NCBI GenBank assembly: GCA_027459485.1
Contig: DAIDIG010000006.1
Location: 124,001 to 188,000 of the forward strand
DNA length: 64,000 nucleotides
Direction of reading: 5' to 3'
Source of the DNA: Bdellovibrionales bacterium
Lineage (GTDB): Bacteria; Bdellovibrionota; Bdellovibrionia; Bdellovibrionales; UBA1609
Shown: piece after piece, positions 1 through 64,000 of the stretch
How the letters are laid out: every line of letters begins with the position of its first letter
Position numbering within the stretch: position 1 is the first letter of the stretch
Translations under genes and position numbers: made by a program
The notes under the pieces: model-generated
The model's database searches: none
Seen by the model: only the letters and a program-made list of their open reading frames with translations
Told to the model about the DNA's origin: nothing

Positions 1-2
1 TT

Positions 3-821
3 TATCTCGCCATTTCGATGTGCGATCTAACGACGTTAGAGGGCGCCGATACTCCGGGGCGGGTTCGACAGATGTGCGAAAAAGCGCGACATCCTGTTCC
101 GCCAGATGTGTTTCAATCTGTTGCGGGGCAAAAAAATCTACCTCCGATTCCGTCTGTCGCGGCTGTGTGTGTGTATCCGTCTATGGTGTCGACGGCGGTC
201 AAAGCGCTCGCGGGTAGTGCGATCAACGTCGCGTCCGTGGCAACGGCCTTCCCGTCGGGGCAGGCGCCATTGAAGGTGAAATTAGACGATACGCGATTCG
301 CGGTTTCTGAAGGTGCGAATGAAATAGACATGGTAATCAATCGCGGAGCATTTTTGTCCGGTGACTATCAGCTGGTGTTCGATGAAATCGCCGCGACCAA
401 AGAGGCGTGCGGTGAGGCGCATTTAAAAGTGATTCTCGAAACCGGAGAGCTTGGCTCGCTCGATCGCGTTCGATTGGCCTCTGAGATTGCCATGCGCGCG
501 GGCGCCGATTTTATCAAAACATCGACCGGCAAAATTCAACCGGCCGCGACTTTGCCGGTGACCTTAGTTATGCTTCAGGCGATTCAAGATTTTTATATGA
601 AAACCGGCAAAAAAATCGGCATGAAACCGGCCGGCGGCATTCGCACGGCTAAGCAGGCGATCCAATATCTCTGCATGGTGAACGAAACGATGGGGAGTGA
701 TTGGTTAACTCCTGATTTATTCCGATTCGGTGCAAGTGCCATGGTGAATGATATTTTAAAGCAGATCTTTAAAGAAGCGACCGGCCGTTATTATTACGAT
801 CGTGTTTTTTCGCTCGACTAG
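3..821 (+). CDS. deoC: Deoxyribose-phosphate aldolase, 5' end outside window
   Basis: Cleaves 2-deoxyribose 5-phosphate to glyceraldehyde 3-phosphate and acetaldehyde in the cytoplasm. The frame is open to the left edge; codons before the ATG at 18 read YLAIS and fit the family, so that ATG is internal and the true start lies upstream. Visible hallmarks are EIDMVINRG, the Schiff-base lysine in FIKTSTGK and the second active-site lysine in MKPAGGIR. The wording DLTTLEG, CVYP and GEAHLKVILETGELGSL resembles the long animal-type DERA rather than the short E. coli enzyme. The stop at 819-821 is followed at once by the aldehyde dehydrogenase, which could oxidise the acetaldehyde released. Confidence 0.95.
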   Translation, partial: YLAISMCDLTTLEGADTPGRVRQMCEKARHPVPPDVFQSVAGQKNLPPIPSVAAVCVYPSMVSTAVKALAGSAINVASVATAFPSGQAPLKVKLDDTRFAVSEGANEIDMVINRGAFLSGDYQLVFDEIAATKEACGEAHLKVILETGELGSLDRVRLASEIAMRAGADFIKTSTGKIQPAATLPVTLVMLQAIQDFYMKTGKKIGMKPAGGIRTAKQAIQYLCMVNETMGSDWLTPDLFRFGASAMVNDILKQIFKEATGRYYYDRVFSLD

Positions 822-833
822 AGGAATATGAAA

Positions 834-2366
834 ATGACCACAAAGCGCGCATTAGATAAGAAGTCAAAAGCCCAAGCGGCGAAGATTGCACCCGTTGAGA
901 AATTGCCGAAACAAGCGAAGACCGGCGCTATGAAATTCGAATACGCTCCTTCGCTTGAATCCACCGATATAGTTCGTATCGAAAAGCGCAATCGGCTTTT
1001 CATCGGCGGCAAATTCATCGAGCCTTCGAGCGAAGCGTACTTCACCTCAATGAACCCGGCTACGGGCGAACGCCTTGCGGATATCGCTGAAGCAGGTGAT
1101 GCCGATGTCGATTTGGCCGTCAGAACCGCTCGCAAGACTTATGAAAATGTTTGGTCAAAAATGAGCGGGCGAGAGCGCGGCCGTTATTTGTTTCGAATCG
1201 CGCGGCTTATTCAAGAGCGCTCACGCGAACTGGCCGTTCTTGAAACTTTGGATAACGGTAAACCGATTCGTGAATCGCGCGATGTCGATGTGCCGCTCGT
1301 CGCGGCCCATTTTTTCTATCACGCCGGCTGGGCCGATAAACTGAATTACGCTTTTCCGGGCCAAAATGTTTCTCCTCTGGGTGTCGTCGGGCAAATCATC
1401 CCGTGGAACTTTCCACTACTCATGGCGGCATGGAAGATCGCGCCCGCGTTGGCGTGTGGTAACACGGTTGTATTGAAGCCGGCTGAAACGACGTCACTAT
1501 CAGCCTTGCTGCTAGCGCAAGTATTTCAAGATGCCGGTTTGCCCGATGGGGTCGTCAATATCGTGACGGGTGCCGGGGCCACGGGTGCGGCCTTGGTGAA
1601 TCATCCGGATGTCGACAAAATCGCATTCACCGGCTCAACCGATGTTGGCAAAATTATTGCGCGAGCTGTCGCCGGCACAAAAAAGCGACTCACGCTAGAG
1701 CTCGGGGGCAAGTCGGCCCATATTATTTTTGAAGATGCAGCTCTCGATCAGGCGCTTGAAGGGGTCATCAACGGCATATACTTTAACCAAGGGCATGTTT
1801 GTTGCGCGGGTTCACGTTTGCTTCTTGAAGAATCAATCGCAGAAGAATTTGTTGCGAAGTTAAAAAAGCGAGTCGCGAAATTGCGTGTTGGCAATCCGCT
1901 TGATAAAAATACGGATATCGGCGCGATCAATTCTGCCGGCGAGCTCAAAAAAATTAAAAAGCTGATTCAACTCGGTAAAGACGAGGGCGGTGAATTTTTT
2001 GAACCGACCTGCGCGATTCCGGATAAAGGCTTTTATCAACGGCCCTGCTTTTTTTCGAATGTGTCGTCATCTTTTACTCTGAGTCGTGTCGAGATCTTCG
2101 GTCCGGTGCTCGCGGTTTCGACCTTTCGCACATCGCAAGAAGCCGTGTTAAAGGCGAATGACACACCCTATGGGCTTGCGGCCGGGATTTGGTCAGAAAA
2201 AGGCGCTAAAATTCATAAAGTCGCCGGTCAACTTAAAGCCGGTGTTATTTGGGCGAACACATATAATAAATTCGACCCATCGGCACCGTTCGGCGGGTAC
2301 AACGAAAGCGGTTGGGGACGCGAAGGTGGTCGTCATGGTCTTTCGGCCTATTTGGATGTGAGGTAA
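834..2366 (+). CDS. NAD(P)-dependent aldehyde dehydrogenase
   Basis: Full-length ALDH superfamily enzyme (about 510 residues) that oxidises an aldehyde to the acid. It shows the cofactor-domain motif IIPWNFP, the GSTDVGK loop, the general-base glutamate in LELGGK and the catalytic cysteine in GHVCCAG, about residue 325. A GAGGA Shine-Dalgarno at 821-825 is eight bases before the ATG at 834; the ATG at 828 is in frame but too close to it. The Lys/Ala-rich first 30 residues are a non-conserved tail. Following deoC directly, its likely substrate is acetaldehyde from deoxyribose (inference). Together with the next gene it looks like a split ALDH16. Confidence 0.93.
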   Translation: MTTKRALDKKSKAQAAKIAPVEKLPKQAKTGAMKFEYAPSLESTDIVRIEKRNRLFIGGKFIEPSSEAYFTSMNPATGERLADIAEAGDADVDLAVRTARKTYENVWSKMSGRERGRYLFRIARLIQERSRELAVLETLDNGKPIRESRDVDVPLVAAHFFYHAGWADKLNYAFPGQNVSPLGVVGQIIPWNFPLLMAAWKIAPALACGNTVVLKPAETTSLSALLLAQVFQDAGLPDGVVNIVTGAGATGAALVNHPDVDKIAFTGSTDVGKIIARAVAGTKKRLTLELGGKSAHIIFEDAALDQALEGVINGIYFNQGHVCCAGSRLLLEESIAEEFVAKLKKRVAKLRVGNPLDKNTDIGAINSAGELKKIKKLIQLGKDEGGEFFEPTCAIPDKGFYQRPCFFSNVSSSFTLSRVEIFGPVLAVSTFRTSQEAVLKANDTPYGLAAGIWSEKGAKIHKVAGQLKAGVIWANTYNKFDPSAPFGGYNESGWGREGGRHGLSAYLDVR

Positions 2367-2368
2367 AA

Positions 2369-3244
2369 ATGGCGATTGAAAAAAATCTGCATGTTCCAAA
2401 GACAATTAAGCTGTTTATCAACGGCGAATTCCCGCGGACGGAGTCGGGCCGGCACATCTCGCTGTACGAACACGGTTCGCAAAAAGTATTCGCGCACGTG
2501 TGTCGGGCTTCACGAAAAGATTTAAGAAATGCGGTGGCCGCTTCGCTCGCCGCGCGCGGTGAGTGGGAAAAGCGTTCAGCATACAATCGGGCTCAAATTC
2601 TTTATCGAATGGCTGAAATGGCCGAAGGCCACCGCGAAGAAATGGTATCGTTGTTAACAAAAATCAACGCGGCGTCAGCTGGGGACGCCAATCAATCTGT
2701 TGATGCGGCGATCGAAGCATTTGTTTATTACGCCGGTTTTGCCGATAAGTTTTCGCAAGTGAGCGGATGCGTGAATCCAGTAAGCGGCCCGCACCACGCT
2801 TTCACAACGCCTGAACCAGTAGGCTGCGTGGCGGCGATTTTTGACGATAACATCGAATCTATTTTGGCACTGCCCATTGTCGCCGCGACACTCGCTTCAG
2901 TTATCGCAAGCGGCAATGTAGTCACGGCGCTACTGCCGTCGAATGTGTCGGCCCAATTGGCGCCGCTCGCTGAAATTTTTGCCACATCAGACCTGCCGAA
3001 AGGTGTCGTGAATCTGTTGACCGGGCATCAAAGTGAATTGCTCGATCACCTGGCTTCGCATATGGAAGTCCAGAGCATATGCTACGTCGGTTCAGACCGT
3101 ACGACGCAAGAAAAGCTGAAGACACTAGGCGCTGAGAATATGAAACGGGTCATCTGCTTTGCACCCGATGCCAACCCGACAAGCCTTGACCGTCTTGCCG
3201 GGTTTGTCGAATTCAAAACAGTTTGGCACCCGATCGGGCACTGA
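2369..3244 (+). CDS. Truncated aldehyde dehydrogenase-like protein lacking catalytic residues
   Basis: A 291-residue ALDH-fold protein covering only the N-terminal cofactor-binding part of the family. It has FINGEFPRT, PVGCVAAIF, LPKGVVNLLTG and VGSDRTTQ (the G-S-T loop equivalent), then ends before the glutamate and cysteine that do catalysis. The WNFP asparagine is also replaced (FDDNIES). The start at 2369 is two bases after the preceding stop and is preceded by GTGAGG; an upstream in-frame ATG at 2312 lies inside the dehydrogenase gene. Known for the family: ALDH16 proteins carry a second partial ALDH domain of about 300 residues without the cysteine. The pair here (510 + 291) matches that architecture cut in two, so this is probably a structural partner rather than a decayed gene. 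Confidence 0.8.
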   Translation: MAIEKNLHVPKTIKLFINGEFPRTESGRHISLYEHGSQKVFAHVCRASRKDLRNAVAASLAARGEWEKRSAYNRAQILYRMAEMAEGHREEMVSLLTKINAASAGDANQSVDAAIEAFVYYAGFADKFSQVSGCVNPVSGPHHAFTTPEPVGCVAAIFDDNIESILALPIVAATLASVIASGNVVTALLPSNVSAQLAPLAEIFATSDLPKGVVNLLTGHQSELLDHLASHMEVQSICYVGSDRTTQEKLKTLGAENMKRVICFAPDANPTSLDRLAGFVEFKTVWHPIGH

Positions 3245-3259
3245 GCCCGCAAGCCGAGT

Positions 3260-3562
3260 TTAGTGCGTTATTCGCTTCGATCTAAGAGCTGTGCCGGCCG
3301 CAAAGCCGACGGCCAGAGCCCCGAGAATCGCATAAAATGGGTACTGCTTCAGCAGCGAAGTCGCCGCGTCTTTCACGGTGCTCACGCTCGATGAAATATC
3401 TTTAATTGTATCTTCGAACATCGAATAAAATTCACCGATTTGTGACGGCGAGTCGCTCGAGCGATTTTCACTGCGTTCTTCGCCGAAGGAGTGATCGTCT
3501 TGCGATAGGCGACTCGACCTGCGAGTGCCGAGATTGCCGGTACGTTGATTTAAATTGTTCAT
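3260..3562 (-). CDS. Small membrane-anchored protein, ElaB/YqjD (DUF883)-like
   Basis: A 100-residue protein with a disordered, charged N-terminal third (Arg/Ser/Asp/Glu), an amphipathic helical middle (MFEDTIKDISSSVSTVKDAA) and one C-terminal membrane segment (YPFYAILGALAVGFAAGTAL) followed by RSKR. This layout is that of the ElaB/YqjD family, inner-membrane proteins that bind ribosomes in stationary-phase E. coli; that role is family knowledge, not shown here. GAGG lies upstream of the ATG. It follows the CsbD gene by 22 bases and is probably transcribed with it from the sigma-54 promoter at 3898-3913. Confidence 0.75.
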   Translation of the reverse strand: MNNLNQRTGNLGTRRSSRLSQDDHSFGEERSENRSSDSPSQIGEFYSMFEDTIKDISSSVSTVKDAATSLLKQYPFYAILGALAVGFAAGTALRSKRITH

Positions 3563-3584
3563 GATGAGACCTCACAGTTGCTGA

Positions 3585-3821
3585 TTAATGTTTCACGCTT
3601 TTGTTCGATTCCGAGCCGATGTTTTTGACCAATGAGTTCAGCTTCGATCGAATCGCCTCTTGCGCTTCGCCGTATTTCTGCTGCACGAGGCCTGCAATCT
3701 GACCAATATCGCCTTTCGTTTTTTCAAGATCGTCTTCGGTTAACTCTCCCCACGCTTCTCTGATTTTGCCTTTGACTTGGGCCCACTTCCCGCTCGAGAT
3801 GTTTTCATTCATTATGGCCAT
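3585..3821 (-). CDS. CsbD family stress-response protein
   Basis: A 78-residue CsbD-like protein: small, hydrophilic and helical, with the family core KWAQVKGKIREAWGELTEDD followed by TKGDIGQIAGLVQQKYGEAQE. CsbD-family proteins accumulate under general stress; their biochemical role is unknown. A strong AAGGAGA ribosome site precedes the ATG at 3821; the second ATG nine bases further in is an alternative start. First gene of a two-gene unit with the ElaB-like protein, about 70 bases downstream of a good sigma-54 promoter. Confidence 0.93.
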   Translation of the reverse strand: MAIMNENISSGKWAQVKGKIREAWGELTEDDLEKTKGDIGQIAGLVQQKYGEAQEAIRSKLNSLVKNIGSESNKSVKH

Positions 3822-3897
3822 GTTGATTCTCCTTCTGTTGATTAAGTTTTCGTGACGGCGTCCGTTGCATGAACGAAGCAGTCGTTAAAAAAGAAGC

Positions 3898-3913
3898 AGC
3901 AATGATTGTGCCG
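3898..3913 (-). promoter_or_regulatory. Sigma-54 promoter of the CsbD/ElaB-like operon
   Basis: Minus strand reads CGGCACAATCATTGCT, matching the -24/-12 consensus TGGCACG-N4-TTGCW, with the GG and GC doublets at the canonical ten-base spacing. It predicts a start near 3888 and a leader of about 65 bases before the CsbD ATG. It sits in the intergenic region shared with the HPt gene, next to an NtrC-type activator gene with a GAFTGA loop. Confidence 0.75.
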
Positions 3914-4015
3914 AACCGGCGGGGATAAATAAAAAATGACCGTATTTACAGTGCAGTCGTCGGTTGTTAAGGTGCGAACGGTATAACTTCCAACCAAGAG
4001 GAGAGTCTCGACAGG

Positions 4016-4315
4016 GTGAATATCACTTACGAGATGTTTTTAAACTATCTTAAGCGACGGGAGCGTGATCTCGCGACATTGCGCGAGTCGCTCCGGCAGA
4101 ATCGCGTCGCAGAATTTGCGCGCATCGGTCATCAAGTTTCAGGTAACGCCGCGACTTTCGGCTTTTTTGATCTTGAAAGTATAGCGCGCAAGATTGAAGA
4201 AATCGGTGAACGTGAACTGCAAACAAAAGGTTCAGTTTTAGTGCGGGAATTTGCGAACTGGCTGAAATCCGCCCGCGAACAATTAGGACCTTCGCCGCAG
4301 ATTGCGCAATTCTAA
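4016..4315 (+). CDS. Histidine phosphotransfer (HPt) domain protein
   Basis: A 99-residue stand-alone HPt domain. The phospho-accepting histidine is His39 in ARIGHQVSGNAATFG, followed by the helix DLESIARKIEE; this is the HxxxGxAxxxG pattern of HPt modules that relay phosphate between receivers. Start is GTG at 4016, about ten bases after AGAGGAGAG. It converges on and overlaps by four bases the NtrC-type regulator encoded opposite; partnership with that regulator's receiver is a reasonable inference from position. No kinase gene lies next to it. Confidence 0.85.
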   Translation: MNITYEMFLNYLKRRERDLATLRESLRQNRVAEFARIGHQVSGNAATFGFFDLESIARKIEEIGERELQTKGSVLVREFANWLKSAREQLGPSPQIAQF

Positions 4316-5772
4316 GGAGCAAGGGCATCTGGCTCGGACATTCGCATCCGCTTATAAAGCGTTTTGCGATCGATGCCGAGTTCGCGCGCGGTCTTGTCTT
4401 TTGCACCGGCGTTTTTCGAAACGGCGTATTCAACGTATTTCTGAATGACGTCCTGCAGTTTGAGCAGGGTGCCTGTGTACTTCACTACGAAATCGCCTTC
4501 GGCATAATTTGAAGCGGTCGTTGGGGCGGGGGCTTCCATCACGACGAGGTCAGGGTTGGCCATCAGAAAATTCGAGTATTTCACTTCGCTTTCGACCGCC
4601 ATCACGACGGCGCGTTCGACGGCGTTTTCGAGTTCGCGAACATTCCCGCGCCACGGGTATTCAAGCATAAACTTAATCGCCTCTTTCGAAAACGTGCGCG
4701 CGGGCGAGCCATTTATGACCGCATATTTTTTTAAAAAAGATTCTGCTAGCGGGAGCACATCTTCGGGGCGCTCACGTAAAGGCGGCAAAGAGATCGGTAT
4801 GACATTGAGGCGATAATAAAGATCTTCTCGAAATTGGCCCGCCGCAATTTCTTGAAGCAAATTCTTGTGTGTGGCGGAAACTATTCGCACATCGATGGAT
4901 CTCAGTTGGTTTTCGCCCACACGCTGAATTTTCTTCTCTTGTAACACGCGTAATAGTTTAGCCTGAAGCTGCAAACTCAAGTCGCCGATCTCATCGAGAA
5001 ACAGGGTGCCGCCTTCGGCATCTTCAAACAAGCCGGCTTTCTTTTCGTGCGCGCCGGTGAACGCTCCTTTAGCGTGGCCAAAAAGCTCCGATTCGAGAAG
5101 ATTTTCGGGTATGGCGGAACAGTTGATGGCCACAAACGGCCCGCCATTTCGCGGGCTTTCGGCATGAACAAACCGTGCGAGCACTTCTTTACCCGTCCCG
5201 CTTTCACCGAAAATAAAAATATTGGCGGTGCTGCGAGCCACCTTCTTTGCAATATCCAAGGCATTCAAGAACTTCGGGCTTCGCCCGATGATATTGCTAT
5301 AAGCCGCTGCATCGCCGCTGCGAATGTGCTGCCTCAATTCGGTTATGTTTTCTTTCAGAGAGTTCAAATGAAGCGCCCGTTCAACCGAAACTAAAAGCTG
5401 CGGAAAGTGCAACGGCTTCACAAGAAAATCGTAAGCGCCCTTCTTTATTGCGTTCACTGCGATTTCGACGGATTTAGAAACTGTGATGAGAATTATCGGC
5501 AAATCCGGCTTGATCCGCTTCATCTGTTCGATGAATTCAAACCCCGACATATTGGGCAGCTGCAAATCCGTAATTAGGACATCCCAATTATTGTCGCCAT
5601 TTTTAGTTTGAACGGCAGCCATCGCGCTTTCGGCGTCAGAAAAGGCCGTGACGCGAAACCCTTTTGGTTGAAAAAATGCGCGAATCAAATCGAGCGTATC
5701 CGGATCGTCGTCTACGATGGCAAGGTGGCGGATCTGACTTTGTTTCTCAGAATTCAATTGTGCGTGCTCCAC
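4312..5772 (-). CDS. Sigma-54-dependent response regulator, NtrC family
   Basis: Three-domain activator of 486 residues. The receiver has acidic pocket VDDD and phospho-acceptor Asp69 in [12 protein letters not shown]. The AAA+ domain has Walker A GESGTGKE, the sigma-54-contacting GAFTGA loop and Walker [13 protein letters not shown] Fis-type helix-turn-helix ends [15 protein letters not shown]. It hydrolyses ATP to open sigma-54 promoters. Start is GTG at 5772 or TTG at 5757; the latter has GGAG at a better distance. Sigma-54 promoters lie on both sides of the locus (3898-3913 and 5896-5911), so the flanking small envelope-protein genes are the likely targets. Confidence 0.95.
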
Positions 5773-5796
5773 GATTTTTTTGTTTGAGCGAAACGA

Positions 5797-5825
5797 TAAC
5801 TACCACAGGTCCATTTTGTTCACAA
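5797..5825 (-). promoter_or_regulatory. Sigma-70-type promoter of the NtrC-family regulator
   Basis: Minus strand carries TTGTGA (complement of 5820-5825), a 17-base spacer and TAGTTA (complement of 5797-5802), ending about 25 bases before the regulator start. The -35 box lies inside the dyad TTGTTCACAA at 5816-5825, one of two related sites proposed as activator binding sites. Confidence 0.5.
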
Positions 5826-5846
5826 TCTTCCGTACCTTTTGTGCAC
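5814..5846 (+). promoter_or_regulatory. Candidate activator binding sites (two direct repeats)
   Basis: TTTTGTTCAC (5814-5823) and TTTTGTGCAC (5837-5846) are 23 bases apart, about two helical turns. They lie 50 to 82 bases upstream of the sigma-54 -24 element at 5896, a typical place for enhancer-binding-protein sites. The first overlaps the -35 box of the regulator's own promoter. Assignment to this regulator is inference; the same repeat is not seen upstream of the CsbD promoter. Confidence 0.4.
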
Positions 5847-5895
5847 GTAAATTACACCGAGATAAATAAAACGATAACGGTGATTCGAGTGAGAG

Positions 5896-5911
5896 TGGAA
5901 TCGTCCTTGCT
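5896..5911 (+). promoter_or_regulatory. Sigma-54 promoter of the DUF1328 gene
   Basis: TGGAATCGTCCTTGCT: the TGG and TTGCT elements are at exact -24/-12 spacing, though the CAC of the consensus -24 box is not kept. It predicts transcription from about 5922 into the DUF1328 gene at 5989. Confidence 0.65.
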
Positions 5912-5988
5912 TATTAATTGCAAAACGCATCGGCGGCTCGATGTTACGTGAAGCCGATGTTAAAAAAACAAAATATGAGGAGGATTCT

Positions 5989-6171
5989 ATGATTCGTGCC
6001 GCAATTTCTTTTTTCGTACTGGCGATCGTAGCCTTTATTTTCGGCGCGTACGGTATTGCGGGAATATCAATGGAAATCGGTCGCATTTTACTTTTTGTAT
6101 TCCTGGTGCTCGCGGCTGTCTCATTTATCGGTGCGCTGTTAACGGGCCGCACACCGCGACAATTGCCCTGA
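5989..6171 (+). CDS. DUF1328 family small membrane protein
   Basis: A 60-residue protein with two membrane segments (AAISFFVLAIVAFIFGAYGI and ILLFVFLVLAAVSFIGALL) and a short tail GRTPRQLP, as in the YtjA/DUF1328 family of unknown function. The ATG at 5989 follows a perfect AGGAGG at 5977-5983; an in-frame ATG at 5941 lies upstream and is less likely. It lies downstream of a sigma-54 promoter, so it probably belongs to the stress regulon of the adjacent NtrC-type protein. Confidence 0.85.
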   Translation: MIRAAISFFVLAIVAFIFGAYGIAGISMEIGRILLFVFLVLAAVSFIGALLTGRTPRQLP

Positions 6172-6172
6172 C

Positions 6173-6200
6173 TAAAGTTTAGACAGATGTCAGCCGATAA
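6173..6200 (+). promoter_or_regulatory. Sigma-28 (FliA)-like promoter
   Basis: TAAAGTTT at 6173-6180 and GCCGATAA at 6193-6200 each match the flagellar sigma-28 consensus at all eight positions. The spacer is 12 bases instead of the usual 11. It starts two bases after the DUF1328 stop and points into the candidate small RNA, with predicted start near 6207. Confidence 0.6.
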
Positions 6201-6206
6201 ACGGCG

Positions 6207-6380
6207 CCTCGATACATTCGGCGCACGCGATCGGTTTTGGCTTCCTGGTTATTGCGTCCTTAGGATGGCACAGCTTGCAATAGTATCTAAACAAGTGATG
6301 ACAACGTCGTCCCCCCCGACAGTCATCACGGACCCATCCCCCCGAGACCTCGCTTTTCCCCCAAAGCGAGGTTTTTTTTT
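6207..6380 (+). ncRNA. Candidate small regulatory RNA with C-rich loops
   Basis: About 174 bases with no convincing coding frame. A weak 5' stem pairs GCGCC with GGCGC (6204-6224). A central hairpin pairs GTGATGAC (6295-6302) with GTCATCAC (6322-6329), with inner stem GTCG/CGAC and loop TCCCCCC (6310-6316). A linker contains ATCCCCCC (6336-6343). The terminator hairpin has loop TCCCCC (6357-6362). Three unpaired UCCCCC motifs are the form used by C-rich-loop small RNAs that pair with purine-rich ribosome-binding sites. A sigma-28-like promoter lies just upstream. No c-di-GMP riboswitch motif was recognised. The 5' end and function are inference. Confidence 0.6.
6347..6380 (+). terminator. Rho-independent terminator of the candidate small RNA
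   Basis: Perfect ten-base-pair stem ACCTCGCTTT / AAAGCGAGGT (6347-6356 and 6363-6372), loop TCCCCC, then a run of T to 6380. It also insulates the TolC gene that starts 45 bases later. Confidence 0.9.
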
Positions 6381-6424
6381 GCCATTTGACTAAGGCGCCT
6401 TCGCGGTTTGAACTGTAAGGACAA

Positions 6425-7732
6425 ATGATAAGGGTGGGGAATTTTCGCTACAATTTTACAACGCCATGGATATCCGCTTCATTTTTCTTGCTAACAGTTT
6501 TTGTATCGCCCGTATCTCGCGCAGCTGAAAAGCTCAGCCTTGAAGCCGCGCTTACAAAAGCGCTGGCCGCTAATCCGGATCTATTAGTCGCAAAAGCATC
6601 AGTTCGCGATGCGGCTGCGGCGGCCAATTCGATGAAGGCTCAAGACTTGCCGCTTCTTTCTGTTCAGTACCAGAACAGCCAAAGCGACGATGTGGCGACG
6701 CAACTGCCGGACGCGAATAACGCAATGGTGATGATCACCGAAAATCTCTTTAACGGCGGGCAGACGTTAGCCGAGATTCGAAAGCTCGAGCATTTCGAAG
6801 ATTCAGCGAAATCAAGTGCGCAACAGAAGCGCCTCGAAATTCTGGCGGCAGTAAAAGAAAGTTTTTACCGCGGGCTTTCAGCGAACGCGCAGGTGAACGA
6901 TTGGAAGGCGGCTCAAGCGGAGTTTTCGCGGCTTCTCAAACTCATGGCGCCGAAATTCACCGTTGGCCAAGTGCCGCAATACGATTACGCGAAAATTAGA
7001 ATTTCTCTGCATTCGTATTTGCAAGAGCAGTTAAAAGCTACCGCGTCGTTGGGCCATGAGCTACATGTTCTAGGCGCGGCGATGGGCGGCGAGCCACCGA
7101 CGGAGTTGTCGGGCGTCGACGAAATACCGCGACCGCCGCAGATCGATGTTGAAAAGGTGATGTCGAACATCTACGCGAATAGACCAGACGTGCAGGCTGA
7201 GAATTCACGCATATTGGCGCAGCAAGAAGAGGTGGCGCGTGCTCGGCGCGAGCGCCTGCCGAAAGTGACGCTTGAGGCGGACTACGGCTACGGCGGTTTA
7301 ACTCCGCAAGACATGTGGACACTCGGCTGGGGCACAACGGCGACCGTGTCTATGCCGCTTTTTGACTTTGGCGGCATTTCGTCGGACGTGCGCCGCGCGC
7401 GCGCAAGGCTCAATATCGAAGAGTATAGAGACGAAGCTCTTCGCCTAAAAATTCGAACTGAAGTTTACGACACACTCGAACGGGTGCGTATCGCGTGGGC
7501 CGGCTACAAAGCCTCACTGGAAAATTTGCCGGTCGCAAAACGCGCGTACGCCTCGTCGCTGCGGCGGTACCGCACGGCACTTGCGCCCATGACGGAGCTC
7601 AGCGACGCGCACACGCTTTTGATTGAATCGAGACTCGATCGCGAGCGCGCTTTGGCTGAATATCAGATTGCGCTTACTCAGTTGCGACTTGTGTTGGGAG
7701 ATGAAGCGGCTCTCAAAAAGGCCGCGCCGTGA
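6425..7732 (+). CDS. TolC-family outer-membrane efflux protein
   Basis: A 435-residue TolC/OprM-type channel. A signal peptide (ISASFFLLTVFVSPVSRAAE) precedes a helical body with the family start LSLEAALTKALAANPDLLVA and duplicated OEP repeats, including the second-repeat motif NRPDVQAENSRILAQQEEVA and a beta-strand LEADYGYGG. It would form the outer-membrane exit duct of the RND pump encoded next. AAGGA precedes the ATG. The next gene overlaps by four bases (GTGA), indicating an operon in the order channel, adaptor, pump. Confidence 0.93.
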   Translation: MIRVGNFRYNFTTPWISASFFLLTVFVSPVSRAAEKLSLEAALTKALAANPDLLVAKASVRDAAAAANSMKAQDLPLLSVQYQNSQSDDVATQLPDANNAMVMITENLFNGGQTLAEIRKLEHFEDSAKSSAQQKRLEILAAVKESFYRGLSANAQVNDWKAAQAEFSRLLKLMAPKFTVGQVPQYDYAKIRISLHSYLQEQLKATASLGHELHVLGAAMGGEPPTELSGVDEIPRPPQIDVEKVMSNIYANRPDVQAENSRILAQQEEVARARRERLPKVTLEADYGYGGLTPQDMWTLGWGTTATVSMPLFDFGGISSDVRRARARLNIEEYRDEALRLKIRTEVYDTLERVRIAWAGYKASLENLPVAKRAYASSLRRYRTALAPMTELSDAHTLLIESRLDRERALAEYQIALTQLRLVLGDEAALKKAAP

Positions 7733-8385
7733 AAATATATTTGAACGGAGTGCAGGCATTTATTTTTGTCGTTATACTTCTGACCGCGTCGTTGGGGAGT
7801 GCTGATGATCAACTGACTCAATCACCGCTGTTTGTGACGGGTCATCCCGTCGAGCATAATTTCACTTCGGTTGCCACAGGCTACGGTGCCATCTCTGAAG
7901 ACCATCGGCATGTGGCGGCTTATTTTTCGGCTGAGGATACAGCGAAAATAAAAATCGGCGCCGCCGCGCAAGTCGAACTCGTCGATAGCGTGAATAAATC
8001 CGAATTCATCAAAGGGCACGTGAGTGCGATTTTGCGAAATGCCGACCCTAAAACCAAGCAAAGCATCGTAACGGTCTCGATGCCCAGCGCGGCACCGGTA
8101 CGGGCGCGCACGTATGTATCGCTCGACATCACACTGTCATCGCGCACAAGCCTCGCCGTACCGACGACGGCCGTCTTGATCGGGCAGGGCAAATATTTTG
8201 TGTTTAAAAAAGACGGCGAAAGTGATTTTGATAAGGCTGAAATTACTGTCGGTCGGCAATCGCCCGATTTCACAGAAGTCAAAGGCGGTCTGAATTTGAA
8301 TGACACTGTACTCATTCAAGGTGCAACCGAATGGAATCAAAATCTAATCGGCGGCGGCGGTGATGACGAAGGAGACGGTGATTGA
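7729..8385 (+). CDS. Short RND efflux adaptor (membrane fusion protein)
   Basis: A 218-residue periplasmic adaptor. It has an N-terminal signal (FIFVVILLTASLGSA), a beta-barrel segment (YFSAEDTAKIKIGAAAQVEL) and the membrane-proximal segment (LAVPTTAVLIGQGKYFVF to LNLNDTVLIQGA). Usual adaptors are 350-400 residues and contain a lipoyl domain and an alpha-hairpin; those are missing or reduced to the stretch before residue 60. The C-terminus is Gly/Asp-rich. GTG start overlaps the TolC stop, and its own stop overlaps the pump's TTG start. Intact within its operon, so probably functional rather than decayed. Confidence 0.8.
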   Translation: MKIYLNGVQAFIFVVILLTASLGSADDQLTQSPLFVTGHPVEHNFTSVATGYGAISEDHRHVAAYFSAEDTAKIKIGAAAQVELVDSVNKSEFIKGHVSAILRNADPKTKQSIVTVSMPSAAPVRARTYVSLDITLSSRTSLAVPTTAVLIGQGKYFVFKKDGESDFDKAEITVGRQSPDFTEVKGGLNLNDTVLIQGATEWNQNLIGGGGDDEGDGD

Positions 8386-11300
8386 GCCCCAGTTCGAAAG
8401 GTTTTAGCGAAACGATTCTTCGTTTTTCAATAAAGAACACCAAGCTGTTGGTTTTGCTTTCGATATTGTGGTCGCTGTTCGCCGTATGGATTTATACGTC
8501 GCTGCCGCTGAGTCTTTTGCCGAATTTGAATTTTCCTTCTTTAAGCGTTGTTGTCGAAAATCAAGGCCTCACAGCGAAAGAGCTCGAAAAGCAAGTTGCA
8601 TTACCGGTCGAGTCGGCAATGTCGGGCATTTACAATGTTCGGCGAATTCGCTCAACGAGCGTGTCGAATATTTCGTTAATTTCGATTCAGCTGAAATGGG
8701 GCGCCGACGTTGAGTTCGCGAGACAGCAGGTGATTCAAAAACTTGCGACCATTCAAGGCGGTCTGCCCAAAGGGTCAGACGTCAGCGTCGAGACTCTCAG
8801 CAATACGCTGGGGCAAGTCGAGAGTTTCGTACTCACCGGCGGATCATCGCTTTTAGATCTCTACGACTTCGCTAAATATCGGTTGCGGCCCGCGCTGCTG
8901 CAGCAAAACGGTGTGTTTCAAGTTCTCATTTTTGGAGGGCTTGCCCCCGAATACGCGGTCTTTCTCGACCCGGAAGAATTACAAAAGTTCGATTTGTCGA
9001 TCGGTGACGTCCGCGACGCCGTTGCCCGCAACAACGTCGCGACAATCGGCGGCGTGCTCGATCTCGGCGCCCAGAGTTTCGGGATCATGCCGCGAACCCG
9101 ACTGACCGACATCAAGAGTATCGAAGACACCATCGTCGCTGTACGAAGCAACGTGCCGGTCAGGATCAAAGACATTGCGAACGTCCGTCTCACGCATTTG
9201 CCGTATCGAGGCGGGGCTGAAGACGGCAAAACTCCGAGCGTTGCTATTCAAATTGTCAAACAGCCGAATGCCAATGTGGTAGATGTCACCCGCGGCGTTG
9301 ATACTTTTTTAAAAGACTTCAAACTGCCCGCCAAGGTTTCGATTAAAAAATATTACGATCAGTCTGAAGTCGTATACGAGGCGGTTCGCGGCGTCGAAGA
9401 AGCCGTCGTTCTTGGGGCGGCGCTCGTCGGGCTCATTCTTCTGTTATTTTTGCGAAGTTGGCGCGCGTCTCTTGTGGCATTTACGTCGATTCCGACTTCG
9501 CTGCTGAGTTCGATCGTGTTTATGCGCTATTTTGGCATGTCACTCAACGTGATGAGCTTGAGCGCGTTGGCTATCGCGACCGGTATGGTGATCGACGATG
9601 CCATTGTAGTGATCGAGAATTTCTTTCGGCATCGGGAACTCACTCCGCACGACTCGGTGCCTGAGCTATTTTTGCGCGCGGCCAGCGAGGTCGCCGGCCC
9701 CGTTTTGTCGTCGACGATCACGACCGTCGCGATTTTTGTCCCGCTGATTTTTTTGACAGGTCTCGCCGGGCGTTTGTTTTCTCCTGTGGGAGTGATCGTC
9801 TCGATCGTGATGACGGCCTCGCTTGTATTTGCCTTTACCCTGATACCGAGCGTGGGCCCGCATCTGATTCGCGGGCAGCCGAGCGAATCGCATTCCAGCC
9901 GGCTCGGAGAGCTGTACTCCAAATATTTACGGCGATCGCTCAAAGCGCGCGGCTGGATCATGGGCCTTGTTGTCGTTTTGTGCGCGGCGAGCTTTTGGAT
10001 TCTGAGTCGATTGAATCGCGAGTTTTTGCCGCTGTTAGATGAAGGTTCAATACTGATGAATGTCGATGGTCCCGCGTCAAATTCGCTTGGTGAAACCATG
10101 CGCACGGTTCATCTCTTGCTGGATCGGGTGCTGCATGACCCTGATATCCAGACAGTTGTGTCGACGATCGGTCATGCGCCTGGGATGCAAGATACCGATA
10201 CAATGAACCATGCCGACGTGACTGCGCGATTGGTTTCGCACGGTCAGCGAAAGAAATCGATCCATGAGCTCTTTACGCTTTTTCGTCAGCGCGCTCGCGC
10301 GTTTCCGGGCGTGAGCGTCAACTTTACTATGCCTCTTCAAGATAAGCTCAATGACGCGATTGGCGGCGTTTCGGCTGCCATCGGGATTAAAATTTTTGGC
10401 GATGATCTCTCGATACTCGAGAAGTTGGCCGGCGAAACCGCGGCGCAATTGAGTAAGGTTCGAGGTGTACAGGATCTTCACCCGAGTTCGATCGTCCCCG
10501 TGCCTTCTCTCGACATTTCACTCATTAAAGATACGTCGAATTTATTGGGAGTATCACGGCAAGATTTGAATGATGCCGTACAGGCAATGTCGTACGGGGT
10601 CGAGGCCACTCGAGTTCAGGCGCTTTATAAAGAGATCCCGCTAATGCTTAGATACGAAGGGACTGACGATAACATACCGACTCTTCATTTAGACGAATTG
10701 AAACACACGCCGATTCGCACGGCCGACGGTCGATTTGTGCCGCTGTCGCAGGTCGCACGATTGCGGTTTGTGGATATCCCTAGCCGTATCGAGCATGAAC
10801 ATGCGAGCCGTTATGTGACTGTGTCGTGTAATGTGTCAGGCGCCACCAATCAAAGCGTCGTGAGATCGATCAAAAAAATCATGGCCGGCCTGCATATGCC
10901 CGAAGGCTATCGATATGAGATCGGCGGCAGTTTCGCAGCTCAATCGGATGCGACGAAAGGCATTTCGTCAATTGCGATTGTGGCGATATTGCTTGTGGCC
11001 GTCATATTGTGGCTGGAGTTTCAATCTCTGAGAGAGACGCTCCTTGTGTTGCTCACGATCCCACTTTCAACAATCGGCGCGAGTCTGGCTCTGTGGGCAT
11101 TTCATCAAACACTGAACGTGTCGTCGCTAATCGGCCTTGTCATGCTCGTAGGCGTTGTACTTAGAAATGGCATCGTACTCGTCGATTACATCCATGCCGC
11201 CATGCGATCGGGTACGCCCATCGATCTGGCCATCGAACAAGGCGCGCGAGTTCGGCTGCGGCCGATTTTGATGACGGCGTTGAGTGAAATCCTCGGCCTG

Positions 11301-11444
11301 TCACCGCTCGCGTTCGGTATCGGGTCGGGCGCTGCACTCGAGCAGCCGCTTGCCATCGCTGTCATCGGAGGTCTCATCACATCCACATTTTTGACCCTTT
11401 TCATACTCCCGATTGGCTATGGCATTCTTTACCGTCATCGATAA
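8382..11444 (+). CDS. RND-family efflux pump, inner-membrane subunit
   Basis: A 1020-residue RND transporter with the duplicated 12-helix layout: membrane helix 1 (LLVLLSILWSLFAVW), large periplasmic loop, helices 2-6, second loop, and helices 8-12 ending near 11435. The proton-relay pair is in MVIDDAIVVIEN, which is the DD form of drug/organic exporters (HAE) rather than the DG form of metal pumps. The first periplasmic loop (VEFARQQVIQKL) is nevertheless close in style to metal RND proteins. TTG start at 8382 overlaps the adaptor stop and follows GAAGGAGA. It works with the TolC and adaptor genes upstream; the substrate cannot be told. Confidence 0.93.
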   Translation: MSPSSKGFSETILRFSIKNTKLLVLLSILWSLFAVWIYTSLPLSLLPNLNFPSLSVVVENQGLTAKELEKQVALPVESAMSGIYNVRRIRSTSVSNISLISIQLKWGADVEFARQQVIQKLATIQGGLPKGSDVSVETLSNTLGQVESFVLTGGSSLLDLYDFAKYRLRPALLQQNGVFQVLIFGGLAPEYAVFLDPEELQKFDLSIGDVRDAVARNNVATIGGVLDLGAQSFGIMPRTRLTDIKSIEDTIVAVRSNVPVRIKDIANVRLTHLPYRGGAEDGKTPSVAIQIVKQPNANVVDVTRGVDTFLKDFKLPAKVSIKKYYDQSEVVYEAVRGVEEAVVLGAALVGLILLLFLRSWRASLVAFTSIPTSLLSSIVFMRYFGMSLNVMSLSALAIATGMVIDDAIVVIENFFRHRELTPHDSVPELFLRAASEVAGPVLSSTITTVAIFVPLIFLTGLAGRLFSPVGVIVSIVMTASLVFAFTLIPSVGPHLIRGQPSESHSSRLGELYSKYLRRSLKARGWIMGLVVVLCAASFWILSRLNREFLPLLDEGSILMNVDGPASNSLGETMRTVHLLLDRVLHDPDIQTVVSTIGHAPGMQDTDTMNHADVTARLVSHGQRKKSIHELFTLFRQRARAFPGVSVNFTMPLQDKLNDAIGGVSAAIGIKIFGDDLSILEKLAGETAAQLSKVRGVQDLHPSSIVPVPSLDISLIKDTSNLLGVSRQDLNDAVQAMSYGVEATRVQALYKEIPLMLRYEGTDDNIPTLHLDELKHTPIRTADGRFVPLSQVARLRFVDIPSRIEHEHASRYVTVSCNVSGATNQSVVRSIKKIMAGLHMPEGYRYEIGGSFAAQSDATKGISSIAIVAILLVAVILWLEFQSLRETLLVLLTIPLSTIGASLALWAFHQTLNVSSLIGLVMLVGVVLRNGIVLVDYIHAAMRSGTPIDLAIEQGARVRLRPILMTALSEILGLSPLAFGIGSGAALEQPLAIAVIGGLITSTFLTLFILPIGYGILYRHR

Positions 11445-11492
11445 AGGTATATTGACTGGGCGATACGTTGCACCCGTGCGACACATGAATTC

Positions 11493-12083
11493 ATGCGGAA
11501 TAATTTTTTCGCGCCCGCAGTAATTTTTTTGGTCTTGGCTTCTTGGCCTACTTTGGCCGTACAAGTTGGCAGTACAAAGGGCGTGGCCGGTACGCTAAAA
11601 AATATCGTGGGCGCTCCGTGTCGCGCATTTCTGCGTTTCAATAATTCATCGCGGTGGCCTTTGCCGGCGAAAACAACAGGACGATTTTTATTGAAAAGCA
11701 CGCTTTACAGCGCAGAAGGTTTGCCGAACGAAATTATTCAGGCCATGAAGAAGGGCAAGATCCCTTGGTTTCGAGCGTTCCCGGTCGTCATCACTCGTAT
11801 CAAACGAGGTGAAGTCGCTATTCAGATCGATCATAGAAAGTTCTCGTCTAAACGCGGCGATAGGATCATCGAAATATTCAGCGACATTTTTCATTCTGAA
11901 GTGTGGTACTTGGCTTATAGTAAAGATGGCGACGCTTTTATGATCACAATCGGAAGACTCGACCATCGCTTGAGTTATGTGCAGCTTGATTATTTACCGG
12001 ATGCTCGTGCAGCGGCGAAGATCGACCCCAGACAGGCAGCTGGGGTCTACGCGACAATTGCTCAAGGGGTCTTTCCGCTTTGA
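11493..12083 (+). CDS. Exported protein of unknown function
   Basis: A 196-residue protein with a clear signal peptide (FFAPAVIFLVLASWPTLAV). The mature part is basic and beta-rich, with VVITRIKRGEVAIQIDHRKF and ITIGRLDHRLSYVQLDYLP; no known domain was recognised. It is 48 bases after the RND pump on the same strand, without an intervening terminator, and is followed by the terminator at 12114-12143, so it may be the last gene of the efflux operon. The ATG lacks a good ribosome site. Confidence 0.65.
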   Translation: MRNNFFAPAVIFLVLASWPTLAVQVGSTKGVAGTLKNIVGAPCRAFLRFNNSSRWPLPAKTTGRFLLKSTLYSAEGLPNEIIQAMKKGKIPWFRAFPVVITRIKRGEVAIQIDHRKFSSKRGDRIIEIFSDIFHSEVWYLAYSKDGDAFMITIGRLDHRLSYVQLDYLPDARAAAKIDPRQAAGVYATIAQGVFPL

Positions 12084-12113
12084 GCCTCTGATTTTATTAT
12101 AGATTCGTGTTAG

Positions 12114-12143
12114 AGCGGTCAATTAAACATTGCCGCTTTTTTT
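12114..12143 (+). terminator. Rho-independent terminator after the efflux operon
   Basis: Stem AGCGG-t-CAAT / ATTG-CCGCT with one bulged T and loop TAAAC, followed by seven T. Placed 30 bases after the stop of the exported-protein gene. Confidence 0.8.
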
Positions 12144-12200
12144 GGGTCCGCTTAAATGCGAGTCATACACAATCTAATTTTAACAGGGGAAGCTCACACC

Positions 12201-13556
12201 ATGACTCGATTCGTCTGTCTCATTCTCATCCTCGCCGCCGCCGCACCCGCTGTTGCCGACACCGATATTGACGGCTTTCATATTCAAGCCGGTGGATTTC
12301 TCGCCTCAGAAACGGTGTATCGCGATCACAATATGGCCTCTGATATCGGCACGCCATTTGCGAAAATTCCGTTCGAAAATAGCATGGGTTATGCACCATC
12401 TGAATTTCGCGGGTCAGCACGTCAATCGCGCTTTTCTCTGCTCATTGAGCGCGACTTCGACCCGTCCACCAAGATCAGCGGCTATTATGAACTCGACTTT
12501 TTAGGTGCTGCGACGACTTCGAACAGCAATGAAAGTAACTCGTATACTCCGCGAACACGAAATGTGTACTTAACAGTCGACTGGCAGGATTTGGGTCTTC
12601 ATTTATTGGCCGGGCAAAACTGGTCGCTTGTGACATTAAACGGTGACGGGATTACGCCCCGCCAAGAAGTCATACCGGCGACGATCGACGCGCAGTACGC
12701 CGTTGGTTTTGATTGGTCGCGACAGTGGCAGCTTCGGCTCGTGAAAGATTGGAACAAAAAGTATTGGGCCGGTTTGTCATTCGAAGAACCGCAAACCGTG
12801 AATGTTCAGGGAACGCTCGCCTCGGGTACGGGTAACACGTGGTATCTTCAGGCGACCGGGGGCGGGCTTATGTCTAACCAAATGTCTATCAACACGCTGC
12901 CTGATGTGGTTGCAAAATTCGCGTGGGAGTCTTCATTCGGCCACTACGAAATTTATAATCTCGCGCGCAATTTTTCGAGCGAGTACGGCGGCTCGTCGCT
13001 GTCGGCCCAAACGAATCATCAAAATATTTGGACGGATTCGTTCGGCGCCGGTGCTACAATCCCAGTCGTGCCAAAAGTTTTGGATCTCTCACTCAGCGGT
13101 CTTGTGGGCGACGGAACGGGCCGCTACGGCACGACACAACTGGCTGATGCCACGTTCGACGCCGACGGGCGATTAAAACCATTGGACGCCGCTCAATACT
13201 TGGCGCAACTGACCTGGCACGAGAATAAAAATCTCGATGTCTACGCAACCTACGGCGAAGAATCGGTGAGCGCAGCGGCCGGCTCCGGATACGGTTACGG
13301 CAACGGCGTCACGGTGAACAACGCCGAATGTTATGTTCTAGGTAGCGGCACCGCTTGTAACCCGAATATCAAAAACATTTCGCAGTTTAACATCGGCGGG
13401 TGGGATAGCCTTGTTAAAAAAGATAAAATGGGTGTCTTAAAACTCGGCCTGCAATATTCTCACACGGTGTTGAACACCTACGCCGACGCGAATGGTGTGG
13501 CCCCAAGTACTAGCGAAGACATCGTCATGACAAGTCTTCGCTACTACCCATGGTAA
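12201..13556 (+). CDS. Outer-membrane beta-barrel porin, possibly DcaP-like
   Basis: A 451-residue exported protein with signal peptide FVCLILILAAAAPAVAD. The mature part alternates aromatic and polar residues in strand-like stretches (KISGYYELDFLG, RNVYLTVDWQDLGLHLLAGQ, QLRLVKDWNKKYWAGLSFEE) and ends with aromatic VMTSLRYYPW, a typical barrel C-terminus. The passage around LAGQNWSLVT recalls DcaP-type trimeric porins; the family call is tentative but the barrel is clear. ATG at 12201 follows CAGGGGA; an in-frame ATG at 12156 lies before the signal peptide and is less likely. It is monocistronic, with a terminator just upstream. Confidence 0.8.
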   Translation: MTRFVCLILILAAAAPAVADTDIDGFHIQAGGFLASETVYRDHNMASDIGTPFAKIPFENSMGYAPSEFRGSARQSRFSLLIERDFDPSTKISGYYELDFLGAATTSNSNESNSYTPRTRNVYLTVDWQDLGLHLLAGQNWSLVTLNGDGITPRQEVIPATIDAQYAVGFDWSRQWQLRLVKDWNKKYWAGLSFEEPQTVNVQGTLASGTGNTWYLQATGGGLMSNQMSINTLPDVVAKFAWESSFGHYEIYNLARNFSSEYGGSSLSAQTNHQNIWTDSFGAGATIPVVPKVLDLSLSGLVGDGTGRYGTTQLADATFDADGRLKPLDAAQYLAQLTWHENKNLDVYATYGEESVSAAAGSGYGYGNGVTVNNAECYVLGSGTACNPNIKNISQFNIGGWDSLVKKDKMGVLKLGLQYSHTVLNTYADANGVAPSTSEDIVMTSLRYYPW

Positions 13557-13575
13557 TGCGGGCCAGTTGAAGGGC

Positions 13576-14454
13576 TCACCGTTGGTTGAGACCGCGGTAC
13601 ATGTCTAAGAAAAGCTCCTCAGTATAGTTAGGTAAGCCCGAACCGATGCCGCTTGCCGTGTTGAGAAGATGATTTTCGCCAAGCAATACGCTCTCGCCGG
13701 TAAAATTCAAGCCGGCTCCAGTGAACCCGAGCTTTAGTATTTTATTCTTGAGCGCGAGTGCGAAGTCCGAAACCATAAGCGTGTGCGAATCGTCGAGCTT
13801 ATAAAAGAATGTAATCATCGACCCGAACTGGGCGATTTCGTTGATGGTCGTGATGCCTTGCACGTTGATGGCATACGGAGTTCTCCCCGTCACATCAAGT
13901 AATCGAACAATGTTCTGTAAGCCCCGATTGCTTTGAATTTGGCTTTGAGAAAAATAGCCGAATTGGCTGACCATATCGAGTTCGCCGCTCGATTTAGTGC
14001 TCAATACTTTCGCCATTTTGCCGGCCTCAATTAAGTTCGCCCATTCGTTGGGGAAGGGCACAAATGTTTCGACGGTAAATGCATTTGGGCTGTTGACGAC
14101 TCTGTGGATACTGCTCGGGTCGAGGCGCTCGATCGTCGAAAGATTGTGAAGGTAGCTTTCGCTGAATCTCGTGACCGGTTGATTGAGTACTGCGGCAAAA
14201 CGGGCTTCAAAAACGCTCAGTGACGGATGATTCGGGGGTAGCGGGATAAGCAGCGGACCGGATGACGGGCGCATTATCCAATGCTTCCATGAAAAAAGTT
14301 GCCAGCCGTACCAAGGCGTCGACGATTCGGGTAGGGCATGGTGCAGACTGAAATCAAGCGGTTGAAGTTTAACGCTTGGTTGCGCTGCCGGTGTCGCGGC
14401 CCATGCGGCCAGCGAGACCGATAGACAAATGATGAGGCAGTTGGATCGGGTCAT
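13576..14454 (-). CDS. Exported protein of unknown function
   Basis: A 292-residue protein with signal peptide LIICLSVSLAAWAATPAAQ. The mature region has FSESYLHNLSTIERLDPS, a central passage on self-consistency of a fold (TGRTPYAINVQGITTINEI) and FYKLDDSHTLMVSDFALALK, predicted as a soluble periplasmic alpha/beta domain; no family was recognised. The ATG is eight bases after the PBP1A stop and its AGGAGG overlaps that stop, so the two are translated together. It may assist cell-wall synthesis (inference from coupling). Converges on the porin gene with a 19-base gap and no visible terminator. Confidence 0.7.
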   Translation of the reverse strand: MTRSNCLIICLSVSLAAWAATPAAQPSVKLQPLDFSLHHALPESSTPWYGWQLFSWKHWIMRPSSGPLLIPLPPNHPSLSVFEARFAAVLNQPVTRFSESYLHNLSTIERLDPSSIHRVVNSPNAFTVETFVPFPNEWANLIEAGKMAKVLSTKSSGELDMVSQFGYFSQSQIQSNRGLQNIVRLLDVTGRTPYAINVQGITTINEIAQFGSMITFFYKLDDSHTLMVSDFALALKNKILKLGFTGAGLNFTGESVLLGENHLLNTASGIGSGLPNYTEELFLDMYRGLNQR

Positions 14455-14462
14455 AAAACCTC

Positions 14463-17180
14463 CTAAAGTGACGTCTGCTCGACGCGTGATGACCGGTACG
14501 CTTCATTGACTACATCGGGGCCGGGTTGTGATTGCAGTTGGCCGGTGAGTTCATTGGTTGGCAAAAACATCACTCCCGCAGGCGCGGGCGGAAATGGCAC
14601 CGGCTTTTCGTATGATTGAAAGATCTGTGTGAAAATCTGATGGGCGATTGGGCCGGCAATTGTTCCACCGAACGCATTATGGCCGAGCGGTCGCGGGCGA
14701 TCGTAACCGACATGTACGCCCACGACCAAGCTCGGCGTAAACCCGATGAACCAAGCGTCGTTCGAATGTTCCGTTGTTCCGGTTTTACCGGCCACGTAAG
14801 GAGCAAGATCGTGCATGCTTGCGGCGGCCGTGCCGCGTTCAACCACACCTTGCATGAGGTAACGCATTTGAAACAGCGTGATCGCATCCAGCCCTTGAAC
14901 GGGTTGGCGCGTGATAATTTCACCCGCTCGCGAAGGTGTATCCCCCGGCGGAGTTTCTAGAAATTCAATTGGCGATAAATAGCCGGTGTCGATGCCGGCG
15001 TAGGCCCGACACAAGCTCAATAGGTTTGTGTCTTGGTCGCCCAATATGAACGGATAATTAAATTGTGGATGAGAATAGACGCCAAACACGACTGAAAGAG
15101 TGCGAATGGGGTTAAGCCCGATGTCGCTCATCAAATCGGCCGTCATCGTATTACGCGATTGCTCGAACGCCCAACGCATCGTCTTTTGACCTTCATTTGT
15201 CGATGTGTCGTTGTGGGGCATCCAGCGGTGGCCTCCACGCGCAACGGCCGGGAAGATAAAGGGCCCGTCACTCAAAAGAAAATTCGGTTGGTAGCCGGCC
15301 TGAAGGGCGGCCATATAGGTAAATGGTTTGACGAGCGAACCCGGCTGCCGATCGGCGATAGTCCGATTCCATGAACTCAGTACATGGCTGTACCCGCCGA
15401 CCATGGCGAGAATTTTGCCGGATGTCGCATCCATCACAATTACGGCGCCATTGACTTCAGGCGGCTGCACGATCTGCCAATCGGTCGATTTATCGATGGG
15501 GCTGATATAGACAATGTCGCCATAACGGAGCGGCTTGGCCCACTCGCGACTTGCGCGATCAAGAGCCACGATCGAACCATCGGCGAGCCCCACATGAAGC
15601 ATGGGCTGATTTAAAACAACGCCGACCTGCCACGTGGGTAAAGCTGCAGGGTAGTCGGCAATGGTTTGGCGCAACGGGCGTAACCAAAATTCAGTGGCGA
15701 CGTCGGGCGCAACCGGCGCTTGAGGTTGCGTATTAGGTGCGGCACTCGAAGCCGGTGCGGCGCTGACACTGGCACCCCAAAGGCTCTCGCTTGATTTTTT
15801 TTCTTCAATCTTTGCGAGTTGCTGCGACTTTTCATAAACGGCATATGCTCGGACTAAGGCTTGCGAGATATTGACGAGCGGCCCGCGCCAATCGGTTTGG
15901 CCTGCTTGCTTTTCATAATTTTCGAGACCAGTTTGCAGGGCGGATTCTGCCATAGATTGAATCGAATCAACGAGGGTTGTTTTAATTGGATTGCCGCTTT
16001 GAAGCGCAGCTTTTACCCCGGCCGCTCCGAGAGCTTGAGTGATGAAATCGCGAAAGTACGCCGCGTGATTGGCGTTTCGCGCAACTCCGTAAGAAAGAAA
16101 TTTTAGGTCCTCCCTTACGTTAACTTGAATCGGCTGGGGTATGATTCTTTCGCTGTACATTCGATCGAGCACGAACTGCACCCGATCTTGCGTGCGGCTA
16201 TCGGGGTATTGATAAAGATTGGGCCCTTTTACGATCCCGACAAGGTAAGCGATTTCGATTGGTGAAAGTGCCGCCGCTTGTTTACCGAAATACGTTTCGG
16301 CGGCCTTTTCTATTCCCCATGAACCACGCCCGAAATAGACCGTGTTCAGGTAGAGATTGAGAATTTGATCCTTCGTCAGCTGATGCTCGATTTCGCCCGC
16401 CAGAAGCATTTCACTCAGCTTGCGCCGATAAGAAATCTGGTCGTTTAGAAAGAGGTCGCGGGCGAGCTGTTGAGTGATAGTCGAAGCGCCTTCGAGATGC
16501 CCGCCGGCAGCGCCTTTGAAAAATGCACGAAGAATGCCGATTTGATCGATACCATTGTGTTGGTAGAAGCGCCGATCTTCGACCGCCACAAGTGTCTTGG
16601 GCAGCGCCGGTGGCATATCTGAAAGCGAAATCGAATGCCGTCGGCCCTGCGGTTCATAAAGATCGCCGACACGCTGATTATCGGTTGATAAAATATCCAC
16701 AGCCTGCGGGAGTTTAAGCGTGTGCAAATTCCCGACCGGTGGCAAAGATTTAACGATGTCATCGTAAAGCGTCTCGGCTTTCGCGATGTCGGGAGAGTAA
16801 TTGTCGAGAGCCGTCGGGTCAGGTTTAGAGCGGCAAACCTTTTGATAAAAGGCAATGAGCAGCACGGGGTTGATTCGATCGAGGCGTTCGCCGTGCAATG
16901 ATCCACTGACAGGTTTCACATCAACCGCGGGAGCTTTCATCTTTTGCAAAAATAGCGAAAGATCGAGATTCTTAAATTCCGGCTGGCTGAGAATTTGAAG
17001 GCACGCGTGGCTGTACGCCTCGACAAGTTGAGCATTCGTCGCCGTCTTGTAATCTTGCGGCTTCGGCAAAAGTGGGTTGAAACTGGATAACACCAGCATG
17101 GTTGTAAAAAACCAAGTCATAGAGGCAAACTGTTTAACAGTCGCACATTTCGATCGTCCACAGTCGCGGGTACAAATCAA
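14463..17180 (-). CDS. Class A penicillin-binding protein (PBP1A-type)
   Basis: Bifunctional peptidoglycan synthase of 905 residues. After an N-terminal membrane anchor (WFFTTMLVLSSF) comes an unusual region of about 150 residues. The GT51 glycosyltransferase follows, with VEDRRFYQHNGID, GASTITQQLARDLFL and LNLYLNTVYFGRGSWGIE. The transpeptidase has catalytic serine in PGSLVKPFTY, SRNTM and AGKTGTTEHSNDAWF. A Pro/Ala/Ser-rich linker separates the two. Start may be TTG at 17180, overlapping the LigD-polymerase stop by four bases, or the ATG at 17120; neither has a strong ribosome site. Position after NHEJ genes is unusual. Confidence 0.93.
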   Translation of the reverse strand: MICTRDCGRSKCATVKQFASMTWFFTTMLVLSSFNPLLPKPQDYKTATNAQLVEAYSHACLQILSQPEFKNLDLSLFLQKMKAPAVDVKPVSGSLHGERLDRINPVLLIAFYQKVCRSKPDPTALDNYSPDIAKAETLYDDIVKSLPPVGNLHTLKLPQAVDILSTDNQRVGDLYEPQGRRHSISLSDMPPALPKTLVAVEDRRFYQHNGIDQIGILRAFFKGAAGGHLEGASTITQQLARDLFLNDQISYRRKLSEMLLAGEIEHQLTKDQILNLYLNTVYFGRGSWGIEKAAETYFGKQAAALSPIEIAYLVGIVKGPNLYQYPDSRTQDRVQFVLDRMYSERIIPQPIQVNVREDLKFLSYGVARNANHAAYFRDFITQALGAAGVKAALQSGNPIKTTLVDSIQSMAESALQTGLENYEKQAGQTDWRGPLVNISQALVRAYAVYEKSQQLAKIEEKKSSESLWGASVSAAPASSAAPNTQPQAPVAPDVATEFWLRPLRQTIADYPAALPTWQVGVVLNQPMLHVGLADGSIVALDRASREWAKPLRYGDIVYISPIDKSTDWQIVQPPEVNGAVIVMDATSGKILAMVGGYSHVLSSWNRTIADRQPGSLVKPFTYMAALQAGYQPNFLLSDGPFIFPAVARGGHRWMPHNDTSTNEGQKTMRWAFEQSRNTMTADLMSDIGLNPIRTLSVVFGVYSHPQFNYPFILGDQDTNLLSLCRAYAGIDTGYLSPIEFLETPPGDTPSRAGEIITRQPVQGLDAITLFQMRYLMQGVVERGTAAASMHDLAPYVAGKTGTTEHSNDAWFIGFTPSLVVGVHVGYDRPRPLGHNAFGGTIAGPIAHQIFTQIFQSYEKPVPFPPAPAGVMFLPTNELTGQLQSQPGPDVVNEAYRSSRVEQTSL

Positions 17181-18055
17181 GGGTTCTTTACGCCGTTTCG
17201 ATCGAGAATTTCAATTCGTTGTTGAACAGCAAAATAATCCTTCCACGGATCACGACGTCGCAGAATAGAATGAATCGCCCATGGAATCGTGAACTCGTCG
17301 GGGTTCAAATTCGGCAATTCGTTCCAAGATATGGGTAATGCGATACGCCCGCCCTGTCTGGCTCTTGTCGAATACGGGGCAATCGCTGTGGCGCCGAAGC
17401 CGTTACGTAAGTAATCCACAAAAATTTTGCCGCCGCGTTGAGATTTCGTCATCGTTGATATGTAACGGCCGGGTGATCGCTCCTCGAGATAAAGAGCCGT
17501 CGTGTGCGAGAAATCTTTAATTTCTTGCCACGTGTATTGCGGCGCGATCGGCACGTGAATGTGTAAACCTTTACCGCCGGTGAGGTTAATGAACGAAATC
17601 AGATTCAGATTTTCTAGGACGGCTTTGAGTTCAAGCGCGCCGTCGACCGTTTGGCGCCACGGCACATCGGGGGCCGGGTCGATATCAAAAACGATGTCAT
17701 TCGGGTGGAGTGGATGTTGCCTGCGCGTTCCCCATCGGTGGATTTCAAGTGTGGCAAGCTGGCAAAGCTCCATGAGCCCGTGTGCGCTATCAATATAGAG
17801 AAACGTCACGGGCTTGCCTTCGGGGTCAAGGATACTTTGCGTGTGAATATGTCGAGACGAACGTGACGGAGTGTCGATATTTTTTTGAAAAAAGCAGGAA
17901 TCCAAACCGTTTGGGCAGCGCACGAGCGCCAATGGGCAATCTTTCAGGTAGGGTAAGATCAATGATTGAACTGTTTCGTAATAGGCGGCGATCTCACCCT
18001 TTGTCACATTCGGCTTTGTCAGAAGTATTTTGTCAGGATTTGTCAGCTCATCCAT
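17177..18055 (-). CDS. LigD-type polymerase/primase domain protein
   Basis: Archaeo-eukaryotic-primase-fold polymerase of bacterial non-homologous end joining, about 292 residues. Motif I metal-binding aspartates are in VFDIDPAPD, motif II in TGGKGLHIHVP, and the third aspartate in GKIFVDYLRNG. It fills gaps at broken ends and prefers ribonucleotides (family knowledge). ATG at 18055 overlaps the ligase stop by eight bases and follows AAAGG; an in-frame ATG at 18085 is an alternative. In Pseudomonas-type LigD this domain is fused C-terminal to the ligase; here it is a separate, coupled gene in the same order. Confidence 0.92.
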   Translation of the reverse strand: MDELTNPDKILLTKPNVTKGEIAAYYETVQSLILPYLKDCPLALVRCPNGLDSCFFQKNIDTPSRSSRHIHTQSILDPEGKPVTFLYIDSAHGLMELCQLATLEIHRWGTRRQHPLHPNDIVFDIDPAPDVPWRQTVDGALELKAVLENLNLISFINLTGGKGLHIHVPIAPQYTWQEIKDFSHTTALYLEERSPGRYISTMTKSQRGGKIFVDYLRNGFGATAIAPYSTRARQGGRIALPISWNELPNLNPDEFTIPWAIHSILRRRDPWKDYFAVQQRIEILDRNGVKNP

Positions 18056-19556
18056 CAGCACGTGGCCTTTCGATGACGATCTCATCGGGCGCCTTATCAG
18101 ACCTTAGGCCCTTAAACGCCGCTTGCCGCAATAGCCCGTCGCCCGTCCAACCGCGAAATTCCACTTCGGCCACGAGTTTGGGTTTGAGCCAATGAACTCC
18201 TTTTGCATTCCCAGGCGGCCGGTCAAACGGGGTTTTGGCGCTCGCGAGCACTTTAAATCGCGTCTGCAAATCGCGAAGCGACGATTCATCAAAGCCTGTG
18301 CCCACTCGCCCGACGTATTTCCAATTCTCTTGATCTTTTGCCGCCAATAGTACGGCACCAAACCCGGTGCGTGTGCCGCTGGGTTCTGTGTAGCCGACAA
18401 TCACGAACTCTTGGCCCGAGTGGCATTTAGATTTGATCCAAGCCCGTGAGCGCGTGGCGCTGTATGGTTTCGTCAGATCTTTTGAAACGACGCCTTCTTC
18501 GCCGGCGGCGCAGGCCGCTTTTAATACATCTTCTCCCGTCAGCTTCAGTCTCGGGCTCAATCTGACACTTTTTATTTTGCCCGCCTTTTTAAATAACGAT
18601 TCAAGAATTTTTCGCCGCGCGCTCAGCGGACTTTCGCGAACATCGTCGCGGTTGAGAAAGAGCACGTCGAAAACGTAAAGAAAAAGATTTTTGGGTGCGC
18701 CGTATTTTAATTGGCTTTGAAGTAAGTTGAACGAGCTGACGCCACGCGAATCAAGCGCCACGACCTCTCCGTCAAAAAGCCCCTGATTTATTTTTGCCGC
18801 ACGCGCGAAGTCGCGAATCGCATTTTGCAGTTCGGAGTACCTTTCGGACCAATCGAGAAGTGAGCGCGAGAAGAAATGAATCTCTTGACCATCGATCAGA
18901 CACAGAACGCGGTACCCATCATACTTTGTTTCGTGCAACCATTTTTTGCCGGCCGGGGGCTTTTTCTCGAGCGTGCACAATTGAAACCCAATCGAGCCGG
19001 GATTGGCGGCATCATCAAGCGGTGGAGCTTCGCGCGCAGCCTTTTGGGCAGGCTCATCATGCCCTTTGAATAGTAGCCACTGGTTTTTACCGCTCTGTTT
19101 CCGCTTCGTGCGAACGAGATTCCAATTACCGTGAAGGCGATCACCATAAAGATTGAAATTCAAATGGCCTTTTTTTAAGGCTTTTACTGGATCGGCTGTT
19201 GGGGCCCAAGTCCCGTGGTCCCAAATGCTGACGGTTCCGGCGCCGTATTGCCCCGGCGGTATCACTCCTTCGAAATTACCGTAATCGAGCGGGTGGTCTT
19301 CGACTTCGACAGCTAAACGCTTCACGGCTGGGTCGGTCGAAGGCCCTTTCGGCACGGCCCAGCTTTTCAAGACGCCGTCGAGTTCCAATCTAAAATCGTA
19401 GTGCAGCCGTCGCGCGTGGTGTTCTTGAATAACATACATTTGCCCCGATGAGCCTTGCGCGTTGGGGCCGGTCGGCTCGGGCGTGATCTTAAAATTTCGT
19501 TTGCGTTTATATTCAGTGAGCGGCATGGGCATCTCTTGTTTGGGATGAACGTGCAT
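18048..19556 (-). CDS. ligD: ATP-dependent DNA ligase LigD (phosphoesterase + ligase domains)
   Basis: Two domains in 502 residues. The N-terminal 3'-phosphoesterase carries HHARRLHYDFRLELDG, AVPKGPS and GNFEGVIPPGQYGAG. The ATP-dependent ligase carries the AMP-accepting lysine in HETKYDGYR, then LFDGEVVALD, EEGVVSKD and WIKSK. An OB-fold ends the protein. It seals ends held by Ku. The polymerase domain is absent and encoded by the next gene. ATG at 19556 has GAAAGG eight bases upstream and overlaps the Ku gene by 44 bases; ATG at 19532 is an alternative start. Confidence 0.95.
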   Translation of the reverse strand: MHVHPKQEMPMPLTEYKRKRNFKITPEPTGPNAQGSSGQMYVIQEHHARRLHYDFRLELDGVLKSWAVPKGPSTDPAVKRLAVEVEDHPLDYGNFEGVIPPGQYGAGTVSIWDHGTWAPTADPVKALKKGHLNFNLYGDRLHGNWNLVRTKRKQSGKNQWLLFKGHDEPAQKAAREAPPLDDAANPGSIGFQLCTLEKKPPAGKKWLHETKYDGYRVLCLIDGQEIHFFSRSLLDWSERYSELQNAIRDFARAAKINQGLFDGEVVALDSRGVSSFNLLQSQLKYGAPKNLFLYVFDVLFLNRDDVRESPLSARRKILESLFKKAGKIKSVRLSPRLKLTGEDVLKAACAAGEEGVVSKDLTKPYSATRSRAWIKSKCHSGQEFVIVGYTEPSGTRTGFGAVLLAAKDQENWKYVGRVGTGFDESSLRDLQTRFKVLASAKTPFDRPPGNAKGVHWLKPKLVAEVEFRGWTGDGLLRQAAFKGLRSDKAPDEIVIERPRADG

Positions 19557-20361
19557 GCGTGCGACCTTTCTTCGCGCGTGCTTCTAAGCTTTTTCGCAAA
19601 AGCGGCATGAGGTCGCTGACATTCGAATTAGGCCGGCCGGGCTGCGGCGCGCGCCCTGCCACGGCGTGACCCGTTTTGATTTTTCGCTCGACCATTTTCA
19701 GTATGTCGTCGCGGTATGTGTCTTTGTATCTTTCAGGTTGCCATTTCGTCGCCATGCCTTCGACTAATTTTTGGGCCATTTCAACTTCGCGTTTTGAAAT
19801 ATTTTGATGGGTCCTACCAGGCAGCTCGGGTCGAACGTCGCGAGGCGATGCGATTTCGTGCTGAAAGCGCAACACTTCAAGAAGTAAAACATCGGAGTCG
19901 GGCATAATGGCGACAAGTCGCTGTTTCTTATGAAGGACAATTCGCCCGACGGCCACCATTTTCATCTCTTCCATGACCCGGCGGAGAAGTTCATATCCTT
20001 TTTCGCCGCCCTTTTGCGGAATGAGATAATAGGGTTTTTCATAATAAGTGATCGGAATATCGTCGAGCTCGACGAAATCTTCGATATCGATCGATTGTGT
20101 GGCTTTCGGGTTCGCCGCTTCGAAATCTTCGTCAGTGACTATGACAAATTGGTTCTTTGAGTATTCATAAGCTTTTACGACTTCGTCTCGCTCGACCTCT
20201 TGTCCGGTGGTCTTGTTATAAGACTTGTAACCAATTCGGCTTTGATCGCGCTTATCGAGTAGATGAAATCGAATTTCCATCGGCTCTTTTGAGCTGACGA
20301 GCGACACCGGGATGTTAATAAGGCCAAAGCTGATAGCGCCGGTCCAAATCGAGCGAGGCAA
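19513..20361 (-). CDS. ku: Ku protein, non-homologous end joining
   Basis: Bacterial Ku of 282 residues, a homodimeric ring that binds DNA ends and recruits LigD. It begins with the family signature IWTGAISFGLINIPVSL and has FHLLDKRDQSRIGYK and the beta-barrel core YYEKPYYLIPQKGGEKGYEL. The C-terminal tail is basic (RAKKGRTHARSSQ), the kind of extension that modulates DNA binding and ligase contact. Start is TTG at 20361 with a strong AAGGAGGA seven bases upstream. First gene of the operon Ku, LigD, polymerase, PBP1A, exported protein. Confidence 0.95.
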   Translation of the reverse strand: MPRSIWTGAISFGLINIPVSLVSSKEPMEIRFHLLDKRDQSRIGYKSYNKTTGQEVERDEVVKAYEYSKNQFVIVTDEDFEAANPKATQSIDIEDFVELDDIPITYYEKPYYLIPQKGGEKGYELLRRVMEEMKMVAVGRIVLHKKQRLVAIMPDSDVLLLEVLRFQHEIASPRDVRPELPGRTHQNISKREVEMAQKLVEGMATKWQPERYKDTYRDDILKMVERKIKTGHAVAGRAPQPGRPNSNVSDLMPLLRKSLEARAKKGRTHARSSQTRDAHAAH

Positions 20362-20659
20362 CTCAGTCCTCCTTAATAATATGTTTATCTTGTGCTACGC
20401 GAAATACGAACGCCCACACTTCTTTCGAGAGCAATCGGCGGGCCAAAGCGCGCTCTTGATAAGACGCCCTTTTCTCCTCGGCCCAACAAAACGGCGTTCA
20501 ATCATTCCGCGACGCTGGGCCAGATTGACCCGAACGTCCCGTCCAATTTTCATCTCACGGGGGCATGCAGGTTGCTTCGTTTAGAGGGGTGTGAGGTCAA
20601 CACCGCGAAAACAGATTTGCAAAAAGCAAAGAGAGAAGAACAACAAGAAAAGGAGACGG
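20362..20659 (+). other. Divergent intergenic region, 298 bases
   Basis: Separates the divergent Ku and lipoprotein genes and must hold both promoters, but no convincing -35/-10 pair, RNA gene or conserved structure was found. Short frames in it lack ribosome sites and family resemblance. Confidence 0.4.
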
Positions 20660-21325
20660 ATGAAAAGTCTAACAAAGAATAGGTTAATATTTTTGCCTGC
20701 CGTTGCGATGACTGTGATATTCAGTGCGACTGGGTGTAAAGGTCAGTCGGCAAAGGACGTCGTGAGAGGCATTCAGAACAAAGCCAACGAGAAAAAAAAC
20801 GAATTTGCATTATCAGGCAGTTGGGTTTCGAATTGCGAGCCCGAGTCGATCGTGCCGAAATTTAAAGCTGGCCGCGAAGTTTATAAATTCAGTGTCGACG
20901 GAACGTTTGAGCGAAGGCATTACTTCTTTAGCGAGAGCAACTGCCAAAGCCCGTCGTTCGTTCGCATCGAAAAGGGAGACATCAACTTCCCCGAAACGCG
21001 CGATGTGAAAGACGGCACACCTGCCGATTTCTCGTTTAAGAAAGTTGAAGTCGAAGTTAAAGACAAGACGGTAGCGGATGTTCTCAATAGCATCGGTTAT
21101 TGCGACACCCACTTCGACGTCGGCCAGAAAACCGATTTGACAAACGCGAGCCAGCTCGGCCCTAAGTGCGCGGGTATCAAGCACACTCCGCGAAATACGT
21201 TCACCACCATGAAACTCAATGGCGGGCAGTTGCTTGTGGCGGGCGATGCATCTGAAGAATCGGTATCAGATCGGCCGAATGTCGACGACCAATCTAAAGT
21301 TTACATCAAAGGCGACTTGAATTAG
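20660..21325 (+). CDS. Putative lipoprotein of unknown function
   Basis: A 221-residue exported protein. The signal sequence LIFLPAVAMTVIFSATGC ends in a lipobox-like SATGC with Cys26, a slightly atypical site because Ala stands at -3. The mature part begins with a short helix (AKDVVRGIQNKANEKKNEF), then GSWVSNCEPE and a beta-rich domain with several cysteines, reminiscent of small lipocalin-like extracytoplasmic folds; no family name can be given. ATG at 20660 follows AAAAGGAGA; the frame extends upstream without a better start. Its stop overlaps the stop of a tiny opposite-strand frame. Confidence 0.75.
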   Translation: MKSLTKNRLIFLPAVAMTVIFSATGCKGQSAKDVVRGIQNKANEKKNEFALSGSWVSNCEPESIVPKFKAGREVYKFSVDGTFERRHYFFSESNCQSPSFVRIEKGDINFPETRDVKDGTPADFSFKKVEVEVKDKTVADVLNSIGYCDTHFDVGQKTDLTNASQLGPKCAGIKHTPRNTFTTMKLNGGQLLVAGDASEESVSDRPNVDDQSKVYIKGDLN

Positions 21326-21411
21326 TTGAGGCCTGGAAATGAAAAATTTTGATAGATCAGAAAGAGCGAACCCAGCAATAAAAGGATAAAAATGAAGGTT
21401 TGCTTTCGCAT
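21322..21411 (-). CDS. Candidate 29-residue membrane protein
   Basis: Short frame encoding one hydrophobic helix with a basic start: MRKQTF, then IFILLLLGSLFLIY, then a short polar tail QNFSFPGLN. The positive-inside start followed by a single membrane span is typical of bacterial small proteins. GGGGGG lies a few bases before the ATG and could act as a ribosome site, though CCTC sits between. Its stop overlaps the stop of the convergent lipoprotein gene by two bases. Without expression or conservation data it remains a candidate. Confidence 0.4.
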   Translation of the reverse strand: MRKQTFIFILLLLGSLFLIYQNFSFPGLN

Positions 21412-21476
21412 GAGGCCCCCCAATGCACATCCTGCTACTGATAGGATCGGGCGGTGGGGGGTCAGGCTTTAGCCGC

Positions 21477-21505
21477 TTGAGTAAAAAATCCCATTTTGGT
21501 ATAAC
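21477..21505 (+). promoter_or_regulatory. Sigma-70 promoter of rnpB
   Basis: TTGAGT (21477-21482), a 17-base spacer and TATAAC (21500-21505), with predicted start near 21512, exactly at the 5' side of the RNase P P1 helix. Confidence 0.8.
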
Positions 21506-21511
21506 CTTTTA

Positions 21512-21899
21512 CGCAGCTCACTTAGGTCATCGCGAGTGGCGTCTCATCATGAGCCATTCGAGGAAAGTCCGGACTCCGTATGGGCAGCACAAGGGATAAC
21601 GTCCCTCCGTCGCGAGACGAGGAACAGTGGAACAGAAAGAATGTCCAGAGCATTGATCCTTGAAGCGGGCACGGGAGCTTCTTGGGGAGTTGCTGGAGTG
21701 AAAACAGCCAAACTCTGTGCGGAGCAAGATCAAATAGGGGAGCACGAGACTTGGGCAACCGAGTTTCACGCGCGGCCCGCGCGGACTCCCGGGTAGATCG
21801 CTGGAGGGTGCGAGCAATCGCACTCCTAGAGGAATGGTGGCCACGGTGCCGTTTCGGCGGCGTCGAACAGAATCCGGCTTACCGAGTGATCGCTGACTG
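21512..21899 (+). ncRNA. rnpB: RNase P RNA, bacterial type A-like
   Basis: Catalytic RNA that matures tRNA 5' ends. It contains the universally conserved GAGGAAAGTCCGGACTCC in the 5' part, GAGGAATGGTGGCCACGG in the 3' third and ACAGAATCCGGCTTACCG near the end. P1 is visible as CAGC-TCACT (21514-21522) pairing with AGTGA-tc-GCTG (21885-21895) with a two-base bulge. Length of about 388 is usual. A good promoter ends seven bases upstream and a strong terminator follows immediately. Confidence 0.97.
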
Positions 21900-21940
21900 T
21901 GAGGCCGGCTCTTTTACCGAGAGCCGGCCTCATTTTTTTT
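21900..21940 (+). terminator. Rho-independent terminator of rnpB
   Basis: Twelve-base-pair GC-rich stem TGAGGCCGGCTC / GAGCCGGCCTCA (21900-21911 and 21921-21932) with a nine-base loop and eight T. The stop codon of the opposite-strand methyltransferase lies in the loop, so the downstream arm is also coding sequence. There is no T-run for the minus strand. Confidence 0.93.
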
Positions 21941-23065
21941 AGCAAACACGACAAGTTCCTTACCCACACGCGAGGGGATTGAGTGCTTCCACCGTGTCCA
22001 GTACAAGAATTCGAACTTCGGTTTGAGTAGTTCGCGGATCTCCCACTCGGTTGCGCCAAACGGCGGGCCGTCGTTGCCGTTGGCGCCGCGATCCAAAATA
22101 AAAAATATGCCGAGCAAATGGCCGCCGGGCGCGAGAAGTCGCGACCACGTCTCAACGGCCTCGGCGCGTCTCAACGGGTCGATTGCGCAAAAAAACGTGT
22201 GCTCAAAAACAACGTCAAAGTCGCCGCGATGCTTTTTAGAAAAATTAAACGCGTCCGCTTCGACAAATTGCAGGGGAGTGCTGCCATTCGCGGTTTCGGA
22301 ATTGGGGTGGGCGACGTTGGCCGTATATTTCGCGCGCGCCAACGTAACCGCCGTTTCGCTGAAATCAACACCCGTGACGACATGGCCTTGCTCGGCGAAA
22401 TAGGCGGCGTCGTGGCCGGAGCCGCTGCCTAAGACGCAAATGCGCGATTTCGGCAGTTTAATTTGCGGTAACACCGAGCGCAGTGGTTCGGCTGGTGCGC
22501 CGAGCTCCCATCCGGGCTTTTTGGCCTTGTATTCTTTCGTGGCGTCGCCGCCGTCTTGTACGCTCGATTGCCATTCGTCGTAGTGGGTGGTCCAAAACGA
22601 CGGAGAATTAACCGAAGAGCTTTCGGATTTGTCATGGGCGATTTGCCCGAGAGGTAAAACCGGATATCTCACGCCGTGGAATGTAATCGAGTCGTCGTCA
22701 AATCCATCGGCCATATCGAAGAGTTCCATTTGTGCTGAACGCGATAGTACGGCCGGTAGGTTGGCGACTGTTCGGGCGTGAAAACGATCCCACAAATCGG
22801 CGCGGAGCGTTTTTAGATCGAACGTGCAGACCGAGCTGTAAGGTAACGTGCCGAGAATATATCCGTCATTAATTCGCTCGACGTGGCGCACGACGAGAGG
22901 ATCGTCAACTGCCTCCACAAGAATTTTCTCGCCATTCGTTTCAATATAAAACGCGCGGTTATCCAAAGTCAGCGTCGACAAAAGCTGGCGACAGTATTCT
23001 TCATCGTGAAGGCGGATTCCCGATGATGCGAAATATCCTTCCTCGTCGATTTGGATGGATTTCAT
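21914..23065 (-). CDS. DUF1285-like domain fused to a TPMT-type SAM methyltransferase
   Basis: Two-part protein of about 383 residues. The first 150 residues (QIDEEGYFASSGIRL, YIETNGEKILVEAVDDPLVV) follow the pattern of DUF1285. The second half is a class I methyltransferase of the thiopurine S-methyltransferase type: AdoMet motif CVLGSGSGHDAAYFAEQG, acidic VTGVDFSE, and VVFEHTFFCAIDPLRR, then APGGHLLGIFF. Substrate unknown; TPMT-type enzymes methylate thiols, selenium or tellurium compounds. ATG at 23065 follows the upstream stop by ten bases; ATG at 23098 would overlap that gene. The last residues are encoded within the rnpB terminator. Confidence 0.8.
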   Translation of the reverse strand: MKSIQIDEEGYFASSGIRLHDEEYCRQLLSTLTLDNRAFYIETNGEKILVEAVDDPLVVRHVERINDGYILGTLPYSSVCTFDLKTLRADLWDRFHARTVANLPAVLSRSAQMELFDMADGFDDDSITFHGVRYPVLPLGQIAHDKSESSSVNSPSFWTTHYDEWQSSVQDGGDATKEYKAKKPGWELGAPAEPLRSVLPQIKLPKSRICVLGSGSGHDAAYFAEQGHVVTGVDFSETAVTLARAKYTANVAHPNSETANGSTPLQFVEADAFNFSKKHRGDFDVVFEHTFFCAIDPLRRAEAVETWSRLLAPGGHLLGIFFILDRGANGNDGPPFGATEWEIRELLKPKFEFLYWTRWKHSIPSRVGKELVVFAKKNEAGSR

Positions 23066-23075
23066 TTCGCGGTGT

Positions 23076-23483
23076 CTACTTTCCGACGGTTGACCCATTT
23101 AGAAAAATATAGTGATTGTTCGTGACGTTGAGTTGGTCGAGGCTCCAAACGTCGCCGGCATCGGGAGTTTGCGACACTTGGCGGTTCAGGACGGCGTTGC
23201 CCTCGATGCCGATCCGCGCGGCCGTGTGGTCGGTGTCTTCATCGTCGAATGTATAGGCAAAGCTGGCACGAATCGAGTTCGGCTTCAATGTTTCAGTCCA
23301 AAAGCGCTCGAATTGGATGTTTTTGGCCGAGGGCAAATGGGACGTGATGTAATTTCGGATCACGTCTTTGAGTTCGCGTTGAACGTTGGCGTGCTCGGAT
23401 TCTGAAATTTCGGCTCGCGAATGCGTGATGGACCACGTCCACCACATGGCTAAAACAATCAATATGAGGCTAAGATAGCGCAT
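23076..23483 (-). CDS. Small exported or membrane-anchored protein
   Basis: A 135-residue protein with an uncleaved or cleaved N-terminal hydrophobic segment (YLSLILIVLAMWWTWSI). A helical stretch follows (ANVQRELKDVIRNYITSHLP), then a beta-rich part containing FAYTFDDEDTDHTAARIGIEGNAVLNRQ. No family recognised. CTAGGAG precedes the ATG. It is the first gene of a probable two-gene unit with the methyltransferase and is divergent from the leucine-degradation operon. Confidence 0.7.
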   Translation of the reverse strand: MRYLSLILIVLAMWWTWSITHSRAEISESEHANVQRELKDVIRNYITSHLPSAKNIQFERFWTETLKPNSIRASFAYTFDDEDTDHTAARIGIEGNAVLNRQVSQTPDAGDVWSLDQLNVTNNHYIFLNGSTVGK

Positions 23484-23545
23484 CGAAAAACTCCTAGATG
23501 ACGCTGGTAAAAGGGCCTGCTACCATTCTAACGAAGGAGCCCGCG

Positions 23546-25117
23546 ATGAACAAGCCTGCGATGAGTAACAGCTACGACGAGAATCGGCAATCGATGATGG
23601 CGCTTGTCGAGGACCTTCGCCAAAAAATCGGCCAAGTCGAGCACGGTGGCAGCGAATCAACGCGCAAGCGGCATCTCGAGCGGGGCAAATTTCTCGTTCG
23701 GGACCGAATCAAGAAATTGATCGACTCAGGCACCGATTTTCTCGAGTTTTCGACCCTGGCCGCCCATGAAATGTACGACAGCGAAGCTCCGGGAGCCGGC
23801 ATCGTCACCGGCATCGGCGTCATCCACGGGCATGAGTGTGTCATTGTAGCGAATGATGCCACAGTAAAAGGCGGCACGTACTTTCCGATGACTGTGAAGA
23901 AGCACCTTCGGGCCCAAGAAATCGCGTCTGAAAACGGCCTGCCCTGTTTTTATCTCGTTGATAGTGGCGGTGCCTACTTGCCGCTTCAAGCCGAAGTTTT
24001 TCCGGATCGCGATCATTTCGGCCGCATTTTTTACCGGCAGGCGCGCATGTCGGCTGCCGGCATCCCGCAAATTTCGGTGGTTCTTGGCTCGTGCACAGCG
24101 GGTGGAGCGTATGTGCCCGCGATGAGCGATGAAAACGTCATCGTAAAAGGTAATGGCACGATTTTTTTGGGCGGCCCGCCGCTTGTGAAAGCCGCGACAG
24201 GCGAAGATGTCACGGCTGAAGAGTTGGGCGGCGCCGATGTGCACACGCAAAAAAGCGGTCTCGTCGATCATTTTGCCGAAGATGAAGAAGAAGCCTTAGA
24301 AATCGCGCGCGATATCGCGGCGAGACTCAATCGGCCGAAAATTCAGCCGCCGGTTGAATTGGCGCCGGTCCGCGAGCCGCTTCATGCGCGAGACGCGATA
24401 TACGGCGTGGTCCCGAAAGACCCGCGCATATCATACGACGTGCGAGACGTGATTGAACGGATCGTCGACGCCAGCGAGTTTCATGAGTTCAAGGCGCGTT
24501 ATGCTCCCACGATCGTGTGCGGATTTGCTCACATTTGGGGCTACCCGGTCGGCATCGTCGCCAATAACGGCGTGCTATTCAGCGAGTCGGCGCTCAAGGC
24601 CGCGCACTTCATTGAACTCTGCGACCAGCGCGGCATCCCGCTCGTGTTTTTGCAAAACATAACCGGGTTTATGGTCGGCAAGAAATATGAAAACGAGGGG
24701 ATCGCCCGCCACGGTGCCAAGATGGTCATGGCGGTTTCGAACACGCGCGTGCCGAAATTCACGGTCGTGATCGGCGGTTCGTACGGCGCCGGCAATTACG
24801 GCATGTGCGGGCGCGCCTACCAACCGCGGCAATTGTGGATGTGGCCGAACGCGCGAATTTCAGTCATGGGCGGCGAGCAGGCGGCAAATGTTTTGGCAAC
24901 GGTAAAGGCCGATCTCTCGCCGACCGATGAAGCCGAATTCAAGCGCCCGATTCTTGAAAAATACGCTCGCGAAAGCTCGGCGTATTATTCAACGGCCAGG
25001 ATTTGGGACGACGGCGTGATTGACCCGGCTGACACGCGAAAGGTATTGGCGCGCGGGATCAGCGCGAGTTTCAATCGGCCGTGGGGCCAACCGGCCAAGG
25101 GCGTTTTTCGAATGTAA
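23546..25117 (+). CDS. mccB: Methylcrotonyl-CoA carboxylase, carboxyltransferase subunit
   Basis: Transfers carboxyl from biotin to 3-methylcrotonyl-CoA in leucine breakdown. The 523 residues form two crotonase-type halves. Acyl-CoA-binding N-half features are [30 protein letters not shown] and the oxyanion glycines in [16 protein letters not shown]; biotin-side C-half features are [17 protein letters not shown] and [27 protein letters not shown] and GFMVGKKYE are typical of MccB rather than propionyl-CoA carboxylase. ATG at 23546 follows GAAGGAG; earlier in-frame ATG at 23498 lies before it. First gene of the operon. Confidence 0.93.
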
Positions 25118-25153
25118 GAGCGAGTCGGCGTCGATCATTCGCGCGGAGGGTGT

Positions 25154-25930
25154 ATGTCAGAAGTCATGATCACAAAAGAAGACGATGTGACCACGATCAA
25201 ACTCAATCGGCCTGAGCGGCACAATGCAATGACACCGCTCATGATTCGTGAACTGACCGAGGCGTTCAAGCACGCGTCGTCCGACCCGAAACTAAGGGCC
25301 ATTGTGTTGACGGGAGCGGGCCCAAGTTTCTGCTCGGGCGGCGATCTTGAGTGGATGCGCTCCACGATTAAATATAAGCTAGAAGAAAATTTAAAAGACG
25401 CCGAAAATCTCTTCGAGATGTACGCTGCGGCGGCGAGCTGCCCAGTACCTGTCATTGGATATATCGAGGGCAACACCTATGGCGGGGGGCTCGGGCTCGT
25501 CGCTGTTTGTGACGTCGCCGTCGCCGAAGAAAGCGCCATGTTTTGCTTCAGCGAGTGCAAAATCGGTCTTGTGCCGGCCGTGATCAGTTCGTTTGTGATG
25601 AGAAAAATGAAACCCAACAAATCACGCGAGTACATGCTGACGGCACGGCCGTTCGATGCAATGGCGGCATTGCAAGCCGGGCTTGTCGAATTTGTAGGTA
25701 AAGAACTTGAAGCTACGGAGTATGTGCAATCGACGTTGAAATGTGTTCGCGACTGCGGGCCTGAATCCGTTCGTGAGACGAAGCGGTTGCTCGATTACGT
25801 GCACAATCACAAGCTCAATGAAAATCGCGATGAATCGATTCGCGTGATTTCTGAGCGGCGTGTGAGCGATGAGGGGCAAGAAGGTTTGAACAGCTTTTTG
25901 CAAAAGCGAAAGCCGGCATGGGTAAAATAA
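25154..25930 (+). CDS. Enoyl-CoA hydratase, likely methylglutaconyl-CoA hydratase
   Basis: Crotonase-family enzyme of 258 residues. The oxyanion-hole motifs are VLTGAGPSFCSGGDLEWM and YIEGNTYGGGLGLVAVCDVA; the region around FSECKIGLVPAVISSFVM fits short-chain or branched enoyl-CoA hydratases. Lying between the carboxyltransferase and biotin carboxylase genes, it most likely hydrates 3-methylglutaconyl-CoA to HMG-CoA (inference from operon). GGAGGG precedes the ATG. The next gene overlaps by 13 bases. Confidence 0.88.
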   Translation: MSEVMITKEDDVTTIKLNRPERHNAMTPLMIRELTEAFKHASSDPKLRAIVLTGAGPSFCSGGDLEWMRSTIKYKLEENLKDAENLFEMYAAAASCPVPVIGYIEGNTYGGGLGLVAVCDVAVAEESAMFCFSECKIGLVPAVISSFVMRKMKPNKSREYMLTARPFDAMAALQAGLVEFVGKELEATEYVQSTLKCVRDCGPESVRETKRLLDYVHNHKLNENRDESIRVISERRVSDEGQEGLNSFLQKRKPAWVK

Positions 25931-27384
25931 GAAAATTGGCGATCGCAAATCGCGGCGAAGTCGCGGTTCGCATTATTCGTGCGTGCCAGGATATGGGGAT
26001 AGAAACCGTTCTACTCCATTCAGATGTCGACGCCGAAACGCTAGCTTATAGATTGGCGGATGAGCGCATGGCGATCGGCCCCGCGCCGGTCGGCGAATCG
26101 TATCTAAATATCGCGCGCAACATCGACGCTGCAAAGGCGGCTGGCGCCGATGCAATTCACCCGGGATTTGGTTTTCTTTCTGAAAACGATGATTTCGCCG
26201 AAGCGTGTGAAAAAGCGCGTATGATTTTTGTCGGCCCTTCGCCCGAGTCGATCCGTCTTTTCGGCGACAAAATCTCGGCAAAAAAGCTGGTGGAGTCTGT
26301 GCGCGTTCCGATCGTGCCCGGCTATAACGGTGACGACCAAAACGAATCGCGACTTTTGGCTGAAATCGAACGCATTGGGCTGCCGTGCATAGTGAAAGCG
26401 GCGGGTGGAGGCGGCGGTCGAGGGCTACGTGTGGTGCGCGACATGGCCGGCGCGAAAGAAGCGATCGAATCGGCCAGGCGCGAAGCGAAGTCGGCGTTTA
26501 ATTCAGAAAAATTATTTGTCGAAAAATATCTCGACCGGGCAAAGCATATCGAATTTCAAATTTTCGGCGATTCATCCGGTCGAGTTCATAGTTTGTTCGA
26601 ACGAGAGTGCTCGGTACAGCGACGCCACCAGAAAATTATCGAAGAAGCCACCGCTGCGCGTTTACCTGAACCGCTACGTGAAAAAATGGCGAAAGCCGCA
26701 GTGTTGATCGCGAGCGAGGCGAAATACCGCGGGGCTGGTACAATCGAGTTTCTCGTTCAAGGCGAGGACTTTTATTTTATGGAGATGAACACTCGCCTAC
26801 AGGTCGAGCACCCGGTCACCGAAGAAGTTTTAGGTCTCGATCTTGTCAAAGCGCAAATTTTAACAGCTGACGGTTCAGCGGTGTTGTGGGCCGGTGAAGA
26901 GCTCAAACCGCGCGGTCACGCGATTGAATGCCGAATTTACGCCGAAGACCCCGATCGCGGTGGGGTGCCCTCCACCGGCATGCTTCATTATCTTTCTTGG
27001 CCGCACGGCCCAGGCCGACGGTTCGAGTTTGGGTTTGAGTCGGGCGATGCGGTGACCCCATACTACGACCCGATGATAGCCAAGGTAATCGTATGGGACG
27101 AGAATCGCCCCCGCGCCATTCGTAAAATGCGCGAGACGCTGAGCGAATGCGTGATCTTCGGAGTAAAAACGAATATTCCGTTTCTGCAAACAATTTTGCG
27201 GCACTCTGAATTCGTCGATGGCACGATGACTACGCAATTCATCGAAAAGCATTTCAAAAACGGCATGCCGCCTCGCGAGTCCCCCGAAGACATTGAAACG
27301 GTGGCTGAAATGCTTTTGAAATCGCCGGCGGCCGAAGAAGCCTCTTCTCATCCAAGCCCTTGGGCGGGAGTGCGCGAGCGATGA
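25918..27384 (+). CDS. Biotin carboxylase subunit of methylcrotonyl-CoA carboxylase
   Basis: ATP-grasp biotin carboxylase, 488 residues, which carboxylates biotin using ATP and bicarbonate. It begins KLAIANRGEVAVRIIRAC and has IHPGFGFLSEN, the glycine-rich loop KAAGGGGGRGLRVV, ERECSVQRRHQKIIEEA, EMNTRLQVEHPVTE and the C-cap IECRIYAEDP. The MccA partner normally continues into BT and biotin-carrier domains (about 660 residues); here it stops after the BC domain with a short Pro/Ser/Glu tail and the carrier is a separate gene overlapping by four bases. Confidence 0.93.
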   Translation: MGKIRKLAIANRGEVAVRIIRACQDMGIETVLLHSDVDAETLAYRLADERMAIGPAPVGESYLNIARNIDAAKAAGADAIHPGFGFLSENDDFAEACEKARMIFVGPSPESIRLFGDKISAKKLVESVRVPIVPGYNGDDQNESRLLAEIERIGLPCIVKAAGGGGGRGLRVVRDMAGAKEAIESARREAKSAFNSEKLFVEKYLDRAKHIEFQIFGDSSGRVHSLFERECSVQRRHQKIIEEATAARLPEPLREKMAKAAVLIASEAKYRGAGTIEFLVQGEDFYFMEMNTRLQVEHPVTEEVLGLDLVKAQILTADGSAVLWAGEELKPRGHAIECRIYAEDPDRGGVPSTGMLHYLSWPHGPGRRFEFGFESGDAVTPYYDPMIAKVIVWDENRPRAIRKMRETLSECVIFGVKTNIPFLQTILRHSEFVDGTMTTQFIEKHFKNGMPPRESPEDIETVAEMLLKSPAAEEASSHPSPWAGVRER

Positions 27385-27788
27385 GAGAGCTGCGACTAGA
27401 GATAAATGGCCGCGTTCATCGTGTTCGTAGCTTGCGAACATCGGAGGGGTTGTGGCTCCATTTCGACGGTGAAACTTATTTTCTGAGCGCTGCGAATTCG
27501 ACAAAGGCCAAAAGACGAGCTGATCGATCGCGTGGGCCTGGCGCAATGACTGGACATGAGTCGGGCAACTGTATTGTGGCGCCGATGCCTGGTAAAGTGA
27601 AAAAGGTGAACGTCAAGGTCGGTGATATGGTACAAGCCGAGCAGATTCTGATTGTGATGGAAGCGATGAAGATGGAATACAATTTGGCGGCATCGCGTTC
27701 CGGGCGAGTCAAAGAGGTTAACGCGCAAGAGGGCTCGCAAGTCGAGCTCGACCGAGTCCTCATTGAGCTAGAGGCAGTGGAGCCATGA
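27381..27788 (+). CDS. Biotin carboxyl carrier protein of acyl-CoA carboxylase
   Basis: A 135-residue carrier. The N-terminal part (LEINGRVHRVRS, GLWLHFDGETYFLSA) resembles the segment preceding the carrier domain in fused MccA proteins. The biotinyl domain has APMPGKVKKVNVKVGDMV and the biotinylation lysine in MEAMKMEYN. ATG at 27381 forms an ATGA overlap with the carboxylase stop, with GGGAG upstream; an in-frame ATG at 27360 is less likely. The HMG-CoA lyase again overlaps its stop by four bases. Confidence 0.92.
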   Translation: MRELRLEINGRVHRVRSLRTSEGLWLHFDGETYFLSAANSTKAKRRADRSRGPGAMTGHESGNCIVAPMPGKVKKVNVKVGDMVQAEQILIVMEAMKMEYNLAASRSGRVKEVNAQEGSQVELDRVLIELEAVEP

Positions 27789-28714
27789 AAGATAGAATTC
27801 AGATTGTAGAGGTTGGCCCGCGCGATGGACTTCAAAATGAAAAGCAGCCGCTCGATGTGCCGACGCGGGTCGATCTAATCCGAAAGTTGGCCGATGCCGG
27901 GCTTCGTCGGATTGAGATCGGCGCGTTTGTCTCGCCCAAATGGGTGCCTCAAATGGCCGGCACGCTCGATGTGGTGCGTGAAGTGATGAAGATGAGAGAG
28001 GCAAAATTATTTTCGGACGAAACAAAGTTTTCTTGCCTCGTGCCGAACGTGCGAGGTATGGAAGACGCTCTTAAATCAGGAGTCACCGAAGTCGCTATTT
28101 TCGGCGCGTGCAGTGAGACCTTTTCGAAAAAAAACATCAATTGTTCGATCGCCGAGAGCTTCATTCGGTTTCGCCAAGTTATGGAAATGGCCCGCTACCA
28201 TCGCATCCGCGTGCGCGGCTATCTTTCAACCGTGTTCGGCTGCCCGTATGAGGGTCGTGTCTCTGAGGCGCGAGTCGTGCGGCTCGTGCGCGCTTTGGTA
28301 AAAATGGGCGTCTATGAAGTTTCGTTGGGTGACACAATCGGTGTAGCTTCGCCAAAACAAGTCGAATCACTTTTGAAGAAAGTGAAGCGGGTCGCTCCGT
28401 TTTCAAAAATCGCCATGCACTTCCACGACACGCGCGGCACCTCGCTTGCCAATGTCTACGCGAGCCTTCGCCTCGGCATCAAAACGTTCGATGCGAGTGT
28501 CGGCGGCCTTGGCGGTTGCCCGTACGCAAAAGGAGCCACCGGCAACCTTGCGACCGAAGATTTACTTTATTTGTTGAAAGGTATGGGTTACCACGCCTCT
28601 CCGAGCATCCATAAGCTCATGGCGATAAAAAAGATGGTCGAAGAAAAACTCGGCCGCGAACTGCCGTCTCGAGTCGGCCGGGCAGGGCCTTGGCTACTCG
28701 AAGATACGATTTAG
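27785..28714 (+). CDS. mvaB: Hydroxymethylglutaryl-CoA lyase
   Basis: TIM-barrel lyase of 309 residues that splits HMG-CoA to acetoacetate and acetyl-CoA, the last step of leucine catabolism. Signatures: VEVGPRDGLQNEK with the metal aspartate, EIGAFVSPKWVPQMA, the metal-binding HFHDTRG, and the catalytic-cysteine loop SVGGLGGCPYAKGATGN. ATGA overlap with the carrier gene. With the preceding genes it gives the route from 3-methylcrotonyl-CoA downward; isovaleryl-CoA dehydrogenase is not in this window. Confidence 0.95.
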   Translation: MKDRIQIVEVGPRDGLQNEKQPLDVPTRVDLIRKLADAGLRRIEIGAFVSPKWVPQMAGTLDVVREVMKMREAKLFSDETKFSCLVPNVRGMEDALKSGVTEVAIFGACSETFSKKNINCSIAESFIRFRQVMEMARYHRIRVRGYLSTVFGCPYEGRVSEARVVRLVRALVKMGVYEVSLGDTIGVASPKQVESLLKKVKRVAPFSKIAMHFHDTRGTSLANVYASLRLGIKTFDASVGGLGGCPYAKGATGNLATEDLLYLLKGMGYHASPSIHKLMAIKKMVEEKLGRELPSRVGRAGPWLLEDTI

Positions 28715-28818
28715 AAGCCCGACCTTAGCCGAGTCCTGATAAAGATTACTGTGGCAACGTCAAAAACGTAATTTATTTTCCGGCGAAAATGTACCGATGG
28801 TTTAGTTCGGAGGGCTGT

Positions 28819-28944
28819 ATGTTCCGAAAGTGGTTATTTATTATCATGGTCGCGCTGGCGGCTGGGACTTTTGCTTATTTCGCGTCGGGATGTGGAGCTG
28901 TGAGTAGCCCGCCCACCAATTTTCTGCCACGTATCGGCTTTTGA
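28819..28944 (+). CDS. Small lipoprotein, 41 residues
   Basis: Short gene with a basic start MFRKW, a hydrophobic stretch LFIIMVALAAGTFAYFASGC ending in a lipobox (ASG before Cys25), and a 16-residue mature part GAVSSPPTNFLPRIGF. GGAGGG stands six bases before the ATG, so start and signal are both well supported. It lies 14 bases before the start of the next exported protein on the same strand and is probably cotranscribed with it. Looks like the tiny entericidin-like lipoproteins in form only; function unknown. Confidence 0.65.
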   Translation: MFRKWLFIIMVALAAGTFAYFASGCGAVSSPPTNFLPRIGF

Positions 28945-28958
28945 CGGAGCAATCGCAT

Positions 28959-30014
28959 ATGAAAATAGTTTTTATTTGTACAGCGATCTTGATCTTTGGT
29001 TTGCCCGCATATGCGACAGACGCAAGTACGGGCCTGAATCAATACTACCAGTTTTTATTCGGCACGCCCGATCAAGAAAACACAGCACTTAGCGAAGATG
29101 GTGTTCACGATGTCAGTCAAGAAAATTGCGACGGGTACGGTGGCGTTGTCGGCGTCGTGAATTCGTTTTTTTGTCATATGGAAAAAGACATGGGCATCAC
29201 GGCCCTCGGCACTTTCACAAAGACATTTGGCAATTATCAAATCCATGCCGAGTTTTCGCTTTCGCCGGTCACCATCAACAGTCACGGGTATGCCTACCAG
29301 GGCTTTGTTTGGGAGTGCGATACGACGACTGCAGATTGCAGTCAGACTTCCAATTTTCAGAGAGCGTACTACATTGCCTTTAGTAACGACCCGGGCGGCG
29401 GTGTGAACGACGGCTTTCTCATCACCGAACCGGGGCTATTCACCGGCCAAAGCGGAACGGCATTGCAGGTACAATACGACGTCGGGTCGACGACGCCGAA
29501 CCCCTTCGTTCAAGTGGAGTCGGTATTTATCAACGGCAGCGATACGTACACGATGTGGGCCTACGGCGTGAAGTCGGCGACTAATATGCAACTCGATTTA
29601 GCGGCTTTTGATACGACGGCGAGCATAGGTTATCGATTTGCACTCTCGTCAACTCCCGATTACGGCGACACGAAAAATTTTAACGTCTATTATGAAGACC
29701 CCAGCGGAGCTGCGACCTGTTCAGCCGCGAGTAACGGCTATTGTTCGACGGATAATGCGGGGATTTCGACAGCTCCCGCGATCACAAACGGGCTATGCAT
29801 CAATGCAAACGACGCTGGTTCAACCATAAGTGACAACGTGGTGTCTCAAACCGATTGTGGGGCGCTTTCGTTTTTACAGTTTTCAGACTACGCGCTCACT
29901 TCGAGCGGCACACCGAGCGCCCAAAGCCTCACTCAAGAAACGGTACTTGAAGTCACTGCGGGCACGGTCAGCACCGAGTGGAATGGGATGCCGTCTACCC
30001 CTTCTTCTCTTTGA
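28959..30014 (+). CDS. Exported protein of unknown function
   Basis: A 351-residue secreted protein with signal peptide IVFICTAILIFGLPAYATD. The mature chain is acidic, rich in Thr, Ser, Gly and aromatic residues, with paired cysteines (VWECDTTTADCSQ, ATCSAASNGYCS) and beta-strand character, suggesting a surface or periplasmic beta-sandwich. No family recognised. ATG at 28959 has GGAG nine bases upstream; an ATG at 28941 overlaps the small lipoprotein gene. Its 3' end overlaps the convergent DUF885 gene by 20 bases. Confidence 0.7.
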   Translation: MKIVFICTAILIFGLPAYATDASTGLNQYYQFLFGTPDQENTALSEDGVHDVSQENCDGYGGVVGVVNSFFCHMEKDMGITALGTFTKTFGNYQIHAEFSLSPVTINSHGYAYQGFVWECDTTTADCSQTSNFQRAYYIAFSNDPGGGVNDGFLITEPGLFTGQSGTALQVQYDVGSTTPNPFVQVESVFINGSDTYTMWAYGVKSATNMQLDLAAFDTTASIGYRFALSSTPDYGDTKNFNVYYEDPSGAATCSAASNGYCSTDNAGISTAPAITNGLCINANDAGSTISDNVVSQTDCGALSFLQFSDYALTSSGTPSAQSLTQETVLEVTAGTVSTEWNGMPSTPSSL

Positions 30015-31827
30015 TCCACGCTTTTACTTGACGTTCGAGTTCGGTGAGCGAAACGGTACCCTCGCCGATCACGACTGCATGAAATTCTTTGAGGTCGAAC
30101 TTGGGCCCGAGTTCGCGCTCCGCCAAGTGACGAAGTTCAAGAATTTTGAGTTGCCCGAGTTTGTACGCGAGCGCTTGACCCGGCCAAACCGAGTATCGAT
30201 TCACTTCGTTGTCGATATCGCCTTCGTCATTCGCGAGATATTTTCGCATATAGGCTCGCGCTTTCGCCTGCGACCACCCGTAGTAGTGAATGCCGGTGTC
30301 GACAACAAGACGCACAGCTCGCAGCATATCGTCGTTTAAATTGCCCAACCGCTGCAGCGGATCGGCATACATCCCCATTTCATTGCCCAAATATTCTGAG
30401 TAAAGAGCCCATCCTTCGACAAACGAATTTGAATTAAAAAGTTTGCGCTGGTATTCGGTGAGTTTGCCTTTCATTTCAAATTGAAGCGCCAACTGAAAAT
30501 GGTGCCCCGGCACGGTTTCGTGAAGCATCAGCGTCGTCACCTCGTATTTCGGCACGGATCGCAAATTCTTCGTATTTACGATGAAGCGGCCATACGGGAT
30601 GAGATCAGTCGGCTGATTGTATGCCCCGGCAGCGTCATTGGGGTTACTGGTCTCGACGATTCTGAAGTCGGCCTTTGGTTTGAGGCTGAAATAATTGTCG
30701 ATCCGGCTCGCCGTCTCGGCCTTCACGCGTTCGAAGGCGTGAAACATTTCATCGCGATTTTTGAAAAAATATTTCGGGTCATGCAAGAGCGACGCCAAAA
30801 ATTCTTTGTATGTACCGCGAAACCCGAGTTGCTTTCGAATTTTTTCGACCTCTTTTTTGATGCGCGCGACTTCTTTCAACCCGGTTTCGTGGATGACCGG
30901 AGCGGGTAAGTTCAAGTTGGTATTGGCCAATATTTCATATTGGTACCAGCGCTTGCCATTCGGCATGCCGGCGAGGCCAAAACTTTTACCGCAATGGGGC
31001 GCGTATTCGTATTTAAAGAATCGGTCGAATTTTTGATAGCCGGGTACGATGCGAGATTGGATCATCTCGTGAAATTCCGATTGAAGGCGAGTTCGGTCAG
31101 CTGCCGAAAACGAGCTCGGCATGAAAGTCATCGGCCGCCAAAAGGGGTTCTTTTCGATTTCAGGCTCGAGCGCGTCTTTGTAGGTATTCGGCACTTCGGC
31201 GACGATGTCGCAGCTGAGAGCAATTCCTTTTTTCAACCCTTCGCGCAGTTGGGCGATTTGATTGTCTACATAGAGCGGGAAGCCCTTCGAGCGCTCGACG
31301 AAATCCTCATAGTGTTTGACCGAATCAAACGGAAACGAGGTCAACGTTTCGCTCGAATCGTTCATATAATCGAGTAAACGGTTATCCATTTGATTAAATG
31401 CCAAATATTCGCTGGGGTATCTGAAGCCGTTGAGGCCAACGGTCATGTCTTCTTTAAACAAATGGTAGAGGCTTTGATCATCGCTCGAGAGCCTTTTGAC
31501 ATTGACCGATTTTAACCCATTGAGTGCGTCTACGTATATTTGCTTTGAGCGCGCGAAATAGGCATGAGTCGGGTAGTCGCCGAATTTATTGAGATCTTCT
31601 TCAATGTTGAAAACAGTCGCATAAAACGGGTCTAGCCGCTCAGCCGCCTGGGTGTAACTATCGACGGCGGCGTGAAGGCGTTGGCTAACTGGCGATTTCA
31701 TCATTTGATCACAACTCATTTTTTGTTTGCCGCTTGCCTGGGCTGTACTGTCTTGTCGGCGGGGGATGTGACTGCAGGACATCAAGCCTCCTAAAGCAAT
31801 TGCCCATGAAAGAATTATGAAAACCAT
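29995..31827 (-). CDS. DUF885 family metallopeptidase-like lipoprotein
   Basis: A 610-residue lipoprotein: signal IILSWAIALGGLMSC with Cys as lipidation site, then a helical DUF885 domain. The diagnostic metal-binding signature is LHETVPGHHFQLALQ, an HExxxGH variant of the zinc motif, with downstream FVEGWALYSEYLGNEMG that supplies the third ligand glutamate. DUF885 proteins are thought to be peptidases; substrate unknown. AAAGGAG precedes the ATG. Convergent with the exported protein gene and overlapping its end. Confidence 0.9.
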   Translation of the reverse strand: MVFIILSWAIALGGLMSCSHIPRRQDSTAQASGKQKMSCDQMMKSPVSQRLHAAVDSYTQAAERLDPFYATVFNIEEDLNKFGDYPTHAYFARSKQIYVDALNGLKSVNVKRLSSDDQSLYHLFKEDMTVGLNGFRYPSEYLAFNQMDNRLLDYMNDSSETLTSFPFDSVKHYEDFVERSKGFPLYVDNQIAQLREGLKKGIALSCDIVAEVPNTYKDALEPEIEKNPFWRPMTFMPSSFSAADRTRLQSEFHEMIQSRIVPGYQKFDRFFKYEYAPHCGKSFGLAGMPNGKRWYQYEILANTNLNLPAPVIHETGLKEVARIKKEVEKIRKQLGFRGTYKEFLASLLHDPKYFFKNRDEMFHAFERVKAETASRIDNYFSLKPKADFRIVETSNPNDAAGAYNQPTDLIPYGRFIVNTKNLRSVPKYEVTTLMLHETVPGHHFQLALQFEMKGKLTEYQRKLFNSNSFVEGWALYSEYLGNEMGMYADPLQRLGNLNDDMLRAVRLVVDTGIHYYGWSQAKARAYMRKYLANDEGDIDNEVNRYSVWPGQALAYKLGQLKILELRHLAERELGPKFDLKEFHAVVIGEGTVSLTELERQVKAWIKEKKG

Positions 31828-31873
31828 ATAGCTCCTTTAACCTGGCGAGTATTTTGCTTAGTCAAACAATCGG

Positions 31874-33328
31874 ATGGGCCGTTTTCTCGCGCTAACCTCT
31901 TCAATCATCAGTTTATTTACTTTGAGCTGGGTTTTATGCCGCTGGCTACAGCCGGTGCAGTGTATAAATTCCAGCTTAGTGAGTAAAGTTGTCCTTGCGT
32001 CGGGCGAAACTGCTGTTCAACAGTGCTCGCCGTCGGCTCGCCTATTCGGCGCGAAGATCAGCCCGATTGCGGTGAAAGCGAGACTGCCCGAGCGCCTCGA
32101 AAACCTTCAGCGCATTGTGCCGCTATTGACGCAGGTCACACCGATTGAGGTGCATATAACCCGTCATTTGAAGCGCCAGCTATTAATCACACCCGGGCGG
32201 GTCGACATCAGCGCCGATTTTCTGATGAAGCCCAAGCTTTTTGAACGGGCATTGATGTTCGCGCAGTTTTCGCACGAATCGGATTTCGCGGCTGCCGTCA
32301 AAAGTGAATTTCTGCTCGACGAAACTCTTTGGGGAGTGACCGAGCCTTCTGCCGATGCGGGCGCAGCATCTTCGTGGGTTGAGCACATGAAAGGGCTCGG
32401 TAATTATTGCCACTCCCATAGTGTGATCGTTGCGCACATAACCTATTGTGACGTTCACAACCAATATGGTGATAGTGCGATCAGCGATTCGAAACTCGGC
32501 CCGACCCCGTGGGGGCTTGCGCCGATATTCGTGCGAAGTCTCGAAGGGGCCTATGCCCATTTGAATCTGGCGGGCAAAGAGCGGCTACTGCAAGATCTAC
32601 TTTTTCTGGATGAGCCCGAAGATCAAACTATCGCCGATCTCACTCATGCGAAAACTTTCACCGAGGCGAATGCGCAATTTGCCGAGCTCATGCGTAACTG
32701 GCTGATGCCTTTGATGTTGAAGCCTTCAATTGTGAGCACGGTCATAAACTCGGCCACACTGCCCGCCGCAAGCCCCGTTCGCTACATAGTTATCGATCGT
32801 TCTGCGTTGGATGTCTTCCCCATCGATCAAGTTGAAACAGGTATTCTCCCTAGCCCTTCGATTCTCACGCTGGTGGAGTATGGCCTTCGCCAATACGTCG
32901 TCCCCGGCGATATCACATATCGGTTCGATCGCGCTGAGCTATTGAAAAGACACGATGTCAGACGAATCGTCTACGTCTCGTGCCATATCCCCTCAGTCGA
33001 CAATCTTTTGCGTTTTGGCGAGGACGATAACGTAAAGCGGGTATTGTATGTGCGCCAGTGCGCTTCGGATGACATGAATTGGTCGCGCGCGCTCACTGTG
33101 GGCCTCGATCGGTACCTAACCAATCATGCTGAAACGCAATTTATGGAATTCAATTTATCGGCGCTTCGACTGGCGCAACGCCAGCGGGGTCCGCTCAAAG
33201 ATGCTAGTGAAATTTCTAATTGGGGCAAGTGGCTGAAGTGGCAAAATGTCGTAACCGACGATGAATCGCCCAGTGCCCTTCGCCCGCTCGCCGTGATTGA
33301 AGGCGTTCGCCGCTTCCGAATGTTTTAA
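31874..33328 (+). CDS. Large protein of unknown function, probably exported or membrane-anchored
   Basis: A 484-residue protein with an N-terminal hydrophobic segment (FLALTSSIISLFTLSWVLC). The rest is a soluble alpha/beta protein with NYCHSHSVIVAHITYCDVHN, GPTPWGLAPIFVRSLEGAYAH and RYIVIDRSALDVFPIDQVE; a cysteine-rich first half suggests an oxidising compartment. Nothing known was recognised. The ATG lacks a clear ribosome site, so the exact start is uncertain. It is divergent from the DUF885 gene and converges on panD with a 22-base gap. Confidence 0.65.
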   Translation: MGRFLALTSSIISLFTLSWVLCRWLQPVQCINSSLVSKVVLASGETAVQQCSPSARLFGAKISPIAVKARLPERLENLQRIVPLLTQVTPIEVHITRHLKRQLLITPGRVDISADFLMKPKLFERALMFAQFSHESDFAAAVKSEFLLDETLWGVTEPSADAGAASSWVEHMKGLGNYCHSHSVIVAHITYCDVHNQYGDSAISDSKLGPTPWGLAPIFVRSLEGAYAHLNLAGKERLLQDLLFLDEPEDQTIADLTHAKTFTEANAQFAELMRNWLMPLMLKPSIVSTVINSATLPAASPVRYIVIDRSALDVFPIDQVETGILPSPSILTLVEYGLRQYVVPGDITYRFDRAELLKRHDVRRIVYVSCHIPSVDNLLRFGEDDNVKRVLYVRQCASDDMNWSRALTVGLDRYLTNHAETQFMEFNLSALRLAQRQRGPLKDASEISNWGKWLKWQNVVTDDESPSALRPLAVIEGVRRFRMF

Positions 33329-33350
33329 AAAGTGCAAGGGTAAAGGCGAG

Positions 33351-33716
33351 TCACTTAGGATCGGGCGCAGGCTTTTCCGCCGGCTCATTCTTGCTGTTCA
33401 CGTAAACGAGACGAGGTTTATGAGCGGCGGCTTCTTCGGGCGTGTATCCAGCATACGAGCAAATAATCACCGTATCGCCGCGGTGGACTTTTCGCGCCGC
33501 CGCGCCATTCAAGCAAATTTGACCTGAGCTGCCGTAAATCACGTAAGTCGCGAACCGCTCGCCGTTATTGCAGTTGTAAATGTGAACCTCCTCAAACGGC
33601 ATCAGACCCGCGAGATCGCAGAGTTTAGGGTCGATCGAGACCGAGCCTTCGTAATTGAGATCTGCATCTGTGACCGTCGCCCGATGAATTTTACATTTTA
33701 GCATTTTGATTTGCAT
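33351..33716 (-). CDS. panD: Aspartate 1-decarboxylase
   Basis: Makes beta-alanine for pantothenate. Self-cleaves between Gly and Ser in NYEGSVSID to create the pyruvoyl group; other hallmarks are [24 protein letters not shown] and [10 protein letters not shown]. Length 121 with a non-conserved Pro/Lys-rich tail. ATG at 33716 follows AAAGGGGAG; it overlaps the CoaX gene by 26 bases. Last gene of the pantothenate/CoA operon. Confidence 0.95.
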
Positions 33717-34548
33717 GGTCTCCCCTTTCGTGCGCATTGCGCTCTTGAGATGCTGAAGATTTTTTTGATGAAGCCGCGAGGTTCAGTTGAAGTGCCAGAT
33801 AAACCCCGCGCAATACGAGATCAGAAATTTCAATGTCAAAAACTCCGGCTTTTTCAAACACGCTGGCAAATCCGCCAGTCCCGATCACGCGGGCCGGCGA
33901 ACCGTCGAACGCCTCTTGTCGTAATCGAGAAGTGAGCTCACGAATGGCGCCGAGTGCGCCATAAAATAATCCCGATTGAATACCTTCGACGGTTGATCGG
34001 CCGAGAGCCTCGTCGGGCTTTACAATTTCAACCGCGGGGAGTTTCGACGTGTTTGAAACAAGCGCCTTCATCGAAATGCGAAGCCCCGGCATAATCGCGC
34101 CGCCCAGAAATTCGCGCCGTTCGTTGATCGCGCAAAATGTTGTCGCCGTCCCCATGTCGATTATGATTAGATTTTCATTCGGGTACATGTGAGCCGCGGC
34201 GATGGCGTTGGCAATGCGATCCGACCCGAGTTCAAGCGGGTTGCGGTAGCGAATGTTGAGCCCTGTTTTCACTCCCGCCTGCAAGACAAACGGTTCCTGA
34301 TTGTTGAAGTATTTGCGGCATGCGTTTCTCAACGAGTGAAGGACTTCGGGTACGACCGTGCAAACGGCGATCCCGCTGATTTGATCTGGGTCGAGATCAT
34401 TCTCGCGCAAAACCGAACGCAAGAAAACGCCGATTTCGTCGGAGCTGCTGGCCGTTTTCGATGAGCGGCGAAATTGAAAAAGAAGATCGTCTTTTTTGAA
34501 AACGCCGCCGTAAATTTGGCTGTTACCAATGTCCAGGCAAAGAGTCAT
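33691..34548 (-). CDS. coaX: Type III pantothenate kinase
   Basis: Phosphorylates pantothenate, first step of CoA synthesis. ASKHA-fold motifs: [15 protein letters not shown] at the N-terminus, [15 protein letters not shown] and [10 protein letters not shown], then [11 protein letters not shown]. The C-terminal tail is rich in Ser/Lys/Asn and not conserved. GGAGG precedes the ATG, which forms an ATGA overlap with the coaBC stop. Confidence 0.95.
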
Positions 34549-35807
34549 GGGCGAGCCTCCGGGTTGCGCACTCCCTCACGAGAATCGCTACGCGGACGGG
34601 GGCTTTCGCCTGCGATGAGCGCCATCAATATGCTCGCCAGATCTTGCGTCCCCTTCACGGCGAGCGGCGGCTGCCCTTTCGAATAAATCGTAAACGGGCG
34701 CTTGTGACTTTCTTGTTCAGCCCCGCTCAAATCATTATGCACGACGTAATCAACGCCCGGCGAATTGAGAAGCTTGAGTGAAGCCTCTTCACGTTCTCTC
34801 GGATCCGCCGACTTCGTGAGCTTAAAGGCGATAACCTTAAGCTTTAAATCGCGCGCATATTCTTTGAGAAGATTGACGATCTTAGGGTTGCGTTTTAAAT
34901 GCAAAACCATGCGGTTATCGGACGACAGTTTTACCTCGGCCGATGGCGAAAACGTCCTTTCGCCGACGCCGATCGCGTCGACAGAAAAATCGCTGACTGC
35001 CGCGACATGAATCACAGCCTGTGTCGGATGAGCGCGCAAATGATCACGCAGTTTATCGTTTAAGTCGGCGTGAGTCTCAAATTTCGCGACGACTTGCGCG
35101 TCGATGGGCATCACAGCACTTGTCGCGGCTATGGCTGAAACTTCAAAGCCGCTGGCATGAAATAAATCCGACAGCTCCGCGCCTGTTTGCCCCGTGCTGC
35201 TATTCGTAATCGCGCGCACACCGTCAATTACCTCTCGCGTGCCGCCGAACGTAATTAAAACCGGTATATTCTTTGGCACGCGAAGCGCTTCAGCAATCGC
35301 CTTTTCAATCGTCGCAGGCTCGGCCATTCGCCCTGCTCCCACTTCGCCGCAAGCCAGTAAGCCCTCAGTCGGCTCGATAATGCGGGCGCCGTATTGCTTA
35401 AGCAGCTTTATGTTTTCTTGCGTGGCTGGGTGACTCCACATTTCGACGTTCATAGCGGGGGCAACAAGAAAAGGTTTGGCTCGCTCATAGGCAAGCGCCG
35501 TAGCCGACAATAGATCGTTGGCTTCGCCGCGGGCGAGGGCTGAAACGTGATGAGCCGACAGCGGGGCCACGACGAATGCATCGGCCCATCTGGCCAATCG
35601 GACATGATCCATCATGCGGCCCGGTTCAAATATATCTTTCGCGACCGGCCGACCAGCTAAGCCTTCAATGGTGGCTTCACCGATAAACTGAAGCGCCCCG
35701 TTCGTTGCGATGACTTCGATTTGATGCCCACGCTTTTTAAGACGCGAAATCAGATCAGCCGCCTTATATGCGGCGATTGAGCCCGTTACTCCGATAAGAA
35801 TTTTCAT
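34545..35807 (-). CDS. coaBC: Bifunctional phosphopantothenoylcysteine decarboxylase / phosphopantothenate-cysteine ligase
   Basis: A 420-residue two-domain enzyme: N-terminal flavin decarboxylase ([27 protein letters not shown], and [20 protein letters not shown]) and C-terminal synthetase ([26 protein letters not shown]). It converts 4'-phosphopantothenate to 4'-phosphopantetheine. ATG at 35807 follows GGAGGTGG; an upstream frame start at 35825 is less likely. Overlaps panC by four bases. Confidence 0.95.
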
Positions 35808-36577
35808 TGCGCCACCTCCGCGCATTTCACGTTGTCGATAAGTCGCACGCCTTCAAGCCAAACAGCAGCGAATCGGCGGCCCCAGTGTTCTTCGACATAG
35901 TCGACCCGAAAACCAAGGCTCTCGAGCTCACGGCGCGCGGTCGATGTATCGCGCGCGGTCGATAAAACTTCAAATAGTTTCGCGGCCTGGACGCGACCAA
36001 ATGTCGATAACCGCTCATTGCGCGAGCTCATGGCAAGCCCCGTTTTTTCTCTCACGATGGGGCACCCCACAATTTCAGTTTTCATAAAAAACGCCCGCGC
36101 CATTGTCTGCACAAGACGGAATTGCTGGTAATCCTTTTCACCCATGTAGCATTGATCGGCTTGGGCCAATTGAAGAAGCTTCATCACGACGGTGAGAACA
36201 CCTTCAAAATGGCCGGGGCGAAACGCTCCACAAAGAATTTTACTTTCAGAATTTTCAATCACTTGGTATTGAAACCGATCTTCGTACATTTCACTTTCAT
36301 GTGGGAGCAGCACATAATCGACCCCGCGCTCTTGCAATAGCTCAACGTCACGACTCACGTGACGCGGATAGCTTTTTAGATCGTCGGCACTGTTGAATTG
36401 AGTTGGGTTTACGAAAATGCTCACGACCGTCACGTTATTTTCAGCTCGCGAGCGATCGACAAGTGACAAGTGTCCGTCGTGAAGCGCGCCCATTGTCGGC
36501 ACAAACCCGACACGTAAGTTTTGAGCGAATTCAGCGCGAGCCGTTTGCCACTCGCGCATGTTTTCGAATATTTTCAT
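35804..36577 (-). CDS. panC: Pantothenate synthetase
   Basis: Condenses pantoate with beta-alanine using ATP; 257 residues of the nucleotidyltransferase fold. Motifs: FVPTMGALHDGHLSLV, FVNPTQF, GAFRPGHFEGVLTVVMKL, GEKDYQQF and KTGLAMSSRNERLS. ATG at 36577 follows CAGGAGAG and overlaps the panB stop as ATGA; the longer frame to 36670 runs into panB. Confidence 0.95.
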   Translation of the reverse strand: MKIFENMREWQTARAEFAQNLRVGFVPTMGALHDGHLSLVDRSRAENNVTVVSIFVNPTQFNSADDLKSYPRHVSRDVELLQERGVDYVLLPHESEMYEDRFQYQVIENSESKILCGAFRPGHFEGVLTVVMKLLQLAQADQCYMGEKDYQQFRLVQTMARAFFMKTEIVGCPIVREKTGLAMSSRNERLSTFGRVQAAKLFEVLSTARDTSTARRELESLGFRVDYVEEHWGRRFAAVWLEGVRLIDNVKCAEVAQ

Positions 36578-37386
36578 TCGTAGCTCTCCTGAAGCGAAGG
36601 GAATTCCCCGCCAGCGACGTCTCGCGCATACGCGTTCAAAGCTTCTGTGAAAATTTGAGCGCCCGAGCAATAAGACCTCACAAAGCGCGGGCGAAACTCC
36701 GTGTTAAGACCCAGAAGGTCTTGCCACACGAGCACCTGGCCGTCGGTATCGGGGCCGGCGCCGATCCCGATAGTCGGTACCGAGAGCGCCCGTGTGATCT
36801 GTCGCGCAAGCGCGCTCGGCACGCATTCGAGCACGACACAAAATGCCCCGGCCGAATCGAGCGCTTGAGCCGCCGCCAAAAGTTTTTCGGCATCGCTCAC
36901 GTCGCGACCTTGCACGCGAAAACCACCCAATTGATTAACGGATTGGGGAGTGAGGCCGATGTGACCCATGACGGGGACGCCCGACTCCACGAGGTGTCGC
37001 ACAAATTCGATATTGCCGCTGGCGCCTTCGAGTTTCACCGCGTGCGCTCCCGCGCGCATCAATCGTTCAGCTGCCGTAACATTTTCGCTCAAATTTTTTC
37101 GGTAAGATAAAAACGGCAAATCCGCGACGACAAACTTTTCACCGTTGATTTCACGCGCGACACTTTGCGCGCCACGAACGACGGCCGAAGTGTGAAGCTC
37201 CATCATTTCAATTGTCGCGGGCAGTGTAGACGGATGTCCGTGCATCGTCATCGCCGCGCTGTCGCCGATTAAAAGAACGTCGACGTCCGAATGTGCCGCA
37301 ATGCGCGCGCTTGTGTAATCGTACACGGTCACCATTGCGATTTTTCGCCGCTCTTGTTTCTGTTTTTTAAAATCTAGTATGTTCAT
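36574..37386 (-). CDS. panB: 3-methyl-2-oxobutanoate hydroxymethyltransferase
   Basis: Makes ketopantoate, first committed step of pantothenate synthesis. TIM-barrel motifs: KIAMVTVYDYTSARIA, VLLIGDSAAMTMHGH, FVVADLPFLSY, AHAVKLEG and PVMGHIGLTPQSVNQLGGF. ATG at 37386 overlaps the end of the DUF2520 gene by 20 bases; a further in-frame TTG lies at 37419. Confidence 0.95.
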   Translation of the reverse strand: MNILDFKKQKQERRKIAMVTVYDYTSARIAAHSDVDVLLIGDSAAMTMHGHPSTLPATIEMMELHTSAVVRGAQSVAREINGEKFVVADLPFLSYRKNLSENVTAAERLMRAGAHAVKLEGASGNIEFVRHLVESGVPVMGHIGLTPQSVNQLGGFRVQGRDVSDAEKLLAAAQALDSAGAFCVVLECVPSALARQITRALSVPTIGIGAGPDTDGQVLVWQDLLGLNTEFRPRFVRSYCSGAQIFTEALNAYARDVAGGEFPSLQESYE

Positions 37387-38137
37387 CGACGATTGACCGC
37401 CTGTTTGTGTGTTGTGCAAAAAAATAATTCATGAACGAATAGTAAATCGATTGTTCAGGGCGCCCCTGAAGGGCATCGAGATGTTGAATGAGTGTCTTAT
37501 TGTCACCGCGCTGTAAGGGGCCGGTCAAAACCGATTTCGGCGCATCCGAGCCGGGTGTCGAGAGCGCGCCTTGTAGGTTTAGATACGTCCTCTCGAGATA
37601 AGGCAAAAGCAATTCACGCGGCAAATTAAGTTCAGATTCGAATTTTTGCGCGGCCATCTCCCATAACATTGTTGTGAAATTGCCGCTCATCGAACAGAGT
37701 GCGTGGTAGTATGATTTTTCTTCGCGGGCGATGTGATGGTGCGGATTCGGCAGCTCGAGCAAAATCTCTTCAAACGGGCGGGCCATTTCGTTCGCGGCGT
37801 TCTTTTCGCATACGAACGGTATGCGCATATAGGTTTCAAGGTCGTACAATTCGGGCCCAAATGTCATAAGCGGATGTGCGCCTGCGATTTGTGGATGCGA
37901 GAGCGCACCTGAAAAATGCACCGTTTTGCGAGCCGGTAAAAACGGGTGGGTTGCGAAAAAATCAGCGATTGCCGAATCGCTGATAAGAAGAAGTATACAA
38001 TCGGCCGATTTTGCCAAGGCCGCAAGGTCTTCTTGGCTGCTTCGGCTCCAACAAGCATGTGGAATGTTAAGAAGGCTTAAATAATGATCGAAATGTCGGG
38101 CGCATCGGCCGCCGCCGACGATTAAGTAATTTTTCAC
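37367..38137 (-). CDS. Rossmann-fold DUF2520 protein, candidate ketopantoate reductase
   Basis: A 256-residue protein with an N-terminal NAD(P)-binding start YLIVGGGRCARHFDHYL, a middle with CILLLISDSAIADFF and VHFSGALSHPQIAGAHPLMTFG, and a helical C-terminal DUF2520 domain (EKSYYHALCSMSGNFTTMLW). This is the layout of dehydrogenases in the ketopantoate-reductase superfamily. It opens the pantothenate operon, which otherwise lacks panE, so reduction of ketopantoate to pantoate is an attractive guess. From memory, mycobacteria carry a DUF2520 gene next to panC-panD-coaX. Confidence 0.75.
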   Translation of the reverse strand: MKNYLIVGGGRCARHFDHYLSLLNIPHACWSRSSQEDLAALAKSADCILLLISDSAIADFFATHPFLPARKTVHFSGALSHPQIAGAHPLMTFGPELYDLETYMRIPFVCEKNAANEMARPFEEILLELPNPHHHIAREEKSYYHALCSMSGNFTTMLWEMAAQKFESELNLPRELLLPYLERTYLNLQGALSTPGSDAPKSVLTGPLQRGDNKTLIQHLDALQGRPEQSIYYSFMNYFFAQHTNRRSIVDEHTRF

Positions 38138-38183
38138 GGGTACCTGTCCTCTTTCAGATCAAGTCCTATGGGCTGACCCTAGC

Positions 38184-38876
38184 ATGGGTGGGTGTTCAAT
38201 GGCAAATGTCGAGATCGAGTTCGGTCGTCACGTCTTCGCACCATTTGCGCGGCGAACCGCCGCCGTGGTAACTGTGGGCATGTTTCAGAAATCAGACCGA
38301 ATTGTGCTTTGGCTCATTGCGGGCGTCGCCGTCTTGTTTACGGCGCTGGCCGTTAAAAAAGTATTCGAAGTTTCGACTCAGACGCCTGTGTCGTCGGTCA
38401 TGGATCTCACCCAGTTTGCAAAGCCCGAGCAGATCGGCGCCGTTTTGTACCGGCGGTTTTGGCTCGAACTTCGCGATCACTCCACGGTGGTGTTGGGCGG
38501 ATTAGACCCCGACAGTCAGCGCGTCTGGACGGGGTTTCGCGAGGTCGCCCAGGCTTCAGGTGTCGATTATTCGCCAGACCCGGCGGCTCAACATTTTTAT
38601 TTGGTAGTAGCAAGTTCACCGGCTGAACTCAAAGAAGCGCGACAAAAGCGGCCGAACGCATTTTTAATTTTCGAAACATGGCTTCCGCTCACCCAAGCCG
38701 AGCGCACGGGCGCGAAGCTCACGTGCGAAAAGTCGCAGTTCGCCTGCTTGTCGCTCGTCGCCGCCGATCAGGGGCGGTTACGAAGACGCGACCCGAAACA
38801 ATGGACAGCCGTCGTATTGCGACTCGACCGCGATCCGAATGTGATCTTACTTTTCGTGCACGGGCCGACGAAATAA
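38184..38876 (+). CDS. Single-span membrane protein of unknown function
   Basis: One membrane segment (IVLWLIAGVAVLFTALAV) preceded by MFQKSDR and followed by a soluble extracytoplasmic domain with HFYLVVASSPAELKEARQKR and VVLRLDRDPNVILLFV. Three in-frame ATGs (38184, 38199, 38280) lack a clear ribosome site; 38280 would put the membrane segment right at the N-terminus, as is usual. No family recognised. Divergent from the pantothenate operon and converging on the 5'-nucleotidase gene end-to-end. Confidence 0.6.
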   Translation: MGGCSMANVEIEFGRHVFAPFARRTAAVVTVGMFQKSDRIVLWLIAGVAVLFTALAVKKVFEVSTQTPVSSVMDLTQFAKPEQIGAVLYRRFWLELRDHSTVVLGGLDPDSQRVWTGFREVAQASGVDYSPDPAAQHFYLVVASSPAELKEARQKRPNAFLIFETWLPLTQAERTGAKLTCEKSQFACLSLVAADQGRLRRRDPKQWTAVVLRLDRDPNVILLFVHGPTK

Positions 38877-40262
38877 TCAGCCGGGGACTTCGTGCGGGAG
38901 CGGCCGTCGCATTGAGCGATAATATGTGCGTGGCGACATCTTGAGAAAATGCCCGAGTCGGGCTGTGTAAATGCAAGCGAAACGCTCGACCTGATAGGCG
39001 AAATAACTCTCTTCGATTCCGACGCGCATGACTTCGCCCCATTGCGGATTGAAGAGCTTCTGCTGTTTACGAATGAGTGGCGAAATTTCTTTATCTAACG
39101 CCATCGCCTTTTTAATGAGCGCGTTGATTTTCTTTTCGTCGGTGTTTTTGCCGGTCTCGATTTTTCGCGAAATCAAATCATCGATCTGCGTTTCAAGCGG
39201 GAGTTTCTTCGCCATCCACTTATTGATTTGTTTAACAATCGGCTCCGCCCGCTCGATGGCTTTGATTTCGTTGTCGAGCTCCTCGACCACGAGTGCCGTC
39301 CGCCAGGCGCAATCCTTTTTGATACGTACGACGTCGCCGTAAATATGATCACCGATATAAAGAACTTCATCCGCCTCGAGCCCCAATTCAGCGGTGAAGC
39401 GATTGGCATTGCCACCTCTGTAAACGCCCGGGCTAAGGAGCTCATTTTGCGCGACCTCGGCGCCGGCGGCGCCTGTGTGGGCGTCGATCTTTACAAACGG
39501 CGAATCTTCGAAGAAGAAATTGGGTTTGCCGGCGCGAACAATGACGTAGTTAAAAAGATCCTGCCATCCGCCGGATCGTTTCGTGAAGGGCGATATCGCG
39601 TAATCAAGAAGAAGTTTCGCATACGAATAATCCGAATTCGTAATAATAAAAAACTTCTTGTTGTGTTTCATGTAGCGTTCGATACCGTTCACCGTATCGC
39701 GATCTTTGATGATATATTGAGCCAAGTTGTCGCGAACGTGCTCCTTGAGGCTGCCGTCGCGGTGGGCCTCGTCGAGAACGGCGTTTAAGTCCTCGGCGAT
39801 CGTCATGAAATCGGGCAGTGAACTCTTGCACTCGCCTTCTTTGAGGTCGACCAATTGGGCGAACAACGTCGCAAACGATATAGAAAACGTCGTGTCGATT
39901 TTGTCGTAACTTTTATCTTTGATGTCGATGTAGGTACTTTTGTAAATGCGATTTTGTTTCGCGAAATCGATCATCTCAGTGCCATGGCTGCTGAGGCGGA
40001 TCGCAGTATGGCGCGAGAGCTTGAGAACGTTACCTTTGGCCTTGTCGATGATGAGGCCGCGAATCGCCCCCTTAAAATTGAATTTAAGGCGCATGATCGC
40101 GTTCGGGTAACCTCTTTTGGCAACCAATTTCTCGCGCATTATCAGGTGCGCGAGTTTTTCGAAATTTTCGCTTTTGTAACGGACGAGCGTGTGATCCATA
40201 TCGAGGCCGATATGGTGGATGCGTTTCATGTTGAGGGTACGATTACAAAAAACTTGATGCAT
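38877..40262 (-). CDS. HAD-IG family 5'-nucleotidase (cN-II-like)
   Basis: Cytosolic purine 5'-nucleotidase-type hydrolase of 461 residues. The nucleophile motif is HIGLDMDHTLVRY, motif II lies in FIITNSDY, and motif IV in EVLYIGDHIYGDVVRIKKDCAWRT. It removes phosphate from IMP/GMP-like nucleotides in the eukaryotic relatives. The C-terminal 100 residues are helical with possible coiled coil. Start at 40262 has a weak AGG; 40229 (MKRIHHIG) is an alternative. Lies eight bases after the rhodanese gene. Confidence 0.88.
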   Translation of the reverse strand: MHQVFCNRTLNMKRIHHIGLDMDHTLVRYKSENFEKLAHLIMREKLVAKRGYPNAIMRLKFNFKGAIRGLIIDKAKGNVLKLSRHTAIRLSSHGTEMIDFAKQNRIYKSTYIDIKDKSYDKIDTTFSISFATLFAQLVDLKEGECKSSLPDFMTIAEDLNAVLDEAHRDGSLKEHVRDNLAQYIIKDRDTVNGIERYMKHNKKFFIITNSDYSYAKLLLDYAISPFTKRSGGWQDLFNYVIVRAGKPNFFFEDSPFVKIDAHTGAAGAEVAQNELLSPGVYRGGNANRFTAELGLEADEVLYIGDHIYGDVVRIKKDCAWRTALVVEELDNEIKAIERAEPIVKQINKWMAKKLPLETQIDDLISRKIETGKNTDEKKINALIKKAMALDKEISPLIRKQQKLFNPQWGEVMRVGIEESYFAYQVERFACIYTARLGHFLKMSPRTYYRSMRRPLPHEVPG

Positions 40263-40270
40263 GAATGGAC

Positions 40271-40645
40271 CTAAGCTTGGCGGTCAGCGGTGGGGAGATT
40301 CCTTTTCGTCCACTCGATCATCCCGCCTTTCATATTGAAGGCGTGGGCATACCCGTTTTGTTTGGCAAACTGTGTCGCTTGGGCTGAGCGGCCGCCGCTT
40401 CGGCAAACAAAGACCACGACATCGTCGGGCGAAATTTGCGACAAATTCTGCGGGAGCGTGCTCAAAACGATATGCTTGGCTTCGGCGATATGGCCGTATT
40501 CGCCCACCCATTCATGGGGTTCGCGGACATCGACAATACAGACCTTGCCTTTGCAGGCAAAAACATCTTCCACCGTAACGTCAATGACATTCGGGTTGGC
40601 CGGGTTTGCTGTTTGCGACTGAAACGGGATCTTGGACATTGACAT
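40271..40645 (-). CDS. Rhodanese-like sulfurtransferase domain protein
   Basis: Single-domain rhodanese of 124 residues. IVDVREPHEWVGEYGHI is the N-terminal signature and VFVCRSGGRSAQAT holds the active-site cysteine; the rest (NMKGGMIEWTK) is standard. It transfers sulfane sulfur, partner unknown. Cytoplasmic, no signal peptide. It is divergent from hpd with a 23-base gap and is probably cotranscribed with the 5'-nucleotidase. Confidence 0.93.
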   Translation of the reverse strand: MSMSKIPFQSQTANPANPNVIDVTVEDVFACKGKVCIVDVREPHEWVGEYGHIAEAKHIVLSTLPQNLSQISPDDVVVFVCRSGGRSAQATQFAKQNGYAHAFNMKGGMIEWTKRNLPTADRQA

Positions 40646-40661
40646 GGATCTACCATAATAT
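40632..40661 (+). promoter_or_regulatory. Putative promoter of hpd
   Basis: TTGGAC (40632-40637), an 18-base spacer and TAATAT (40656-40661). The predicted start falls at about 40668, at or one base before the hpd ATG, which has no ribosome site. The -35 box lies inside the 5' end of the opposite-strand rhodanese gene. Confidence 0.4.
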
Positions 40662-40668
40662 TATCGCT

Positions 40669-41730
40669 ATGGAAATGACGCAAAGCCACGAAAAGCAATT
40701 GGAAAACCCGGTCGGTCTCGACGGGATGGAGTTTATTGAATTCACCGCGCCGAACCCCGGTGCACAGCTCGAACGGCTGTTCGAGCGCTGGGGTTTTAAA
40801 AAGGTCGGGGATCATAAGAAGAAAAACGTGAGTCTTTACGCACAGAATTCGATTCGGTTCATCGTCAATCGCGAGACTGATTCGTTCGCCCAACAGTTCG
40901 GCAATGCGCACGGGCCATCTATTTGCGCAACCGGGTTTCGCGTGAAGAACGCCGAAAAGGCGATGAGCGAAGCGGTGAAACGCGGAGCAAAAGCGGTGCC
41001 GCCGTCGAAGCACCATAGCTTTCCGGCTGTGTACGGCATCGGCGACTCGGTGATTTATTTTATCGATCAATACTCGCAGTCCAAATTGTACGGCGCGTAC
41101 GAAAGCGACTTCAACTTGACGACGCACGACCCGGTTCGTGGGCACACGCTTCTGACCATCGATCATTTGACGAACAACGTCCCCAAAGGGGCAATGCAGC
41201 AGTGGTGCGACTTTTATTCGAAGATTTTTAATTTTCGCGAAGTGCGCTATTTCGATATTAAAGGCAAGCAGACGGGTTTGTTTTCGAAAGTCATGCGCAG
41301 CCCCTGCAACAAAATTATAATTCCGATCAACGAACCTGTCGGCGAAAAGTCGCAAATTCAAGAATACCTTGAGGAGTATCACGGCTCAGGTATTCAACAC
41401 GTCGCACTCCTCACGGCGGATATCATGTCGAGTCTTCGCGGGCTGAAGCGCGCCGATATCGAGTTTCTTGACACCATCGACACGTATTACGATTTACTGC
41501 CGAAACGCTTGCCGAATGTGACCGAAGACATCGATCAACTTCGCGAACTTAAAGTTTTGGCGGATGGCGATGAAGAAGGTTATCTGCTTCAAATATTTTC
41601 GAAGAATTTAATTGGGCCAATATTTTTCGAAGTCATTCAAAGAAAAAACCACATGGGTTTCGGCGAAGGTAACTTTCAAGCGCTTTTCGATTCGATCGAA
41701 GAAGACCAGCGCCGCCGAGGGTATTTGTAG
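40669..41730 (+). CDS. hpd: 4-hydroxyphenylpyruvate dioxygenase
   Basis: Fe(II) enzyme that converts 4-hydroxyphenylpyruvate to homogentisate in tyrosine degradation; 353 residues. Two vicinal-oxygen-chelate halves are present; iron ligands are the His in LLTIDHLTNNV, the His in GIQHVALLT and the C-terminal Glu in IGPIFFEVIQRKNHMGFGEG. ATG at 40669 (or 40675) lacks a Shine-Dalgarno and may be leaderless. Its partner hmgA lies 1.75 kb downstream on the same strand, beyond two opposite-strand genes. Confidence 0.95.
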   Translation: MEMTQSHEKQLENPVGLDGMEFIEFTAPNPGAQLERLFERWGFKKVGDHKKKNVSLYAQNSIRFIVNRETDSFAQQFGNAHGPSICATGFRVKNAEKAMSEAVKRGAKAVPPSKHHSFPAVYGIGDSVIYFIDQYSQSKLYGAYESDFNLTTHDPVRGHTLLTIDHLTNNVPKGAMQQWCDFYSKIFNFREVRYFDIKGKQTGLFSKVMRSPCNKIIIPINEPVGEKSQIQEYLEEYHGSGIQHVALLTADIMSSLRGLKRADIEFLDTIDTYYDLLPKRLPNVTEDIDQLRELKVLADGDEEGYLLQIFSKNLIGPIFFEVIQRKNHMGFGEGNFQALFDSIEEDQRRRGYL

Positions 41731-41754
41731 AATCGTCGTCCACACTAGAGAGCT

Positions 41755-42669
41755 TTATTTCGCCGGTTGATACACAAGTTGAAATTGTAAGTTTTCATCT
41801 GCGGTCAATCGCGACCCCGCAAGCGTGAGATCGCCGGTTTTTTTATCCACCGTTTCTTGAACGATCAACGGAACTTGATCTTCGTAATCGAGCTTATAAA
41901 CGCCGGTAGAGAACGGCTTTGTCTGTAGCACTTTATCCGTCACAAAAGTAAACAATCGGTACTGAGGTTTTGCCCAGAACAGGGCGATACCGGATTTGTT
42001 CGATGATAGTCCGGCTTGAAATAATCCGAGTTGTTCAAAAGTAATTTTACCATTTTTTAAGGTAATAGCTGGCGAAAGATTTATGTTAATCGTGTCGTCA
42101 AATTGGGTTGAGCCTTGAACCTGTTGAGTCACCTTATCCGAGCCGGAAATCTGGCCGGGTACGCTCAAGTCCAACTCCCATAGATCAGAAACATTGTTTT
42201 TGGCAGAGGAAGCAACTCGCGCCGAAACGTAAATAAATACATCGGTTAACTCGAACCGGCCATTGAGTTGGCTGAGCTGCGATGGCTTTTCGCTTGGCGC
42301 GGCGGGTGGAGTCGCTGCGCTGGACTCTTTTCTTACACGAGCGCTCGATGCAGTTGTGCTGGCACCAGCGACCGAGCCACTGGCTGCGGGCGATCCGCCA
42401 GAAGATCCGCCGGCGGGAGGAACGCCAGGTGAGCCACTGTTGGTCGATACGCCTGAGGATCTTGAGGCTGAACCATTCGACGAGCCGCTCGGCGAGGGGA
42501 TGGTCTTTGATGGAGTTGGTGTCAATTGGCCTTTTGCTTGGCCGTTGGCGACGCCGCCTTGCGAGTTGTTTGCTGCCGGTCGCGGGATATCATTTGGAGT
42601 ATTGGGGGCGCAGGCGAAGATAAAGGTGGCGGCCGACAAAACAATGATAGTACGAAAAATCTGATTCAC
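41755..42669 (-). CDS. Lipoprotein with low-complexity linker
   Basis: A 304-residue lipoprotein: signal IIVLSAATFIFAC, then about 120 residues very rich in Ser, Gly, Pro, Ala and Thr, then a soluble beta-rich domain from LNGRFELTDVFIYVSARVA to the end. The design is that of an outer-membrane lipoprotein whose linker spans some distance to a C-terminal functional domain. Family unknown. GTG start at 42669 with GAGGAG six bases upstream. It separates hpd from hmgA together with the RAYT-like gene. Confidence 0.75.
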   Translation of the reverse strand: MNQIFRTIIVLSAATFIFACAPNTPNDIPRPAANNSQGGVANGQAKGQLTPTPSKTIPSPSGSSNGSASRSSGVSTNSGSPGVPPAGGSSGGSPAASGSVAGASTTASSARVRKESSAATPPAAPSEKPSQLSQLNGRFELTDVFIYVSARVASSAKNNVSDLWELDLSVPGQISGSDKVTQQVQGSTQFDDTININLSPAITLKNGKITFEQLGLFQAGLSSNKSGIALFWAKPQYRLFTFVTDKVLQTKPFSTGVYKLDYEDQVPLIVQETVDKKTGDLTLAGSRLTADENLQFQLVYQPAK

Positions 42670-42838
42670 GCCATACTCCTCAAGCTAACGGACTAATCGC
42701 TGCAATCGCGAGACTTAAGAAACCATTGCAAAGACATGCCAAGTGGAGCGGCTCTCTATAATTTGAGTCGCGAAAGATCGGTGTTCAACTGTTAGACGGC
42801 GTGCCGAAAAGCGGCGTATAGGCGCAAATAATTCGTAT

Positions 42839-43414
42839 TCATTCGGGCGGGCTAGGGCCCTTTAAAATGACTCGCGCAATCGGTCGAGGCAGGCCCTGCG
42901 CTTCGAGCTGATTGAGCATTATGTAATCACGAATGGTCAGCTCGTCTTTGAACCCGACAATGATGCGTGAGAACGGGCGGCGATCCCAAAATTTATCGCC
43001 GGCCGCGCGCAAGCGATGGATTGGCTCGAGATTCCACCGCGACGCCCCCGTCACCTTCATCATAATCGCGCTCGTGATCGCGCGTATAAACGGTTTGTAT
43101 CCGTTTCGGTTATTGAGTTGCAAGTGAAGATGAATATGATTGCCGACATTCGCCATCGAGCGAACTCTAATCGCGTATTTGAGCGCAAATGCCTCTATTA
43201 TTCTACGAACAGATCGTTTATGCCGAAAAAACGACCACTCGCCACGCGCCTGAGTCGACCGCATAACGAAATGCATGGAGTATCGGGTGGATAGCGGCCG
43301 CCCGTGCCTTCGACTTTTCCGTTTTGTAAGAAGAGAGCCTCCATACGAACGAGACGTTTTACAGAAAAAATCGGTTTGCCTACGGTCTTTTAGTAAATTC
43401 AATTTCTCGTTCAT
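42839..43414 (-). CDS. RAYT/IS200-like HUH endonuclease-family protein
   Basis: About 190 residues of the Y1 transposase (REP-associated tyrosine transposase) type. The HUH metal motif is in VGNHIHLHLQL and a candidate catalytic tyrosine is in ELTIRDYIMLNQLEAQGL. The N-terminal half is basic (TKRKSRRHGRPLS). Such domesticated enzymes nick single-stranded palindromes; no copies of an associated palindrome were identified here. ATG at 43414 is preferred; the longer frame to 43486 would overlap the hmgA start and has no ribosome site. Single, opposite-strand insertion between the tyrosine-degradation genes. Confidence 0.8.
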   Translation of the reverse strand: MNEKLNLLKDRRQTDFFCKTSRSYGGSLLTKRKSRRHGRPLSTRYSMHFVMRSTQARGEWSFFRHKRSVRRIIEAFALKYAIRVRSMANVGNHIHLHLQLNNRNGYKPFIRAITSAIMMKVTGASRWNLEPIHRLRAAGDKFWDRRPFSRIIVGFKDELTIRDYIMLNQLEAQGLPRPIARVILKGPSPPE

Positions 43415-43484
43415 GTGAACGAAGGTATAACTTGACGGTAAATGTTTGTCAATGTAGAACTTAAGCACGGTTAAGGAGATCCCC

Positions 43485-44585
43485 ATGCACCACTACGCGC
43501 AAGGTAAATCGACGAAGCAGGCTCATAAAGCGATCCCCGACGGGCACTTTGAAGAGGAGCAGGGACTTAAAGGTTTTTTTGGGCCCGTGTCGCATTTGAT
43601 TCGCAAGCAGCCGAGCACGCGTTGGTCGAAAATCGAAGGTGAACTGAAGCCAAGAATGTTCGATCTTGCTAAAATTGACGGCGGTCGACAACGGCTGTTC
43701 TACAATTCAGCCCTTAACGTATACTGGTGGTGGGCTGTTCCGACACAGCCCGATCAGCTAAAGGCGTTTCGCTCAAGCGATGGCGACTTGCTTTATTTTT
43801 GCCATAAAGGTGAAGGCGAGTTTTTGACCGAGTACGGTTTGCTGACGTATCGAGCGGGTCACTACCTCAATGTGCCAAAATGTATCGCGCACACGATCGT
43901 CGCCAAGTCGCCGTCGATTTTTTTCGTCGTCGAGAATCTCAACAGCCATTATGAAGAGCCCGCGCGCGGGATTGTGGGGCGGCAGGCGGTTTACGACATT
44001 AACGCCATCGGCAAACCCGACCTCGAAAAATTGCACGCCCGGTTACGCGAGCTTCATGAACCTGTCCGCGAAATCGAAGTGAAGCACGAAGAACAAACCA
44101 CGCGATTTTTGTACAATGATACCATTTACGACGTGGTAGGATGGAAGGGCGATTTGTTCCCGTTCACGCTCCACATGGATGACATGATGCCGCTGATGTC
44201 TCATCGCGCGCATTTGCCACCTTCGGCGCATTCAACTTTGGTCGCCCGCGATTTTGTTGTTTGCACGTTTTTGCCGCGACCGCTTGAAAAAGATTCTGAT
44301 GCTTTAAAAGTGCCGTTTTATCATCAGAATATCGATTACGACGAAATCATTTTCTATCACGACGGCAATTTTTTCAGCCGTGACAATTTGCACGCGGGTA
44401 TGCTTTCGCTTCACCCTTCTGGCTTTCCGCACGGTCCGCATCCCAAGGCGATGAAGGGGATATCAGATAAAACAGAGACGAACGAATACGCTGTGATGGT
44501 CGATTCACGTTTACGGCTCAATCGCGAACCGGCGATTTCTCGAGTGGAGCTCGAGAATTATTGGCAGTCGTGGATGATTAAATGA
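43485..44585 (+). CDS. hmgA: Homogentisate 1,2-dioxygenase
   Basis: Opens the ring of homogentisate to maleylacetoacetate in tyrosine catabolism. A 366-residue cupin-type protein with YLNVPKCIAHTIV, VENLNSHYE, and the iron-binding C-terminal region LSLHPSGFPHGPHPKA. A strong AAGGAGA precedes the ATG. Maleylacetoacetate isomerase and fumarylacetoacetase genes are not in this window. Confidence 0.94.
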   Translation: MHHYAQGKSTKQAHKAIPDGHFEEEQGLKGFFGPVSHLIRKQPSTRWSKIEGELKPRMFDLAKIDGGRQRLFYNSALNVYWWWAVPTQPDQLKAFRSSDGDLLYFCHKGEGEFLTEYGLLTYRAGHYLNVPKCIAHTIVAKSPSIFFVVENLNSHYEEPARGIVGRQAVYDINAIGKPDLEKLHARLRELHEPVREIEVKHEEQTTRFLYNDTIYDVVGWKGDLFPFTLHMDDMMPLMSHRAHLPPSAHSTLVARDFVVCTFLPRPLEKDSDALKVPFYHQNIDYDEIIFYHDGNFFSRDNLHAGMLSLHPSGFPHGPHPKAMKGISDKTETNEYAVMVDSRLRLNREPAISRVELENYWQSWMIK

Positions 44586-44617
44586 GCGCGCATTTTAATT
44601 GCACGAGTGGTCGCTAA

Positions 44618-45751
44618 ATGCTGACGGCTCTCGGGGCGATGCAACTCGCGATTTTAGAGGCTAAAAAAGGTTGGGGTCATGTGAGCCCAAACCCGCCGGT
44701 TGGGTGTGTGATCCTCGACAAAAGCGGTAATTTTTTAGCTAAAGGTCATCATCGCAAATTTGGCGGCGATCACGCCGAAATCGATGCGCTTAAAGAGGTG
44801 CGTGAACCAAAGCTTCTCGATGGCGCGACACTGTTTGTGACGTTAGAGCCATGCGCCCATCACGGTAAAACTCCACCATGTGCTGAGGCGCTAGCGAAAC
44901 TACCGCTTTCGAAAGTCGTATACGGGCTGGTTGACCCTAACCCTCTAGTGGCAGGCAAAGGGCTCGAGATTTTGAAAAGCGCAGGCAAAATTGTGCAATC
45001 GATCGCCAGCTTGGTGGGAGAGTCAAGCGCGTCGGTGAACGACGACCTCGAAGATTTGGCTGAGGTTTTTCTTTTCAATCAACGTGAGCGAAAGACTTTT
45101 GCATCGGTAAAAGTGGCCACCACGCTCGATGGCAACATGGCGCACGTATCGGGCGAGAGTCAGTGGCTCACGAGCGAAGAGGCGCGTGACCACGCGCAGT
45201 ATTTGAGGGGTCTGCACGATGCCGTAATAATCGGAGCGGGAACATTCCGCCATGATAATCCGCGGCTGAATGTGAGGCATGCGAAGTTTGAGAATAAAAA
45301 AAATCACGTCATTGTCGTCAACACTTCGGGGAGCTGTTTAGAAAAGATTGAAGACTCCGCCCTGTACCAAAGTCATGAACCGCGACGGATTATCGTAGCG
45401 GCCGGTGAATCGAATGCGTCTGTTTTGAAAAACAAGAGCAGTGACGTCGAGATATGGCTCCTGCCTGAGCGCGACGGTCTGATCGATTTGAGTTCTGTTT
45501 TGAAGAAAGCTTATGCGTCTGGCCTTATGTCTGTATTTGTCGAAGGCGGAGCTCGCTTGATTTCGCAGTTTATCGAGCACAATCACGCGCACCGCTTATA
45601 TCAGTTTATTGCGCCGCAAATTTTAGGGCGCAGATCCGGTCGGGCATTCACCGAAAGCGTGACCAGCCTAACTTTTGCCGCTCGAGTGACGATGAAGCGG
45701 CCCGTTTGGACACCTATGGGGCCGGATGTTTTACTATCGGGGCGATTTTAG
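44618..45751 (+). CDS. ribD: Bifunctional riboflavin biosynthesis deaminase/reductase
   Basis: A 377-residue enzyme with an N-terminal cytidine-deaminase-type zinc domain (NPPVGCVIL, GDHAEIDALKE, LEPCAHHGKTPPC) and a C-terminal dihydrofolate-reductase-like reductase (TTLDGNMAHVSGESQWLT, VFVEGGARLISQF). It carries out the second and third steps of riboflavin synthesis. No FMN riboswitch precedes it and the remaining rib genes are elsewhere. The ATG is 33 bases after hmgA, so it could be read through from that gene; ribosome site weak. Confidence 0.94.
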   Translation: MLTALGAMQLAILEAKKGWGHVSPNPPVGCVILDKSGNFLAKGHHRKFGGDHAEIDALKEVREPKLLDGATLFVTLEPCAHHGKTPPCAEALAKLPLSKVVYGLVDPNPLVAGKGLEILKSAGKIVQSIASLVGESSASVNDDLEDLAEVFLFNQRERKTFASVKVATTLDGNMAHVSGESQWLTSEEARDHAQYLRGLHDAVIIGAGTFRHDNPRLNVRHAKFENKKNHVIVVNTSGSCLEKIEDSALYQSHEPRRIIVAAGESNASVLKNKSSDVEIWLLPERDGLIDLSSVLKKAYASGLMSVFVEGGARLISQFIEHNHAHRLYQFIAPQILGRRSGRAFTESVTSLTFAARVTMKRPVWTPMGPDVLLSGRF

Positions 45752-45862
45752 GGCCCGTTTACTTGGTTAGACTTTTCTCCAGATTTTTTAATTTGCGCCA
45801 ATTCCGATATGTAACATGCCGATATGTCATTTAGACGTATGACTGAGGCAAGAGTGCTGACT

Positions 45863-46684
45863 ATGCAAACGCTGTACGGCGATTTGATCGCTAAATCTCT
45901 GCGCGACGGTGTGGACTGGGATTCCATTCATGTATCTGAGTCCATCGGCCCTTCCGATGTTTTGAAGCTCGCGGTCGATCAATCGCGCGCGCATATTATC
46001 CAGACTAAAAATCCGTTTTTTGCTCATGATTTAAACACGGCGGCCCTGGTGTCGACGCATAATTCGGCACTTTCAGAATTCCCCGTCTCAGCAATTTTAG
46101 CTCCGGAAAATTACGGGCAAAAAAGTAACGGCGAACTGACTATTTTCGAACAGTCATTTGTCGCCTCAGGTGAAAAGGCGCAGATACTTCAAAACGTCGA
46201 AGCCACGTTAGGCCAGCACTCCATACCGGGCTCGCTGACGGCCGACATTGTCCTTATGGCTGACGAGCTCATTACGAACGCGCTCTTTAACGCTCCGTTT
46301 GTCGACCTAGAAAACACGCAGCCTGGAGCTGCGCGTGAAGACGAAATAGCAACCGCACCAGAAAAATCAGCCCGACTTTTTATGGGGCTGGATAAAAACC
46401 GTGTGGTCGTAGGCTGCAAAGATTTATTCGGTACATTAAACGCCAACAAATTATTCACCCGCATCAAGAATTGCTACGATACATCGGTTGGCGATAATAT
46501 CAATCTAACGGGTGCGGGCGGCGCGGGTATTGGCTCGTACTTAATTTTCAATTCCTCGGCCAGTTATTTTGCGGAGGTGAAAATCGGGTCACATACGACA
46601 ATCTGTTGTACGGCGCCTTTGCGCATGAGCAGTCGGGCACGACTCAGTATTGCCAAAAACTTACATTGTTTGTCTTACAAATGA
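45863..46684 (+). CDS. GHKL-type ATPase, anti-sigma/switch-kinase-like
   Basis: A histidine-kinase-like ATPase domain of about 270 residues with no kinase dimerisation domain. The N-box is ADIVLMADELITNALFNAP and the glycine-rich lid INLTGAGGAGIGSYLIF; between them is LFMGLDKNRVVVGCKD. This is the RsbW/SpoIIAB-like form that phosphorylates STAS partners. The gene directly before a STAS-like protein supports such a role. In-frame ATGs at 45824, 45839 and 45863; the last has AAGAG at a suitable distance. Two copies of CCGATATGT lie at 45804 and 45819, overlapping the earliest ATG. Confidence 0.75.
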   Translation: MQTLYGDLIAKSLRDGVDWDSIHVSESIGPSDVLKLAVDQSRAHIIQTKNPFFAHDLNTAALVSTHNSALSEFPVSAILAPENYGQKSNGELTIFEQSFVASGEKAQILQNVEATLGQHSIPGSLTADIVLMADELITNALFNAPFVDLENTQPGAAREDEIATAPEKSARLFMGLDKNRVVVGCKDLFGTLNANKLFTRIKNCYDTSVGDNINLTGAGGAGIGSYLIFNSSASYFAEVKIGSHTTICCTAPLRMSSRARLSIAKNLHCLSYK

Positions 46685-46702
46685 GCAAAATGAAGGAGCA
46701 AC

Positions 46703-47176
46703 ATGGGACAATTTAAAGCGGAAAAAAATCAAAATGGCGGAGAAGTGGTCATACGCATGGTTGGCCATATCGATGAAGATGCAACTTTCAATGGCCTCAC
46801 GTTGGATGGGGCAAGTAAGATCACTTTAGAGCTTGAAGGCGTCAGTGCTATTAATTCTTGCGGAATTCGTGAGTGGATCAAATGGGTGCGGACAGCTCCC
46901 GAATCAGCGCAGCTTGTGTACAAAAAATGCCCGAAGGTGATCGTCGACCAAATCAATATGGTCTCGGGATTTTTACCAACCAACGGCAAGGTGGAGTCAT
47001 TCTTTGTGCCCTACTATTCGGATGCTTCCGGTTCAGAGAAAATGGTGCTGTTTTCAGAGGGTAAGGAGTTTAAGGGGCAAGAACTCTTCCCGCCCGGTGA
47101 AGTGAAAGACGATTCGGGCGAAGCGATGGAAATGGACGTTATCGAGGCAAAATATTTTAAATTTTTGCAAAAGTGA
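46703..47176 (+). CDS. STAS-like (anti-anti-sigma-type) protein
   Basis: A 157-residue protein whose first 100 residues follow the STAS pattern: MVGHIDEDATF, ITLELEGVSAINSCGIREWI with a serine at the usual phosphorylation site, and the following helix. The C-terminal 50 residues are an acidic extension ending in a hydrophobic tail (VIEAKYFKFLQK). Would be the partner of the GHKL ATPase upstream. ATGAAGGAGC precedes the ATG. The next gene begins at its stop. Confidence 0.8.
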   Translation: MGQFKAEKNQNGGEVVIRMVGHIDEDATFNGLTLDGASKITLELEGVSAINSCGIREWIKWVRTAPESAQLVYKKCPKVIVDQINMVSGFLPTNGKVESFFVPYYSDASGSEKMVLFSEGKEFKGQELFPPGEVKDDSGEAMEMDVIEAKYFKFLQK

Positions 47177-49032
47177 TGGAATACACATTTTTCGACGGCT
47201 TAATAGATTCGGTTTTTGTGGTTGGACCTGACCGCGAGGTGATCTATTGCAACGAAGCCGCCGCTAAACTGTGTGATTCTTCGGTCAAGAGGCTCGCGCG
47301 GCGCAAACCGATTTTCGACTTCATCGAATTTTCGAATAAGAATTTGTTTATCATGCCAGCGGGGAGTGTGGGGCTGACCGAGCCGGCGCCCTACCAAGAG
47401 ATCGAGTTCACGCTCAAATCCAACGCTAAGCGCGGCAAAGTTCAGTTGGCAATTCAACCGTTCAAGGAGCCGTCGGGTGAAAAACGTTGGGTGGTTATCG
47501 CGCGAGATGTGACGATTGAAGAAGTCCTTCATGCGAAATATCACAAGCAACTCGAAGAAAAAGAAAGTTACATTCAACAATTGCAAGACGCGCGCAGAAA
47601 GTTAGAAGACTACTCCAAAAATTTGGAGCAAATGGTCGAAACTCGGACTCACGAGGTCAAAAGCGCAAACGTAATGTTGAACGCGATCATGAACAGCCTC
47701 GGGCAGGGTTTTTTCGGCTTTGACTCGAACGGCGACTGTCTTGATTTTTACACTCTGGCATGTCGTGATATTCTTGAAGCGGCGCCGGCGAAACAAAAGG
47801 TTTGGGATGTGCTCAAAGTCCCGACCAAAGAAAGACCGACATTCAATATGTGGATGAAGGCTGTGTTTTCAGAATCTTTGCCGTTTGATTCGTTGCGGGA
47901 GTTGGGCCCCTCACAATTTCAACACTCGCAAGGTCGGCATATCCATCTGGAGTACTTCCCGATCCGCGACGATGCGGGTGCGATTCGAAATATTGTCGTT
48001 GTCGCAACGGATAGAACGTCTGAAGTTTTAGCTAATCAAGCGCTCGAACGCGAAAAGAAGTTCGCGAAAATGATCGTTAAACTTGTGACGAACCGACGCC
48101 AATTCACGCAGTTTCTGAAAAGCGCGGCTCAATCTATTGATCAAATTCGCGCCACTACGTTTGACGAAGAAGAGCGAAAGGCGCTTTACCGCACCCTCCA
48201 CACGCTTGAAGGGGAGGCCGGTATCCACTCCGTGCAAGAACTTTGGGTTGGCGCGCGAAAGTGCCAACAAGCTTTGCAACTCATCGACAAAACCGAGTTT
48301 GACAAATCGCTCAGTGAAATGCGCGCTCAGTATGAGCAGTTTCTTTCAGCCAATCGTAACTTGTTTCGCAGTTTGGGCGTGCTCGAGGTCGACGAACAAA
48401 TCGAAATATCTCGTGGCGAAGTTAAAATGCTTTTGCGTCGATTTGAAAAAATGGGTCTCGAGCAAAAATATCGTGATGTTTTAGTTGAACAGCTCGAGAA
48501 GGAGCCGGTCGCGCGGCTTTTGTCTCATTATGAGAGCGCACTTCAACTTTTGTCGGCTAAACTTGAAAAGAAATTAGCTCCGCTCAAAATTATCGGTGGT
48601 GAGCACCGTGTGTTCGCGGAACCGTACAAAAATCTCTTTTCTTCGTTTATTCATTTGTTTCGCAATTGTATCGATCACGGTATCGAATTACCCGAAGTTC
48701 GTATAGCCGCGGGCAAACCAGAAGATGGGCACATCGAGATTCGGATTGAGCCATTTTCTCGCGGTAATGACGCATGGATGCGAATTCGAATTTCAGACGA
48801 CGGTGCTGGTATCCCGCCTGAAATCCTACCGCGGGTTTTTGAGTCTGGTTTCAGCACACGCAAAGAAGTCGGGGAGTTTTCGGGACGTGGCGTTGGCATG
48901 AATGTAATTGCCGTCGAAGCCGAGACGTTAGGTGGCTCGGCGCGTATCGAGTCAGCCGTGGGTAAAGGCACCGCGGTTATTATTGAAGTTCCAGACGTTC
49001 GACATATTGCGAGTTATAGGGCCGCTGCTTAA
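47176..49032 (+). CDS. PAS-HPt-ATPase signalling kinase (CheA-like layout)
   Basis: A 618-residue cytoplasmic protein. A PAS-type sensor covers residues 5-115 (DSVFVVGPDREVIYCNEAA), a coiled coil about 118-165, a second PAS-like domain about 168-285, and an HPt-like helical domain with the probable phospho-histidine in LYRTLHTLEGEAG (about residue 342). The ATPase has N-box HLFRNCIDHGIE, G1 ISDDGAGIP and G2 GRGVGMNVI. Kinase with histidine on an HPt module and no HisKA domain is the CheA scheme, but the CheA dimerisation and CheW domains are missing. Its start ATG overlaps the STAS gene stop; GTG three bases earlier is also possible. Its likely target is the receiver gene that follows. Confidence 0.85.
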   Translation: MEYTFFDGLIDSVFVVGPDREVIYCNEAAAKLCDSSVKRLARRKPIFDFIEFSNKNLFIMPAGSVGLTEPAPYQEIEFTLKSNAKRGKVQLAIQPFKEPSGEKRWVVIARDVTIEEVLHAKYHKQLEEKESYIQQLQDARRKLEDYSKNLEQMVETRTHEVKSANVMLNAIMNSLGQGFFGFDSNGDCLDFYTLACRDILEAAPAKQKVWDVLKVPTKERPTFNMWMKAVFSESLPFDSLRELGPSQFQHSQGRHIHLEYFPIRDDAGAIRNIVVVATDRTSEVLANQALEREKKFAKMIVKLVTNRRQFTQFLKSAAQSIDQIRATTFDEEERKALYRTLHTLEGEAGIHSVQELWVGARKCQQALQLIDKTEFDKSLSEMRAQYEQFLSANRNLFRSLGVLEVDEQIEISRGEVKMLLRRFEKMGLEQKYRDVLVEQLEKEPVARLLSHYESALQLLSAKLEKKLAPLKIIGGEHRVFAEPYKNLFSSFIHLFRNCIDHGIELPEVRIAAGKPEDGHIEIRIEPFSRGNDAWMRIRISDDGAGIPPEILPRVFESGFSTRKEVGEFSGRGVGMNVIAVEAETLGGSARIESAVGKGTAVIIEVPDVRHIASYRAAA

Positions 49033-49056
49033 ACTGGCCATTGTACGAGGTTTTTT

Positions 49057-49470
49057 GTGTTCCCTAAAGAATCGCACATATTAGTGGTCGACGACTCAAT
49101 CAATATTCGAAATATCATTTGTGATAATTTGAAACGCATCGGTTTTTCGCGAATGGAGACCGCCCCAGACGCCAATGAAGCCTTTAGTAAACTTGTTTCG
49201 TTTTCTAAAACACCGAATCCATTTACGCTCATTTTGTCGGATCTCAACATGCCGGGCCCTTCCGGTCTCGATTTTTTGAAACAAGTTCGCGAAATTGAAA
49301 AGTTCAAAGACATCCCTTTTGTTTTGATCACAACTGAAAGCGAAAAGCAGGCCGTCATTCAAGCAGCCATGTCGGGCGTGAGCGCCTATATCGTCAAACC
49401 GTTCAATCTTGAATCACTGACTAAGCGGCTACAAGAGGCGTGGAAAAAGCATCATCCTACGTCCAACTAG
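49057..49470 (+). CDS. CheY-like single-domain response regulator
   Basis: A 137-residue receiver without an output domain: acidic pair HILVVDDS, phospho-acceptor aspartate in LILSDLNMPGPSGLD, Thr in VLITTESE and the conserved lysine in AYIVKPF. GTG start at 49057 with GAGG upstream. It lies 24 bases after the PAS-HPt-ATPase kinase and is probably its phosphate acceptor. Confidence 0.93.
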   Translation: MFPKESHILVVDDSINIRNIICDNLKRIGFSRMETAPDANEAFSKLVSFSKTPNPFTLILSDLNMPGPSGLDFLKQVREIEKFKDIPFVLITTESEKQAVIQAAMSGVSAYIVKPFNLESLTKRLQEAWKKHHPTSN

Positions 49471-49555
49471 TGCCGCGTGAGCCGTCCAAATTAAGCAGGC
49501 CTAAGGTCTTGAGTCACTCCATAATTATAGCAAATTTGCCGATATAGAATTGGAT

Positions 49556-51493
49556 ATGAAAAAAACTGAAATCAACGTATTGATCGTTGAAGATGACAAG
49601 TCGCTACTGGCCGCCCTGGCTGAAGGATTGAAACGCCTTGGATATCGGGCCGTGCCGGTTGCCCGACCGGACGAAGCTGAAAGTGTCATCAAAATCAAAC
49701 CGATTCACGCTCTCATTGTTGACGTCATGTTGCCCGGCAAAAATGGCGTCGATCTCGTGAAGCGGCTCAAAGAAAACTTGCTTGAAGGTGCCACTATCTT
49801 TTTTGTTTCAGGAATTTACCGCGACAAATCTTTTGCCACCGAGGCAATTCGAGAGACCGGTGCGGCTGAATTCTTTCTGAAGCCGTTTAACATCGAAGAT
49901 CTTTTGAAAGCTATAGATAAGCAGCTTTTGAGTTATGTGGATGTCCCAAATATCGATTTGTATAGCCTGCTGGCCCTACCGTTCGCCTCCGAGCGCGAGC
50001 GGCGAAAGGCGCTCGATCATATTGAATCTATCTCCGGCTTTGATTTGCCGTTTGTATTCTGCATTCTCTCCGATTCGAAAAGTTCAGGTCATTTAAATAT
50101 TGTTGACGAAAGGCAGAATATTTCGGGCATCACATTCTGCCAGGGCAACGTCGTCAAGATTGACAGCGAAAACACGATCTTACAGACAAAAAAATTGCTA
50201 ATTCAACATGGGTTTGTCACTGAACTTGAGCTCAGTGAACTCAAAGCTAAGGACCGCGATATTGTGAAAGCCTTAATCAACGAAGGTCTCATGAGCCCGC
50301 ATGTTCCGACGCTTATTCAGACTGAAACGATCTTTCATGAAATCACGAAACTCATCGGCCCTGAAAAAATCAGCATCAACTTTGTGCCCGATAGAAAAAT
50401 TGAACCGGATCCGAAACACCTTGACATGGGCGTGATGATTCATCAACTGAATGAACTTGTTAAATCGAAAATCCCCAAGGCTTGGCTAAAGACCTTCTAT
50501 TCGCCTTGGCAGGGGTTTCCAATTCAGCAGGGGCCGGGCTTTAAAGACTTGGCAAGTCTGATGAACTTATCGACGCTCACGTCGGCAAGTAAACTCATCC
50601 CGGCAATCAGAGACGGCGTTACGATCGACGAGCTGTTGGCGGGCAAAATCGTCAACGAGGACGTTTTCTTTCAGGCGCTCCATATGTTGATGCTCAGACG
50701 CGTGTTTGTCTTCAAAGAGACCCGTAAGACTGTAAACGTCGCCGAACAAGTCAATCGAATACGATCGATGTTTGACGCAATAAATGGCAAAAATCCGTTT
50801 CAGATATTCAAATATTTCGGTTTGACCGATAATCCGAAGGCCGCCGACGTAGCACGGGTCTATAAGGAATTCGCGAAAGCCAATCACCCCGATACTCTGC
50901 CGTCCAAAATCGATCCGGTTGTCAAAAAAATGAATGACGAGCTCTTTTCGAAAGTGACAGCCGCGTATGAGATTTTGAGTAACGATGAAAAGCGGACAGG
51001 ATTCCTGAATACGCTCAAGCAAGCTGAGGCCGAGTTACAAATAAAAAGCGACGATCTTGTGACGGCTGCCGCCAATTCCTTAAATAAGGGCCGCTATTCT
51101 GAGGGCCTTCAATTGTTACAAAAGGCAGAAAAACTCTATTCGTCTGAGCGATGTCGCCTCCATTTAATTTGGGCGAAACTCAAGGTAGACGGGGAAATAC
51201 CCGGCGAAAAATTGCCGGAGACTGAAAGGGAGTTGCGGGGCCTATCTGTTGGAATGCGCAATACAGGCCTGTGGCATTACGTGTACGGGCTTTTCAAGCT
51301 GCAAAGCGGTGACCTGAAATCCGCCGGGGACTATGTACGAAAAGCGCTTGAGCTCGATGCCAACTTAATGGACGCGCGTCGCGAGTTGGTCGCAATAAAG
51401 GCAAAAACACCAAAGCAGATCACAACAGAAGATATATTGACGGGTGACATTTCCACTGTCATTAAAGGCTTTTTTAAGAAAAAAGGCGCCTAA
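49556..51493 (+). CDS. Receiver-DUF4388-J-domain-TPR protein
   Basis: A 645-residue multi-domain regulator. The N-terminal receiver has acid pocket VEDD and phospho-acceptor in LIVDVMLPGKNG, about residue 56, with lysine in FFLKPF. The middle region (SGHLNIVD, GITFCQGNVVKID, LLIQHGFVTELELSELKAK) resembles a DUF4388/PATAN module. A DnaJ-like J domain follows with the HPD tripeptide in FAKANHPDTLPS and AYEILSNDEKR. TPR-type helices end the chain (AANSLNKGRYSEGLQLLQKA, GDLKSAGDYVRKALELD). It probably links phospho-signalling to Hsp70. Start could be ATG 49556 or TTG 49550; the latter sits near GCCGATAT (49538-49545). Confidence 0.8.
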   Translation: MKKTEINVLIVEDDKSLLAALAEGLKRLGYRAVPVARPDEAESVIKIKPIHALIVDVMLPGKNGVDLVKRLKENLLEGATIFFVSGIYRDKSFATEAIRETGAAEFFLKPFNIEDLLKAIDKQLLSYVDVPNIDLYSLLALPFASERERRKALDHIESISGFDLPFVFCILSDSKSSGHLNIVDERQNISGITFCQGNVVKIDSENTILQTKKLLIQHGFVTELELSELKAKDRDIVKALINEGLMSPHVPTLIQTETIFHEITKLIGPEKISINFVPDRKIEPDPKHLDMGVMIHQLNELVKSKIPKAWLKTFYSPWQGFPIQQGPGFKDLASLMNLSTLTSASKLIPAIRDGVTIDELLAGKIVNEDVFFQALHMLMLRRVFVFKETRKTVNVAEQVNRIRSMFDAINGKNPFQIFKYFGLTDNPKAADVARVYKEFAKANHPDTLPSKIDPVVKKMNDELFSKVTAAYEILSNDEKRTGFLNTLKQAEAELQIKSDDLVTAAANSLNKGRYSEGLQLLQKAEKLYSSERCRLHLIWAKLKVDGEIPGEKLPETERELRGLSVGMRNTGLWHYVYGLFKLQSGDLKSAGDYVRKALELDANLMDARRELVAIKAKTPKQITTEDILTGDISTVIKGFFKKKGA

Positions 51494-51515
51494 TTCGGAT
51501 CGGCAGGGAATATAT

Positions 51516-52256
51516 TTGGACCTCAATGTTGTGCTCGTCGGGTCGCTGTACTCACGAAATGTCGGCTATGTTTCACGTGCCATGGCAAACATGGGGGCCA
51601 ATCGGCTGATTTTAATCGATTGCAAATGCGATTACGATCTGAACGCGCGTGAAGGCGCGGCCGGGGCACAAACCCATCTGTTAACCGCCACCCGATATAC
51701 TTCATGGAGTGAATTTTTCGCGCAAGAGAAAGACGGAATTCGCATCGCCTTCAGCGCACGACAAAAGAAAGAGACCGACACGCTTTCATTCGAAGGGCGG
51801 CTCATTGAACTGCAGACGGACGAGCGCAACATCGGCACTCCCTATTATTTAATCTTCGGACCGGAGGATCATGGCCTATCTAATGCGGACGTCGAATTCG
51901 CTCATTATATTTGCGCCCTGCCAATCTATGGCCCCTTCAAAAGCTTGAATCTTTCTCACGCAGTTTTGGTGGCTCTCTATATTTTTCAATCGACCCAGTT
52001 GCGACTCGACAGCGAAGTGTCCGACGTGGGGAGTACAGCTGTCGCCGGCCCAACTCATTCCGACGATCGTTTTTTCTTCCCGAGCGAGGCTATCCAAAAC
52101 TGGCTCACCACACTCGGCTTTGAAATTGGCGACCGCCGCACCGACGCTTACAAAATTATGAAGCGGATTTTGCTGTCAAATCGCGCGACCCCAAAAGAAC
52201 TTCGAGTGTTAGAGGCGATCGTCCAACAAACTGTGCGTAAACTGAAAAATCAATAA
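51516..52256 (+). CDS. SpoU/TrmH-family RNA 2'-O-methyltransferase, TrmJ-like
   Basis: SPOUT-fold methyltransferase of about 246 residues. The N-terminus LNVVLVGSLYSRNVGYVSRAMANMG is the TrmJ-like opening, NIGTPYYLIFGPEDHGLSNADV the second motif and PIYGPFKSLNLSHAVLVALY the third, forming the AdoMet-binding knot. TrmJ enzymes modify position 32 of tRNA; that role is family knowledge. The start chosen is TTG at 51516, with AGGGA upstream; a longer frame back to 51444 overlaps the previous gene and has no conserved residues. It converges on hldD with a seven-base overlap. Confidence 0.88.
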   Translation: MDLNVVLVGSLYSRNVGYVSRAMANMGANRLILIDCKCDYDLNAREGAAGAQTHLLTATRYTSWSEFFAQEKDGIRIAFSARQKKETDTLSFEGRLIELQTDERNIGTPYYLIFGPEDHGLSNADVEFAHYICALPIYGPFKSLNLSHAVLVALYIFQSTQLRLDSEVSDVGSTAVAGPTHSDDRFFFPSEAIQNWLTTLGFEIGDRRTDAYKIMKRILLSNRATPKELRVLEAIVQQTVRKLKNQ

Positions 52257-53224
52257 TACGGATCACTCGCGAGCAGATAACTTTTCACGTAGTCGGCAAC
52301 GCCGTCCTCGAGATTGAAGCGCGGCTCTGAAAGGCGCTGCAATTGGGCTTTTTTCATTACAGCTTCAGTGAAGTATTGGTACTGGTTGCGAATTGATGTG
52401 GGCACGTCGATCCAGTCTATATTCACCGGTTGACCCATTTCTTTGAATACAGCTTCGGCCAAGCTCAACCAAGTGCGCGCGCGGCCATATCCCAAATTGT
52501 AAATGCCCGAAGCGAACAATTTGTTTTGAAAGATTTCGACCATCCAGCGCGCGATATCCTTTACGTAGACAAAATCACGCAGCTGCTCTCCGTCTTTGTA
52601 TTCGGGGCTGTGGGAGCGAAAAAGTCTCAAGCGACCGGAGCTTTTGATTTGAAGAAACGCTTTGTAGACGACGCTCGCCATTTCGCCCTTATGGTATTCG
52701 TTCGGGCCATAGACGTTGAAAAATCGCAAACCCGCCCAATGCGTCGGCGCTTTGGCTTGCTCCAGCGCCCACACGTCAAAATCACGCTTCGAACGGCCGT
52801 ATAAATTCAATGGCAAAAATGCTTTCGGGTCCGTTGTATCGTCAAACCCTTTTTCACCGCCGCCGTAAACGGCGCCACTGCTGGCATAGATAAAAGGAAT
52901 ATTCTTTTCGGCGCAATAACCGAACAGCGTTTTTGGTAGATCTATATTGTTCGTTACCAGTTTCTCCCAATCTGTTTCAGTCGTGGCTGAAATGGCGCCC
53001 ATGTGAAAAATGGCTTCGGGTGCGTTGGTGTCCGGAAGCGATAAAAGACAATTCAAAAAATCAGAGGGATTGAAGAATTTCTGGTAGCGGGTTTTACTGA
53101 GGGGCTCGGATCTTTCAATTAAATTCACGGTGTCAACGCAAACTATATCGTCGCGCCCGAGTTCATTAAGAAGCCGGACAAGAACGGACCCAATAAAACC
53201 ATTGGCGCCAGTGACTACGAGCAT
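52250..53224 (-). CDS. hldD: ADP-L-glycero-D-manno-heptose 6-epimerase
   Basis: Short-chain dehydrogenase/reductase enzyme that makes the heptose donor for the LPS inner core. NADP-binding start VVTGANGFIGSVL, FHMGAISATTETD, catalytic SSGAVYG and YGRSKRDFD (Y-x3-K), and GLRFFNVYGPNEYHK identify HldD. Length 324 is usual. ATG at 53224 is nine bases after the SelO-like stop; a frame start at 53242 overlaps it, and AAGGA touches that ATG. Probably translated by coupling with the upstream gene. Confidence 0.95.
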   Translation of the reverse strand: MLVVTGANGFIGSVLVRLLNELGRDDIVCVDTVNLIERSEPLSKTRYQKFFNPSDFLNCLLSLPDTNAPEAIFHMGAISATTETDWEKLVTNNIDLPKTLFGYCAEKNIPFIYASSGAVYGGGEKGFDDTTDPKAFLPLNLYGRSKRDFDVWALEQAKAPTHWAGLRFFNVYGPNEYHKGEMASVVYKAFLQIKSSGRLRLFRSHSPEYKDGEQLRDFVYVKDIARWMVEIFQNKLFASGIYNLGYGRARTWLSLAEAVFKEMGQPVNIDWIDVPTSIRNQYQYFTEAVMKKAQLQRLSEPRFNLEDGVADYVKSYLLASDPYY

Positions 53225-53232
53225 AGTTTTTT

Positions 53233-55080
53233 TTAGATGCATTCCTTATGACCGTCAATGATCTCGGCGAATACGGTTTGCAAGTCATAGCCTGGCGTCT
53301 TCTCGGGCCGGGAGTGTCCGTTGTCAGTTTGTGCGTCCACGAGTGATTCAATCGATGTCTGCACATCCGCTATCGAAAGCTTTTGCTTGCGTAACCCCAC
53401 GATCAGTTCGTCGACGATATAGAGTAGAGCGTCGCCGGTGATTCTGTCTTGCCGGTTCGCCCGTTCGGCGTTTTGCGCGAACTCCTTTGCCGAGAAATGT
53501 TGCAGCTTCTTTCGAAGTGAGAAATACAGATTTTGAAATTTTCGCTCATTTTGTAGTAATTTCGCGTTTGGCTTACGGTCCCGACCGCGCGCCGATTCGG
53601 CAAGTATTAGTTTGAACAGTTGACGATCCGGGATTGGGCCCGCGCGCTTGGCCAATTCCGTCAATGCCGCGCGCATGTTCAATATCGCCGGGCGGTTGAT
53701 GCCATCTGCGACTTTTCTTGTCTTTCGATGGGTTTTCGCTGACTCCAAAGTCAAAAACGCCTTGTAAACGCGCCCCACCAGATTGCGGTGGTCGTGCATT
53801 AGGTTGCGAATTTGGCGTTCGTTGCAGCCCGTTTGCCTCAAGAAAAGTCTTAAGATTTCGTCGTCCAGCGCGACATCGAACATTTGCAGAGACCAATGGT
53901 TTTGAAAGCAATTGAAACTTCTCTTCTTGCCGTATTTCAAAAAATCGAACACTTGGGCAAAAGTCTGGATAAGTAAGCGCGCCTTCGAACGTTGTTCATT
54001 GAGCGTGGTCGAAAAGCGTTCGACGTCGTCATAGCGGTATTGATCGTGTCGAAGACCGAACTGTCGGATGCTGCCGTAGTCGATTATGCCCGCCGAGGTG
54101 AGAACGTTGTCGCCGTCCCAGTCGAGCCAGGCAAAAATGTAATTGCGGTCCAATTTCGCGGCGAAACGCCCGAAATTTTTTGCGAAAGTTTTAAGCATGA
54201 GCTGATCGCGATTTCTTTGTCGGGCGTTAAAGAGCAGACGGCCGTTGCGAAATTCACGGTCGATAAGATAGTCGATCGAGCTTCGAAGCGCTTCGAAATT
54301 ATTTTGTTTCAAATGCATGAAAATATGGGCAGGCCGCATGAGATTAGGTGCTGCGCGTACGCCGATACCGTGACCGGCGCCCGTATCAATGACGGCGAGC
54401 ACACGTTCGGTTTCAATTTTATTTCGGTGAAATATTTCGGAGAAAATTGCGGCGCCGAGCAGTTCGTCGAGATCGGCAAGACCGCATCCGTAACCGTAAC
54501 GGGTTGAGCCTGAACGGAGAGGCTTTTGAGCTTCCACGTACCCCGGAGCAAGACAAGTGACCCCAGTGCCGCGACTGCTGACGTCCCACGTGACGCCCGC
54601 ATGGGTGATTTGTCCGTTCCAAATAGAACGTCCATCACCCGATGTTTTGCCCAGCTTATTCGAGTGTTGAAGTTGCAAATAACGAGTGGCCATGAATTTA
54701 TTCGGCTTCATAACCTGCGGCATATAGTGAACGTTTTGTTTCTGGTCGTATTCATTGATAATACGGATGCAAAACGCATCCAAAATGGCTCGTTCGAGTT
54801 TTTTATTAATCGCATGAGGATGCGCGCGAGAAATCAACCCCATCTCTTTGGCGAGATTGAAATTAAAATAAACGAGGCGCCCGCCGTCGAGCTTTCGCAC
54901 CGGATAGAGGACATACGTGTCAGGCATGGCCGCTTGCCATTCGTGCTGACCGTCAAGCTCACGGAACCTTTCATAAGGATCCGAAGTTGGACTGAGGCGG
55001 ATGCTGGCGGATGTAGTAATGCGACCCATTTCTTGAACCGTATCGGCATTTTGGCTTGAAAATTCAAATGACCGACGCAC
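53233..55080 (-). CDS. Divergent SelO-like pseudokinase (protein AMPylase fold)
   Basis: A 615-residue protein whose core follows SelO (YdiU), which transfers AMP to Ser/Thr/Tyr of redox proteins. Matches in order: GDGR (148-151); GVTWDVSSRGTGVT (162-175) for the SelO motif W-H-L-K-G-A-G; SEIFH (214-218) for the SEAMH helix; VRAAPNLMRPAHIF (241-254) for RVAPSHLRFG; AWLDWDGDN (317-325) for GVMNTDN; and IDYGSI (333-338) for LDYGPF. The metal-site Asn and Asp are kept. The ATP-site Lys is replaced in the SSR stretch. GTG start at 55080 is 20 bases after the ATP-grasp gene; ATG at 55029 is an alternative. A C-terminal Arg/Lys-rich helical region (residues 430-600) has no SelO counterpart I recognise. 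Confidence 0.78.
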   Translation of the reverse strand: MRRSFEFSSQNADTVQEMGRITTSASIRLSPTSDPYERFRELDGQHEWQAAMPDTYVLYPVRKLDGGRLVYFNFNLAKEMGLISRAHPHAINKKLERAILDAFCIRIINEYDQKQNVHYMPQVMKPNKFMATRYLQLQHSNKLGKTSGDGRSIWNGQITHAGVTWDVSSRGTGVTCLAPGYVEAQKPLRSGSTRYGYGCGLADLDELLGAAIFSEIFHRNKIETERVLAVIDTGAGHGIGVRAAPNLMRPAHIFMHLKQNNFEALRSSIDYLIDREFRNGRLLFNARQRNRDQLMLKTFAKNFGRFAAKLDRNYIFAWLDWDGDNVLTSAGIIDYGSIRQFGLRHDQYRYDDVERFSTTLNEQRSKARLLIQTFAQVFDFLKYGKKRSFNCFQNHWSLQMFDVALDDEILRLFLRQTGCNERQIRNLMHDHRNLVGRVYKAFLTLESAKTHRKTRKVADGINRPAILNMRAALTELAKRAGPIPDRQLFKLILAESARGRDRKPNAKLLQNERKFQNLYFSLRKKLQHFSAKEFAQNAERANRQDRITGDALLYIVDELIVGLRKQKLSIADVQTSIESLVDAQTDNGHSRPEKTPGYDLQTVFAEIIDGHKECI

Positions 55081-55100
55081 TTAGTGCGGTAAAGTCAGCA

Positions 55101-56144
55101 TTATTTAATTTGAACGGATGCAATCCCGCCGTTTGGGCCTGAAAAATTCGTAACCTGACCGGTGTAAAGTCGCGCACAGATCAATTGAATGTCTGATCTA
55201 TAGACAAAAAACCGCAAATCGAATTTCTGCCCCTGCCATTCACCCGCCGGGCGGAACTCTTGAACAATGTAGTCTTTGGTCAAGATATCTTGAAATATTT
55301 TGTTCGAAACTGAGGCACCTCGAAAAACGCCTTTTCCGCCAAATGAAGTGCGCGGTTTAAACACCAAATTCTTTCTTTGCGCCCAAACATCGTCGGGCCC
55401 GTCGAACGATCGAATATGACGAGTCGGTATTAATACGTCGGAAATTTTTCTATCAGAGAAATCGATCAAACGTTGCTTGTCGGCTAATAGCAAATATTCG
55501 CGCGGATGTGGGGACAACGCGAATTTGCCCGAATGCCAAGCGCGCCAAAGCCGATCGACTTTAGGCGATTCTAGGTAAAAATCAGTGGAGCGGTTGTACG
55601 TGAAGCTGGGCTGGCGTAACATATTTTCGACATCCAAATCGCCGGAGTCGCAAATCGTGACTTTGCCCGCGCCCCATTCGCGAAATAAGTCGCCGTACAT
55701 CAAAAATTCAAAATAAGACTTTTGATTTAGAGGATCGTCGTCGATGATGGCGACGATATCGGGCGCGCGGTTCGTCCATTCTTCGAAAAAAGAAGCGCGC
55801 AATTTTCGAATAGCTGATTCGCGTGTCGAGTCGTCGCTCAGTTCGGCTGCCAATAAAAACATCGAAGCGTTGGTGTTGATCTCGATCAGCGAAAGCTGGT
55901 CGGTCGCGATGTCGTAATGAAAATCAAAAGAAGTGAGAACCGATGAGTCCGGAGCCGGCGTCTCGAGAACCTCGATCTGTCGCGAATTGTCGAGGCGACA
56001 ACGAAGCTCGTTCAACCACTCCGCAGAATGAGCGAACGCGTGAATGTCGGTAATTGCGACCTGCGCTCGATTGAGCACCGAGCGCGGCAGAGTCAAATGA
56101 GTCGACGCGACCATGTTTTTCAAATGGTCGCGCAAATTACCCAC
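55101..56144 (-). CDS. ATP-grasp family protein
   Basis: A 347-residue protein with an ATP-grasp C-terminal half: VFKPRTSFGGKGVFRG (261-276; ATP-binding lysine and glycine loop), YIVQEF (292-297), and FDLRFFVYR with the terminal GQVTNFSGPNGGIASV. The N-half has LIEINTNASMFLLAAE (86-101), an ATP-grasp-associated passage usually seen as IEINTNAGG. Such enzymes join a carboxylate to an amine or thiol, so a peptide or glutathione-like product is possible (inference); the closest subfamily is unknown. GTG start at 56144, or ATG at 56114; neither has a strong ribosome site. Followed by the SelO-like gene after 20 bases. Confidence 0.78.
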   Translation of the reverse strand: MGNLRDHLKNMVASTHLTLPRSVLNRAQVAITDIHAFAHSAEWLNELRCRLDNSRQIEVLETPAPDSSVLTSFDFHYDIATDQLSLIEINTNASMFLLAAELSDDSTRESAIRKLRASFFEEWTNRAPDIVAIIDDDPLNQKSYFEFLMYGDLFREWGAGKVTICDSGDLDVENMLRQPSFTYNRSTDFYLESPKVDRLWRAWHSGKFALSPHPREYLLLADKQRLIDFSDRKISDVLIPTRHIRSFDGPDDVWAQRKNLVFKPRTSFGGKGVFRGASVSNKIFQDILTKDYIVQEFRPAGEWQGQKFDLRFFVYRSDIQLICARLYTGQVTNFSGPNGGIASVQIK

Positions 56145-56199
56145 TTCACGTAAGGCGGGATAGCTACTTTTTATTCGTTCAACCGGATCCGCTGGCAGA

Positions 56200-56724
56200 T
56201 CATTTCACCTGTACGTGTTTTTGACCCGGCTTCCAGCCTGCGCCGCAAAGTTCGCCCGATTTGAGCGCTTGCACGACGCGCAGAATTTCATTGGCATCAC
56301 GACCGACATCGAGGTTGTGAATGCCCATGTATTGGATCACTCCCTCAGGGTCGATGATGAATGTGCCACGAGTGGCGACGCCTTTGTCTTGCAAAAGAAC
56401 GCCGTAATCGCGCGCGATTTGTTTCGTCACGTCGCCGATGAGCGGGTAACCGAGATTGCCGAGGTCGTCTTTGAGCCAACGCTTGTGGGAGTGTACCGAA
56501 TCGACGCTACAGCCGAGAACTTCGGCGCCGGCTTCTTTGAATGTCTTCAAGTGATCGCGAAATTGTGTGATTTCAGTCGGGCAAACAAAAGTGAAGTCGA
56601 GCGGATAAAAAAACAGTACGACATATTTGCCTCGGTATGTCGAAAGGCTCACTTCTTTGAAGTCTCCACCGTCGACGACAGCCTGGGCGGTGAATTGTGG
56701 CGCTGGTTGACCGATCATGGGCAT
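56200..56724 (-). CDS. 2-Cys peroxiredoxin (AhpC/TSA family)
   Basis: A 174-residue thiol peroxidase that reduces hydrogen peroxide and organic peroxides. Peroxidatic cysteine lies in FFYPLDFTFVCPTEI, resolving cysteine in SGELCGAGWKPGQ, and the active-site Arg in KGVATRGTFIIDPEG; these are AhpC/Prx1-type features. AGGAGGAG precedes the ATG. It is the first gene of the minus-strand run to hldD, 55 bases upstream of the ATP-grasp gene, with no terminator visible between. Confidence 0.96.
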   Translation of the reverse strand: MPMIGQPAPQFTAQAVVDGGDFKEVSLSTYRGKYVVLFFYPLDFTFVCPTEITQFRDHLKTFKEAGAEVLGCSVDSVHSHKRWLKDDLGNLGYPLIGDVTKQIARDYGVLLQDKGVATRGTFIIDPEGVIQYMGIHNLDVGRDANEILRVVQALKSGELCGAGWKPGQKHVQVK

Positions 56725-56805
56725 AAAAGCTCCTCCTATTAATTATTTCGTCTTTCTTGTCAGTTCTAGTTTTATCTGCCACAAAAAGACCGGAGCGGCA
56801 ATGCA

Positions 56806-57573
56806 ATGCGAATCATTACGTGGAATGTAAACGGTGTGCGCGCCGTCATGAAGAAAGGTTTTTTCGAATTCATTTCGAAATCGAACCCCGACCTTCTTTG
56901 CATTCAAGAATCCAAGGCTCATCCTGACCAGGTTGAGCCCGAACTGTTGAATCCGTTCGGGCGCCAAAGCGCTTGGTCCAGTAGTCACCGACCGGGGTAT
57001 TCGGGCACTCTCACGTACTTTCGAATGCCGCCGAAATCCATCTCCCGCGGGATCGGCGTAAAGAAATTTGATTGCGAAGGGCGCTTCGTTATTACCGAAC
57101 ATGACGATTTTCTTCTCTACAATGTGTACTTTCCAAACGGGGGGTCCCGCGAAGAGCGCCATCTATTCAAACAGGATTTTTTGGCGCGCTTCAAAGATCA
57201 TCTGTCGGAGCAGCTTGAAAACGGACGCGAAGTGATATTGGTCGGCGATTATAACGTCGCGCCTCAAGAAATCGATGTCTATGATCCCGTTAAACTTTCA
57301 AAAGAGTCGGGTTTTTTGCCCGAAGAGCGCGAATGGTTCAAACAGTTACTGAGCACGGGCTTTGTCGACGTCTTTCGACATTTTCACCCGAATGAAAAAT
57401 TTCGCTACACGTGGTGGAACTATCTTGACCAAGGTCGGGCCGGCAATCGCGGCTGGCGGATCGACCACATTTGTGTGAGCAAAGGTCTGATCGGCCGCGT
57501 GAAAAGTTGCGATATATTAGAGGATGTCACCGGGTCGGACCATTGTCCCGTCATCTGCGAACTGGACCGTTGA
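56806..57573 (+). CDS. xth: Exodeoxyribonuclease III (AP endonuclease)
   Basis: EEP-fold nuclease of 255 residues that repairs abasic sites. Motifs: IITWNVNGVRA, LLCIQESKA with the metal-binding Glu, YNVYFPNGG, LVGDYNVAPQEIDVYDP, WRIDHICVS and GSDHCPV with the catalytic His. All active-site residues are present. The ATG at 56806 is divergent from the peroxiredoxin gene. Confidence 0.96.
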   Translation: MRIITWNVNGVRAVMKKGFFEFISKSNPDLLCIQESKAHPDQVEPELLNPFGRQSAWSSSHRPGYSGTLTYFRMPPKSISRGIGVKKFDCEGRFVITEHDDFLLYNVYFPNGGSREERHLFKQDFLARFKDHLSEQLENGREVILVGDYNVAPQEIDVYDPVKLSKESGFLPEEREWFKQLLSTGFVDVFRHFHPNEKFRYTWWNYLDQGRAGNRGWRIDHICVSKGLIGRVKSCDILEDVTGSDHCPVICELDR

Positions 57574-57708
57574 AAAATCTCTCATACTGCGTTGGCTTCG
57601 ATTTTCGCTTGTGCGGCGTACCGGTTACAGTACGCCTCCGCGCTCAAATCTTGCCGCCTTGTCTGAGAGCTTTTTGAACGGTCCATCATAAGATACCATC
57701 TAAATCAC

Positions 57709-58164
57709 ATGAAACTTTTTGTTTTATTAGCTGCGCTTTCGACTTCTCTCAGCGTGCATGCGCTGTGTATCACGAGAAAGATGGCGACGTTGCGGGCGGG
57801 GCCCGGTTACAAATATGCCGTGACTTGGCGTGCGGGTCGATTCACTCCATTAGTTGAACTCACGTCCTCGAACGGTTGGTACAAAGTGCAAGATATGGAT
57901 GGCGACGTACAGTGGATCCCGCGCGGTGATGTCACACATAATATGGAGTGTGTGTCAGTGCGCGTGACGTCCGCCGTTCTTCGGACGGGCCCGAGTGCAA
58001 CCGCAAGTCTCGCCGATATTCGCGAAGTGGATCGATATACTCCCTTCGAACGGTTAGATGACCAGGGTGATTGGTACAAAGTCTTAGCAAGTTGGGGCGA
58101 CACATATTGGATTCATGAGAATGCTGTTTGGCGACCTTTAAAGATACAGCGGGTGAGCTTTTGA
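57709..58164 (+). CDS. Exported protein with two SH3-like domains
   Basis: A 151-residue protein with signal peptide LFVLLAALSTSLSVHA and two bacterial SH3 repeats. The first has TLRAGPGYKYAV and WYKVQDMDGDVQWIP; the second has VLRTGPSATASL and WYKVLASWGDTYWIHE. Bacterial SH3 domains bind cell-wall peptides. Cysteines at the start of each repeat could form a disulfide. An AT-rich leader contains TTGAAC but no paired -10. Confidence 0.88.
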   Translation: MKLFVLLAALSTSLSVHALCITRKMATLRAGPGYKYAVTWRAGRFTPLVELTSSNGWYKVQDMDGDVQWIPRGDVTHNMECVSVRVTSAVLRTGPSATASLADIREVDRYTPFERLDDQGDWYKVLASWGDTYWIHENAVWRPLKIQRVSF

Positions 58165-58262
58165 CGGTTCTACAGCCGTACAGTTCAACCGTTTCAAGTT
58201 GTTACAATTGCATATCTACCAGCTAAAAATTACAGTATTTAAGGCGATTTAAGATTTTACGC

Positions 58263-58292
58263 TTGCTTTACAAGGCGCGTTGTGTGTAAATA
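58263..58292 (+). promoter_or_regulatory. Promoter of the DksA-like gene
   Basis: TTGCTT (58263-58268), an 18-base spacer and TAAATA (58287-58292). The predicted start near 58299 falls in the 17-base palindrome at 58297-58313. Confidence 0.55.
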
Positions 58293-58296
58293 GTTC

Positions 58297-58313
58297 AGTT
58301 CCAAATTGGAACT
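58297..58313 (+). promoter_or_regulatory. Perfect 8-1-8 palindrome, candidate operator
   Basis: AGTTCCAA-A-TTGGAACT, an odd-length perfect inverted repeat placed at the predicted transcription start of the DksA-like gene. Repressor binding there would block transcription. Alternatively it forms an 8-bp hairpin at the 5' end of the mRNA, but a one-base loop makes that less likely. The regulator is unknown. Confidence 0.5.
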
Positions 58314-58367
58314 AGTACAAACTTGGGTCAAAAGCCCAAAGCCATCAGCGACATAGGGGGTAGCGAA

Positions 58368-58739
58368 ATGGCACTTACAAAAAATCTGGTTGAGAAATGT
58401 AAACGCGCACTTCTTGAGGCCAAAGCCGATATATTGAACCGTGTTCGAGACGTTCGAAATGATCTTCATTCATCAGAAGACGGCAAAGCCGGTGATGAAG
58501 GCGACCAAACGGTTCGAGCTCTGGCCGAAAGCGAAGCGTTGTCGAACAACGAACGGCTCCGTACACAGCTTGCCGAAATTGAAATGGCCTTGGCTCGGAT
58601 TGAAAACGGAACTTACGGCATTTGCGAAGAAACCGAAGAACCTATCGAACCGGACCGGTTGCTTGCGATTCCCTGGACTCGCTTGAGCATCGAAGGTGCC
58701 GAGATTCGCGAATCTGTAATGAAACGCTACGCTCGATAA
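58368..58739 (+). CDS. DksA/TraR-family protein without the zinc-binding cysteines
   Basis: A 123-residue protein with an N-terminal coiled coil (LVEKCKRALLEAKADILNRV, LRTQLAEIEMALARIENGTYG) and the degenerate finger CEETEEPIEPDRLLAIPWTR. DksA has four zinc cysteines; here only the first remains, the others being Thr, Ser and Ala-like positions. It would bind RNA polymerase through the secondary channel and tune transcription under starvation, as zinc-free DksA homologues do. The coiled-coil tip keeps acidic residues (GKAGDEGDQ). ATG at 58368 follows AGGGGG; that G-run could pair with the C-rich loops of the candidate RNA at 6207-6380 (inference). Confidence 0.85.
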   Translation: MALTKNLVEKCKRALLEAKADILNRVRDVRNDLHSSEDGKAGDEGDQTVRALAESEALSNNERLRTQLAEIEMALARIENGTYGICEETEEPIEPDRLLAIPWTRLSIEGAEIRESVMKRYAR

Positions 58740-58754
58740 TCTAGCCTCTTGAAA

Positions 58755-59792
58755 TCAGCGCCGCGGATTCGTAACCGCGGCCCAACCGCAAAGTTGAAAC
58801 AATATTCGCGCGCCGACGTTGCCGTCCCATTCGCTTCCGGACCGGTCGGGTGCCACTTCATTAAGATCAAATCCAACAATACGCCGACCGGATCGTGCAA
58901 TGACTTCGAGTAAAAATGAGGCCTCGTCAAAACTGAGGCCGCCTGGTACTGGCGTGCCAGTATGCGGGCATAAGTCCGGCGACAACCCGTCGATGTCGAA
59001 TGAAAAATAAACGAGTTCGGGCAATTCGCCGACGATTTTCTCACAGATCGAAAGCCAGCTTTTGCCTGAAAAAAGCTCGCGTTTTATATCCGCGTCGAAA
59101 TGAGTATGAATTCGATTTGAATTGGCTCGAATGAAATCGAATTCTTCTTGGCAGAAATCGCGAATCCCAACCTGGACAAGCGCTTTCGGCGGAACTTTTA
59201 ATTCGCAGACATTTCGCATGATAGAGGCATGAGAGAATTGAAAACCTTGGTAAGCGTGGCGCAAATCGGCATGCGCATCAATATGTAATATGCCGACTTT
59301 GTTCGGGCCGTATTTTTCGCAAATAGCTCGGATCGCGCCCAGGGGAGTTGAATGATCTCCGCCGACTACACCGGCGATCTTGCCTTTCGCAAGAACCGCG
59401 GCCGTTCGAGCGTGCACGTTTGTGACCATTTCGGCACAACCGGCGTTGACCACTTCTAAATTGTTCATGACTTCGCGTGAAGCGAGGGCGCCGCTCTCGT
59501 CCCATTCGTCAATCACTTGAGCCGCAAGCGGTTTGAGCTTGTCATTTTGTTTGCGGAGTCGCTCGGTCGAGTCGTCAGCAGCCCAAAAATAACCGGCGGT
59601 ATAGGCGTCACCGAAACGCGCGTCGTACAAGTCGATTTGCGGGCTCGCTTGAAAAATGGCGTCGGGTCCGCGGCTGGTGCCGCTGCCGTACGAAGTCGTC
59701 ACCTCCCACGGCACGGGGATGAGCGCGATGAGTGAGGTATCGAAGTCGGCGCTCAGACCAAAAATTCCGTCCAATTTTCTTTGCTTCGTCAT
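58755..59792 (-). CDS. speB: Agmatinase/arginase-family ureohydrolase
   Basis: Manganese ureohydrolase of 345 residues that probably cleaves agmatine to putrescine and urea. Motifs: VVGGDHSTPLGAIRA, LHIDAHADLRHAY, and YFSFDIDGLSPDLCP with GTGTPVPGG-like TGTPVPGGLSFDE. Metal ligands His and Asp are all present. A gene for arginine decarboxylase lies at the right end of the window on the same strand, supporting an agmatine route. Arginase or formiminoglutamase activity cannot be excluded. The C-terminal codons form a GCCGCGG/CCGCGGC inverted repeat without a T-run. Confidence 0.85.
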   Translation of the reverse strand: MTKQRKLDGIFGLSADFDTSLIALIPVPWEVTTSYGSGTSRGPDAIFQASPQIDLYDARFGDAYTAGYFWAADDSTERLRKQNDKLKPLAAQVIDEWDESGALASREVMNNLEVVNAGCAEMVTNVHARTAAVLAKGKIAGVVGGDHSTPLGAIRAICEKYGPNKVGILHIDAHADLRHAYQGFQFSHASIMRNVCELKVPPKALVQVGIRDFCQEEFDFIRANSNRIHTHFDADIKRELFSGKSWLSICEKIVGELPELVYFSFDIDGLSPDLCPHTGTPVPGGLSFDEASFLLEVIARSGRRIVGFDLNEVAPDRSGSEWDGNVGARILFQLCGWAAVTNPRR

Positions 59793-59827
59793 GAAGACAG
59801 GTTTTAATAGAGCGAAGGGAGTTCGTC

Positions 59828-61504
59828 ATGAAAATTCGGTTTTCAATCGTCATTCTAGCTGTTTGTTTTGGCATATTGAGCTCGGCTCACCAGCTCCGGC
59901 ATCCTCGGCATACGGTGAAATCGAATCAGCCGCAAATCGGAAATCCGATCGCGCCGGTCGGCGGAACATTTACGATTCAACTAGACTCCCAACCGCAATC
60001 CTTGAATCCGATGCGAACTCCCGACGGATACGGCCAACAAGTAGAGGGATACTGCTTTGATTCGCTTCTTCAACACAACATTCAAACGTATGATTATGAG
60101 CCCAGTTTGGCCGAAAAATGGGAAGTCTCGAAGGACGGGAAGTCCTATACATTTTATCTTCGTAAACACGCGAAGTTTACAAATGGCGAACCGATTACAG
60201 CAGCGGATGTGAAATTCAGTTTTGATGCTTTTAACAACCCGTCTTTAGCGGATGCGGTGGAAAAAGTATATTTTGAAAATATCGATCACGTCGATGTGCT
60301 TGGCCCATATAAAGTGCGCTTCGTTGTGAAGAAAAAGTATTTTTTAAATTTGGATGTTATTAGCGGCATGGCGATATTGCCCAAAACTGCCTACGGAAAC
60401 CCGAGCAATCACATGGCTCACGAAATCGTCGGATCTGGGCCATACAAACTCGAACGGTACGAAATAGGTAAGCAGATCGTGCTTGTGCGAAACGACGATT
60501 GGTGGGGCTTCAAGACTCCGCAGAACAGCGGATACTACAAATTTAAGAAAATTGTATTCAAGATTATCACCGACGAAAATGCGAAACTCGAAGCATTCAA
60601 GCGGGGCGATCTTGATTTTCTCGGTCTCAGCCCCGAGCAATTCGTCAAAAAAACTGATGGAGCGCCATGGGGGCAGACTATTTTTAAACGACAGGTCAAA
60701 AATTCCGCGCCGCAAGGTCAAGCATTCATCGGCTTTAATTTGAAAAATCCCCTTTTTAAAGATCGGCAAGTGCGCCGGGCGCTTTCGTTGCTGTTTAACC
60801 GACCGCTCCTCATTCAAAAGTTTTTTTACGACAAATATGAAGTCGCGCGTGGCCCTTGGTACAGCAAATCACCCGATGCCGACCCAAAAGCAAAGCCCTA
60901 TGCGTACAACCCGAAGCTCGCTCGCGAGTTGTTGAAAAAAGCCGGTTGGGCCGATACAAACCATGACGGCGTACTTGATAAAATGGTCGACGGGCACCGA
61001 GTCGATTTTCGATTCACCATTCTCAACGCCGGCGGCCCCTGGGCTCGTTACCTGACGATTTATCAGCAGGATTTAAAAAAGGCCGGTATCGACGTCGCAA
61101 TCAAAGTCGAAGATTGGAATTCATTCGAAACGAGCATGGATGAGCGAAAATTTGAAGCCGTCGCATTGGCCTGGGGCGGAGTTGTTTACAATGATCCGAA
61201 ACAGATCTGGTCTTCGAGCAGCAACTCGAAAACGGGTTCTAATTTTATCAGCTATTCAAACCCAGAGGTAGATCGCTTGATTGATCAAGCGCGTGTCGAA
61301 CTCAACACAAAGAAGCGATTGCCGCTCATGCATAAAATCTTTTCGCTGATTCGGAACGATTATCCTTATATCTTTTTGTGGAGCCCGAATTATAGTTTGT
61401 ACGCTTACGACAAGCGCATGTTGATGGAAGTTCCCACTTATAAGTACGGTGTTGGGACAGAAACTTGGTGGACCACTCCGTCGGCATCGGTTTCACCTCA
61501 ATGA
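59828..61504 (+). CDS. Extracellular solute-binding protein, family 5
   Basis: Periplasmic binding protein of 558 residues for an oligopeptide-type ABC importer. It has a signal peptide (FSIVILAVCFGILSSA), the family start GGTFTIQLDSQPQSLNPM, the AEKWEVSKDGKSYTFYLRK region, and KFTNGEPITAADVKFSFDAF. The C-terminus (YPYIFLWSPNYSLYAYDK) is typical. It would bring peptides to the permeases encoded next, of YejA type. ATGA overlap with the first permease. Divergent from the agmatinase gene. Confidence 0.92.
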   Translation: MKIRFSIVILAVCFGILSSAHQLRHPRHTVKSNQPQIGNPIAPVGGTFTIQLDSQPQSLNPMRTPDGYGQQVEGYCFDSLLQHNIQTYDYEPSLAEKWEVSKDGKSYTFYLRKHAKFTNGEPITAADVKFSFDAFNNPSLADAVEKVYFENIDHVDVLGPYKVRFVVKKKYFLNLDVISGMAILPKTAYGNPSNHMAHEIVGSGPYKLERYEIGKQIVLVRNDDWWGFKTPQNSGYYKFKKIVFKIITDENAKLEAFKRGDLDFLGLSPEQFVKKTDGAPWGQTIFKRQVKNSAPQGQAFIGFNLKNPLFKDRQVRRALSLLFNRPLLIQKFFYDKYEVARGPWYSKSPDADPKAKPYAYNPKLARELLKKAGWADTNHDGVLDKMVDGHRVDFRFTILNAGGPWARYLTIYQQDLKKAGIDVAIKVEDWNSFETSMDERKFEAVALAWGGVVYNDPKQIWSSSSNSKTGSNFISYSNPEVDRLIDQARVELNTKKRLPLMHKIFSLIRNDYPYIFLWSPNYSLYAYDKRMLMEVPTYKYGVGTETWWTTPSASVSPQ

Positions 61505-62562
61505 CCAGGTATATCATCCGCCGTTTGCTCGCAATGATCCCGACATTGTTTGGCATTTGCCTTTTGTCGTTTGTGATAATCAATATGGCGCCCGGCGGGC
61601 CGATCGAACAACGAATTCAACAACTGCGCTTTTCAGGTATGGGGGGCGGCGGAGGTGTCGGCCGGGCGGGCAGTGAGGCGCTGGCCAATAGTCAATCAGG
61701 TATATCGCAAGACGTGATCGACGCGCTAAAGAAGCAGTATGGCTTCGATAAACCCCTCATGGTTCGGTTTTGGATCTGGATAAAAAACGTCACCACGCTC
61801 AATTTCGGTAACAGCTTTTCTTACGACGAGCCGGTGACACAGCTCATATTGAGTAAATTCCCCGTTTCTCTTCAGTTCGGTATTGCCTCTTTGATTTTGA
61901 CTTATCTCGTATGCATTCCTTTAGGAGTGATGAAGGCCGTACGCGACGGCACGCCATTTGATTCAATTTCGAGTTTTATTCTTTTTCTTCTCTATTCGGT
62001 GCCGCCGCTTATGCTGGGCGTTTTGCTCATGGTGTACTTCGCCGGCGGTTCTTACTACCATTGGTTCCCGGCCATCGGGATCTCGTCTGATAACTACGAC
62101 ACGCTCACAACCATGGGTAAGATCTGGGATCGCATCCACCATTTCATTCTACCGCTTATTTGCTACATGGTGAATAGCTTCACCGCACTCACCTTTCTGA
62201 TGAAGAATTCGCTTCTAGACGAAATTAAGCTCGAATATATTCGCACGGCTCGCGCCAAAGGGTTGAGCGAAAAGGTCGTGGTATACAAACACGCGCTTCG
62301 AAATGCATTAATTCCGATCATCACCGGCATGGGTGGTTTTCTCGGCGTATTTCTCGCAGGCTCGATCATCATCGAGCAGATCTTTTCACTCGATGGAATC
62401 GGCCTTCTCGGTTACAACTCGGCATTAAGCCGCGATTATAACGTTCTGATGGCGCTTATATTCATTTCATGTTTAGTCGAACTGTTCGGCCGCCTGATCA
62501 GCGACCTTCTTTACGTGGTCGTGGATCCGCGCATTCATTTTGAAAGCGGCAACGACGGGTAG
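61501..62562 (+). CDS. ABC transporter permease, YejB/DppB type
   Basis: First inner-membrane permease of the peptide importer, about 353 residues with six membrane helices: N-terminal anchor YIIRRLLAMIPTLFGICLL and the DppB-like SFVIINMAPGGP. The EAA-loop YIRTARAKGLSEKVVVYKHA couples to the ATPase. ATG at 61501 overlaps the binding-protein stop; the longer frame to 61465 lies inside that gene. The loop with AGSEALANSQSGISQDVIDAL is longer than in dipeptide permeases and fits YejB. Confidence 0.93.
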   Translation: MTRYIIRRLLAMIPTLFGICLLSFVIINMAPGGPIEQRIQQLRFSGMGGGGGVGRAGSEALANSQSGISQDVIDALKKQYGFDKPLMVRFWIWIKNVTTLNFGNSFSYDEPVTQLILSKFPVSLQFGIASLILTYLVCIPLGVMKAVRDGTPFDSISSFILFLLYSVPPLMLGVLLMVYFAGGSYYHWFPAIGISSDNYDTLTTMGKIWDRIHHFILPLICYMVNSFTALTFLMKNSLLDEIKLEYIRTARAKGLSEKVVVYKHALRNALIPIITGMGGFLGVFLAGSIIIEQIFSLDGIGLLGYNSALSRDYNVLMALIFISCLVELFGRLISDLLYVVVDPRIHFESGNDG

Positions 62563-63593
62563 TGACATCAATGATTGAGCGATTTGTACACGATCCACTG
62601 ACTCTGAAACGAATTAAGCGTTTTAAAAAAATGCGGCGTGCGGTTCTGGCATCGTGGCTTTTTGCTTTTATGCTCGTCCTTAGTTTGACGGCCGAGATGT
62701 GGGCCAATTCAAAACCGATTATTTTGAAATATCATGGCCAAATCTACTGGCCAGTTTTTAAAACCTACTACCCAACATTGTTCGGCCAAACTGACTCGTT
62801 TGTAACTGACTATCGAAAAATAAAGCTGACATCCAACGATTGGGCGATCTGGCCACCGGTTCGGTGGGACCCTTACGAAAGCAACTTAAACGTCGCGAAC
62901 TTTCCGTCGCCACCGACGACGTCGAATTGGCTTGGGACTGATGCCGAGGGTCGGGATGTCTTGGCCCGCCTGATTTACGGCTTTAGATTCAGCATTTCGT
63001 ACGCCTTGCTCGTTTGGATTGCATCCTACTTACTCGGCACCCTTGCCGGTGCCGTGATGGGATATTGGGGCGGCAATGTGGATTTAGTTGGGCAGCGAAT
63101 CGTAGAGGTTTTTGATTCGATGCCGACAATGCTTCTCCTGATCACCTTGATTTCTATATTCAGCGCGACTTTGCCGGTTCTGATTGTATTTACGACCGTG
63201 TTCGGCTGGATGACGATTTCACTTTATATGCGGGCTGAATTTTTGCGCCTTCGTGGCCGGGAGTTCGTTGAAAGCGCGCGAGCCTTGGGTTCGTCGAGAT
63301 TGCGAGTGATTTTTAAGCACATTTTGCCCAACGCTTTGAGTCCGATTGTGACTTTCAGCTCGTTCACTATCGCGGGTTCTATCGCCTCACTCGCCGCGCT
63401 TGATTACCTAGGTTTTGGTTTACCCCCGCCGACGCCAAGTTGGGGTGAACTTCTAAACGAAGCACAAAAGAATTTTACGATCGCTTGGTGGCTTGCAGTT
63501 TTTCCGTCACTTGCACTATTCTTCGCGCTCGTCGTTTTGAATCTAATCGGTGAAGGAGTGCGCGAGGCATTCGACCCGCGCAAAGTCGGATAG
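62562..63593 (+). CDS. ABC transporter permease, YejE/DppC type
   Basis: Second permease, 343 residues. A first membrane helix (VLASWLFAFMLVLSLTAEMWA) is followed by an unusual soluble loop of about 110 residues, then the DppC-type core GTDAEGRDVLARLIYGFRFS and the EAA-loop FVESARALGSSRLRVIFKHI. The soluble loop is characteristic of YejE. Start is GTG at 62562, overlapping the stop of the preceding gene by one base, or ATG at 62571. No ATPase gene follows; the next gene is on the opposite strand. Confidence 0.92.
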   Translation: MTSMIERFVHDPLTLKRIKRFKKMRRAVLASWLFAFMLVLSLTAEMWANSKPIILKYHGQIYWPVFKTYYPTLFGQTDSFVTDYRKIKLTSNDWAIWPPVRWDPYESNLNVANFPSPPTTSNWLGTDAEGRDVLARLIYGFRFSISYALLVWIASYLLGTLAGAVMGYWGGNVDLVGQRIVEVFDSMPTMLLLITLISIFSATLPVLIVFTTVFGWMTISLYMRAEFLRLRGREFVESARALGSSRLRVIFKHILPNALSPIVTFSSFTIAGSIASLAALDYLGFGLPPPTPSWGELLNEAQKNFTIAWWLAVFPSLALFFALVVLNLIGEGVREAFDPRKVG

Positions 63594-63680
63594 TCGCCTT
63601 TAATGCCTGCGATCATCATTTATCTTCGGTTTTGCGTTTATGAAAAAGGTCCGTAGGTTTATCCAGAAGCGCGTGAAGAC

Positions 63681-64000
63681 TCAATCTTCTAGGTAAGTAT
63701 AGCCCGCAAGACCTTCCTCATAATGTTTCATGAGCAGGCGCGCGTCGGTGTGGCTCAGAGATCCGGATAAAATCGACTGTTCAGTCGATTTTCGGACGAG
63801 CTCCACGAGTTCAGAGCGGCTGTAATCCAAGTAACTCAAAACCTCGGTCACCGTGTCGCCGTAGAGCACGTGATCGACCACATAAGTGCCGTTTTCATTG
63901 ATCGAAATATGAACGGTATCCGTGTCGCCGAAAAGATTGTGAAGGTCGCCAAGAATCTCTTGGTACGCACCTGTCAGAAATGCGCCCAAATAGTACGGCT
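63681..64000 (-). CDS. speA: Biosynthetic arginine decarboxylase, C-terminus only
   Basis: The frame runs to the right edge without a start. Residues PYYLGAFLTGAYQEILGDLH and HNLFGDTDTVHIS followed by YVVDHVLYGDTVTEVLSYLD are those of the C-terminal domain of SpeA, a PLP enzyme that makes agmatine from arginine. The last part ends GLAGYTYLED, as in the family. The catalytic domain lies beyond the window. With the agmatinase gene it gives a route from arginine to putrescine. Confidence 0.92.
   Translation of the reverse strand, partial: PYYLGAFLTGAYQEILGDLHNLFGDTDTVHISINENGTYVVDHVLYGDTVTEVLSYLDYSRSELVELVRKSTEQSILSGSLSHTDARLLMKHYEEGLAGYTYLED

Follow-up and report, generated by a model that had tools for sequence, protein, structure and literature searches.

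The window (the whole 64,000-nt stretch of DNA under analysis, from the 2.75 Mb, 34-contig Bdellovibrionales genome G000) encodes a real, conserved non-coding RNA of Bdellovibrio-type bacteria, as judged from the conservation of its fold and loops among relatives. We read this small RNA (sRNA) as an Hfq-independent antisense regulator that would act through C-rich loops, a member of a sigma-54 family that in this species is probably driven by sigma-28; to this reading as a whole we assign a probability of about 0.7. Its footing is a conserved structure, invariant C-loops, identifiable promoter elements, no detectable Hfq in the genus genomes and a bias in which genes carry G-run Shine–Dalgarno (SD) sites, all of them properties of the genomes themselves.

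Table 1. Features of the sRNA locus, its surroundings and the window (window coordinates)
Feature	Position	Strand	Basis and remarks
CsbD-like gene	3585–3821	−	Pfam
Sigma-54-type box before CsbD	3914	−	11/12
HPt-domain protein	4016–4315	+	Pfam; adjoins activator
Sigma-54 response-regulator activator (receiver, Sigma54_activat, HTH_8)	4312–5772	−	Pfam; candidate regulator
Sigma-54-type promoter GTGGAATCGTCCTTGCT	5895–5911	+	Before DUF1328, 9/12; 14/17 bases kept in G005
DUF1328 gene	5989–6171	+	Pfam; directly upstream of sRNA; order kept in G005
Sigma-28 (FliA) type promoter TAAAGTTT-N12-GCCGATAA	6173–6200	+	No mismatch; predicted start ~6207
Predicted long transcript, sigma-28 promoter to terminator	6207–6380	+	Inferred; start from −10 position
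Sigma-54 promoter remnant TGGCACAGCTTGCAATAG	6266–6283	+	GG-to-GC spacing 8, not 10; aligned with G005
Conserved sRNA core	6294–6378	+	Covariance-model match (R2)
Hairpin 1	6295–6329	+	Outer stem 6295–6302/6322–6329, inner stem 6306–6309/6317–6320
Hairpin 1 loop TCCCCCC	6310–6316	+	Fold; stems covary
Linker, mostly single-stranded	6330–6343	+	C-run 6338–6343
Intrinsic terminator	6344–6380	+	Stem 6344–6356/6363–6375 (13 pairs), then T-run
Terminator loop TCCCCC	6357–6362	+	Terminator scan; stem covaries
TolC-like gene	6425–7732	+	Pfam
Bacterial RNase P RNA class A	21514–21899		Rfam scan, 208.7 bits

Folding of the plus strand (6200–6380) yields a structure that beats 200 of 200 shuffled sequences (z −3.3). 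The three C-runs of the sRNA (6311–6317, of which 6311–6316 lie in loop 1; 6338–6343 in the linker; 6358–6362 in the terminator loop) have mean unpaired probabilities in the core RNA of 0.86, 0.69 and 1.00, respectively. Runs of at least five C number 321 on both strands of 464 kb (the window and a further 400-kb sample of its genome), and three of them within 90 nt occur at a single place, the sRNA; among the four terminators of the window, the only one with a C-loop is likewise that of the sRNA. The sequence-only reading had described C-rich loops in both main hairpins and a C-rich linker between them, which fold, terminator scan and unpaired probabilities all bear out. It had also outlined a non-coding unit of 174 bases ending in a strong terminator; the terminator stands, but conservation covers the ~90-nt core rather than all 174 nt. 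A 68-aa frame (6187–6393) spanning the RNA is disfavoured as coding by indels in relatives and by covariation.

Relatives of the RNA were sought with covariance models. The first of these (R1), restricted to the terminator pairs, returned many doubtful matches; a third match in G004 and a second in the window's own genome proved coding-looking or unrelated on reading and were discarded. Because MAFFT misaligned hairpin 1, the second model (R2) was built from the three alignable copies only (G004a, G004b and G002, the window not being used), with the remaining copies fitted to it. With R2 the window scores 43.8 bits (genome-wide E 1.2e-6), and no pair is non-standard. At E ≤ 3.7e-6, a search of 140 genomes of the order yields 14 loci distributed over 10 of them: the three training copies, the window, a locus in G001 and nine copies in the six genomes of g60, one genus of a second family; copy number reaches three per genome (in G123, with two in G124). 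Three g60 genomes have a copy ~500–600 nt from the tmRNA gene. At E ≤ 0.05 matches extend to 34 of the 140 genomes, several being on reading only C-loop terminators or unrelated hairpins. Within the window's genus, G001, G002, G004 (two copies) and G005 present the same layout of C-loop hairpin, C-rich linker and C-loop terminator; the G005 copy is syntenic with the window (DUF1328, then sRNA) and breaks off within the terminator, where the contig ends. DNA searches with the whole 213-base stretch recover only same-genus traces, and none among plasmids.

Stem pairing is maintained across these copies by compensatory change. In alignment A7 (15 copies fitted to R2, a procedure that favours the R2 structure, which was itself set without the window and g60 copies), 96.2% of 340 cells are paired and 20 of 23 pairs have changed on both sides; none of 500 shuffles is as good, and slid structures pair 35–55%. 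RNAalifold run on A7 predicts 23 pairs, 21 of them with compensatory change. Throughout, the loops and linker remain C (CCCCC in the loops) while the stem sequences change, the pattern expected from selection on the C-motifs. A covariance search across relatives, proposed by the sequence-only reading as a check, returns conserved hairpins and C-loops with covarying stems.

Reaching further, a model from the 15 A7 copies (R3) was run on 368 genomes of the phylum and matched 78 at E ≤ 0.01. Of the loci new to this search, the one in G100 (6e-8) is the clearest and has the full layout, and a copy-like RNA in G166 (7e-6), which lies outside the order, suggests from sequence that the sRNA is spread wider than the order. 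Outside the two families the model matches weaken, many of them being C-loop terminators after coding genes. At six loci of Bdellovibrio-type genomes, C-rich 3′ UTRs with C-loop terminators directly follow coding genes; these are possibly 3′-UTR-derived C-loop RNAs.

Upstream of the core, the motif GG-N10-GC is found in 13 of 21 loci examined, mostly ending in TTGC and placed such that the GC lies 15–19 nt (16 nt in most) before the core start; in two further loci it lies 5 and 12 nt before the core. It is properly positioned in 13 of the 15 A7 copies, and also in G100. We take this spacing, by consensus, to be that of sigma-54 −24/−12 promoters. The six loci without it are those of the window, G005, G002 (AG replaces GG), G008, G059 and G060. 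RpoN was found in 128 of the 140 order genomes, including G000, and not in G002, a genome 78% complete. Ancestral control of the sRNA was most likely by sigma-54, to judge from these promoter motifs. In the window and G005, 17 of the 18 bases of the remnant block TGGCACAGCTTGCAATAG are common to both, though its spacing should be fatal.

A palindrome, TGTCTCANNNTGAGACA, lies upstream of some copies; in each of the six genus genomes it is strongly over-represented (6–19 sites per genome with at most one mismatch, against 0–1 for the reversed control). Its sites stand near pilin-like and secreted-protein genes, and we read it as a transcription-factor site. As a sigma-54 enhancer it was rejected, a sigma-54-like box being nearby in 4 of 18 loci against 34% of 3000 random places; with a stricter box the figures are 3 of 18 loci and 194 of 3000 places.

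A near-perfect flagellar-type promoter had been claimed ahead of the RNA, and the claim holds: TAAAGTTT-N12-GCCGATAA occurs without mismatch once in the entire genome, at this very position, and its box score of 13/13 is reached by 0 of 200 shuffles of the 420-nt upstream region. With three mismatches allowed, a box every 64 kb is about what chance would give (0.77 expected) and the reversed control is equally frequent genome-wide (39 and 41 against 41 and 37), so that weaker sigma-28 sites carry no meaning. Ten further sites in the genome have one or two mismatches, nine of them 5–41 nt and one 157 nt before an ORF start, and from these positions a sigma-28 promoter class with N12 spacing looks real in G000. 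Several precede lipoprotein-like or secreted-protein genes; at five loci boxes of this grade stand directly before such genes, as in the attack-phase regulon of strain HD100. FliA is present in G000 and in five of the six genus genomes. In B. bacteriovorus, attack-phase promoters follow TTAAG-N16-CCGATA in 92 of 140 cases (PMC3627812), and the window promoter, TAAAG-N16-CCGATA, has this same spacing.

The suggested tie to a motility sigma factor is upheld for this genome by box, spacing and the presence of FliA, but it is not a property of the RNA family, the box being unconserved. Among the copies and candidates examined, only the window genome has a perfect sigma-28 box at the sRNA. In G005, the only syntenic relative, the box is degenerate (10/13, equalled by 20 of 200 shuffles), identity with the window being 21/28 in the box region and 34/68 in the stretch after it; in the 19 other copies or candidates none stands out (best G004b, 10/13 at −405, 29 of 200 shuffles). 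On these comparisons the sigma-28 link is specific to the window lineage.

Other origins for the RNA have to be weighed against this reading. The sRNA could arise by processing from the 3′ end of a DUF1328 mRNA made from the sigma-54 promoter at 5895 under the neighbouring activator, with the sigma-28 box a decoy or minor promoter; we regard this as unlikely, while granting it real weight. The terminator scan found no terminator between DUF1328 and the sRNA, so that read-through could supply the RNA, and the sigma-54 box before DUF1328, the adjoining activator (83% identical and syntenic in G005) and the DUF1328–sRNA order are all kept in G005. DUF1328 is, however, present at just one of 20 other loci (again G005), most copies have a promoter of their own, and the sigma-28 box is perfect. 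Twenty sigma-54-type boxes occur at 10/12 across the window, which makes the score weak evidence when taken by itself. At the same 20 loci of other copies and candidates, window neighbours recur in G005 only (one further locus, L120, has a partial regulator match), hence the sRNA is not tied to one gene. The CsbD, HPt, sigma-54 activator and DUF1328 genes between 3260 and 6171 resemble a small sigma-54 stress block. On the other side of the RNA, the TolC-like start codon stands 50 nt past the terminator and shares its strand, which would suit an RNA that served not independently but as leader or attenuator of the TolC operon (6425). Synteny largely refutes this, leaving it scarcely credible: in G005 the TolC homologue follows a permease-like frame on a different contig, with the sRNA still found behind DUF1328, and the TolC gene is found in no other genome of 59 at the cut-off used, although G001, G002 and G004 carry the sRNA. 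The TolC-like protein has one named relative (68% identical), on a Bdellovibrionales metagenome contig.

The C-motifs themselves could be explained differently. They might bind a protein, or the opposite strand, which would show GGGGGA in its loops, might form a CsrA-type sponge with GGA loops; this is improbable given that the terminator T-run lies on the sRNA strand in the strong copies displayed, with the promoters on that strand too, though a C-binding protein keeps a small probability. Very improbable is the notion that C-rich loops are a common terminator-loop type in these bacteria, devoid of meaning. It would account for the many weak model matches that are C-loop terminators after coding genes, yet not for the solitary C-loop among the window's own terminators, for a loop 1 and linker that are also C-rich and conserved in 15 copies, or for a triple C-run met once in 464 kb.

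An antisense RNA with C-loops would require G-rich partners, and these are found at ribosome sites. Genes were taken from a home-made caller in which every G-rich purine SD counts the same; gene starts and exported-like calls are crude. In G000, 27 of 407 genes have GGGGG at −4 to −17, against 1 of 407 for a control stretch upstream. Pooling sampled stretches of seven genomes, with expectation by permutation within genomes, 37 of 63 genes with a GGGGG SD are exported-like where 20.1 are expected (1 of 5000 permutations as high), as are 67 of 158 with GGGG (51.0 expected; 12 of 5000); for GGAGG the count is 33 of 94 (29.8 expected; 1330 of 5000) and for AGGA 24 of 81 (26.0 expected; 3679 of 5000). 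The GGGGG export bias is consistent with a C-loop RNA that targets envelope and secreted proteins; it is, however, about equal in genomes lacking a clear copy (15 of 28 exported-like in four such genomes, 22 of 35 in three with one) and so need not come from the sRNA. Three G-rich start sites had been named as possible targets, and all exist (58368, 33716 and the minus-strand 21411 frame); by reading, the frames at 58368 and 33716 are without an exported-like N-terminal segment. The underlying idea, that C-loops pair with G-rich ribosome sites, fits the conserved C-motifs and the GGGGG at ribosome sites. Hfq (TIGR02383) was detected in 0 of 6 genus genomes, with 5 of 14 control genomes positive.

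In the mechanism we propose, the ~90-nt core would act in trans, any of its three C-motifs pairing with a G-run at the SD of a target mRNA; pairing would block ribosome binding and so lower the yield of those proteins whose mRNAs have G-run ribosome sites, among which exported and envelope proteins are over-represented. Hfq would be dispensable, given the strength of loop contacts made of GC pairs only. Most copies in the order would start from a sigma-54 promoter, whereas in the window species, where that promoter has lost its spacing, the start is now most likely the sigma-28 promoter ~80 nt upstream, which would link the sRNA to the flagellated phase. A second source may be read-through out of DUF1328, a gene driven by sigma-54. 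Transcription, the promoter used, pairing, repression and the target set are all what we infer in this scheme. More tentatively, with the odds somewhat against it, the whole could amount to an undescribed Bdellovibrionota family, originally under sigma-54 and kept in one to three copies, for Hfq-free shutdown of exported-protein synthesis from G-run-led mRNAs, rewired in the window lineage to sigma-28 and there damping envelope-protein translation in the motile phase. If true, this would be a tangible example of an sRNA whose sigma factor differs from one relative to another, and it offers a testable rule, by which a G-run at the ribosome site would be the mark of an exported-protein mRNA.

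The sRNA family is apparently undescribed and its presumed mode of action familiar. No Rfam 15 family reaches gathering score on the sRNA, either in the window or in the 17 loci of other copies or candidates that were scanned, the only matches in these stretches (tmRNA, tRNA and RNase P) lying away from it, and the literature on small RNAs of Bdellovibrio and Bdellovibrionota in the open library yielded no description of it. If the reading is right, Bdellovibrio-type bacteria would have here their first C-loop antisense RNA family, as far as Rfam and the literature searched go. Rfam presumably holds an LhrC family; Rfam scans of the window give no LhrC match, and in the same scans no sequence relation to sX13 was found. 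The 6C RNA model (RF01066) scores 16.6 bits on the window against an Rfam cut-off of 47, and we know of no sigma-54 or sigma-28 promoter for 6C RNA/B11. PmaR has a C-rich loop, with target sites mostly away from the ribosome site. The Qrr sRNAs of Vibrio are like this family in having several copies and sigma-54 promoters, and unlike it in being Hfq-dependent and without its C-loop layout.

Among Bdellovibrio RNAs, FliA-type promoters precede three of the eight attack-phase sRNAs of B. bacteriovorus HD100 (PMC3627812), a trait shared with the window sRNA. As homologues these were rejected, the C-loop layout being present in none of the eight at the published coordinates in G071, which we took as HD100 on the strength of a c-di-GMP-I riboswitch at the merRNA coordinates, on the expected strand (PMC3627812). 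Closer parallels in action come from sX13, B11/6C and LhrC, whose modes of action are established by experiment (PMC3771888, PMC10470900, PMC4132741). The sX13 RNA of Xanthomonas (~115 nt) acts Hfq-independently through three C-rich loops on 4G targets near start codons, pilus genes among them; it thus resembles our sRNA in its C-rich loops, G-run target sites and freedom from Hfq, and differs in its three hairpins, its place beside polA and homologues reported mainly in Xanthomonadaceae (PMC3771888). In Actinobacteria, 6C RNA/B11 pairs two C-rich loops with G-tracts at ribosome sites, the same kind of loop and partner as proposed here (PMC10470900). LhrC of Listeria, in five copies under two-component control, carries UCCC in two loops and a linker and blocks translation of a surface protein with Hfq dispensable (PMC4132741). 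It comes from a Gram-positive and is LisR-dependent, is not described as sigma-54- or sigma-28-driven in the passages cited, and has UCCC motifs where the sRNA has C5–C7; in being multicopy and in spreading its motifs over two loops and a linker, it is nonetheless alike (PMC4132741). The Bdellovibrio-type sRNA has thus the same layout as LhrC, apparently arrived at independently.

What the first reader, a model, noticed from the sequence alone, without database searches (positions are those of the whole stretch)
53233..56724. Peroxiredoxin, ATP-grasp enzyme and divergent SelO-like protein in one transcription unit
The 615-residue protein keeps the order of SelO motifs, including the APxxxR strand, a D-x-D-N loop and DYG, yet is not an ordinary SelO. 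It is preceded by an ATP-grasp protein (20-base gap) and, 55 bases further up, a 2-Cys peroxiredoxin. SelO AMPylates redox proteins and affects S-glutathionylation, so a module that makes or modifies a small thiol or peptide and AMPylates redox targets is plausible. I know of no described system with this gene trio.
Basis: partly seen in the sequence, partly recalled or inferred. Interest (0 to 1): 0.8.

Follow-up and report, generated by a model that had tools for sequence, protein, structure and literature searches.

The report
Divergent SelO family beside ATP-grasp gene
The window holds a peroxiredoxin, a peptide-ligase-like enzyme and a real but strongly altered relative of the protein-modifying enzyme SelO; the SelO relative is a new sub-family that has lost two textbook catalytic residues, but the gene trio looks like inherited gene order rather than a dedicated redox machine.

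Summary
The three genes are at the stated coordinates, and a fourth gene, hldD, abuts the SelO-like gene. The 615-residue protein has the SelO fold: its model's nine best PDB matches are all SelO/YdiU (E 4e-14 to 2e-12). It belongs to a distinct paralogous family found in 214 of 369 Bdellovibrionota genomes (E <= 1e-6), often beside a canonical SelO.

In 116 family members the metal and phosphate ligands (GDGR, R242, DN, DYG) are invariant. The beta3 lysine is Arg or Cys in nearly all and Lys in none. The alphaC glutamate is Ala/Ser/Thr/Cys/Gly. Both residues are 17/17 in canonical SelO of the same phylum. All 116 end in a fixed tail, typically E-[D/S/G]-I/L/F.

The ATP-grasp protein is a circularly permuted ligase of the glutathione synthetase/glutathionylspermidine synthetase fold.

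The proposed redox module is weak. The tight trio occurs at 19 of 86 ATP-grasp loci (12 of 49 genera); the unrelated, divergent exonuclease III gene keeps its place at 77 of 86 (41 of 49). SelO-like and ATP-grasp do not co-occur beyond chance (Fisher p = 0.21). In sister families SelO-like instead adjoins an S51 peptidase gene (18 of 20).

Verdict: new variant of SelO; the trio is mainly retained synteny.

The parts
53233..55080 (-). Divergent SelO-like protein, 615 aa from GTG; likely true start Met18 at 55029
54571..54573 (-). Codon of R170, at the position of the beta3 (VAIK) lysine of SelO; R 94, C 17, Lys none counted, of 116
   Evidence: PMC12599244 for the WHLK/LHLK motif
54106..54123 (-). 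Codons of D320-N325 (DWDGDN): catalytic loop about two residues longer than in SelO, Asp at N minus 5, metal-binding Asn
54073..54081 (-). Codons of D334-Y335-G336 (DYG metal-binding motif)
53236..53247 (-). Codons of the C-terminal tail KECI; all 116 relatives end at this exact column, typically E-[D/S/G]-I/L/F
55101..56144 (-). Circularly permuted ATP-grasp ligase of glutathione synthetase / glutathionylspermidine synthetase fold, 347 aa
56200..56724 (-). 2-Cys peroxiredoxin (AhpC/Prx1 type) with a strong ribosome-binding site (aggagg)
52250..53242 (-). hldD, ADP-glyceromanno-heptose 6-epimerase, overlaps or abuts the SelO-like stop codon; fourth gene of the apparent unit
   Evidence: TIGR02197 352.9 bits, cut-off 274.6
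56806..57573 (+). Exonuclease III-like gene (xth), divergent; used as the synteny control

Best explanation
The SelO-like protein is a member of an old, single-copy sub-family of the SelO (protein-kinase-like) fold kept across the phylum Bdellovibrionota. It most likely still binds a nucleotide with metal through D324, N325, D334 and the arginines R151 and R242, and transfers part of the nucleotide or another group to a protein or peptide; but it does so with a rebuilt active site (beta3 Lys changed to Arg or Cys, alphaC Glu lost, catalytic loop lengthened by about two residues and carrying a new Asp), so its chemistry or regulation differs from canonical SelO AMPylation. Its fixed C-terminal tail probably docks on the body as a structural or regulatory element. 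The neighbouring ATP-grasp protein is a circularly permuted carboxylate-amine ligase acting on a small peptide or thiol. Prx, ATP-grasp, SelO-like and hldD are probably co-transcribed in this genome, but their proximity across the class is best explained by inherited regional gene order, not by an obligate redox module. Shown: fold, motif loss and retention, distribution, synteny statistics. Inferred: activity, tail docking, co-transcription, ligase substrate.
For: SelO fold: AF2 model pLDDT 87, PDB ranks 1-9 SelO, E 4e-14 to 2e-12; profile alignment to canonical SelO prob 96, E 2.6e-9. Residue table on 116 relatives vs 17 canonical SelO. Tail ends at the same column in 116 of 116 and the model gives it pLDDT about 85-90. 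Family in 97/144 class and 214/369 phylum genomes, almost always one copy; canonical SelO coexists in many. ATP-grasp: circular order against tubulin-tyrosine ligase-like chains; PDB best hits homoglutathione synthetase 3kal 2.6e-11, glutathionylspermidine synthases, YjfC/YgiC, trypanothione synthetase. Synteny control and Fisher test.
Against: No activity can be read from sequence; loss of the Lys/Glu pair could equally mean a non-catalytic scaffold. The alignment around the catalytic loop is ambiguous by two residues, so the role of D320 is uncertain. The tight trio does recur in 12 of 49 genera, so a functional link in part of the class is not excluded. Searches were confined to one phylum plus plasmids and viral contigs, apart from one close-relative scan of genome contigs.
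Confidence: 0.6

Rival explanations
1. Redox module as first proposed: the ATP-grasp protein makes or modifies a small thiol or peptide, and the SelO-like protein AMPylates the peroxiredoxin or other redox targets.
For: Tight trio in 12 genera; ATP-grasp fold of the glutathione/glutathionylspermidine ligases; canonical SelO acts on redox proteins and protein glutathionylation (PMC12663964, PMC10211241).
Against: The unrelated divergent xth gene keeps its place more often than prx or SelO-like (77 vs 43 and 30 of 86); no significant co-occurrence of SelO-like and ATP-grasp in 144 genomes (p = 0.21); trio absent in sister families sampled; catalytic Lys and Glu absent.
Confidence: 0.12
2. The SelO-like protein is a true pseudoenzyme: it binds nucleotide or nothing and works as a scaffold or regulator.
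For: Beta3 Lys and alphaC Glu both lost in the members examined; many kinase-fold proteins with such losses are scaffolds (general knowledge; PMC10211241).
Against: GDGR, R242, D324, N325, D334 are 116/116 and further polar residues (H252, H345, R249, D322) are invariant, a pattern typical of an active site under selection.
Confidence: 0.22
3. The ATP-grasp protein is the missing glutathione synthetase (or a ligase adding another group to gamma-Glu-Cys) of the class, with the peroxiredoxin as a user of the thiol; the SelO-like gene is incidental.
For: All 10 genomes tested carry glutamate-cysteine ligase GshA (PF08886) and none carries a convincing GshB: PF02955 is absent in 5, and where it matches the scores are low; the stronger match in this genome is RimK. 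Best fold matches are eukaryotic-type glutathione synthetases. ATP-grasp present in 124/144 genomes.
Against: GshA is in 286/369 genomes, many without this ATP-grasp, which is in 136; 17 class genomes have GshA without it; the ATP-grasp is not adjacent to GshA in any of 10 loci; fold similarity does not fix the substrate, since YjfC and YgiC share the fold.
Confidence: 0.18
4. The ATP-grasp ligase modifies the conserved C-terminal tail of the SelO-like protein, as tubulin-tyrosine ligase and RimK modify C-termini.
For: Fixed tail in 116/116; ligase sequence resembles tubulin-tyrosine ligases; genes adjacent.
Against: 11 genomes have the SelO-like gene without the ligase and keep the same tail; the model docks the tail with good confidence.
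Confidence: 0.04

Closest known systems
SelO / YdiU protein adenylyltransferase (PF02696, NF000658; PDB 6EAC, 6LNA, 9JYM)
   Same: Fold (TM 0.56/0.71), GDGR, arginine strand, DN and DYG motifs, motif order
   Different: About 17% mean identity to 17 canonical SelO; no beta3 Lys, no alphaC Glu; lengthened catalytic loop DWDGDN instead of HGVxNTDN; about 130 extra residues and a fixed E-x-I type tail instead of the Cys/Sec motif
MchC / MceJ, distant SelO branch of microcin maturation (PMC3281104)
   Same: Another strongly diverged SelO branch with a varied HGV motif
   Different: Not compared by sequence here; different host range and gene context
Circularly permuted ATP-grasp ligases: eukaryotic-type glutathione synthetase, glutathionylspermidine synthetase, YjfC/YgiC, trypanothione synthetase
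   Same: Fold and permuted order (EINTN strand first, KFDLR region last); best PDB matches at E about 1e-11
   Different: 12-17% identity; no Pfam family over its cut-off for the window protein; family seen here only in Bdellovibrionota (no search outside was made)
AhpC / Prx1 2-Cys peroxiredoxins
   Same: FVCPTE peroxidatic motif, C-terminal Cys
   Different: Nothing unusual

Membership tests
SelO protein adenylyltransferase | SelO protein-kinase-like fold | tested here: met
SelO protein adenylyltransferase | Curated profile cut-off (PF02696 22.8 bits; NF000658 431 bits) | tested here: not met
   window protein 20.6 bits to NF000658, no PF02696 hit; 7 of 28 relatives match PF02696 at E up to 0.01
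SelO protein adenylyltransferase | Beta3 (VAIK-position) lysine, K113 in P. syringae, WHLK in E. coli | tested here: not met
   R94/C17/S2/A1/G1 of 116, no Lys counted; canonical 17/17 Lys; motif from PMC12599244
SelO protein adenylyltransferase | AlphaC glutamate | tested here: not met
   A/S/T/C/G in 116; canonical 17/17 Glu; E206 one helical turn earlier is nearly invariant but its role is unknown
SelO protein adenylyltransferase | Metal-binding Asn and DYG Asp (N253/D262 P. syringae; E. coli D256A is inactive, PMC12663964) | tested here: met
   N325 and D334 116/116
SelO protein adenylyltransferase | C-terminal Cys-x-x-[Cys/Sec]-x-x motif (frequent, not universal) | tested here: not met
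   all 116 end in tails such as EDI, ESI, EGL; feature from PMC3281104
SelO protein adenylyltransferase | AMP transfer with inverted ATP | not testable with these tools
   needs biochemistry
Circularly permuted ATP-grasp (glutathione/glutathionylspermidine synthetase type) | Permuted ATP-grasp fold | tested here: met
Circularly permuted ATP-grasp (glutathione/glutathionylspermidine synthetase type) | Ligase activity on glutathione or gamma-Glu-Cys | not testable with these tools
   needs biochemistry
Prx/ATP-grasp/SelO functional module | Linkage conserved beyond regional synteny | tested here: not met
2-Cys peroxiredoxin | AhpC-TSA domain with peroxidatic and resolving Cys | tested here: met
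   FVCPTE and ELCGAGW in the sequence

The most novel reading that the evidence does not exclude
The SelO-like family is an active SelO-fold enzyme with a re-built catalytic centre (Lys to Arg/Cys, new nearly invariant Asp five residues before the metal-binding Asn, the spacing seen in true kinases) that performs a transfer other than canonical AMPylation, coupled to peptide chemistry: a glutathione-synthetase-like ligase in one class and an adjoining S51 peptidase in its sister families.
Probability: 0.18. Interest if true: 0.7.

Novelty: new variant of a known kind. Interest (0 to 1): 0.42.

Why it matters
SelO showed that a 'pseudokinase' can move AMP instead of phosphate. A phylum-wide sister family that keeps the metal site but drops the Lys/Glu pair conserved in canonical SelO is a natural test of which residues define the chemistry of this fold. 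It also warns that a conserved gene trio in Bdellovibrio relatives can be plain synteny, and it points to an unassigned glutathione-synthetase-like ligase in a class that has glutamate-cysteine ligase but no clear GshB in the genomes tested.

Tried and rejected
(1) ATP-grasp modifying the SelO-like C-terminal tail: weakened, because 11 genomes lack the ligase and keep the tail. (2) Trio as a conserved module: fails the synteny control and the co-occurrence test. (3) SelO-like replacing canonical SelO: no, both coexist in many genomes, although this genome has only the SelO-like gene. (4) ATP-grasp as obligate partner of GshA: GshA is far more widespread. (5) SelO-like on mobile elements: no match in plasmids or viral contigs. 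(6) Sequence-only PDB search of the single protein found nothing. (7) Promoter/terminator scan uninformative, fewer hits than shuffles. (9) Literature: none of the searches showed a paper on a Bdellovibrio SelO-like or this ATP-grasp family; only open-licence papers were searchable.

Full report
What is there. On the minus strand lie a 2-Cys peroxiredoxin (56200-56724), a 347-residue ATP-grasp protein (55101-56144) and a 615-residue protein (53233-55080), exactly as described. hldD (52250-53242) follows with its start codon inside or just after the end of the third gene, so the apparent unit has at least four genes. The third protein probably starts at Met18 (55029): relatives begin there and the first 29 residues are disordered in the model. 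A divergent exonuclease III-like gene (56806-57573, plus strand) lies upstream.

SelO kinship. The single sequence barely reaches the YdiU profile (E 1.9e-4), but 25 of 28 relatives match it (best 4e-11) and 7 match Pfam SelO (best 1.5e-10). Profile-profile comparison with canonical SelO of the same phylum gives probability 96, E 2.6e-9. An AlphaFold2 model from 28 relatives (pLDDT 87, pTM 0.88) finds SelO structures as its nine best PDB matches (E 4e-14 to 2e-12, TM 0.54-0.58 by query, 0.69-0.73 by target), followed by ordinary protein kinases far below. The fold assignment is secure.

It is a separate family. It occurs in 97 of 144 genomes of the class and 214 of 369 of the phylum, almost always as one copy. 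Canonical SelO occurs in 239 of 369 at the Pfam level (a few of these weak hits are members of the SelO-like family itself) and coexists with it in many genomes; this genome lacks canonical SelO. Mean identity of the window protein is 45% to other members and 17% to canonical SelO. The phylum name rests on record titles such as 'uncultured Bdellovibrionales' among the loci and on genome lengths known from memory.

Active site. In 116 members against 17 canonical SelO: GDGR, the arginine of the RxAP strand (R242), the second arginine (R249), D324-N325 and D334-Y-G are kept. The beta3 lysine (WHLK/LHLK in PMC12599244) is R in 94, C in 17, S in 2, A in 1 and G in 1, with no Lys counted. The alphaC glutamate is A, S, T, C or G. 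The catalytic loop reads YIFAWLDWDGDN against FVHGVLNTDN, about two residues longer, which puts an almost invariant Asp (115/116) five residues before the metal-binding Asn, the spacing of the kinase HRD aspartate. The alignment cannot say whether D320 takes that role. The P. syringae numbering used for comparison is partly from memory; E. coli D256A is reported as inactive (PMC12663964) and I map it to D334 here.

C-terminus. All 116 end at the same column, with I 97, L 15 or F 4 last, mostly preceded by E-x. The model places this tail with good confidence. I tested whether it could be the substrate of the neighbouring ligase: 11 genomes with the SelO-like gene and no ligase keep the tail, so that is unlikely.

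ATP-grasp. The family aligns to tubulin-tyrosine ligase-like chains in swapped order (its KFDLR region matches the middle of the chain, its DFH...LIEINTN strand matches the end of the chain), the sign of circular permutation; single members touch CP_ATPgrasp_2, YheCD and TTL profiles weakly. The model (pLDDT 90.5) matches homoglutathione synthetase (2.6e-11), glutathionylspermidine synthetases, YjfC/YgiC and trypanothione synthetase best. All 10 genomes tested have glutamate-cysteine ligase GshA (PF08886), none has PF04262, and the GshB domain is absent in 5 and weak in the rest; of this genome's two matches the stronger is RimK. The ligase could therefore be an unrecognised glutathione-synthetase-like enzyme, but GshA is present in 286 of 369 genomes, many without this ligase, so the link is only suggestive.

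Is the trio a module? Within the class the order exonuclease III (divergent), prx, ATP-grasp, SelO-like, hldD and further genes is old. Among 86 ATP-grasp loci with enough flank, the divergent exonuclease gene, which has no expected role in a redox module, is in place at 77 (41 of 49 genera), prx directly upstream at 43 (23 genera), SelO-like directly downstream at 30 (17 genera), and the tight trio at 19 (12 genera). Presence of SelO-like and ATP-grasp is not significantly associated in 144 genomes (86 both, 11 SelO-like only, 38 ATP-grasp only, 9 neither; Fisher p = 0.21; counts). In 20 loci sampled outside the class, the SelO-like gene has no prx, ATP-grasp or hldD nearby but overlaps or abuts an S51 peptidase gene in 18, usually by 4 bases; the few ATP-grasp genes found there lie elsewhere. 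Retained gene order explains the trio; co-transcription in this genome is plausible but does not show a common function.

Limits. No coordinates of the models were available, so distances could not be measured. Activity is not shown for any of the proteins.

Noticed in passing
L197-L216 (20 loci, same phylum, outside the class): SelO-like gene overlaps or abuts a Peptidase S51 (PepE/cyanophycinase-like) gene in 18 of 20, mostly by 4 bases; the same family is also near it in L155 and L156. This linkage is tighter than the trio.
   Followed up: partly
G000:C6:77569-78717 (outside the window) and 9 other genomes: GshA-type glutamate-cysteine ligase (PF08886) present without a convincing glutathione synthetase; in most of the loci GshA follows ArsA/MinD-like ATPase genes, not a GshB.
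   Followed up: partly
116 SelO-like proteins, last residue: The protein ends at exactly the same alignment column in all members, with I/L/F last and usually an acidic residue two before it.
   Followed up: yes
L013, L021, L093: Some SelO-like open frames run to about 780-950 codons by N-terminal extension; not checked whether these are real fusions or late start sites.
   Followed up: no
G062 and G043: Contig lengths 3,782,950 and 2,657,893 equal, from memory, those of B. bacteriovorus HD100 and B. exovorus JSS: the first has SelO-like and ATP-grasp about 4.6 kb apart, the second only the ATP-grasp.
   Followed up: no
window 56215-56742 (+): A 175-codon antisense open frame covers the peroxiredoxin gene; likely only a mirror of its codon bias.
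   Followed up: no
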